Shown here: positions 1 to 33,822 of the stretch, piece after piece
Layout of the letters: every line of letters begins with the position of its first letter
Numbering within the stretch: position 1 is the stretch's first letter
Assembly (NCBI GenBank): GCA_016210005.1
Contig: JACQVA010000202.1
Span: forward strand, 1-33,822
Direction of reading: 5' to 3'
From: Deltaproteobacteria bacterium
GTDB lineage: Bacteria > Desulfobacterota > Binatia > HRBIN30 > JACQVA1
Length of the DNA stretch: 33,822 nucleotides
The notes under the pieces: generated by a model
Told to the model about the DNA's origin: nothing
Seen by the model: the letters and a program-made list of their open reading frames with translations, nothing else
The model's database searches: none
Position numbers and translations under genes: made by a program

Positions 1-256
1 GGTCTGAGCTGCGATCAGCTCGATCTTCCAGGCGCGGCGCCACTTCTTCAGCTGCTTTACTCCCGCACGATTGCCCTCTCTGCGCAGCCGTGCCATTCGT
101 AGTAGACCAGCTTGTCAACCCGTACTTGGCCGAAAAACCCTCCACTACCTTGCTCTTATGCTGCCACCCCCGCGTTGCCAGCTGTGAGGTCACCCCAATG
201 TACAGCGTGCCGTTCCGTATGCTGGCCAGCATGAAAACGCAGAACTGCTTGTCCAT
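1..256 (-). pseudogene. GIY-YIG nuclease-like protein, frameshifted remnant
   Basis: Reading leftward from an ATG at 256, the first frame gives a typical small GIY-YIG (UvrC-N-like) start: MDKQFCVFMLASIRNGTLYI, then GVTSQL, WQHK, EGFSAKYG. At 119-121 the frame must shift by one base (a GGG run one G short) to continue as VDKLVYYEWHGCAERAIVRE. That frame meets TAA at 57-59, and a second shift is needed to recover KQLKKWRRAWKIELIAAQT, which reaches the window edge. The three pieces together match the normal order of the family: YIG-V-T core, KY..LVYYE, then the REKQLK.W.R..K..LI tail. Two indels in 250 bases point to a decayed gene, although assembly error at the G run is possible. It lies convergent-adjacent to the end of nuoN and next to a short palindrome. 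Confidence 0.7.
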
Positions 257-276
257 AGCGCCAAACGCCAAACTGG

Positions 277-296
277 ATTCCCGCTTTCGCGGGAAT
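277..296. repeat. short palindrome ATTCCC-N8-GGGAAT
   Basis: A perfect palindrome-type element, ATTCCCGCTTTCGCGGGAAT, with complementary arms around TTTC. It has the ATTCCC-N8-GGGAAT form described for the dRS3 repeats of Neisseria, and similar elements are common between genes in many proteobacterial and metagenomic genomes. It sits between the GIY-YIG remnant and the end of nuoN. As RNA it would form a short hairpin, but no T tract follows, so an intrinsic terminator is not supported. Confidence 0.6.
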
Positions 297-393
297 GACG
301 GCCATAACACCGAACCACGTTACCCACAAATTTGTCGCGCACTCCGGCGAAATATTCGCGCGGCCGCAAGAGCCAGCGCACGCCGGCGGTAAT

Positions 394-1872
394 CTAGCCG
401 GCGAAGAAATGCAGCGAGCGCTCGACGAAGCTCATCACCGGGCTCCAGTACAGGCCGAGCGCAACGGTGGCGCCGGCGAGACCCCACAGCAACGAGCCGT
501 CGTGTACTCCAACCACCACCGTGCCCTCGCCGCCGGCGGGTTGATCGAGGAACATGGCCTTGACGATGCGCGCGTAATAGTAGAGTGAGACGACGCTGTT
601 GGCGACGCCGACCAGCGCCAGCAGGTAGAACTGCCGCTCGATGACGGCGGCGAAGAGGTAGAACTTGCCGATGAAGCCGCCCAACGGCGGCAGCCCGGCG
701 AGCGAGAACAGAAAGATCGCCATCGCCACCGCCGGCATGGCCCCGCCGCGCCAGGCCAGACCGCGATAGGCCTCGATATCCTCGCGTCCGGTGCTGTTGG
801 CCACGATCATCACCACCAGGAAGGCGCCGATGTTCATCAAGTAGTAGGCGATCAGGTAGAACATCATCGCCCGCAGCCCGTCGTTGCTCAGCACCACGAA
901 CCCCATGAGGATGTAGCCGGCATGCGCGATGCTCGAATACGCCAGCAGCCGCTTGAGGTTCTGCTGCGACAGCGCGGCGAAGTTGCCGAGCGTCATGGTG
1001 ATCATCGACAGCACCAGCACCAGCTGCGGCCACTCGATGCCGGGTAGCGCCGTCCACAGCCCGCTCGGCGCCAGTTGCGAGATGGCCGGATAGAAGAACC
1101 GGATCAGCAGCGCAAAGCCTGCGGCCTTGGAACCTACCGACAAGAACGCCGCAATCGGAATCGGAGCGCCCTGATAGACGTCGGGCGCCCACATGTGGAA
1201 CGGCACCGCCGCGATCTTGTAGCCGAAGCCGGTCAGCGTCAGCACCAGCGCGATGAACAGCGCCAGCTGATTGCTGCCGCCTTGGCTGAGGGCGGCGTTG
1301 ATCCGGGCGTAGTCCATGCTCCCGGCCAGACCGAAGATCCAACTCATGCCGTAGATCATCGTGCCCGAGGCGACGCCGCCGTAGATCAGGTACTTGACCG
1401 CGGCTTCGCCCGAGCGCCGGCTGTGCTTGAGAATGCCGGTGAGCACGTACGAGGTCAGGCTGACGAACTCGAGCGACAAATAGGCCATGAGCAAGTTCGC
1501 GCTCGAGGCCATGAAGCACATCCCCAGCGCGCTCGAGAGCAGGATGCCGTAGTACTCACCCTGGTTCGAGCGCCGCGCTTCACGCGATGTGAGCGACATC
1601 CACACCGCCGCCAGCGTCGCCAAGATGAAGATGACTTTGAAGAAGCTGGCGAAGCGATCGTGAATGACCATGCGATTGAACAGGCCGGCATCCGCACGCC
1701 CGGCGACCGCCCAAACCGCGACCAGGACGAGGGCGCCACCGACCAGCGCGATCTCGCCGATGCGCTCCTTGGCCGCGATCACCAAGTCGCCGACAAAGAC
1801 GCTGAGGATGGCGAGCGTGAGGATCAGCTCGGGCAGCAGGTACGGCAAGCTGTGCACGTTGTCGAGGCTCAT
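394..1872 (-). CDS. nuoN: NADH-quinone oxidoreductase subunit N
   Basis: A 492-residue, almost entirely hydrophobic protein of the Mrp antiporter-like family, one of the three proton-translocating subunits in the membrane arm of complex I. The proton-channel glutamate region is visible as LLMAYLSLEFVSLTSYVLTG near residues 128-147, followed by SGEAAVKYLIYG and the conserved LLAYSSIAHAGYILMG and FSLAGLPPLGGFIGKF segments. Length is normal for NuoN. It is the last gene of the nuo operon, starting 43 bases after nuoM, with TAG at 394-396. No clear intrinsic terminator follows it. Confidence 0.97.
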   Translation of the reverse strand: MSLDNVHSLPYLLPELILTLAILSVFVGDLVIAAKERIGEIALVGGALVLVAVWAVAGRADAGLFNRMVIHDRFASFFKVIFILATLAAVWMSLTSREARRSNQGEYYGILLSSALGMCFMASSANLLMAYLSLEFVSLTSYVLTGILKHSRRSGEAAVKYLIYGGVASGTMIYGMSWIFGLAGSMDYARINAALSQGGSNQLALFIALVLTLTGFGYKIAAVPFHMWAPDVYQGAPIPIAAFLSVGSKAAGFALLIRFFYPAISQLAPSGLWTALPGIEWPQLVLVLSMITMTLGNFAALSQQNLKRLLAYSSIAHAGYILMGFVVLSNDGLRAMMFYLIAYYLMNIGAFLVVMIVANSTGREDIEAYRGLAWRGGAMPAVAMAIFLFSLAGLPPLGGFIGKFYLFAAVIERQFYLLALVGVANSVVSLYYYARIVKAMFLDQPAGGEGTVVVGVHDGSLLWGLAGATVALGLYWSPVMSFVERSLHFFAG

Positions 1873-1915
1873 GACCGGCTTCTCGCGGGTTTCGCTAATC
1901 GCACCACGGCTGCGT

Positions 1916-3397
1916 TCACAGGTACGGCGCGACCATCTGGTTGAGCTGGTGCAGCGACTGGGTCATGAGATCGAGCACCGGGGCGGGATAGACACCGAGC
2001 ACGATCACGATCGCCCCGAGCGGTAACAGCGTGAACAGCTCGCGTCCGTTGATCTCGGGGAGCGTGGCGTATTTCTCGTTGACCTTGCCGAAATACATGC
2101 GCTGCATCGTCCACAGCATGTAACCCGCGGTCAGGATCACGGCGGTGGCGGCTATCGCCGTCAGCAACTTGGCCGACTGCCAGGAGCCGAGCAGCACCAG
2201 CACCTCGGAGATGAACGCCGACAGCCCCGGCAACCCCATGGCGGCAAAGAACGCCAGCGCGGTGACCCCCGTATAAACCGGCATGGTCGTGGCCAACCCG
2301 CCGAAGCCCTCGATCTGGCGGTGATGGGCCCGGTCGTAGATCACGCCGACGAGTAAGAACAGCATAGCGGTGACGGTGCCGTGGTTGAACATCTGCATCA
2401 CCGCGCCGCTGATGCCCTGCTGGGTGAACGATGCCATCCCGAGCATGACGTAGCCCATGTGGCTGATGCTGGAATAGGCGACCAGCTTCTTGAGGTCCTT
2501 CTGCGCCATCGCGCAGAGCGCGCCGTAGACGATGTTCCAAGTGCCGAGCGCAGCCAGGAAGTAGTAGGCCAGATCGGCGGTGGCGAGCGGCAGGATCGCG
2601 AAGTTCACCCGCAGGATGCCGTAGGTGCCCATTTTGAGCAGGACGCCGGCGAGGATGACCGAGATCGCCGTCGGCGCCTCGACGTGGGCGTCGGGCAACC
2701 AGGTGTGAAACGGGAAGGCCGGAATCTTGATGGCGAAGCCGATGAACAGCGCGATCCAGACCACCAGCTGGAACTGACGGCTGTAAGTGGCGTTGTTGGC
2801 GATCAGCTGGGTCATGTCGAGCGTGTGCGGCTCGTTGTAGAAGTACAAGGCAAGGATGGCCAACAGCATGAGGGCGCTGCCGACCAGGGTGTAGAGGAAG
2901 AACTTGATGGCGGCGTACTCGCGCCGCGGGCCGCCCCAAATGCCGATGAGGAAGTACATCGGCAGCAGCATCACTTCCCAGAAGACGAAGAAGAGCAGGA
3001 AGTCGAGCGCGACGAACACGCCCATCATGCCGGTATCGAGCAGAAGGAAGAGCGCAAAGTAGCCCTTCACCGCCTTGTCGATGCCCCACGAGGCGAAGAT
3101 GCAGATGAAGCTCAACAGTGCCGTCAGTAGCACCATGGTGATGCTGATGCCGTCGACCGCGACGAAGTACTCGGCCTTGAACGAGCCCAGCGTGATCCAG
3201 GGGGCGCGCTCGATCAGCTGAAAGCCCGCCTGGGTGCGGTCGAAGTTGACGAACAGCCAGACCGCCATCAACAGCGGCGGCACGGTGGCGGCCGCCGCCG
3301 TCCACTTGATCAGATTGTGCTGCGCGCGCGGCAGACACAGAATCAGCGCCGCGCCCAGCAGCGGAATGAAGGTCATGTAGGTCAGAATGTGCGCCAT
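1916..3397 (-). CDS. nuoM: NADH-quinone oxidoreductase subunit M
   Basis: A 493-residue polytopic membrane protein of the antiporter-like complex I family. Diagnostic segments are FFVFWEVMLLPMYFLIGIWG (membrane glutamate of the proton path), AFPFHTWLPDAHVEAPTAIS, KKLVAYSSISHMGYVMLGMA and LFLLVGVIYDRAHHRQIEGF. The last distinguishes NuoM from NuoL and NuoN. It follows nuoL by 25 bases and precedes nuoN by 43, all on the minus strand. ATG start at 3397 gives a normal N-terminus (MAHILTYMTFIPLLGA). Confidence 0.97.
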   Translation of the reverse strand: MAHILTYMTFIPLLGAALILCLPRAQHNLIKWTAAAATVPPLLMAVWLFVNFDRTQAGFQLIERAPWITLGSFKAEYFVAVDGISITMVLLTALLSFICIFASWGIDKAVKGYFALFLLLDTGMMGVFVALDFLLFFVFWEVMLLPMYFLIGIWGGPRREYAAIKFFLYTLVGSALMLLAILALYFYNEPHTLDMTQLIANNATYSRQFQLVVWIALFIGFAIKIPAFPFHTWLPDAHVEAPTAISVILAGVLLKMGTYGILRVNFAILPLATADLAYYFLAALGTWNIVYGALCAMAQKDLKKLVAYSSISHMGYVMLGMASFTQQGISGAVMQMFNHGTVTAMLFLLVGVIYDRAHHRQIEGFGGLATTMPVYTGVTALAFFAAMGLPGLSAFISEVLVLLGSWQSAKLLTAIAATAVILTAGYMLWTMQRMYFGKVNEKYATLPEINGRELFTLLPLGAIVIVLGVYPAPVLDLMTQSLHQLNQMVAPYL

Positions 3398-3422
3398 CGT
3401 CTTACACCTCAGGCCTTGCGGC

Positions 3423-5468
<2,046 letters not shown>

Positions 5469-5575
5469 CCTGGCCTCGTCCTGCGCCTCTCTTGCACGAA
5501 GTGTGATTGGCTTGCGCCGATCGCTCGGGTTCGGTCAGATCGCCGTGCCGGGTGAGCCCGCGCACCGCGCCGCCG

Positions 5576-5884
5576 TTACCCCCGCAACGTCTCGGTGGCC
5601 TCCAAGTCGATGGTTTGGAACGTCTGGTACAGACCCAGCACGATGGCCAGGCCGATCGCCGCTTCGGCTGCCGCCAGCATGATGACGAAAATCGCGAACA
5701 CCTGGCCGTCGTAGCCGCCGGAGCTGTAGCGCGCGAAGGCGAGGTAGTTGATGTTGGCGGAGTTGAGGATCAGCTCGACGCCCATCAGCACGCCCAGCGC
5801 GTTGCGTCGGGTCAAGACACAGAACAAGCCGAGCACGAACAGCGCCAGGCTGACGGTCAGGTAATGCGCCAGTCCGATTTCCAT
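5576..5884 (-). CDS. nuoK: NADH-quinone oxidoreductase subunit K
   Basis: A 102-residue, three-helix membrane subunit of complex I (Mrp MrpC-like). Conserved parts are the region LTRRNALGVLMGVELILNSA, with the membrane glutamate used in proton transfer, NINYLAFARY, and FVIMLAAAEAAIGLAIVLGL with the second glutamate. The ATG at 5884 overlaps the nuoJ stop by one base (TGATG). A GTG one codon upstream is also possible (GTGA overlap). The nuoJ-nuoK coupling is the usual arrangement. Confidence 0.96.
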   Translation of the reverse strand: MEIGLAHYLTVSLALFVLGLFCVLTRRNALGVLMGVELILNSANINYLAFARYSSGGYDGQVFAIFVIMLAAAEAAIGLAIVLGLYQTFQTIDLEATETLRG

Positions 5885-6381
5885 CACTCCGCTCGCAGTT
5901 CTTTGCGCGACAGCACCACCGCGCCAATCAACGCCGCCAGCAGCACCAGCGAGGCCAACTCGAACGGCAGCAAGTAAGTGGTCAAGAAGGCGTCGCCGAT
6001 GCCGTAGGTGGTCGGCTGCGCCGCGGCCGGGCTCACCGCATGCCAGGTGGTCGAGAAGATCGCTTTCATCATCACGCCCGCCAGCAGCGCGATGATCGCC
6101 AGCGCCGGCAGAGTGCCGACCGAGCGGTTCGAGATCCGCACGTCGGCAATGCGATGGGTCAGCATGACCGCGAACAGCATGAGGACGAGGATGCCTCCGA
6201 CATAGACCAGCACTTGCACGACGGCGATGAAATCCGCCGCCAGCATCACGTACAAGCCGGCGGCGCCCATGAAGGCTCCCATCAGAGCGAAGGCCGAGTA
6301 GACAATATTGCGCGAAAACGCCACGCCGATGGCCGAGGCGATAGTGAGGCCGGCAATTAAGTAAAAGACCAGCGCGCTCAT
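5884..6381 (-). CDS. nuoJ: NADH-quinone oxidoreductase subunit J
   Basis: A 165-residue membrane subunit with five predicted helices. The pattern FSRNIVYSAFALMGAFMGAA, then LYVMLAADFIAVVQVLVYVG and GILVLMLFAVMLT, is the NuoJ signature, including the third helix with a pi-bulge that changes shape in the active/deactive transition. I chose the ATG at 6381 (MSALVFYLIAG) because it begins at the first membrane helix and lies four bases after the nuoI stop. The open frame extends further upstream only as a shadow of nuoI. Confidence 0.95.
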   Translation of the reverse strand: MSALVFYLIAGLTIASAIGVAFSRNIVYSAFALMGAFMGAAGLYVMLAADFIAVVQVLVYVGGILVLMLFAVMLTHRIADVRISNRSVGTLPALAIIALLAGVMMKAIFSTTWHAVSPAAAQPTTYGIGDAFLTTYLLPFELASLVLLAALIGAVVLSRKELRAE

Positions 6382-6385
6382 GGCC

Positions 6386-6952
6386 TCAAGCCGCCTCCGC
6401 TTCGTCGCTACCGCCGGCTTCTTGATTGCAGGCGAACTCGGTGACGTAGCGCATGCCGCGTTCGAGCATGGGCGCCAACACCGGGTCATCCTCCGGACCC
6501 TTCTTCGGCTTGTAGGCCGGCACCGGCTCCTTGACGAAACGGCGCACCAGACTCTCGAGCGAGTAGTCCGCCCCTTCGAACTCGGGGGTGTGGTGAATCG
6601 CGCCGGTCGGGCAGGGTTCGCTGCACAGGCCGCAGTACATGCACTTGGCCATATCGATGTCGAAGCGGCTCAGCATCATCTGCTTGGTCTGCGCATCCTT
6701 CTTGGCGTCGATGACGATGCAGTCGATCGGGCAGGCGCGCTCGCAGGCCAGGCAGCCGGTGCAGATTTCGAGGTCGACCTCGAGAATACCGCGGTAGCGG
6801 AACGGCAGCGTGTCCTGCACCCGCAGCGGCGTGCGATCGGGATACTGCACCGTGCTCGGCTTGCGCACGAAATGGGAGAACGTCACCGCGAGGCCGTCGA
6901 AAATCGTGACCGCCGTCTCGATGATGTTGCCCACGTAGCTGCGAGGCTTCAT
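6386..6952 (-). CDS. nuoI: NADH-quinone oxidoreductase subunit I, two [4Fe-4S] ferredoxin-like
   Basis: A 188-residue peripheral-arm subunit that carries clusters N6a and N6b between the incoming electron path and NuoB. Two CxxCxxCxxxC motifs are present: C64-C67-C70-C74 (CTGCLACERACP) and C104-C107-C110-C114 (CMYCGLCSEPCP). The ATG at 6952 has GGAGAGG eight bases upstream, which is better spaced than the GTG two codons earlier. The start is 13 bases after the nuoH stop. Confidence 0.97.
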   Translation of the reverse strand: MKPRSYVGNIIETAVTIFDGLAVTFSHFVRKPSTVQYPDRTPLRVQDTLPFRYRGILEVDLEICTGCLACERACPIDCIVIDAKKDAQTKQMMLSRFDIDMAKCMYCGLCSEPCPTGAIHHTPEFEGADYSLESLVRRFVKEPVPAYKPKKGPEDDPVLAPMLERGMRYVTEFACNQEAGGSDEAEAA

Positions 6953-6965
6953 GCACACCTCTCCG

Positions 6966-8153
6966 TCACGACAGCGGGCTGAATTGAAATTCCGGGCGGG
7001 CCCGGCGCAGGTGGAAGACGACGCGATAGAAGAAATATCCGATCAGGGCGGCACCCAACAGCGTCATCACCGCCCGCACCAGCGCGCTACCGTGGGGCAG
7101 CAGCACGGTGAACAGCGCCTGCCCGATCAGATTGATGAACGCCAGCGGCACCAGATACTTCCAGCAGGTCGTCATCAGCTGATCGACGCGCACCCGCGGC
7201 AAGGTGGCGCGGATCCACATCGCCACCAGCACCCAGAAGTACGACTTGACGAAGAAGGTCACGAACTGCAGCAGATTCTTGAGCACCACATTGTCGGTGA
7301 CCGGCGGCACTTGCCAGCCGCCGAGAAAAAGCGTCGTCAGCAGCGCGCCGATCACGTACAAGTTGCCCCACTCGACCAGGAAGAACATCAGGTAGCGCGC
7401 CCCCGAGTATTCGGTGACGAAGCCGGCCACCAGTTCGGATTCGGCTTCCGGTAGATCGAAGGGCGTGCGGTTGCCTTCCGCCAGCGCCGAGGTGAAGAAA
7501 AGGAAGAAGGCCGCAAAGGTGAACGGGCTGTGGAACACGAACCAGGTGTGCGGCGACCAGCTCTGCTGCTCGATGATGCCCTGCATGCTCAGAGTGCCGG
7601 CGATCAGCACAATCGGGAAGATCGAGAGTCCGGCGGGAATCTCGTAGCTGACGATCTGCGCCGCCGAGCGAATGCCCCCGATCAACGACCACTTGTTGTT
7701 CGACGCCCACCCCGCCATCAGGATGCCCACCACCACCAATGCCGTCACCGCGGTGAGATAGAGCACGCCGACGTTCATGTCCGCGATCACCAGCGCGCTG
7801 CTGAACGGGATCACCACGAAGGTGGTCACGAATCCCATCACCACCACGAACGGCGCCAGCCGGAACAGCCGGGGATCGGCGTCGGCGGGCACGACGTCCT
7901 CCTTCATCAGCAGCTTGATGCCGTCAACCAACCACTGCAGGATGCCTTGCGGCCCCACGCGATTGGGGCCGACGCGCGACTGGATGCGCGCCCACACCCG
8001 CCGCTCCACGAAGGTGGTTACCCCGGCGACGTTGAGGATGAACCCGAGCACAACGATGAGACCAAAGACCAGCATCCCGAGCGCGTAGACGACGTCGGCC
8101 GGGGCGTTGCCGAAGGTCCCCTGTGCGATCAGGCGGTCGAGCAGTTCTTGCAT
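6966..8153 (-). CDS. nuoH: NADH-quinone oxidoreductase subunit H
   Basis: A 395-residue membrane subunit that forms the quinone chamber with NuoB and NuoD. Signature segments are ERRVWARIQSRVGPNRVGPQ, GILQWLVDGIKLLMKEDVVP, EIPAGLSIFPIVLI and EGNRTPFDLPEAESELVAGF. ATG at 8153 starts [11 protein letters not shown] and overlaps the nuoD stop by one base (TAATG), so translation of nuoD and nuoH is coupled. In canonical 14-gene operons nuoE, nuoF and nuoG lie between these two genes; here there is no room for them. Confidence 0.97.
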   Translation of the reverse strand: MQELLDRLIAQGTFGNAPADVVYALGMLVFGLIVVLGFILNVAGVTTFVERRVWARIQSRVGPNRVGPQGILQWLVDGIKLLMKEDVVPADADPRLFRLAPFVVVMGFVTTFVVIPFSSALVIADMNVGVLYLTAVTALVVVGILMAGWASNNKWSLIGGIRSAAQIVSYEIPAGLSIFPIVLIAGTLSMQGIIEQQSWSPHTWFVFHSPFTFAAFFLFFTSALAEGNRTPFDLPEAESELVAGFVTEYSGARYLMFFLVEWGNLYVIGALLTTLFLGGWQVPPVTDNVVLKNLLQFVTFFVKSYFWVLVAMWIRATLPRVRVDQLMTTCWKYLVPLAFINLIGQALFTVLLPHGSALVRAVMTLLGAALIGYFFYRVVFHLRRARPEFQFSPLS

Positions 8154-9313
8154 TACCGGTCCACCTCCGGCGCCACGATGTCGAGGCTCGAGATGACCGC
8201 GACCAGGTCGGCGATCATCAGGCCGCGGCTGGCCTTGTCGAGGATGCTCATCGCCGAGAACGAGCCGGTGCGGACGTGGCAGCGGTACGGGAACTCGGTG
8301 CCGTCGCTGACCGTGTACCAGCCCATGTCGCCGCGGGCGCTTTCGACCCGGATATAAGCGTCGCCCGCGGGCGGCTTGAACTTGCGCGGTACCTTGGCAA
8401 TCACCGGGCCGTTGGGAATTTGCTTGAAGCATTGGCGCAGGATCTTGATGCTCTGCTGCATCTCGCGGATGCGCACGATGTAGCGATCGAAACAGTCACC
8501 GACGGTGCCGACCTCGCCGCCGCCGACGGGAATATCGAACTCCAGCTCCGGGTAGACGGAGTAAGGCTCGCCGCGCCGGACATCGTACTGCACGCCGGAG
8601 CCGCGCAGGTTGGGGCCGACGAGGTTGTAATTGACGGCTTCCGCCGCTGTGATCACCGCCACGTCCGCCAGGCGCTCGACGTAGATCTTGTTGTTCGTGA
8701 TCAGGTCGTTGTACTCGTCGATCAGGGGCTCGAACTGATCGAGGAAGGCCAAGCACTTCTCCGCATATCCCGGCGGCAGGTCCCAGGCCACACCGCCGAT
8801 GCGCATGTAGTTGAAGGTCAGGCGCGCGCCGCACAGCTCTTCGAGGAGATCGTTGATCTTCTCGCGTTCGCGGATGGCGTGGAAGAACGGCGTCGCCGCA
8901 CCGATGTCGAGCACCATGGTGCCGACCGACAGCAGGTGACTGGCGATGCGATTGAGCTCGGCCGCAATCACGCGGCAGTACTCGGCGCGTTTGGGCACCT
9001 CGAGGCCCGCCAGCCGCTCGCACACCATCGCCCAGCCCTGGTTGCAGAACATAGCGGCGACGTAGTCGACCCGATCGGTGTACGGCATGAAGCCGTGGTA
9101 GCCGACCTTCTCGGAAATCTTTTCGATCGAGCGGTGGAGGTAGCCGACGTCCGGGATGGCTTCGAGCATGACCTCGCCGTCGGCTTTGACCACGAAGCGC
9201 AACACCCCGTGCGTGCTGGGATGCTGCGGCCCCATGTTGAGGGTCATCGCCTCGGTCGCTAGGCCGGTTCCGGCAACGCGCTCAACTTCGATTTCGTATC
9301 CTGCCAGGCTCAT
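8153..9313 (-). CDS. nuoD: NADH-quinone oxidoreductase subunit D (49 kDa)
   Basis: A 386-residue peripheral subunit related to the large subunit of NiFe hydrogenases; it forms the quinone-binding site with NuoB. Recognised by [20 protein letters not shown] near residue 25, then [40 protein letters not shown] and the C-terminal [20 protein letters not shown] and [10 protein letters not shown]. The nickel ligands of hydrogenases are absent, as expected. ATG at 9313 has AGGAAG just upstream and is preferred over the GTG at 9337. It is a separate gene from nuoC, not a nuoCD fusion. Confidence 0.97.
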
Positions 9314-9346
9314 CCTGCTTCCTGCGCTCTCTTGCACACCTGGCAG

Positions 9347-9841
9347 CTACTTGATCAGGCTTTCACGCCGAGTACTGATGCCGTGGTACTCTTCGGGCTC
9401 GACGAAATCCTTGCGCAGTGGATAGCCCACCCAATCTTCCGGCATCAGCAGTCGGCGCAAGTCGCAGTGTCCCGCGAAGGTCACTCCCAGCAAATCGTAG
9501 ATCTCCCGCTCCAGCCAGTTGGCCGCCTTCCACACCGACTCGACGGTGGGAATCACCGGCCGGTCGCGCGGCGCGTCCACCTTGAGGACGATCTTGTGCC
9601 GGTGGCGGTACGAATAGAGGTGGTAAACGACTTGGATCACGCCGCGAGCCTTGTAGTCGACCCCCGACTCGTTGGAGAGCGCGTCGAACGCCAGCTCGGG
9701 CTCGGTCTTGAGGAACTCGCAAACCGGGACAATGGCCTCGGGTAGCACCGCGATGGCGGGGTCTTTCGCTTGCGAGTCACACTCGCCCACCTGGTTCCCG
9801 AAGCGCGCGCTCAGGCGCTGATGAATGGCCGTGGCATCCAT
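9347..9841 (-). CDS. nuoC: NADH-quinone oxidoreductase subunit C (30 kDa)
   Basis: A 164-residue subunit of the complex I connecting module. The family signature is clear: NWLEREIYDLLGVTFAGHCD, followed by LRRLLMPEDWVGYPLRKDF. Its short length is typical of stand-alone NuoC. It starts with ATG at 9841, 32 bases after nuoB, and ends 33 bases before nuoD. Confidence 0.96.
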   Translation of the reverse strand: MDATAIHQRLSARFGNQVGECDSQAKDPAIAVLPEAIVPVCEFLKTEPELAFDALSNESGVDYKARGVIQVVYHLYSYRHRHKIVLKVDAPRDRPVIPTVESVWKAANWLEREIYDLLGVTFAGHCDLRRLLMPEDWVGYPLRKDFVEPEEYHGISTRRESLIK

Positions 9842-9873
9842 GAAGTCTGGCTATGGTAAGTGCGGGTGAACCA

Positions 9874-10374
9874 CTAGGCGGCGGCCGAGTCGGCGCCGCG
9901 ACGGACGAGCCACTTCTCGTGCATCATCTTCTCTTGCAGTTTGAGAATGCCCTCGGTCAGCGCTTCCGGCCGCGGCGGGCAACCCGGGATGTAAACATCG
10001 ACCGGGATGACCTTGTCGACCCCGTCGCAGACGGAGTAGGCTAACTGGAACAACCCGCCACAATTGGCACAGCTTCCCATCGAGATCACGTAACGCGGCT
10101 CGGGCATCTGCTCGTAGAGCAGCTTGGTCCGCAGCGCCATCTTCAGCGTGAGAGTGCCGGCCACGATCATCAGATCCGACTGCCGCGGCGCGGCGCGCGG
10201 CGCGGTGCCGAACCGATCCACGTCAGCGCGCGGCCCCTGTGTCTGCATCATTTCGATCGCGCAGCACGCTAGCCCGAAGAGCATCCACCAAACCGAAGAC
10301 TTGCGCGTCCAGTTCAAAAACTGATCCGCCTTGGTAGTAAGCACCATCTCAGGCATGCTGTTGATCAGGGACAT
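9874..10374 (-). CDS. nuoB: NADH-quinone oxidoreductase subunit B, cluster N2 carrier
   Basis: A 166-residue iron-sulfur subunit that holds cluster N2, the last carrier before quinone. The four ligands are visible: tandem C37-C38 ([11 protein letters not shown]), C102 ([10 protein letters not shown]) and C132 ([11 protein letters not shown]). ATG at 10374 has GGAAGGA about eight bases upstream. It lies 30 bases after nuoA. Length and motifs are normal. Confidence 0.97.
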
Positions 10375-10404
10375 ACCCGTCGTCCTTCCCCTTGCCGGTC
10401 TTCG

Positions 10405-10830
10405 CTATGCGGCTTCTCGCAGCGTTGCGCGTTCGCTGGTCGCTTCGGCCGGCACCCGCTTCAGCCACTCCAGGTCGCCCTTGACCCAGACGTACACCAA
10501 GCCCACGAACAGGATGCCCAGGAACACCAGAATCTCGGCCAAAGCGAACAATCCGTCCCCGCGCAGCACCCAATCACGGAATACGACGGTGACCGGATAG
10601 ATGAACGCAATCTCGACGTCGAAGATCACGAAGATCAGCGCTACCAGGTAGAAGCGGATGTTGAAGTTGATCCAGGCGCTGCCCGTGGGAGGCTCGCCGC
10701 ACTCGTAGGTGGTCAGTTTGATCGGTTCCGGGTTGTGCGGACGCAGCAGGCTCCCCAGCAGCAGCATGCCGCCGACGAAGACCACGGCAAGAATAAAAAA
10801 CACCAGCACGTTTGCGAAGTGAAACAGCAT
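10405..10830 (-). CDS. nuoA: NADH-quinone oxidoreductase subunit A
   Basis: A 141-residue membrane subunit with three helices and the diagnostic loop TYECGEPPTGSAWINFNIRF, followed by YLVALIFVIFDVEIAFIYPV. The loop cysteine (ECGE) is the one that reports the active/deactive state in mitochondrial ND3. It is the first gene of the operon, with a weak AGGAAT ribosome binding site. A 182-base gap separates it from btuD. Confidence 0.96.
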   Translation of the reverse strand: MLFHFANVLVFFILAVVFVGGMLLLGSLLRPHNPEPIKLTTYECGEPPTGSAWINFNIRFYLVALIFVIFDVEIAFIYPVTVVFRDWVLRGDGLFALAEILVFLGILFVGLVYVWVKGDLEWLKRVPAEATSERATLREAA

Positions 10831-11012
10831 CGTTATTCAGATTCCTAGCGATACGCCGGTATCGCCACGCCCGCTGGTCGCGTAACACACGACCCCTAGT
10901 GAGTCAACGACGGTCGCCGGCAAGCAGCACGATCGCGCGGGCCAGCCCGTTGGTTCTCTGCCGGTGCTGCCGGCCCCGGGCCGCACCGGGGCGGGTGGCG
11001 GTGACGGAGCAC
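10831..11012. other. nuo leader and btu operon end
   Basis: This spacer lies between btuD and nuoA, both on the minus strand. It holds a perfect inverted repeat at 10848-10865 (GCGATAC-GCCG-GTATCGC) just ahead of nuoA. It also holds a GC-rich hairpin at 10973-10992 (GCCCCGG arms) shortly after the btuD stop; that hairpin has no T tract, so termination of the btu transcript here is only possible. A TTGACT at 10902-10907 on the minus strand could be a -35 box for nuo, but no convincing -10 lies at the right spacing. Confidence 0.4.
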
Positions 11013-11849
11013 TCACGCTTGCCGGCGCAGCTGCTGGCGGTAAGCGCGGCTGAGCGGCAAGACGTTGACTGCCCCGGTGATGTCGTTCACGTCGACGTAA
11101 ACCTCGGTGTCGTAGACCGCGGTGAGGTTGGCGTAGGTGATGACCGCGGCGGGCGGGCCGATCTCTACGAGGCGGCCGGCCTTGAGCAAGGCCACGCGGT
11201 CGCAGTAGAGCGCGGCCAGGTTGAGGTCGTGGAGCACGCTGATAATGCTCTTGCCGTCGCCTTGCAACTCATGGAGCAGATCGTAGATCTCCACCTCGTG
11301 GCGAATGTCGAGGAAGGCTGCGGGCTCATCGAGCAACAGGATATCCGCCTCTTGTGCCAGCGCTCGCGCCAGAATCACGCGCTGGCGTTCGCCGCCGCTG
11401 AGTTCGTGAATCGAGCGCGCCGCCAGCTCGAGCACGCCCGTGCGGGCCATGGCCTGGCGGGCGACCTCGAGGTCACGCCCCTCCTCGAAGGCGAAGCCGC
11501 CCAAGTGCGGCGAGCGCCCCATCAACACCACTTCGGTCACCGAGAACGGAAAGCTGATCGCGGTCTCTTGCGGCACGACCGCGATCGCTCGGCCGAGTTG
11601 GCGCCGCGTGTATTGGGCCAGCAGCTGCCCGCGCACCCGCACCTCGCCGGCTTGCGGCGCCAGCACACCGCTGAGCAGCCGCAGCAGCGTCGACTTCCCC
11701 GAGCCGTTGGGGCCGATGACCCCGAGCATCTCGCCCGGCTGCAACGCCAGCGACACGTCGTCGATGACCGGCTCGCGCCCGTAGCCGAACCGTAGGCCGC
11801 GCGCCTCGATCGCCAGGCCTAGCTCAGCCAAACGCCTTCTTCCCTTCAC
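11013..11849 (-). CDS. btuD: Cobalamin ABC transporter ATP-binding protein (BtuD-like)
   Basis: A 278-residue ABC ATPase of the vitamin B12/iron-siderophore/haem importer group. Walker A GPNGSGKST is at 46-54, the signature LSGGERQ at 150-156, Walker B ILLLDEP at 170-176 and the switch histidine in VLHDLNLA at 207. It would power B12 transfer through BtuC. The family alone does not separate B12 from iron substrates; the riboswitch and neighbours do. The start is uncertain: the GTG at 11849 overlaps btuC by 26 bases, and a TTG at 11831 is an alternative. Confidence 0.9.
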   Translation of the reverse strand: MKGRRRLAELGLAIEARGLRFGYGREPVIDDVSLALQPGEMLGVIGPNGSGKSTLLRLLSGVLAPQAGEVRVRGQLLAQYTRRQLGRAIAVVPQETAISFPFSVTEVVLMGRSPHLGGFAFEEGRDLEVARQAMARTGVLELAARSIHELSGGERQRVILARALAQEADILLLDEPAAFLDIRHEVEIYDLLHELQGDGKSIISVLHDLNLAALYCDRVALLKAGRLVEIGPPAAVITYANLTAVYDTEVYVDVNDITGAVNVLPLSRAYRQQLRRQA

Positions 11850-12843
11850 GCTTCAATAGGTAAACGAAGAACGGCCCGCCGCACAGCGCGGTGACGACTC
11901 CAACCGGGATCTCGACCGCGCCGAGTGCGCTGCGGGCAATGGTGTCGGCCCACACCAGGAAGATCGCCCCCGCCAGCAGCGCTGCCGGCAGCAGCAGGCG
12001 GTGGTCGGCACCGAGCAGCAAGCGCATCACGTGCGGCACAATCAGCCCGACAAAACCGATCATGCCGCTGACGGAGACCACTGCCCCGACCAGCAGCGAC
12101 GCCGCCAAGAACGCGCTGCGCCGCACGCGGGTAACATCCACCCCGAGTTGCAGCGCGCTTTCTTCGCCGAGCGCCAGGACGTTCAACTGCCGGCTCTGCA
12201 GCAGCAGCCAGCCGGCGCCTACCAGTGTGTACAGGCCGATGACCGCCACCAGCCGATAGCTCTGGGTCGCCAAACTCCCCATCAGCCAAAACAGGATGCC
12301 TTGCGCATGGTAGAAGTCAGCCAGCGCGTTCACGCACATGATCAGCGCGCCGGCGAAGGCGTTGTAAACCACGCCCGCCAACAGCAGCACGTAGGGTTGC
12401 AGTCGGCCGTGCACCAGCGCCACCCGGTAAATCACCGCCATCGACACCAGGGCGCCGAGCGCGGCCCCGAACGGCAACAGCGAGGCTTCGCTGGCTGCGC
12501 TGCGCCCGCCGGCGATCAACGCGATCACGGCGCCCAGCGCCGCGCCCCCCGAAATGCCGATCAGGTGGGGCTCGGCCAGCGGGTTGCGCAGCAGCCCTTG
12601 CAGCGCCACCCCCGCACTGGCGAGTGCGCCGCCGACCACCGCCGCCAGCAACACCCGCGGCAGCCGTGCCTCGAAGAGAATCACGCGGTCGCTGTTGTCG
12701 GCCAAGTCGGCCTGGAGCGCGCGCGCGAGGTCCACGTGCACGCTGCCCAGCAACGCCGCCAGCACGATGGTCGCCAGCAACAGCGCGACCAAGAGCGCAT
12801 TGACGATGACAAAGCGGCGCAGAGTCAGGTGAGCTGGCGTCAT
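11824..12843 (-). CDS. btuC: Cobalamin ABC transporter permease (FecCD/BtuC family)
   Basis: A 339-residue inner-membrane permease of the FecCD family with about ten hydrophobic segments. Typical regions are LPRVLLAAVVGGALASAGVA with LQGLLRNPLAEPHLIGISGG after it, and GMIGFVGLIVPHVMRLLLGA near the C-terminus, which includes the coupling-helix area. It starts with ATG at 12843, 12 bases after btuF, and its end overlaps btuD. It should form the translocation path for B12 delivered by BtuF. Confidence 0.93.
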   Translation of the reverse strand: MTPAHLTLRRFVIVNALLVALLLATIVLAALLGSVHVDLARALQADLADNSDRVILFEARLPRVLLAAVVGGALASAGVALQGLLRNPLAEPHLIGISGGAALGAVIALIAGGRSAASEASLLPFGAALGALVSMAVIYRVALVHGRLQPYVLLLAGVVYNAFAGALIMCVNALADFYHAQGILFWLMGSLATQSYRLVAVIGLYTLVGAGWLLLQSRQLNVLALGEESALQLGVDVTRVRRSAFLAASLLVGAVVSVSGMIGFVGLIVPHVMRLLLGADHRLLLPAALLAGAIFLVWADTIARSALGAVEIPVGVVTALCGGPFFVYLLKREGKKAFG

Positions 12844-12855
12844 CGGCCGATCAAA

Positions 12856-13752
12856 TCACGGCTCTGGGTCCGCGGCCACCGCGCCGCCCTCGCGCTCGTG
12901 GTCGAATCTGTCGGCATGAATGAAGCGCGCGACGGTCTCGAAAGCTTCGCCCAAGCGCGGCCCGGGATGCAGGAGCTGATAGGCGCGGTAGCCGTAGACG
13001 CGCCGCTCCCGCACCGCCGGCAAGCTTCTGAACTGGCTCCAGAACGCCGTCGCGGCCTCGGCCCCGGCCCGCGCTTCGTTGCCCATGGTCGTATCGATGA
13101 TCACCTCCGGTCCCGCTGCAATCACAAATTCGAGATTCAGATGCGGCCAGCTGCCGCCCGCCTGCGCCCCCAGATTGACCCCGCGGGCTGAGCGTATCAG
13201 CTCGTCTTGAAACGTGCCGCCGCCCACCGCGATCAGCGGCGTGTGCCCGACCACCATCAGCACCTTGCGCTCGGGGGCGCCGGCCAGCCGCTGCGCCACC
13301 GCCGCCATCTGCTGGCGGATGTGCGCGACCAGCGCTTGGGCCTGCTGCTCGCGCTCGAGTTCGCGCCCGATCGCCAGCAGCGATTCAAGAATCTCGGCCA
13401 CCGTCTGCGGATCGACCACTACCACCTTGAGCCCCAGCCGGCGCAGCGACTCCACCGGGGCGCGGTTGCCGGGGCTGGGTACGGCCACGATGACGTCGGG
13501 GCGCTTGGCCACGATCAGCTCGACGTTGGGAGTGAGGAAGGTGCCGACGCGATCGATCTTCTCCACCTCCGGCGGATAGTCGCAGTAGCTCGACACTCCC
13601 ACCAGCCGCTCCCCCAGCCCGAGCGCGAACACCGCCTCCGTCGCCGAGGGCGCCAGCGAAATGATACGCGCGGGCTCGACGGCGTACCCAGCCGCCGGCG
13701 GCAGCAAGACGGCCGCCAAGCACCCCCAACGTAGCGACTTCAATCTCACCAT
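12856..13752 (-). CDS. btuF: Periplasmic cobalamin-binding protein (BtuF-like)
   Basis: A 298-residue class III periplasmic binding protein. An N-terminal signal peptide (MVRLKSLRWGCLAAVLLPPA, cleavage likely near residue 24) precedes ARIISLAPSATEAVFALGLG and VGVSSYCDYPPEVEKIDRVG, the text typical of BtuF and related corrinoid-binding proteins. VELIVAKRPDVIVA follows, and the C-terminal lobe carries GPEVIIDTTMG. It captures B12 released by the outer-membrane receptor and hands it to BtuCD. The gene lies 23 bases after btuB and 12 before btuC. Confidence 0.92.
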   Translation of the reverse strand: MVRLKSLRWGCLAAVLLPPAAGYAVEPARIISLAPSATEAVFALGLGERLVGVSSYCDYPPEVEKIDRVGTFLTPNVELIVAKRPDVIVAVPSPGNRAPVESLRRLGLKVVVVDPQTVAEILESLLAIGRELEREQQAQALVAHIRQQMAAVAQRLAGAPERKVLMVVGHTPLIAVGGGTFQDELIRSARGVNLGAQAGGSWPHLNLEFVIAAGPEVIIDTTMGNEARAGAEAATAFWSQFRSLPAVRERRVYGYRAYQLLHPGPRLGEAFETVARFIHADRFDHEREGGAVAADPEP

Positions 13753-13775
13753 GCGTGATCTCGGGCGGTGCGCGC

Positions 13776-15731
13776 TTAGAAGGTCAGCTGCGTCCCGACC
13801 ACGAAGTTGATCGGCGAAGCCTTGAAACCGAGCGCCTCCTGATAATTGCGATCAAAGAGGTTGCCGATCCGGCCGAACAGCTCGACGCGCTGGAGCGGCG
13901 CCAGGAGCAGCCGGCGGCCGTAAGTCACCGCCACGTCGGCCACGGTGTAATTGGGATTGTTCACGGTCGTGAAGGTTGTCGGATCGACGTCGGCGCGATC
14001 GCCGGCGAAGTTGACGTTGCCGGCGAGATCGATCGCGTCCTCGGCTTGCAGCGGCGACGCGAGCCGGTAGCGCACGCCGGCGGCCATGCGGTTGTGCGGG
14101 CGGCGCAACAACGTGCGGGAGCCGCCGAGCACTTCGAAGTCGAGGTAGGTGTAAGTGCCCCGCAGCGTCAGCCCGGCGAGTGGGCGCAAGCTGACGCCGG
14201 TTTCGACGCCCTGCACGTCAACACGACCGGCGTTCTGAGCCGTGCACACGTAAGTCGTCGGATCGCACACCGCCTGGATCAGATTGGCGGTGCGGCGGGT
14301 GAAGTACGTGGCCTCGACGCTCAAGCGCTCGCCCCACAGCTGCTGCACCGCCCCGCCGTCGTATTCACTGCTGGTTTCGGCGTCGAGGTCGGGATTGCCG
14401 AAGCCGGGGTAGAACAACTCGTTGAACGTCGGCGCCTTGAAGCCTTCCGCGTAGCCGCCCTTGAGGCGGGTCGCCCAGCGGCCGCTGCCGTCCCAATCGT
14501 GCAAGTAACCCACCGACCAGGCCGCGCTGACTTCGCGCCCGAAGCCCTCGTCGTCGTCAACCCGCAGGCCGCCGGTTGCGATCAGATGCTCGTCGAGCAG
14601 GAGTAGCTGTTGCTGCACATAGCCGGCGTAGACACTGCGGCTGGCGGCGAAGTCCTGCTCCAGCAGCGGCGGCGGCGGGGCGAAGTTGACGTTGAGTGAC
14701 TTGGGGCGGGCCTCCTTCTCCTTGAACTCCACGCCGGCCGTGGTGATGCCGGCGCTGCCGGCGTAGTACGTCGCCTGCGCCTCACCGGTGGTGATCTGGG
14801 TCGGGATGCGCGAACGCACGGCCGAGGCGAAGGTGGCCGCGGCGTCCGGGTCGGTGAAGGTCTCGCTGTCGTGCACCACCGCGCCGGCCAGCCGGTAGCG
14901 CAGGCTGTCGGCCGGCCGGTGTTCCCATTCGCCTTTGAAGAGGTAACGCTCCTCGCTGAAGCGGGCATTGGGGTCGGAAAGGCCCTGGTAATAGAGATTG
15001 TTGAACAGGCCGACGACAGCATCGTGGTAGCGGAAGAAGCCGCGCAGCGTGCCCCGCTCGATTACGTCGGCATCAAGCCGCAGCGCGGCGGCCAGATTGC
15101 TGTAGTCATCGTTGACGGGCCGAAAGCCGCCGCTGCTTTGGTACGACAGCGAGCCGCTGAAGCCGAGGCGCTGTTGGGCGCCGGAGAAACTCAGCCGATG
15201 GCGCTGGGTATCACCGTTGCCGCCCTCGTTCAGCAGCGAGAACTGCGGCCGGCCGGTGCCGCGCTTGGTCACCAGGTTGACCACACCGCCCACGGCTTCG
15301 GAGCCGTAGAGCGTGCCGCCGGCGCCGCGCAGCACCTCGATGCGATCGAGGTTGTCCGCCGTCAAGGTGCCGAAGTTGAATTCCCCGAGGGTGGGGCTGT
15401 TGACCTCGACGCCATCGACGAGCATGAGCGTCTGGTCGGCGTCGGCACCGCGAATGTGCACGCTGGCGCTGGTGCCGCTGGAGCCCTGCTGCGTCACGTC
15501 CACACCCGGAACGCCGCGCAGCAATTCCACCACCGTGTCGGCGTGGCGGCTCTCGATCTCCTCGGCGGTAATGGCGGAGATCGACGTGGTTGCCTGCTCG
15601 ATCGGTTGTTCCCCGCGCGTTGCGGTCACCACTACCGTGCCCAACGCATGTTCTTCCGGCTCGTCGCCGGCGGGCGCGCTCACTGGCACCAGCATAACCG
15701 CAACCACCGCCCAAAACCTGAAACCCTTCAT
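13776..15731 (-). CDS. btuB: TonB-dependent outer-membrane cobalamin receptor (BtuB-like)
   Basis: A 651-residue outer-membrane receptor. It has a signal peptide (MKGFRFWAVVAVMLVPVSAP), then a TonB box (GTVVVTATR, about residues 31-39). The plug domain follows with ELLRGVPGVDV, VHIRGADADQTLMLVDGVEV and RIEVLRGAGGTLYGSEAVGG. The remaining 450 or so residues show the alternating pattern of a 22-strand barrel and end in a C-terminal phenylalanine (VVGTQLTF), the normal Bam signal. The B12 assignment rests on the riboswitch, btuFCD downstream and plug similarity to BtuB. GGGAG lies before the ATG at 15731. Confidence 0.92.
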   Translation of the reverse strand: MKGFRFWAVVAVMLVPVSAPAGDEPEEHALGTVVVTATRGEQPIEQATTSISAITAEEIESRHADTVVELLRGVPGVDVTQQGSSGTSASVHIRGADADQTLMLVDGVEVNSPTLGEFNFGTLTADNLDRIEVLRGAGGTLYGSEAVGGVVNLVTKRGTGRPQFSLLNEGGNGDTQRHRLSFSGAQQRLGFSGSLSYQSSGGFRPVNDDYSNLAAALRLDADVIERGTLRGFFRYHDAVVGLFNNLYYQGLSDPNARFSEERYLFKGEWEHRPADSLRYRLAGAVVHDSETFTDPDAAATFASAVRSRIPTQITTGEAQATYYAGSAGITTAGVEFKEKEARPKSLNVNFAPPPPLLEQDFAASRSVYAGYVQQQLLLLDEHLIATGGLRVDDDEGFGREVSAAWSVGYLHDWDGSGRWATRLKGGYAEGFKAPTFNELFYPGFGNPDLDAETSSEYDGGAVQQLWGERLSVEATYFTRRTANLIQAVCDPTTYVCTAQNAGRVDVQGVETGVSLRPLAGLTLRGTYTYLDFEVLGGSRTLLRRPHNRMAAGVRYRLASPLQAEDAIDLAGNVNFAGDRADVDPTTFTTVNNPNYTVADVAVTYGRRLLLAPLQRVELFGRIGNLFDRNYQEALGFKASPINFVVGTQLTF

Positions 15732-15749
15732 ACCCTGCTCCCTTCCACC

Positions 15750-16505
15750 TCAACGGTTGTCCGACAGTTGAAAACGATACTCGATGCGGCCGCGCAGCGG
15801 GCTGGCCCAGCCGCTGGCCGCCGGCGGCCGGAAGCGGCTGCGGCGGGCCACGGCGACCGCCGCCCGGTCGAGCACGTCGTAGCCCGAGGATTCCCGCAGA
15901 CTGACGTCGCTTACTCGGCCATCGGGCAGCACCGACAAGCCGATGTGCACGCTGCCCTGCCAACCGCGAGTGCGCGCAATCAACGGATAGCTCGGCTCGG
16001 GGCAATAGACGCAGGCCCCGCGTTGATCGGCACCGTTCTCGGCCGCCGCGCCGGCCGCCGTTCCCGTCCCCGGCCCGAGCTGGCCGGCAGCGGGCCGCGC
16101 CGCATGGTCGCCATCACCGGCTGTGACTGCACTGGTATCCGGCACCGGCCGGCGCGGGCGCGCCGCGTTGGTCGGCGGGGGTGCGGCCGCCCGCGCGCGG
16201 GGATTGCGCTGGGCTGCCGGCCGCGGCGCTTGTCGTTGTGTTCCTGCGACAACGGCTGCGGCCGCGAGCTCGCTCCGGCCGGCAGCGGCCGGTGGCGCCC
16301 CGGTGGTCTCGCTGTGATTCCCGCCGCCCGGCCATAAGACCACCGGGATCAACGGCCGTAGCGAGAGGGCGGGAATCGCGGTTACGACCGCCAGCCCGAG
16401 GGCAACGCTGTGCACGGCCAGCGCCAGCACGAAGGCCGCCGCCTTCGGCCAGCGTGCCCGCTGTCCATAATGAGCGGAGTGAGTGATCGCGTCCCTTCGC
16501 CGCAC
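15750..16505 (-). CDS. tonB: TonB family energy transducer
   Basis: A 251-residue protein with one N-terminal membrane helix (about 22-45), a periplasmic linker rich in Pro, Ala and Arg, and a C-terminal TonB domain. The domain shows PSYPLIARTRGWQGSVHIGL, SVLPDGRVSDVSLRESSGYD, VLDRAAVAVARRSRFRPP and a final aromatic strand. It would transmit proton-motive energy to the receptor encoded 18 bases downstream, so this is a dedicated B12 TonB. No ExbB/ExbD is in the window. The start is uncertain: GTG at 16505 directly follows the terminator T tract and has no Shine-Dalgarno; an internal GTG at 16430 would cut into the membrane helix. Confidence 0.87.
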   Translation of the reverse strand: MRRRDAITHSAHYGQRARWPKAAAFVLALAVHSVALGLAVVTAIPALSLRPLIPVVLWPGGGNHSETTGAPPAAAGRSELAAAAVVAGTQRQAPRPAAQRNPRARAAAPPPTNAARPRRPVPDTSAVTAGDGDHAARPAAGQLGPGTGTAAGAAAENGADQRGACVYCPEPSYPLIARTRGWQGSVHIGLSVLPDGRVSDVSLRESSGYDVLDRAAVAVARRSRFRPPAASGWASPLRGRIEYRFQLSDNR

Positions 16506-16542
16506 AAAAAAGCCCCGGCTCCCGGCACGGGAATCGAGGCTT
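16506..16542 (-). terminator. Intrinsic terminator of the cobalamin riboswitch
   Basis: On the minus strand AAGCCTCGATTCCCG pairs with CCGGGAGCCGGGGCTT around a two-base loop, with minor mismatches, and six T residues follow at 16511-16506. It lies after the riboswitch aptamer and immediately before tonB, so it is the likely expression platform. Ligand-bound aptamer should favour termination and shut off the B12 uptake operon. Confidence 0.85.
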
Positions 16543-16627
16543 CAACGGGATCGCGTGATCGGTCCCAGCCGCCTTCCCCCACGGGAGCATCCCCCGCGCG
16601 TCAAACGCGGGCGACATCGGCTCGTCC

Positions 16628-16790
16628 GATCGGGCAGGTCTCCTGGCTTGGGGATCGTCCTCGTGCCGCGCCTTCCCGTCCCTGATCCGGACAGTGGCGA
16701 GTGCGGCAGTTGTCCCCCCTTACAGTTGCGGGGCAGCGGGGGCTTTCCACCCCCTTCCCTTTTCCCCCGAAACAACTCGGGGACCCGATC
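16628..16790 (-). promoter_or_regulatory. Cobalamin (adenosylcobalamin-type) riboswitch
   Basis: The minus strand carries the conserved class I cobalamin aptamer elements in order: GGGAAGGGGGTGGAAAGCCC, GCCCCGCAACTGTAAGGGG, the B12-box GCCACTGTCC, GGGAAGGCGCGG, and the 3' signature AGCCAGGAGACCTGCC at 16635-16650. The closing P1 helix is also visible: GATCGGG at the 5' end (16790-16784) pairs with CCCGATC at the 3' end (16634-16628). It controls tonB-btuB-btuF-btuC-btuD through the downstream terminator. Confidence 0.95.
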
Positions 16791-16798
16791 GCGGCTCG

Positions 16799-16828
16799 CT
16801 TGTACTTGATCGCACCCGCAGGCGTCAA
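16799..16828 (-). promoter_or_regulatory. Sigma-70-type promoter of the B12 uptake operon
   Basis: On the minus strand TTGACG (16828-16823) is followed after 18 bases by TACAAG (16804-16799). That gives five of six and four of six matches to the -35 and -10 consensus. Transcription would begin near 16791-16793, exactly at the first base pair of the riboswitch P1 helix, which is the main reason to believe it. Confidence 0.55.
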
Positions 16829-17114
16829 GCCGTGCTGGCGGCGACTCATCACGCAAGCTTAGACCGCTTGGCTGACATCGCTGCTCGCTTCCCCAGTGGC
16901 ATTTCGCGGTCTGCGCGGAAGCCTTGGTGCGCGCTTGGAAGCGACCGGGCTCGGCCGCCCAACCCGTGCAACGCTGCGCTCGGCTATGCTACGCAGCGGA
17001 AGGAATGGAACCGACCACGCTGTACCGCAAGAAGCGTGACACCGTCCGGCTGCGAGACAAGGCCGACGCTCAGGTGCTGAAGGAGAAGTTCGGGTTGTAA
17101 GTCTTCGGCCGTGA
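16829..17114. other. Intergenic stretch upstream of the B12 operon
   Basis: No convincing gene. An ATG at 17005 opens a 31-codon plus-strand reading frame (MEPTTLYRKKRDTVRL...) that ends in TAA at 17100. It has a poorly placed AGGA and no recognisable family, so it is not called as a gene. No terminator is visible for the 234-residue protein gene that ends at 17115. Confidence 0.3.
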
Positions 17115-17819
17115 TCAGTGGTTGGATTTCTCCTCCGCCTCGGGCAGCCGTGGCGGCTCCGTGGTAACGACGTCCGCGAGCAGCGCCCGTGTTATGTCGT
17201 TGCTCGGCACGCCAGCTTGTTCCGCGGCGAGCACCACACCTTCTCCGATGCTGACGACTCGGGCCTCAACCACTATGCTCCCACCGGTTTCCTCTACCGT
17301 ACCGAACAGCAACGAGTCCGCCCCCGCAAGTCTTCCGATTTGGGCAGTGGTCCGCTCATCGACAAGACCCGAGACGCCGAGTTTTTGCTCGGCAACAATG
17401 CGATTCAGCTGATCACGCTCGACCAGCGTGACGCCACGACCGCGCAGCGCGCGCCGCAATCTTTCCGCGATGGCATCGCCGAAGCGGGTCCGCTGTCCCC
17501 GGTGGAGCAGCGGCATCAGGGCGAGCTTGCCACAGCTGACGCCGCTCGGGGTGAGGTCATTGGCGAGGCGATTGGCCGCGGCCTCAAGGGCTACCGGGGC
17601 ATCGCGTTCTTGTTTGCTCCGTTCGGCTTGCGCCGCTTGCCTCCGGGTCTCGGCCTCTTCGAGTTCCCTAGCTCGCCGTTGCTCGCCCAAGACGCGCCGC
17701 TGCTGTTCGATGATGCGCCGCTCGCGTTCGAGCGCTTCATCTGCCCGCACGCGAGCGGCGGCCCCTGGCAATGCGAGCGCGCAAATCAGGAGCGCGGTGA
17801 GAATTCTGATGCTGCTCAT
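17115..17819 (-). CDS. Exported FlgO/CsgG-like protein
   Basis: A 234-residue protein with a signal peptide (MSSIRILTALLICALALPGA, cleavage near residue 26) and a charged, Glu/Arg/Gln-rich segment at about 28-72 that should form a coiled coil. A FlgO/CsgG-type domain runs from about 80 to 215. The domain text is typical: GKLALMPLLHRGQRTRFGDA, LRRALRGRGVTLVERDQLNR, EQKLGVSGLVDERTTAQIGR, LAGADSLLFGTVEETGGSIV and EARVVSIGEGVVL. FlgO, CsgG and LpoB relatives act at the outer membrane, in flagellar rings, curli export or peptidoglycan synthase activation, but no flagellar or curli genes are nearby. It lacks a clear lipobox. It is the last of four minus-strand genes and starts 33 bases after its neighbour. 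Confidence 0.8.
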   Translation of the reverse strand: MSSIRILTALLICALALPGAAARVRADEALERERRIIEQQRRVLGEQRRARELEEAETRRQAAQAERSKQERDAPVALEAAANRLANDLTPSGVSCGKLALMPLLHRGQRTRFGDAIAERLRRALRGRGVTLVERDQLNRIVAEQKLGVSGLVDERTTAQIGRLAGADSLLFGTVEETGGSIVVEARVVSIGEGVVLAAEQAGVPSNDITRALLADVVTTEPPRLPEAEEKSNH

Positions 17820-17852
17820 GGTCGCCGAACGATCGTTAGCCCCGATAGTGGA

Positions 17853-18503
17853 TCAGCCCTTCTCCATCTCGGCAGTTACCTGCTCGCTCGACTTCCTTAC
17901 GAGGCTAGACACGTCTACGCCTTTGGCGGCGAGATAGCTGCCCAGCGCCAAGTTGACGGAGACAATTGACTTCAGATTGCCGGGGGCAACCGTCGCCAAC
18001 AAGAGCGTATCACCCAGGTTCGCCAGATTCCCCAGGCCGGCGTTGCTCGCGGCATCGACCGCCAGCTTTTCAACGTAGGCCGCCACCCCGACGCGCACGG
18101 CGGCTTCAACCAGCTTGGTGCGATCGGCCTTGTCGAGATTGGGCTTGTCGGCGAGGACCGCGCTGGTCATATCGCTCGCCTCGTCGACGATCCCCAGGTT
18201 CTCCTGGTTCAAGCCGCCTGGCTGTTGCAGCTTCTTCATCGACTCGCTGATCTTCGCCGCGTCCGTAGCATGACCGGTGGCTTCGAGGAGCTTCTGACTG
18301 CCCTCAAGAAACAGCAGCGTCGCCTTTAGGAAGTAGGCAGCCACCGGCGGTGCCGTCGCGGCGGCAGAACCCGATCCGGCGGGCTTCGATGCTGCTGCTT
18401 GCAAAGCCCCCTTCAGAAGATCTCCCCACTGCGCCCTCGCAACCACGCCGGGGACGGTGACCACTGCGACCAGACTCATGACCATGATGACTCGACGCTT
18501 CAT
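17853..18503 (-). CDS. Exported Ala-rich protein of unknown function
   Basis: A 216-residue protein with a clear signal peptide (MKRRVIMVMSLVAVVTVPGV, then VARA before Q25). The mature part is Ala-, Leu- and Lys-rich and probably all-helical, with no motif I recognise. The start at 18503 is firm: AAAGGAGG sits seven bases upstream, the strongest ribosome binding site in this cluster. A GC-rich hairpin (18524-18553) lies just before it. Together these suggest it is made in larger amounts than its operon partners, perhaps as a structural or secreted component. The frame is open upstream of the ATG, but that part has no protein-like character. Confidence 0.75.
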   Translation of the reverse strand: MKRRVIMVMSLVAVVTVPGVVARAQWGDLLKGALQAAASKPAGSGSAAATAPPVAAYFLKATLLFLEGSQKLLEATGHATDAAKISESMKKLQQPGGLNQENLGIVDEASDMTSAVLADKPNLDKADRTKLVEAAVRVGVAAYVEKLAVDAASNAGLGNLANLGDTLLLATVAPGNLKSIVSVNLALGSYLAAKGVDVSSLVRKSSEQVTAEMEKG

Positions 18504-18523
18504 GTTCTCCTCCTTTGGCTGTG

Positions 18524-18553
18524 GAGGGCGGCGGGCGTTACCCGGCCGCCCTC
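18524..18553 (-). repeat. Intra-operon hairpin ahead of the 216-residue protein gene
   Basis: GAGGGCGGC-GGG and CCC-G-GCCGCCCTC pair over twelve base pairs with a single bulged G and a five-base loop. It lies 20 bases downstream of one stop codon and about 20 bases before the start of the next gene. No T tract follows on the minus strand, so it is more likely an mRNA processing or stability element than an intrinsic terminator. Confidence 0.6.
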
Positions 18554-18573
18554 GGTTGACGCGACCAGGACGA

Positions 18574-19503
18574 TCACGGCGCGCGCGTGCTGCTCTGCGC
18601 CCGGGTATCGAGCATCTGTGGACCGATCTTGCCGGCGGCCGAACGGGCGAAGCCCGAGATCGCCGTGGTGTACGCGCCCGACGCCGAAATGTGTTTGGCG
18701 GTGCTGACGTCACCGAACGAGCCCACCACACGTTCTGTCGTCAGCTCGACGGCTTCCACGGTGCCGTCGACCACGGCGAGATAAGTCCCGTCGGCCTGCT
18801 GTCCTTCGTCCGAGACCTTGATTTCACCTTGCACGAGGAACCTGACGCCGTCGCGCAGCGCCACGGCCGCGATGTCGTCGCGCTCGGCGGAGGAGATATC
18901 GGCGACCTCCGCGCCACCCTGCTCCAAGCCGCGGCGGCGCGCCTTGAGGGAGCGGCGCACGTCGAAACCCCGATCGATCAGTTCCTGCTGCAGCAAATCG
19001 ATTACCTCGGCCGCGCCGCGGCGGGTGGTGACGCCGCTGCGTGGCAGAATGCGATAGCTGACCACGGCGAACGTCACCGCCGGCCGGCCGGCGGTCTGCC
19101 TGCGCGATTCCTCTCTCGCCCGCTTGGTCAACTCGGCTGTGCGCACCACCGCCTGCACGCTGGCGAAGCACTGCCCCTGGCCGAACCAGTAGCGGTCGAT
19201 CCGGCGGGCGCCGACGACATCACTCACCGAAACGTTGGCCCCGGGATCGCCGAACATCCCCTTGGCGCGCATCAGCACGTCCCGTAACCCGGCCCCGACT
19301 GCCTGCTCCCGCGAGGCATCGTCCAGCGCCGAGCAGGGCACGCTGCCGATGCCCTCGACCACATGTTCGCCAAAGCCAGCGGCCAGCGGCGGCGGAGCCG
19401 CGACCGGCGCGGGTGCCGGCCGCGCGGCGCAGCCCATTTGCGCCAGTAGGCCTGCGGCACCCGCCGCGCATGCCGCCAGACGCCACGAACCGGGGCGCGT
19501 CAT
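18574..19503 (-). CDS. Exported protein, LPP20-like plus CsgG-like regions
   Basis: A 309-residue protein with an N-terminal hydrophobic export signal and a cysteine at residue 25 in LLAQMGC. That is only a poor lipobox, so lipoprotein status is open. Residues 45-125 (VVEGIGSVPCSAL, REQAVGAGLRDVLMRAKGMF, NVSVSDVV) resemble the alpha/beta pattern of LPP20/FlgP-type domains. Residues 142-300 (TFAVVSYRILP, LLQQELIDRGFDVRRSL, GVRFLVQGEIKVSD, VVDGTVEAVELTTERVVGSF) resemble CsgG/LpoB-type domains. These are fold-level impressions, not motif matches. The start overlaps the stop of the upstream gene (ATGA), so the two are translationally coupled. Confidence 0.7.
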   Translation of the reverse strand: MTRPGSWRLAACAAGAAGLLAQMGCAARPAPAPVAAPPPLAAGFGEHVVEGIGSVPCSALDDASREQAVGAGLRDVLMRAKGMFGDPGANVSVSDVVGARRIDRYWFGQGQCFASVQAVVRTAELTKRAREESRRQTAGRPAVTFAVVSYRILPRSGVTTRRGAAEVIDLLQQELIDRGFDVRRSLKARRRGLEQGGAEVADISSAERDDIAAVALRDGVRFLVQGEIKVSDEGQQADGTYLAVVDGTVEAVELTTERVVGSFGDVSTAKHISASGAYTTAISGFARSAAGKIGPQMLDTRAQSSTRAP

Positions 19504-20834
19504 CTACACTCCTCGGCTTCGCCGCCGAGCAGCCGGCTGGTGGCACAAGCCACCGCCTTGCGGATCGCTTGCCGCGCGTCGGCCGCTTGCGGGGCGTTGT
19601 CCTGCCATCCTTCGATCTCTTCGATTCGCTCAACCCCGACGCCTTCCGCACGGCGGCCGCGGCTATCTGTGATAGTCGCCCACGCCTTGTGGGCGCGTAT
19701 TCGCTTGATCGGGCTGCCGCCGACGATCTGAGTGTTGTAGCCGTCAACGACCACGGCCACTTGCACCTCGGCCGGCGGAAAATTGAGCGAGAAGCGTTGC
19801 AACTCCGCATCGGCGATGCCGTGCGCCGCGGCGAACTGCCGAATCCCCTGTTGCGTGAGGCGTTCGCCCTCCTCGCCGCCGGGCGGCAGCACGGTGAGGC
19901 CGGTGGCGGCAAGCGCATCGGCAGCGGCAAAGGCGGCCATCGCCTCGTCGGCTGCAACAGCGTCGCCGAGAACGGCGCGGGCCTTGGCACTGGTAATCGA
20001 GGCAGTGCTGACCTGGTAACGCTCAGTGCCGACGCCGACGGAGCGAAGGAAGACCCCCACCGTATCGTCGCCCGGCGAGGTGGGGCAGTTGAGCTCAGCG
20101 GTGTCGGCACCGACGGCCTGCACCGTGCATTCGATGCCGGTGTCGGCGGCGGCATTGACGACGGACACCATCATGCCCGGCATGACGCCGTCCTTCCGGC
20201 CGGCTTCTAGCTGCAGCGCCCCAAAGGTGCGGCGCCGCACGCTAGCACTGCGGGCGCGGGCGCCGATCGCTTGGCCGCGTGCTTGCGCCAGACGCGCGAA
20301 CTCCATACCCGCCTTCATGGCTTCATCGTGCAGCCGTTCGAAAGCGGGCCGCTCGCGCAAGCGCAGCACTCGTGCACCGAGCAGGGGCACGCTGGTGAGC
20401 ACGCTCCGGCTCAATGGAGAAAATGCGATCACCGTACCCCCGAGGATGATCTGAGCGACGTGAATCCGCACCGTGTGGCCGGTGGTCAGGGGTACCTGAA
20501 AGCTCTCGGCGCGGTCGTTTGCCAGCGTAATGACGCTGATCAGCACAACGCTATCGGCGTTCAGCAGCGCGCCGCGTGCGTCGTGCCGGTCGCGGCCATT
20601 TGCCGCCGGGGCGAAGGCCGCAGTGAGAGCCTTCTCGGTCTCCAGTGCCCGGGGCAAGAGATGCGTTGGCGGCGTCGCCAGCAGGACATCGCCCCAAACT
20701 GTACTTGGACGCTCGCCGGCACCCGCCCCTTCGCTATGTTCGGCGAGCGCGAGGCTTACGGCGATCAGCAGAGCGCGCCACTGCGCCGAGCGGCACGACG
20801 CGAGGCCCCGGCGGCTTGGTTGGTCTTGGTGCAC
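19500..20834 (-). CDS. Exported protein of unknown function, first gene of four-gene cluster
   Basis: A 444-residue protein. I place the start at GTG 20834, which has AGGAG five bases upstream; the open frame reaches back to a TTG at 20894 with no ribosome binding site. A signal sequence (QWRALLIAVSLALAEHSEGA) follows a polar N-terminus. A beta-rich middle region contains TFGALQLEAGRKDGVMPGMM, VSVVNAAADTGIECTVQAVG and two cysteines that could form a disulfide. The C-terminal part (LTVLPPGGEEGERLTQQGIR, VQVAVVVDGYNTQIVGG) again has an alpha/beta rhythm. A FlgT-like assembly is conceivable because of its neighbours, but I do not recognise the family. It ends in an ATGA overlap with the next gene. 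Confidence 0.7.
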   Translation of the reverse strand: MHQDQPSRRGLASCRSAQWRALLIAVSLALAEHSEGAGAGERPSTVWGDVLLATPPTHLLPRALETEKALTAAFAPAANGRDRHDARGALLNADSVVLISVITLANDRAESFQVPLTTGHTVRIHVAQIILGGTVIAFSPLSRSVLTSVPLLGARVLRLRERPAFERLHDEAMKAGMEFARLAQARGQAIGARARSASVRRRTFGALQLEAGRKDGVMPGMMVSVVNAAADTGIECTVQAVGADTAELNCPTSPGDDTVGVFLRSVGVGTERYQVSTASITSAKARAVLGDAVAADEAMAAFAAADALAATGLTVLPPGGEEGERLTQQGIRQFAAAHGIADAELQRFSLNFPPAEVQVAVVVDGYNTQIVGGSPIKRIRAHKAWATITDSRGRRAEGVGVERIEEIEGWQDNAPQAADARQAIRKAVACATSRLLGGEAEECR

Positions 20835-20914
20835 GTTCTCTCCTGTGTTGCGACGAATCTCGGGCAGTTTCGCGCGCTCTTGCTGCCGCTGCAAAGTTCT
20901 AGTCGGCGCTCACC

Positions 20915-21679
20915 TCATGCGTGCGCTCCTGCCGGGGCAGCTGCGCCCGCGGGATCGCTCGGGTACTCCAGTGGAAACCTCGCCTGCAGCTGCTGGCAGA
21001 GCGCTGAGACTGCCGCCGGGGTAGCGGTGGAGGTCACGCCCGCCTCGGCCAGTGCCGCACGCGTGCGGTCGCCGATGATGCCGTCGATCCTCCCGGGATC
21101 GAATCCCAAACGGATGAGCGCTGCTTGTACGAAGGCGGCCTCTTGATCGGGAACGGTATCAAGCGGGACGCCGATGGCGAGAATGGCGCTCATGGCCATC
21201 TGGCGGTACGGGGAGGTGTCGGCGCCCGCCTTGCCGCTCTTGGCATAGGTGTACACCGCGTCATGGCTGCCGCGGCAGTCGAAATGCCAGGCCTCGCTGC
21301 GCGACGAGACCGGCGCATCGATGATCGGCATGAAGCCGTGCGCGGCCGCGATCTCCCAGAAGCGCGACAGCGTCACCCCGATGGACGCAAGGTCGATGTC
21401 CATCGCCCGCCCGGCCTCGTGCATGCTGCCGCCCGGCGGCGGGCTGTAGGCCTTCTTGCGGCCCTCCTTGTAATCGAGGTGCGACTGCTTTTGCATGTCG
21501 TAACTGCGGAACAGGTCGCTCAGACGCAGCTCGTGCCCGAGTTGCCGCAGATCCTCGATGATGGCGCCAAGTGCCGCCGCCATGTCGGGCGTGCACTTCG
21601 CCATCCGCGCGGGTAACGGCTTGTTCTGGTAAATCGATGCGGTCGTGATCGAGACCAGTGGCGTAGTCAACGTCGTCAT
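20915..21679 (-). CDS. M15 (VanY-like) peptidoglycan peptidase with peptidoglycan-binding domain
   Basis: A 254-residue protein. The M15 zinc-peptidase motifs are present: SMHEAGRAMDIDL (zinc ligands H87 and D94) and SEAWHFDC (catalytic E129, third ligand H132). A PG_binding_1-type helical domain follows at about 175-212 (AALIRLGFDPGRIDGIIGDR). It should cut the stem peptide of peptidoglycan as a D,D-carboxypeptidase or endopeptidase. ATG at 21679 has GGAGGAGG upstream. Unlike most cell-wall enzymes it has no visible signal peptide (MTTLTTPLVSITTASIYQNK), which recalls phage-type endolysins. No holin or phage gene is nearby. Confidence 0.88.
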   Translation of the reverse strand: MTTLTTPLVSITTASIYQNKPLPARMAKCTPDMAAALGAIIEDLRQLGHELRLSDLFRSYDMQKQSHLDYKEGRKKAYSPPPGGSMHEAGRAMDIDLASIGVTLSRFWEIAAAHGFMPIIDAPVSSRSEAWHFDCRGSHDAVYTYAKSGKAGADTSPYRQMAMSAILAIGVPLDTVPDQEAAFVQAALIRLGFDPGRIDGIIGDRTRAALAEAGVTSTATPAAVSALCQQLQARFPLEYPSDPAGAAAPAGAHA

Positions 21680-22095
21680 TACGGTTCCTCCTCCGGATGG
21701 CCGCGCCGGCAGCACGGCAGCAGCTATGCCCCGCGAGCGCTTGCTCAGCGCCGGGCGGCGGCGCCGGAACGCCGGAGAACGGCTGCGCAAACGCTGCAAC
21801 GGTGCCCACTATTTGTGAGCGCGCGCTCGATCAACTTCGCCCACTCACTCGCATGGCACGCGCAAGAGTGTCAAGGATATAGGTAAAAACCCCTAGTACC
21901 TGATTGTCTGAATCATAAGTCGGGCGACCAACAACTGGGGCTCGCGACAACTACGTGTGGTGGGCACGAGGAGACGGAGGGGCGCACTTGGCGGAGGTGG
22001 CGCGGCCAATTCTCGCCTGCAGCTTCGGCGTGCGGGCGGGATCCCCGTGCCCACAAGTGGTACGGGGATCCCGCTGCGCCAATCAACTACGGAGG
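21680..22095. other. Intergenic stretch between the M15 peptidase and the SGNH hydrolase
   Basis: No protein-like frame was found. The stretch should hold the promoter of the M15 gene. A TTGACA on the minus strand at 21874-21869 is a perfect -35 box, but the sequence at the expected -10 distance is poor. The only other structured element is the long inverted repeat at 22036-22074. Confidence 0.4.
22036..22074. repeat. 13-bp perfect inverted repeat
   Basis: GCGGGATCCCCGT and ACGGGGATCCCGC are perfect complements separated by 13 bases, and the loop itself contains CCAC-AA-GTGG, so the whole 39 bases can fold into one long hairpin. It starts 22 bases beyond the stop codon of the SGNH hydrolase gene. 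With no T tract on either side it looks more like a REP-type element or a Rho-independent 3' stabiliser than an intrinsic terminator. Confidence 0.7.
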
Positions 22096-23181
22096 TTACG
22101 GCGTTGCCGGGTTGTAAACCGAGAGCGCCCACCCCATGCGTTCGTGGCCGTAGCGGTTCCACACGGGGTTCTTGCCGCCGACGATCTGGCTGTCGCTGTA
22201 GTCCGGCGCGCCCGAGCCGGAGCCGCTGCCGCCGATCAGGCCGATCCAGATGGTCGAGCCGGTGTAGGTCGCATGGGTGTTGTCGGACTGGATGTAGTCG
22301 TAGCTGGTGCCGGCGCTGACCAGGTGCACGTTGGCGTCGCGGATGGTCGAGCGCAGGGTGCTGCTGAGGCGGGTCACATAGGCGGCCTCGGACTCGCCTT
22401 GGACGTAGCGCAGCGCCTCGGAGTCGATCTGGCCATCGCCGTTCGAGTCGTAGTCCGCGCCCATGTACTGCGCGAAGCTGTCGGCGCAGGCGAAGCCGTA
22501 GGTGTTGGCGAAGTTGCACGCGCGCCAGTTCATCTTGACCAAGTAGGGCAGAAACTTGCTCTGCTTGTTGACCTTCTGGCCGGTGCTCGGGTCGTTGCAG
22601 CCGCTCAGAGCGTTGTCGGCGTCGTAGCCCGGGTAGTAGAGGTTGGTGATCACCTTTAGCCTGGTGCCCGAGTACGCATTGGCGTTGATGTACTGCATCG
22701 CCGCTTGGAGGTAGGTGGTGCAGTTGTTCAGCGCCGTATCCAGGACGCCGTAGTTGCAGGTGCCGGTCTGGCCGGCGAAGTTGCTGCGCGCTTGCAGGCC
22801 GTCGTTGCCGCACATCTCGAAGGTCACGATGCGGGTGTTGCTCGACTGCATGTACGAGCGCTCGGCCACGATCTTGTTGTTGTAAATGTCGTCGGCCTTG
22901 GCGCCCGACTTGGTTCGCCGTACCACTTCGATGTCGGCGTTCCACAGCTTGGCGAGGTACTCACCATCGACTGTCGGCGCTGCCCGCTTGATGACGCGCG
23001 AGAGTGACCCGTAGTAACCGGCGTAAATCGAGTCGCCGTAGGCCGTCACGCGATACTTGGTGCTAGTGCCTGAACGGTCGATGGTCCACGACAGGTTTTG
23101 CGTGAGTGTGCTGGCCATGGCCTGCGAGCCGAGTGCGATCACGGCGCCGAACACGACCAGACGAATGAGCTTGCGATCCAT
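22096..23181 (-). CDS. Secreted SGNH/GDSL-type hydrolase
   Basis: A 361-residue protein with a signal peptide (MDRKLIRLVVFGAVIALGSQ, cleavage near AMA-S24). SGNH catalytic blocks are present: block I AYGDSIYAG with nucleophile S51, block III CGNDG with N126, and block V SDNTH with D300 and H303. It should hydrolyse an ester, for example of a lipid, an acetylated sugar or a polymer; the substrate is unknown. Residues 243-256 hold an EF-hand/dockerin-like calcium loop (DYDSNGDGQIDSEA) lacking the usual acidic residue at position 12. Six cysteines in the mature part suggest disulfides. It appears monocistronic. Confidence 0.85.
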   Translation of the reverse strand: MDRKLIRLVVFGAVIALGSQAMASTLTQNLSWTIDRSGTSTKYRVTAYGDSIYAGYYGSLSRVIKRAAPTVDGEYLAKLWNADIEVVRRTKSGAKADDIYNNKIVAERSYMQSSNTRIVTFEMCGNDGLQARSNFAGQTGTCNYGVLDTALNNCTTYLQAAMQYINANAYSGTRLKVITNLYYPGYDADNALSGCNDPSTGQKVNKQSKFLPYLVKMNWRACNFANTYGFACADSFAQYMGADYDSNGDGQIDSEALRYVQGESEAAYVTRLSSTLRSTIRDANVHLVSAGTSYDYIQSDNTHATYTGSTIWIGLIGGSGSGSGAPDYSDSQIVGGKNPVWNRYGHERMGWALSVYNPATP

Positions 23182-23497
23182 ACTTTCTCCCCCCTTGGAG
23201 TGTGGCTGCCCAGCGGCAGCCGGTCAGCGGTCACGGTGGGCCGTACCCCGAGAAACCGAGCGACAGTACGGCAGCCACGCAGAAGCCCACATCACCCACG
23301 TGCCGCCGCCCGGCGCGCACGCGAGCGCATGCGGGATGCCACACGCGGGCGTGTGGTCGTGCGAGAGGCTCTCTCGCTTACGTTATGGGCGGACCTCGTG
23401 CTGACATGCAGCGGCCGGCCGAACGGTTGGAGTGCTTAGTTCAGTGCTTCTACTTCCGAAACTTCTGCGCGGCACTAGCACAGGGGAAAAGTTCACG
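23182..23497. other. Intergenic stretch with two short hairpins
   Basis: The region upstream of the SGNH hydrolase gene and downstream of lnt contains two inverted repeats close together: CCACACG-CGGG-CGTGTGG at 23339-23356 and GCGAGAG-GCT-CTCTCGC at 23361-23377. They lie about 160-195 bases ahead of the hydrolase start and could be operators or an lnt transcript end. No gene or clear promoter is seen. Confidence 0.4.
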
Positions 23498-25123
23498 TCA
23501 ACGAAAAAATGCCGCCCGGGGTCTCCACGCCGGTGCGCCGAGCAGAGCGAGGCCGCAAACGAGGGCGGTGGAGCCGAACCAATCGCCCCAGGCCAGCATT
23601 AACGTCGTGGCACCGCTGGCCGGCGTCACCGTCGCCGTGAGATGGCTGCGCTCATGCACCCCGAGGGTGCTGAGCAGCTCACCGGTCGGCGTAATTACCG
23701 CCGAAATACCGGTGTTGGTCGCCCGCAGTTGCGGCCGGCGGGTCTCAATGCTGCGGAAGGCCGACACCATGAGATGGAAGCGCGGCCCCTCGCCGACGGC
23801 GAACCACGAATCGTTCGACAAGGTCACGATCAGCTCCGCCCCCTGGCGCACGGCGGCGATGACGTGGCCGGGATCAAGGTCTTCGTAACAAATGAGCGGT
23901 GCGATGCGCAGCGAACGGCGGTCGCGCAGCGACAGAGGGATGGCCCGCGGACCGGGCCCGGCCTTCCAGCTGCCGAGCCACGGCAGCCAGCCGCGCACGG
24001 GCGCGTAATCGAGCCAGCGCGGCACGTATTCCGTCAGCGGGAACAGCTGCACCTTGCGATAGGTCTCGAAATCGAGGCGGCCGTCGGCCGCAGGCTCCAG
24101 GAATACCGCCGCGTTGAACTCACCGGTCTCGTCGCCGTCATAGCTCCCGAACACCAGCGGTATCCCGGCGGCGGCGACGAAGGCACCGATCTCGCGATCG
24201 AAGTCGGCGCCGTCTGCGCTCTTGGGGCTGCCGAATGTTGTCGGGTAGACCGTCTCCGGCCACACCAGCAAATCGAGCGGGCGGCTTTCGAGGGCGGTGG
24301 CCGACAACGCGAAGTGGGCATCGAGGATCATCCGCACCGCGTCGTAGGTGCCGAGATCGGCGGCCAGCTGCCCGTAACGGCTGATGTCGGCCTGGACGAT
24401 GCCGGCGGTAATGCGCTGGCTGGGCGGCGCGTGGTCGCGCAGCTGCTCGTAACGCACGGCCCCGTAAGCCAGCAAGCCAAGCACCAGCACCGCCACCGCC
24501 GATGCCGGCGCACAGGCATGGCGCCACCTCGCGCTGAACTTGGTCTTGTCCGGCGCCAACGCCGCAATTGCGGCCAACACGCACTCGTTGGCGATGATGA
24601 GGAGAAAACTGAGCCCGTGCACGCCGGCAATGTCAGCCGCCTGCCGCATCAGCTTCGAGCCGTAAAGACCGTGGCCGAGTGAGTCGGCAAACAGCTTGGG
24701 AAGGGCCCACTCCACGCCCACGTAGACACAGGCGCCGGTAAGCGCCGTCCGCCACCGGCCGGAGTGGCGGCGCTGTGCCAGATGGCGGGCAAAGACAAAG
24801 GGCACGAACTGCGGCTGCATCAGCGGCGAGAGCAGCAAGAGAACCAACAGCCCGACCACCGCTGGGGCGCCGGTGTAGTTTTCGATCGCACCGGCAAACC
24901 AACCCAAGATGACCCAGACGAACGCCACGGTCATCAGCAGCCCGGCCGCCAGCGCGGCGCGCCATGAGCGGACCCGATCGAGCGCCGCCAGCCACGGCAC
25001 CAGCGCCACCCACCCCAACGGCACCCACTGCCACTCCATACGGCCGAAGAGGCCGAGCGCCAGCGCCGTCGCAATCACGGCGGCGGGCATGCGCAAGCGC
25101 GCCCGCCACACTGGCGCAATCAC
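23498..25123 (-). CDS. lnt: Apolipoprotein N-acyltransferase
   Basis: A 541-residue inner-membrane enzyme that adds the third acyl chain to the N-terminal cysteine of lipoproteins. The first 220 residues contain about six hydrophobic segments, followed by a nitrilase-fold periplasmic domain. The catalytic triad is intact: E290 (LLVWPETVYP), K357 (YRKVQLFPLTEYVPRW) and C412 (PLICYEDLDP). LSNDSWF and HLMVSAFRSIETRRPQLRAT complete the signature, and a last helix lies near the C-terminus. It starts with GTG at 25123 in a GTGA overlap with the stop of the gene before it. The T-rich end codes for the last residues and is not a terminator. Confidence 0.95.
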   Translation of the reverse strand: MIAPVWRARLRMPAAVIATALALGLFGRMEWQWVPLGWVALVPWLAALDRVRSWRAALAAGLLMTVAFVWVILGWFAGAIENYTGAPAVVGLLVLLLLSPLMQPQFVPFVFARHLAQRRHSGRWRTALTGACVYVGVEWALPKLFADSLGHGLYGSKLMRQAADIAGVHGLSFLLIIANECVLAAIAALAPDKTKFSARWRHACAPASAVAVLVLGLLAYGAVRYEQLRDHAPPSQRITAGIVQADISRYGQLAADLGTYDAVRMILDAHFALSATALESRPLDLLVWPETVYPTTFGSPKSADGADFDREIGAFVAAAGIPLVFGSYDGDETGEFNAAVFLEPAADGRLDFETYRKVQLFPLTEYVPRWLDYAPVRGWLPWLGSWKAGPGPRAIPLSLRDRRSLRIAPLICYEDLDPGHVIAAVRQGAELIVTLSNDSWFAVGEGPRFHLMVSAFRSIETRRPQLRATNTGISAVITPTGELLSTLGVHERSHLTATVTPASGATTLMLAWGDWFGSTALVCGLALLGAPAWRPRAAFFR

Positions 25124-25875
25124 GGTTCGGGTTCCTGCTCGACCGGGTTTTCGGGGGGCTCTTCCACCATTGGCACCCTCACCTCGGGCACCTCGAGCAT
25201 CTGGACCGCCAGGCCCGGCGGTGCCATCTCGGGCGGGACGACGCGGTCGTCGGGGATCGCCAGCGGCTCGCCGTGCTCATCCACCGGCTTGTAATCCGGG
25301 TGAAACATCAAGATCGCCGGCAGCCGTTTGCCGTCGTCGGTGGCCTGATAGTGGCGCACGTAACCCGGCGGGATCGCGAAGTCCTCCGGCACCACCATGC
25401 CACGCTTGATCGGCTTGGTGCCGGGCGGCGGAAACAGCGCGATCCCGGCCTTTTCCTCCTCTTCGGCGGCCGCGGTGTCATCGTCCTGGCCCGGCTCTGC
25501 CGGCGCGCTGTCTTGAGCGTGGTCGGGCTCACTCCCCGCGGGCCGCGCCTCGCCCGCCGGTTGTGGCACGAGTGCGCGGGTGGGCACATGCGGCACTCGC
25601 ACCCGGGCCCCGGCCGGCGCGTGCAACGGCTTGGTCCCGGGCGCGGTCGCGGGCTGTTGACCGGATACCGTAGCACCGCGGGCGACGGCGCTCGCTTGGG
25701 TCGGCTCGCGCGAGCGCTGGCTCAGGATCGGCCTGATGAACAGGAACACGGCCAGCCCAACCAACCCGATCGCGGCCGCTAGCAGCCACACGCCGGTGCG
25801 CACGTTGGCGGTGCGCACGACGCGCACGCCGTCTTCATCCACGCGCGGCTTCTTCGGCCGATTGTCGTTCGCCAT
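25120..25875 (-). CDS. Membrane-anchored protein of unknown function
   Basis: A 251-residue protein with a short cytoplasmic N-terminus (MANDNRPKKPRVDEDG), one membrane helix at about 29-48 and an extracytoplasmic Pro/Ala-rich linker. That linker includes an acidic stretch (DDDTAAAEEEEK). A C-terminal segment of about 90 residues follows, with IALFPPPGTKPIKRGMVVPE and LMFHPDYKPVDEHGEPLAIP. I know no family for it. ATG 25875 is preceded by GAGGGG. Its stop overlaps the lnt start (GTGA), so it is translationally coupled to lnt and may act in the envelope. It is divergent from hsp20 across 161 bases. Confidence 0.7.
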   Translation of the reverse strand: MANDNRPKKPRVDEDGVRVVRTANVRTGVWLLAAAIGLVGLAVFLFIRPILSQRSREPTQASAVARGATVSGQQPATAPGTKPLHAPAGARVRVPHVPTRALVPQPAGEARPAGSEPDHAQDSAPAEPGQDDDTAAAEEEEKAGIALFPPPGTKPIKRGMVVPEDFAIPPGYVRHYQATDDGKRLPAILMFHPDYKPVDEHGEPLAIPDDRVVPPEMAPPGLAVQMLEVPEVRVPMVEEPPENPVEQEPEP

Positions 25876-26036
25876 CAGCGCCCCTCGCTCGCCGCGTATC
25901 AGGAGCCCAGTGGGCATGCAAGCCAAGACCGCGCAACCCTGGCGCACCCTCACAACGCCACCGCGCCACGCTCGCCAGGACTCGCCAGGCCCGCTCACGT
26001 TGCGGTGCGCGCGGGCCGGTGGTAACCATAAGTACC

Positions 26037-26414
26037 ATGTCGCTGCCGTCGGTACTCGACGAAATTGATCGCCTGTTCGATGAGCTGGTGCATCGGCGCT
26101 GGGGTCCGGCCGGCCGCCAGGTGGTACCGGCCGGTATCCGCGAAGTCGAAGACGGCTGGATCATCGAATTGCCGGTCGAAGGGCTACGCGCCGAGGACTT
26201 GAAGGTCGAGGTGCACGGGCGGCGGCTGACCGTCAGCGGGCATCGCCGCCGCGAACGCAGCCACCGTGAGCCGTGGGCGGGCTGGATGCGCACGCATCAG
26301 GAGGTGGCGCTGCGGCGCATAATCGCGCTGCCAGCCGAGGCCAAGCCGGAGGACGTCGAGGCCAAACTCGAAGGCGCCACACTTACCATTCACGTCCGGA
26401 GACACAAAAAGTGA
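26037..26414 (+). CDS. hsp20: Small heat-shock protein, Hsp20/alpha-crystallin family
   Basis: A 125-residue ATP-independent holdase chaperone. A short N-terminal arm (MSLPSVLDEIDRLFDELVHR) is followed by an alpha-crystallin domain: GIREVEDGWIIELPVEGLRA, EDLKVEVHGRRLTVSGHRRR, a loop with ALRRIIALPAEAKPEDVEAK and the closing EGATLTIHVRRHKK. The C-terminal IxI/V extension is essentially missing, since the protein ends right after the last strand. The ATG at 26037 is weakly served by a ribosome binding site. The stop overlaps the start of the Lon-like protease (GTGA), suggesting chaperone and protease are made together. Confidence 0.92.
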   Translation: MSLPSVLDEIDRLFDELVHRRWGPAGRQVVPAGIREVEDGWIIELPVEGLRAEDLKVEVHGRRLTVSGHRRRERSHREPWAGWMRTHQEVALRRIIALPAEAKPEDVEAKLEGATLTIHVRRHKK

Positions 26415-28912
26415 CCGCCGAGGCGCCGGACGTAGCCACGCTCCAAAGCGCCGCGGCCGCCCGCGAGCTGTCGGCCGACGAGGCGGCCTTCAGCGTGCCG
26501 GCTGCTGAGCTGGCCTTCCAGACCACCGCCGAGATCGCCGTCACCCCGGACTGGGCTGGCCAGGAGCGCGCGCTGGCGGCGTTGGAACTCGGCCTGGGCG
26601 TCAACCACGCCGGCTTCAACATCTACGTCTGCGGCCTCGTCGGCACCCACCGCGAGCAGACGCTGGCGGCATTATTGGCGAACTTGACCCGCAGCCTGCC
26701 GCGGCCGGGCGACCGGGTGTTGGTGCAGAACTTCCAGAACCGTGATCGGCCGCGCGCCTTCTATCTGCCCGCCGGCCAGGGCAAACAGCTGCGGCGCGAT
26801 ATGCTCGAGCTGGTCGAAGATCTCAAACGCCTGCTGCCGGAGACTTTTCGCAAGGAGACCTTCGAGGAGGAGAAGGAGCAGCTCTCCGAACGTTACGGCC
26901 ACGAGGGTGAGGCCATCGCCAAGGAGCTGGCGCAACGCGCCACCGAGAAGGGGTTCCTGGTCCAGTTCCATCCTCAGGGCGGAGTCTTCTTCATCCCGTT
27001 AACCAAGGACGGCCAGCCGATGGAACCAGAGGAGTTCCAGAAGCTTGACGAAGCGGCACAGGTCGAGCTCCGCCGGCGTGAGCGCGAGCTGTCGCGTGAG
27101 GTCAAGACCATGCTGCGCCGCCAGCAGGCGCTCGGGCGCCGGCTCGGCCGCGAGGTCAAAGAAGTCGAGCGGCGGGTGGCGGGCGACGTCATCAGCCCGC
27201 TGATCGAGGAGATGACCCAGCGCTACGACAACCCCGAGGTGCAGCTCTATCTCGCCGAGGTCCGCGAGCACATGCTCGACAACCTCGATGCCTTCCACGA
27301 ACCGCAACCGCAGCAGGCGTTGCCGTTCCCGTTCGCCGCCATGGCCGGGGGTGTGCCGGACGGCTTGCTCGATTACGAAGTCAACGTGCTGGTCGACAAC
27401 AGCATCACCGCCGGGGCGCCGATCATCGTCGAGTCGTCGCCGGCGTACAAGAACCTGTTCGGTGCGGTTGAGCGCATGGTCGACCCGTCGGGCAAGCTGG
27501 TGAGCAACTTCACCCGCATCAAAGCCGGCTCGCTGCTGCGAGCGCATGGCGGCTGTGTTGTGGTCAACGTCATCGACGCGCTCTCCGAGCCGCTGGTGTG
27601 GCGCGCGCTCAAGCGCACGCTCAAGAGCGAGCAACTGGAAATCGAGGCCTATGATCCGTTTGCGATGTTCGCGACCACGACGTTGAAGCCGGAGCCGATG
27701 AAGATCTCCACTCGCGTCGTGCTCACCGGCCCGACCGAGATCTTCCAGCTGTTATATTTCTACGACGAGGAATTCCGCGAGATTTTCAAGGTGCGCGCGG
27801 ATTTCGGCTACGAAGTCGACGGCGTGGGGGCGCGCCGGAGCTTCGTCGCGCAGGTGGCCCGTATCGCCCGCGATGAGCAGCTGCCGGCTTTCCGCGCTGC
27901 GGCGGTGGCCCGGCTGATGGAGTTCGGGGCGCGCTCGGTCGACGATCGGCGCAAGTTGCCGAGCCAGTGGGGTGGCATTGCCGACATCATGCGCGAGGCG
28001 GCCTTCTGGTGCCGCAAGTCCGGCCAGGACGAAGTCGACGATGCCCATGTGCGGCAGGCCTTGGAGCAACGCATCTTCCGCCTCAACCGCATCGAGGAAA
28101 AGATCCGCGAGCTGATCCGCGACGGCGTGCTGCTGGTCAACCTCGACGGCAGCACCGTCGGCCAGGTCAACGGTCTGGCCCTGGCCAACATCGGCGGCTA
28201 CGAGTTCGGCCGCCCCTCACGCGTCACCGTCGCGGTCTCGATGGGCTCGCAGGGTATCATCAACGTCGAGCGTGAGGCGCAGCTCAGCGGCCATACCCAC
28301 GATAAGGGCGTGTTCATCCTCTCGGGCTATCTGCGGCGGACCTATGCGCAGGACTTTCCCCTCAGCCTCACCGCCAGTATCGTTTTCGAGCAGTCGTACT
28401 CCGGCATCGACGGCGACAGCGCTTCGTCAACCGAGCTGTATGCCCTGATCTCGAGCCTCAGCGGCGTAGCGATCCGTCAAGACCTGGCGGTAACCGGGAG
28501 CGTGAACCAATGGGGTGAAATCCAACCGATCGGCGGTATCAACGAAAAGATCGAAGGCTTCTTCGCCACCTGCCGCGCCGTCGGGCTCAGCGGCCGCCAG
28601 GGCGTGGTCATGCCGGTGCAGAACCTTGACGGTCTGGTGCTGCGCGCGGAGGTCATCGAGGCCATCCGCAACCAGCAGTTCCATCTTTATCCCGTGCGCA
28701 CGCTCGATGAGGGCATCGCGTTGCTCACCGGGGTGAAGGCCGGCAGCGTCACCGAGCCGGGAACGGTGCACTACCTCGCTTCCCAGCACCTGCGCAAGCT
28801 GGCCGAGGGGCTTAAGCAATTCGGCGTCCCGCCGCCGGCCGCCGCCAACGCCGCGGACAAGCCTAACCCTACGCCACCGGCGCCGCCCTCCCCACCGGCA
28901 CCGCGCCCATAG
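26411..28912 (+). CDS. Lon-like protease with degenerate ATPase site (LonC/AAA_32-like)
   Basis: An 833-residue protein, GTG start at 26411 overlapping the hsp20 stop. The C-terminal Lon protease domain is intact: catalytic S670 in DGDSASS and K713 in GGINEKIEG are 43 residues apart, as in E. coli Lon (S679/K722). A long helical insertion (about 155-255, rich in Glu/Arg/Lys) interrupts the AAA+ part. The P-loop position reads GLVGTHREQT (75-84) instead of GxxGxGKT, and the Walker B region reads CVVVNVIDAL, lacking the usual acidic end. This resembles the ATP-independent LonC type described from Meiothermus. A Pro-rich tail (about 810-833) is extra. Confidence 0.9.
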   Translation: MTAEAPDVATLQSAAAARELSADEAAFSVPAAELAFQTTAEIAVTPDWAGQERALAALELGLGVNHAGFNIYVCGLVGTHREQTLAALLANLTRSLPRPGDRVLVQNFQNRDRPRAFYLPAGQGKQLRRDMLELVEDLKRLLPETFRKETFEEEKEQLSERYGHEGEAIAKELAQRATEKGFLVQFHPQGGVFFIPLTKDGQPMEPEEFQKLDEAAQVELRRRERELSREVKTMLRRQQALGRRLGREVKEVERRVAGDVISPLIEEMTQRYDNPEVQLYLAEVREHMLDNLDAFHEPQPQQALPFPFAAMAGGVPDGLLDYEVNVLVDNSITAGAPIIVESSPAYKNLFGAVERMVDPSGKLVSNFTRIKAGSLLRAHGGCVVVNVIDALSEPLVWRALKRTLKSEQLEIEAYDPFAMFATTTLKPEPMKISTRVVLTGPTEIFQLLYFYDEEFREIFKVRADFGYEVDGVGARRSFVAQVARIARDEQLPAFRAAAVARLMEFGARSVDDRRKLPSQWGGIADIMREAAFWCRKSGQDEVDDAHVRQALEQRIFRLNRIEEKIRELIRDGVLLVNLDGSTVGQVNGLALANIGGYEFGRPSRVTVAVSMGSQGIINVEREAQLSGHTHDKGVFILSGYLRRTYAQDFPLSLTASIVFEQSYSGIDGDSASSTELYALISSLSGVAIRQDLAVTGSVNQWGEIQPIGGINEKIEGFFATCRAVGLSGRQGVVMPVQNLDGLVLRAEVIEAIRNQQFHLYPVRTLDEGIALLTGVKAGSVTEPGTVHYLASQHLRKLAEGLKQFGVPPPAAANAADKPNPTPPAPPSPPAPRP

Positions 28913-29069
28913 CCACACCCCGGGCGCACGACCCGGCGCTGGGCGAAGCTTCGAGCTTGCGCGGCTCGGCTTCGTGAGCGGAGTGCACGCGCGCGGCGCG
29001 CGTAGACCTACTCGTTTGCATTCGCTAAGGATCATTCTGAGGCAGTACACTGAACCGGGATGTTCGCCG

Positions 29070-29372
29070 ATGCCGGCAACGCTGCGAGTGACCATCGAGT
29101 TCATGGGCCCGTTCGAGTTCGACTTCGGCGTCGCCGGTGCCGAGCTGACGCTGGCGGCCCCGGCAACGGTGGGCAGCTTATTGCAAGAGCTGGCTCGACG
29201 CTGGCCGGCGGCGCAGAGCTTGCGCGCCATACTCGCCGCCGGCGGCTCGCCCCGGGGGCGTTACTGCTACGTGTCAATCGACTACGTCATGCTCAAACCC
29301 GACGCTGCGCTCGCGGCGCCGTTGCATGACGGCGCGCGGGTGTGTTTTGGAATGCCGATGGTCGGCGGCTGA
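29070..29372 (+). CDS. Ubiquitin-like MoaD/ThiS-type protein ending in Gly-Gly
   Basis: A 100-residue protein with a beta-grasp pattern: TLRVTIEFMGPFEF, then VGSLLQELARRWPAAQSLRA, then GRYCYVSIDYVMLK and the closing GARVCFGMPMVGG. The C-terminal Gly-Gly is the site that E1-like enzymes adenylate so the carrier can hold sulfur or be conjugated. MoaD-family carriers serve molybdopterin, thiamine, thio-tRNA or cysteine synthesis; none of those partners is in the window, so its role is open. I chose ATG 29070 because homology-like text begins there; the frame is open upstream to 28974. The next gene, encoding a PAS protein, starts 21 bases later. Confidence 0.75.
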   Translation: MPATLRVTIEFMGPFEFDFGVAGAELTLAAPATVGSLLQELARRWPAAQSLRAILAAGGSPRGRYCYVSIDYVMLKPDAALAAPLHDGARVCFGMPMVGG

Positions 29373-29393
29373 CGCGCCGAGAAGGAGGAGCTA

Positions 29394-29825
29394 ATGCCCG
29401 GGAACGATTGGCTGGCGTCCAAGATCGTGCTGGAGACCCAAGACGCGGTCATCTTCGCCGATCGCGACGAGGTGATTCGCCTGTGGAATTCCGGTGCCGA
29501 GGTCATGTTCGGATACACGGCAACCGAGGCCGTCGGACAGCGGTTACCGTTGATCATCCCGGAGAAGCTGCGCCAGCGCCACTCCGATGGCTACCGCAAA
29601 GTGATGGAGACCGGCGTGACCAAGTACGGGCGGGACTTGCTCGCCGTGCCCGCCACGCGCAAGGACGGCACGCGCATCTCGATCGAGTTCACCATTCTGC
29701 TCGTTCGCGACGGCAACGCCGCCGTCCAGGGCGCCGCCGCGATCATCCGCGACGTGACCAAACGCTGGCAGGAGGAGCGGGCTTTAAGAGCGCGGCTGGC
29801 GGAGTTGGAGGCGAAAGCCGGCTGA
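29394..29825 (+). CDS. Stand-alone PAS domain protein
   Basis: A 143-residue protein made of one PAS domain (about 10-125): TQDAVIFADRDEVIRLWNSG, AEVMFGYTATEAVGQRLPLI, IPEKLRQRHSDGYRKVMETG, RKDGTRISIEFTILLV and GAAAIIRDVTKRWQEERALR, followed by a short helix. No histidine kinase, GGDEF or DNA-binding domain is attached, so it should signal through a partner. GGAGGAG precedes the ATG at good spacing. Confidence 0.88.
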   Translation: MPGNDWLASKIVLETQDAVIFADRDEVIRLWNSGAEVMFGYTATEAVGQRLPLIIPEKLRQRHSDGYRKVMETGVTKYGRDLLAVPATRKDGTRISIEFTILLVRDGNAAVQGAAAIIRDVTKRWQEERALRARLAELEAKAG

Positions 29826-29945
29826 GCCGGCGCAAGGTGCTAGTGGCGGGACAGTTTGCGCCGCCCCCCGTATTGCCCGGCGCCCGCATCTGCGTCATGT
29901 CCACAGCAGCGCCCTAGGGCGCGGGGAAGGAACTGGTGACAACCC

Positions 29946-30152
29946 ATGACTGCCGAGAACGCGAAGAAATGCTTGGCCTGCGACCGCGGCGTTAACGAGG
30001 TGCCCCTGATCGCTCTGGCCTATCGTGATCTGAACTTGTGGATTTGCCCGCAGCACATCCCCATTTTGATCCACGACCCGGCGCGGTTGGCGGGGCGCTT
30101 GCCTGGGGCCGAGCGGCTCTCGCCCGGCCGCCCACCAGCAGACGAGGACTGA
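29946..30152 (+). CDS. Small Cys/His protein of unknown function
   Basis: A 68-residue protein with a CLAC pair near the N-terminus and a CPQH pair about 30 residues later (NLWICPQHIPILIHDPARL), the spacing of a small zinc ribbon. The C-terminal part is Pro/Arg-rich and probably disordered. GGAAGGA lies near the ATG. Its function is unknown; it lies between the PAS gene and the acyl-CoA dehydrogenase on the same strand. Codon use matches its neighbours. Confidence 0.6.
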   Translation: MTAENAKKCLACDRGVNEVPLIALAYRDLNLWICPQHIPILIHDPARLAGRLPGAERLSPGRPPADED

Positions 30153-30261
30153 GCCCACGGGGCCGGCGCCCGGTCACGGCAGCACACACTGAACGACCTG
30201 GCGGCTGTGACGGCGGTAGAGGCGGAAGTCGGAGTCGGCGGGGCAGGAAAGGAGCAGACAA

Positions 30262-31428
30262 ATGGCGCCGTTTGCAGGCGTGGACTATTACGACCTCGAC
30301 GAGTTGTTGAGCGAGGAGGCGAAGATGATTCGCCGCACGGTGCGCGACTTCGTCGAGCGCGAGGCGCAGCCGATCATCGAGGGCCATCACGCGCGTGAGG
30401 AGTTCCCCCGCCACCTGATCGCGCGCATGGGCGAGTTGGGCCTCTTCGGTGCCAACCTCACGGGTTACGGCTGCGCCGGGCTGAGCAACATCGCTTACGG
30501 CTTGATTTGCCAAGAATTGGAACGTTGCGACAGCGGTCTGCGCTCGATGGTGTCGGTGCAGGGCTCGCTGGCGATGCACGCCATCCACGCCTTCGGCTCA
30601 CCCGAGCAGAAGCAGCGCTGGCTGCCGCTGATGGCCGCGGGCAAAGCCATCGGTTGCTTCGGGCTGACCGAGCCCGATCACGGCTCCGACCCCGGCGCCA
30701 TGGAAACCCGCGCTCGCGCCGACGGCAGCCACTTCATCCTCTCGGGGGTGAAGCGCTGGATCACCAACGGTAGCATCGCCGACGTCGCCATCGTCTGGGC
30801 GAAAGCCGCCGACGGCATCCGTGGCTTTCTGGTAGAGCGGGGGATGCCGGGCTACAGCGCGCACGACATCAAGGGCAAGTTCTCGCTGCGCGCCTCGATC
30901 ACCTCCGAGCTGGTCCTCGACGAGGTGCGGGTGCCGCACGCCAACCTGCTGCCCGAGGTGGTTGGGCTCAAAGGGCCGTTCTCCTGTCTCAACCAGGCCC
31001 GCTACGGCATCGTCTGGGGCGCCATCGGCGCGGCCCTGGCCTGCTATCAAGTGGCGCTCGAGTACGCCCAGAACCGCACGCAATTCGACCGGCCGCTGGC
31101 CGGCTTCCAACTGGTACAACAGAAGCTGGTGCACATGGTGACGGAGATTACCAAGGGGCAGCTGCTGGCGTGGCGGCTGGGCCAACTCAAGGATGCCGGC
31201 CGTGCCCGCCCACAACAGATCTCGCTCGCCAAGCGTAATAACGTCGGCCACGCCCTGGAAATCGCCCGCCTCGCCCGCGATATTCTCGGCGCCAGCGGCA
31301 TCGTCAATGAATACCCGGTGATCCGCCACATGCTCAACCTCGAGACGGTGAATACCTACGAGGGCACATATGACATGCACACCCTCATCGTCGGCCGCGA
31401 CCTCACCGGTTTGGATGCGATCCGGTGA
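30262..31428 (+). CDS. gcdH: Acyl-CoA dehydrogenase, glutaryl-CoA dehydrogenase-like
   Basis: A 388-residue flavoprotein, full length for the family. Sequence landmarks fit glutaryl-CoA dehydrogenase better than straight-chain enzymes: YGCAGLSNIAYGLICQELER, CDSGLRSMVSVQGSLAMHAI, GCFGLTEPDHGSDPGAMETR, GVKRWITNGSIADVAIVWAK and KGKFSLRASITSELVLDEVR. The catalytic base is E367 in NTYEGTYDMHTLIVGRDLTG. It would oxidise and decarboxylate glutaryl-CoA to crotonyl-CoA in lysine, tryptophan or aromatic breakdown and pass electrons to ETF. No ETF or CoA-transferase gene is adjacent. AAAGGAG precedes the ATG. Confidence 0.9.
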   Translation: MAPFAGVDYYDLDELLSEEAKMIRRTVRDFVEREAQPIIEGHHAREEFPRHLIARMGELGLFGANLTGYGCAGLSNIAYGLICQELERCDSGLRSMVSVQGSLAMHAIHAFGSPEQKQRWLPLMAAGKAIGCFGLTEPDHGSDPGAMETRARADGSHFILSGVKRWITNGSIADVAIVWAKAADGIRGFLVERGMPGYSAHDIKGKFSLRASITSELVLDEVRVPHANLLPEVVGLKGPFSCLNQARYGIVWGAIGAALACYQVALEYAQNRTQFDRPLAGFQLVQQKLVHMVTEITKGQLLAWRLGQLKDAGRARPQQISLAKRNNVGHALEIARLARDILGASGIVNEYPVIRHMLNLETVNTYEGTYDMHTLIVGRDLTGLDAIR

Positions 31429-31467
31429 GCGCGTACCGGCCGGAGCAGCGCGGGAGTAAGGCGCAAG

Positions 31468-31800
31468 ATGCGTCGCGGTAATGCGAAACGCGAGCGCTCC
31501 GGCGGCGGCTCGCCGCTGTCGCTCAAGCTCCAACGCCAGTTGCACGCTTGGCGGGTCGAGCAGGCCCTGGCCGCCGGTGAATCGGTGGTGGTGGTGGAAA
31601 AGACCTACCGCTTGCGCGATGGCCAGCTGGCGACGCTGGCTTTCGACCGCGACGACGAGGGCCGCCTGTGCGTCGGCTACGCGGTCGACGAAGGCGGCTG
31701 GGTAATGGTCGAAAGCGAGCCCGTCAGCGTCCGGACCCTGGGCTATTACCAGCGTTGGCTCAAACGTCACCGCGAGTGGGAGGAAAGGCCGGAACGCTAG
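31468..31800 (+). CDS. Small basic hypothetical protein
   Basis: A 110-residue protein with a basic N-terminus (MRRGNAKRERSGGG), a helix (LSLKLQRQLHAWRVEQALAA) and an antiparallel beta-rich middle (ESVVVVEKTYRLRDGQLATL, LCVGYAVDEGGWVMVESE). A final helix follows (YYQRWLKRHREWEERPER). I do not recognise the family. It follows the acyl-CoA dehydrogenase gene by 39 bases on the same strand. The composition is like that of its neighbours and the frame is clean, so it is probably a real gene. Confidence 0.6.
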   Translation: MRRGNAKRERSGGGSPLSLKLQRQLHAWRVEQALAAGESVVVVEKTYRLRDGQLATLAFDRDDEGRLCVGYAVDEGGWVMVESEPVSVRTLGYYQRWLKRHREWEERPER

Positions 31801-31856
31801 CCGGCACCGGTGGCGCTGCCGCCTATAATAGTTTCGGGTTCAGGCGGTAGCCGATT

Positions 31857-31917
31857 GGGGCAGGCTGTACCTGCCATCGCTTTCTTCAACCTACAATCGG
31901 CAGGCACAGCCCGCCCT
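31857..31917. repeat. Imperfect inverted repeat, REP/MITE-like
   Basis: GGGGCAGGCTGTACCTGCC (31857-31875) pairs with GGCAGGCACAGCCCGCCCT (31899-31917) over 19 positions with two mismatches and one G-T wobble, around a 23-base loop. GGCAGGTACAGCC/GGCTGTGCCTGCC-type pairs of this kind recur between genes in many bacterial genomes. It lies between two convergent genes and may serve as a bidirectional transcript end. A TATAAT-like word at 31824-31829 has no matching -35 box. Confidence 0.6.
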
Positions 31918-31987
31918 ACGGGCTACAGACCCCACGGACTGCTACAGTTTGGAGCCGACCCGTAGCGTGCATAGGCGGGCCCGCGCC

Positions 31988-32935
31988 CTACTTCCTGAGC
32001 ACGTACGTCGCCGTCTGCTGCGTCCAGTCGGTCGGCTCGAGCTGGTTGAGGCGCTTGGTCAGGTCGGAGATCATCCCCGTGCTCTTCGCGTCGAACACAG
32101 CGAACATACCTTCTTTGAATCCGAGCGGGATGAGATCTTCCTGACGCCGCGTCGCGATCAGGGTCACGCGTTCTTCGGCGACCGTTCCTTTGAAGCCGGG
32201 GAGAAATTTCGCCTGCAAGCGGATGTCGCTGCCCGCGGGCGGGAACTGGTAGGCCTGGCCGCCGCGCACGGCGTTGTTTCGATCCGTTGAATTGGGCAGC
32301 AGCAGCGTGACCGAACCGTCGGCAGCGACGGAGAAGAGGTAGACGAAGGCGTCGGCGCCGGTCTGGTAGAAGACCTCGACCGTCTCGCCCTCCTTCAATT
32401 CGGCGCGCGACAGCGACAGGCGGGCAGACAGGCCTTGCCCCCGCTCCGGATACACCGGGCGGATCAGGGCACGCAGCGACACCACGTAGCGCTCGCGGTC
32501 GGCAGCGTCCCAGTCTTCCTTGACGTCGGCTACCTGCTCGATCTTGCCGCGCACGGCGGCGAAGACGAGGTCTTCAGCGAGCTGGCTATTCGACACCAGC
32601 GTGTGGCTCTTGATGAACACACCGGTGGCCTTCTCGATCGCGTTGGTCTCGGCCGCCCGCCGGGCGCGCTGCTTTACTTCGGTGGGCGTTTCCACGTCCC
32701 CCTGACGCGCGTCGCCGCTGGCGTCCACCCAGACCGGTGTGTCGGCTGCATCAACGGCGTGAAGTGGGATACAGAGCAGGAGAAGAAGCAGTCTCGCGCC
32801 AAGTCGCCAAGGGGCGAAGTGCAAGAGGCAGACGCTGGTGATGCGAGTGACCGCCCCACGAGGATCGGTTGACAGAATATGGGCTGTCACCGACTCCGGT
32901 CCTGCTTCGCGGGCTTGGCGTCTAAAGAGATCCAT
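31988..32935 (-). CDS. Exported FlgT_N-like / DUF4384 protein
   Basis: A 315-residue protein. A hydrophobic export segment (RLGARLLLLLLCIPLHAVDA, about 44-63) follows an unusually long polar N-terminus, so the true start may be an internal GTG near 32890. Residues 85-160 (VKQRARRAAETNAIEKATGV, FIKSHTLVSNSQLAEDLVFA, AVRGKIEQVADVK) look like the FlgT N-terminal/LPP20-type domain. Residues 175-262 match DUF4384: ELKEGETVEVFYQTGADAFV, YLFSVAADGSVTLLLPN and LIATRRQEDLIPLGF. DUF4384 is often found with caspase-like or kinase domains; here a caspase-like gene ends six bases upstream. Confidence 0.82.
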   Translation of the reverse strand: MDLFRRQAREAGPESVTAHILSTDPRGAVTRITSVCLLHFAPWRLGARLLLLLLCIPLHAVDAADTPVWVDASGDARQGDVETPTEVKQRARRAAETNAIEKATGVFIKSHTLVSNSQLAEDLVFAAVRGKIEQVADVKEDWDAADRERYVVSLRALIRPVYPERGQGLSARLSLSRAELKEGETVEVFYQTGADAFVYLFSVAADGSVTLLLPNSTDRNNAVRGGQAYQFPPAGSDIRLQAKFLPGFKGTVAEERVTLIATRRQEDLIPLGFKEGMFAVFDAKSTGMISDLTKRLNQLEPTDWTQQTATYVLRK

Positions 32936-32941
32936 CGCTCC

Positions 32942-33769
32942 TCAATTCCGGAACCTGAACCGCCCGCGCAGCTTCGACGGCTCCGGCAGCAAGCTGGGGG
33001 TCTGGCTGACGTTCAACTCCCTCGCGTCGTCCTCAACCTGCGGCGTGATGGCGGCGTAGATCTCGGTGAGATCTCTCTTGCCGTCGTTGATCGCGTGCAG
33101 GAAGTAGTAAGTCAGAAGCCCATGGCCCTTTTCGCGCGACGAGGTGCTGATTTGTCCACCTTGCGTGGCGGCCAGTACGGCGAGATTCGCCGGTAGGCTG
33201 CCGGTCTCCTTCATCATCACCAGCGGCCGCGCACCCTTGGCGAGCACGCTGCGGCCGCCCGCGCCGGAGAAACAGGCGTCGAGCACCACCGCCACGTCGC
33301 GAACGGGCAGCGCGCCGAGCTTGGCGTACAGCCGCGGCAACGGGTAACCGGTGTCGGCGAGGTAGTTGGGATCGCCGTCGTAGGGCACAAGGTACGCCTC
33401 GCCGCTTTGCGGATCCGGCGCGCCGTGCCCGGAATAGTAAACCAGCACACGGCTGGCGGGCTTGACCCGGTTCGGCAGCCACGTCTCGACCAGCTTGCGA
33501 ATGCTCGACTGCGTTGCCCCGTCGTTCAGCAGCAGCTGGATGTTCCGTTGTCGGAAGCCGAGCGCGACCAGATAGTCCTTCACCAGCTGCGCATCCGCGG
33601 CGGAGAAATCGGAAGCCGGGAGGTCGCGATACTTCTCGACACCGACGACGAGCGCCAGATCGTCGTCGCCGATGATCCGCTCGGCGGCACCCAAGGTCTG
33701 ATCCTGCCCGAGAAGTGTTCGCTGGACACGGTGACGTGAGATGTTAGGGTCCTTCAGCAAGCTTGGCAA
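32942..33769 (-). CDS. Caspase-like (peptidase C14 family) protein
   Basis: A 275-residue caspase-fold cysteine peptidase. The catalytic dyad is visible: H115 in VYYSGHGAPDP and C166 in VVLDACFSGAGG. DLALVVGVEKYRDLPASDFS opens the domain, EAYLVPYDGDPNY follows the histidine, and LAVLAATQGGQISTSSREKG, LLTYYFLHAIND and DLTEIYAAITP complete it. The start is uncertain: TTG at 33769 is the best in-window candidate and lies inside the end of the preceding gene, while the frame stays open to the window edge. No signal peptide or pro-domain is visible. It precedes the DUF4384 gene by six bases. Confidence 0.85.
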   Translation of the reverse strand: MPSLLKDPNISRHRVQRTLLGQDQTLGAAERIIGDDDLALVVGVEKYRDLPASDFSAADAQLVKDYLVALGFRQRNIQLLLNDGATQSSIRKLVETWLPNRVKPASRVLVYYSGHGAPDPQSGEAYLVPYDGDPNYLADTGYPLPRLYAKLGALPVRDVAVVLDACFSGAGGRSVLAKGARPLVMMKETGSLPANLAVLAATQGGQISTSSREKGHGLLTYYFLHAINDGKRDLTEIYAAITPQVEDDARELNVSQTPSLLPEPSKLRGRFRFRN

Positions 33770-33822
33770 AGACTTTGAAGAACTCGGCGATGTCGTCCAT
33801 GCGTGGCAGCCCGATCCAGAGA
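33744..33822 (-). CDS. C-terminal end of an upstream gene (partial)
   Basis: Entering from the right edge on the minus strand, a frame reads LWIGLPRMDDIAEFFKVFAK then LAEGP and stops at TAA 33744-33746. Its composition is more protein-like than the caspase frame over the same bases (SGSGCHAWTTSPSSSKS), so it is probably the end of the gene before the caspase gene, overlapping it by up to about 26 bases. Family unknown. Confidence 0.5.
   Translation of the reverse strand, partial: LWIGLPRMDDIAEFFKVFAKLAEGP

Follow-up and report, generated by a model that had tools for sequence, protein, structure and literature searches.

FlgT, CsgG and PelC assemble as rings or collars at the outer membrane. 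FlgO, FlgP and FlgT form outer-membrane-associated rings in Vibrio and are familiar as flagellar parts, and CsgG, which forms an export pore, and PelC are familiar as export rings; the CsgG fold also occurs in proteins that are not known for ring formation. Here, we describe three genes that travel together, also where FlhA was not found, two of them related to these ring proteins, and which may therefore build an undescribed outer-membrane structure. If true, a conserved operon of two such folds and an orphan protein in genomes without detected FlhA would indicate that the ring module lives outside the flagellum, and would provide a small, defined system for testing this non-flagellar life. 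Open-access papers, searched with narrow terms, yielded none on the combination of FlgT, LPP20 and CsgG, on FlgT_N or on cryo-EM structures of the FlgT/FlgO H ring.

A four-gene locus and its closest described relatives

The window, i.e. the whole analyzed stretch of 33,822 nucleotides, carries four adjacent minus-strand genes (g1 to g4) that the original prediction had singled out; all of their open reading frames were confirmed. Together with the upstream neighbor, the features are:

19500-20834, minus strand: g1, putatively exported protein of 444 aa with a GTG start (from the ORF translation and a structure model of mean pLDDT 49); N-terminal part of no recognized fold, then a predicted beta-barrel domain (~181-266) and a predicted CsgG/FlgT_M-like C-terminal domain (~268-438)
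18574-19503, minus strand: g2, putatively exported FlgT-type protein of 309 aa, with FlgT_N/LPP20-like and PelC/FlgT_M-like domains assigned via relatives
17853-18503, minus strand: g3, putatively exported protein of 216 aa, predicted helical bundle of no recognized family
17115-17819, minus strand: g4, putatively exported protein of 234 aa, with a charged, coiled-coil-like stretch (by eye) followed by a FlgO/CsgG/LpoB domain
20915-21799, minus strand: VanY-type D-Ala-D-Ala carboxypeptidase-like protein with a peptidoglycan-binding domain, upstream of and co-directional with g1, a weak association

As predicted, the first two genes are coupled, the stop of g1 and the start of g2 overlapping as ATGA. 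On reading the sequence, GAGGAG precedes the g2 ATG and AAAGGAGGAG precedes that of g3; no ribosome site is evident ahead of the g4 start.

The locus resembles the FlgT/FlgO/FlgP H ring of Vibrio and Aeromonas in the FlgT_N and FlgT_M-like domains of g2 (via relatives), the FlgT structure that tops the Foldseek matches of g1, the FlgO domain of g4 and the arrangement as exported neighboring genes. In contrast to the H ring, Pfam finds neither FlgT_C nor LPP20 in g1-g4, the constant partner is the unrelated helical g3, and the trio also occurs in genomes without detected FlhA; nor can g4 be aligned to the one Aeromonas FlgO with which it was compared (BLASTP, no similarity). With the CsgG (curli) and PelC (Pel) rings, the trio shares the predicted fold of the g1 C-terminal half and a PelC match in the second domain of the g2-type profile, but no curli subunits or Pel genes were recognized nearby. 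A CsgG-DUF4810-GNA1162-like set in the window's genome (G000:C182) similarly places two exported CsgG/GNA1162-type genes and a small third one in a single run, and we read GNA1162 as akin to the CsgG fold. Its families, order and domains differ, however, and g1-g3 have no DUF4810 or GNA1162-like match in Pfam.

Conservation of the g1-g2-g3 trio

The three genes g1-g2-g3 recur with order and orientation preserved in three genomes besides the window's own (G000), namely G312 from the same class as well as G463 and G586 from another class of the same phylum, an association that is more than chance. The overlap between g1 and g2 is present in all four carriers, spanning 4, 13, 4 and 4 bases in G000, G312, G463 and G586, respectively. 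The co-occurrence that had been proposed as a check for all four genes thus holds for the first three and fails for the FlgO-like fourth: a TPR/membrane protein occupies the position after g3 in G312, and no FlgO/CsgG-type gene was seen beyond g3 in the stretches read of G463 and G586. A g4 search of 58 genomes matched only in G000 (its own locus and contig C250), with none in the 57 others.

The trio is rare. In the window's class, g2 is found in 2 of 148 genomes and g3 in 2 of 145, both searches pointing to the same pair of genomes. In the class of G463, a g3 search of 155 genomes gives two, and it is in these that g1 matches over most of its length; G561, the third genome with a g1 match, has a copy with an internal deletion. 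Throughout the genomes searched, g3 matches always come with g1 and g2, apart from one in G505 that we judge to be chance, the ORF resembling a membrane transporter. Comparison of G463 with G586 indicates strong constraint on the trio genes (pN 0.13-0.21, pS 0.72-0.76); the window and G312 are diverged pairs, for which constraint is far less clear (pN 0.41-0.49, pS 0.58-0.66). G000 is a draft of 97.6% completeness and G586 is 96% complete with 6% contamination; the contigs are short in G586 (5.8 kb) and G312 (19 kb).

Domains and predicted folds

The FlgT-type label of g2, which is based on sequence comparison, was obtained through relatives. Window g2 itself has no Pfam or NCBIfam match above cut-off, and phmmer against structure sequences gives none below E 0.37. 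Its homologue in G463, by comparison, matches Pfam FlgT_N above cut-off (1.3e-7), and a g2-type profile (A9; 24 rows, of which 18 are FlgT_N paralogues from outside the trio) aligns in hhalign with an annotated Aeromonas FlgT (probability 93, E 2.7e-7), covering FlgT_N and the greater part of FlgT_M. FlgT_M has no Pfam match; the first domain of A9 matches 9hmf_C, a 'Lipoprotein, putative' (1.1e-7), and the second matches PelC (6.5e-4), and LpoB is matched by 5 of the 24 rows (E up to 0.1). The N-terminal domain lacks specificity for FlgT, since NCBIfam LipL46 matches the same stretch of G463 g2 (9.7e-9, far below the 400-bit cut-off); this is the best NCBIfam match among seven proteins from the relatives' loci, all of whose matches lie far below cut-off. 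As such, the original description of the second gene as an LPP20 plus CsgG-type protein is borne out through relatives as a FlgT_N/LPP20-like and CsgG-like make-up.

The first and third genes, described as matching nothing, indeed have no Pfam or NCBIfam family above cut-off, but g1 now has a predicted CsgG/FlgT-like fold. Specifically, nine Foldseek matches reach E up to 0.001, led by FlgT 3w1e (1.7e-4) and the LPHT-ring chain 8z5n (1.9e-4) and completed by six CsgG chains of 4uv2 and by 7rxu. Residues 268-438 align with CsgG 6lqh (VIA; Z 11.3, rmsd 5.0, 160 aligned), PelC 5t10 (VIA; Z 10.0, rmsd 3.7, 110 aligned) and residues 120-283 of 8z5n_0, in our reading FlgT (Z 8.9, rmsd 3.8, 129 aligned). 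A fold like that of FlgT, CsgG and PelC is therefore predicted for the C-terminal half of g1, from a weak model whose mean pLDDT is 49 and whose best matches have TM-scores of 0.16-0.25 by query length and rmsd of about 7-18. At the sequence level, the g1 profile gives no alignment with FlgT (E 0.4), phmmer against structure sequences returns nothing, and the profile's only matches among solved-structure sequences, which are to ribosomal proteins with E no better than 0.18, are judged to be chance.

For g3, a helical bundle without recognized relatives is predicted: Foldseek returns none under 0.001 (best E 0.26), the best VIA Z of 7.5 lies below what is stated as noise for bundles of helices, and the profile reaches no better than 0.54 against solved-structure sequences; the fold may nonetheless be a known one. 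The last gene has the FlgO/CsgG-type domain that had been proposed for it, following a coiled coil seen by eye, with Pfam matches to FlgO (9.4e-10; 38.9 bits against a cut-off of 22.6), CsgG (5.6e-7) and LpoB (4.6e-5), all above curated cut-offs; phmmer of g4 against structure sequences gives nothing below E 0.1. The Pfam CsgG cut-off is reached by g4 alone, g1-g3 staying below it, and a CsgG search across four genomes recovered no trio gene.

Export signals had been assigned to all four proteins, and shuffle tests uphold them for g1, g3 and g4, whose N-terminal hydrophobicity is matched by 31, 9 and 14 of 2000 composition shuffles, respectively. The signal of g2 is weak by this test because 328 of 2000 shuffles reach it; in the homologue from G312, a lipobox (LVAC) is clearly present. 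A hydrophobic N-terminus is present in all 12 proteins checked among the 13 of the trio and g4 (G586 g1, with its ambiguous start, was left out), window g2 being the weakest. Beyond residue 50, 11 of the 13 have no TM-like window, in a test to which beta hairpins are invisible; window g1 has one marginal window and G312 g1 a stretch starting at about residue 116.

A proposed ring outside the flagellum and its alternatives

In our estimation, there is about an even chance that g1-g2-g3 specify a non-flagellar ring or collar in the periplasm that is built from CsgG-fold subunits, associated with the outer membrane and partnered by g3. The three genes would constitute an operon for an envelope complex on the FlgT/CsgG/PelC fold, in which g1 and g2 would be exported to the periplasm and, by analogy with FlgT, CsgG and PelC, would most likely form a ring or collar on the periplasmic side of the outer membrane. 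The exported helical bundle g3 would be their obligate partner, and the complex would be no flagellar component; g4 encodes another protein of the CsgG/FlgO fold and may have been added downstream as an accessory in the genome of the window. Against the ring, no partner barrel was found. A bolder version, which we hold only tentatively and consider rather doubtful, is a hitherto undescribed ring machine of the outer membrane, not tied to the flagellum, in which the collar for an export or surface structure would consist of a split FlgT-like pair together with a new helical protein. The originally proposed undescribed envelope assembly or secretion apparatus is partly supported, by conservation of the trio with its predicted CsgG/FlgT-like g1 and g2; g4 lies outside the unit, and any secretion, as well as a role of the 216-residue protein as abundant component or substrate, would be conjecture.

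A flagellar accessory, i.e. a part of a FlgT-like H ring that survives as a remnant after the loss of flagella, would account for the FlgT_N/M relationship of g2 and for FlhA in two carriers, G312 and G463. We consider it very improbable, given that flhA and the trio lie on separate contigs in both, that g1 and g2 lack FlgT_C by Pfam, and that G586, in which no FlhA was detected, nevertheless keeps g2 and g3 open, with all three genes constrained relative to G463. FlhA was likewise not found in G000, so the trio seems not to depend on a flagellum. As anticipated, no flagellar or curli genes were seen among the scanned subset of window ORFs, and no flagellar genes were recognized in the loci read around the homologues (by eye, partly Pfam), where their presence would have pointed to a known system.

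An export gate, in which g1/g2 would form a funnel in the periplasm like that of PelC or CsgG to lead a polymer or protein across the outer membrane, with g3 as substrate or plug, is unlikely, even though g1 268-438 scores best against the CsgG and PelC structures, the g2-type profile matches PelC and G312 g1 carries its TM-like stretch. In the loci read (by eye, partly Pfam), we recognized neither a beta-barrel partner nor a polysaccharide synthase or curli subunit near the trio, and most of the proteins have no TM-like window beyond residue 50, hairpins aside. Quite improbable is a cell-wall enzyme regulator that, in concert with the neighboring carboxypeptidase, acts like LpoB on enzymes that synthesize or hydrolyze peptidoglycan. 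The LpoB matches of g4 and of the g2-type alignment speak for it, as do VanY-type genes upstream in the window (above the Pfam cut-off) and, two genes upstream of g1, in G312 (2.7e-4, below cut-off). However, similarity between these two VanY-type proteins is slight (E 0.002), another gene intervenes between VanY and g1 in G312, and the G463 locus has no VanY-type gene by eye.

Wider searches

Whole-genome searches covered the window's phylum. Single-sequence searches returned g1 itself only (247 genomes) and, for g2, itself and a match in G016 (39 genomes; 3.3e-4) that we judge to be chance, an ORF of 208 aa with other frames overlapping it. Also dismissed as chance were matches in G064, where the open frame lies opposite a pair resembling murB/murC, and in G204, where the ORF resembles an oxidoreductase, the names being given by eye. 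A three-row g2 alignment (A4), in which the G463 N-terminus is misplaced owing to an insertion, served solely to scan fetched loci. None of eight proteins tested matched in PADLOC, and scans of viral contigs gave no matches. The genome-contig scan gave zero matches with g2 alone and a single one with alignment A1, JAUIFY010000101.1, which is G312:C95 reversed and identical base for base. Among plasmids, window g2 and G463 g3 have no match, and G463 g2 matches three Aeromonas records, two of which are annotated as FlgT.

The four adjacent minus-strand genes for exported proteins lie in the window where the original prediction had placed them.

19500-20834, minus strand: g1, open reading frame
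18574-19503, minus strand: g2, open reading frame
17853-18503, minus strand: g3, open reading frame
17115-17819, minus strand: g4, open reading frame

An ATGA overlap joins g1 and g2, and the coordinates leave 70 bases between g2 and g3 and 33 between g3 and g4. Only g4 is known to Pfam, matching FlgO, CsgG and LpoB, each above the cut-off; g1-g3 gave no Pfam or NCBIfam match above it. Nearby, the gene at 22096-23181 (minus strand) encodes a protein whose start resembles a signal sequence and which matches GDSL lipases weakly, below the cut-off (0.0029).

Recurrence in the same order, together with low counts in class and phylum searches, identifies g1-g2-g3 as a real unit that is rare and patchily spread. 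Specifically, when g3 was searched in a 145-genome draw from the window's class, the 144 genomes besides the window's own held a single relative, in G312. There a g2 relative (43% over 272 residues) and a g1 relative (33% over 169 residues) lie directly alongside, in the order seen in the window. A two-row g2 profile located G463, a carrier in another class of the phylum with the trio in a row (439, 563 and 226 aa), and a search of that class yielded a further carrier of all three genes, G586. In all four genomes g1 and g2 overlap, by 4, 13, 4 and 4 bases (window, G312, G463, G586). Among 155 genomes of G463's class, the g3 profile matched two and the g1 profile three, namely both g3 carriers and G561, which has an internal deletion in g1 and shows no g3 on its 3.6-kb contig. 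In the window's class, g2 occurs in 2 of 148 genomes. From G463 to G586, all three genes show strong constraint (pN 0.13-0.21, pS 0.72-0.76); window and G312 are far more diverged and give a weaker contrast (pN 0.41-0.49 against pS 0.58-0.66).

Even draws across the phylum (395 genomes) returned four matches for g2, two of them discarded as chance, and three for g3, one likewise discarded. The deleted g1 copy of G561 (contig C101, L034/L049) adjoins another FlgT_N-type gene without g3, apparently a decaying trio.

The expected co-occurrence of all four genes held for g1-g2-g3 in G312, G463 and G586 and failed for g4, which is no member of the conserved trio. In G312 the gene after g3, overlapping it by four bases, encodes a TPR protein whose C-terminal part, by eye, includes a hydrophobic segment; reading on past g3 in G463 and G586 revealed no gene of FlgO/CsgG type in the stretches covered, and a g4 search of 57 genomes besides the window's own gave zero matches. 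Elsewhere in the window's genome, contig C250 (L005:1342-2370) encodes a protein that combines CsgG with TPR, starts like a lipoprotein and is 42% identical to part of g4, and C182 (L066:4541-6344) carries a CsgG - DUF4810 - GNA1162-like three-gene set, apart from the trio.

The g2 protein is linked to FlgT through its relatives. Window g2 matched nothing in Pfam; FlgT_N exceeds the Pfam cut-off in G463 g2 and appears at E up to 0.1 in 20 of the 24 rows of a g2-type alignment (two full trio members, four fragments of two more and 18 paralogues). Used as a profile, this alignment matched annotated Aeromonas FlgT across FlgT_N and most of FlgT_M and, among solved structures, the 'Lipoprotein, putative' of 9hmf (1.1e-7), which we suspect to be Campylobacter FlgP, as well as PelC (6.5e-4); a basal-body protein of the flagellum in 8z5n gave a weak match (0.037). 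LipL46 likeness over the FlgT_N stretch of G463 g2 (9.7e-9, far under the cut-off) indicates that the N-terminal domain of g2 is wider than FlgT.

The g2 of G463 (L015:6498-8189) and G586 (L019:1501-3198) carries some 170 extra Gly/Ser/Ala-rich residues, absent from window g2. In 111 of the 155 genomes of G463's class there are relatives of G463 g2, matching mostly through FlgT_N, and a single genome has up to 8 of these matches. Many sit in open frames some 370-410 aa long, and those that were read carry a second part resembling CsgG. A short minus-strand frame close to the G463 trio (L015:9818-10189) encodes a CHAT-like segment that narrowly misses the Pfam cut-off (3.2e-5) and, after it, by eye, a FlgT_N-like stretch.

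The AlphaFold2 model of g1 is poor over residues 1-190 and usable over much of its C-terminal half. Its nine Foldseek matches at E up to 0.001, with low TM-scores, comprise FlgT, the LPHT ring, CsgG chains and 7rxu, the LptE-like Cj1090c. VIA superposed residues 268-438 of the model both on CsgG (Z 11.3 over 160 aligned residues, rmsd 5.0) and on PelC (Z 10.0 over 110, rmsd 3.7). Residues 184-266 matched an initial stretch of V-ATPase subunits (Z up to 9.7 over 70 aligned residues, rmsd 1.7); G312 g1 is without most of this barrel-like part. At sequence level, the g1 profile did not align with FlgT. The g3 model is all-helical, its core predicted confidently (mean pLDDT 77.5), and neither model nor profile found a convincing structural match. 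In G312 g1 (L008:9633-10697) a hydrophobic, TM-like stretch sets in near residue 116; it is absent from other g1 proteins.

On the most economical reading, g1 and g2 would build a ring or collar in the periplasm, at the outer membrane, with g3 as its probable obligate partner; g4, of the same fold class, may have been added locally. Gene order, linkage, constraint and the FlgT_N relation are observed, whereas the ring, its location and the partnership of g3 are inferences. Competing readings take the trio for an export gate, a regulator of the cell wall or the relic of a flagellum. FlhA (PF00771), which the same search detected in four of the 14 control genomes, including E. coli, is present in G312 and G463, on contigs other than those of the trio, and was not found in the genomes of the window, G586 and G561. 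The genes recognised around the trio are a helicase, peptidases and a membrane protein in G312 and, by eye, restriction-modification and HD-type genes in G463. The trio is probably no part of a flagellum.

PMC6504787 describes a Vibrio H ring made of FlgT and FlgO, with FlgP as a lipoprotein of the outer membrane that probably associates with this ring, and PMC5758724 holds that outer-membrane-associated disks had several separate origins. The trio's components belong to known superfamilies; narrow-term searches of a library of open-access papers found no description of their combination.

At the contig end (31988-33820, minus strand), Pfam recognises a caspase-like (C14) peptidase gene running to the end and, after it, an exported DUF4384-domain protein. 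Part of the latter resembles the g2 of G463 and G586 (BLASTP E 0.002 and 5e-4), and we read this part as a FlgT_N domain.
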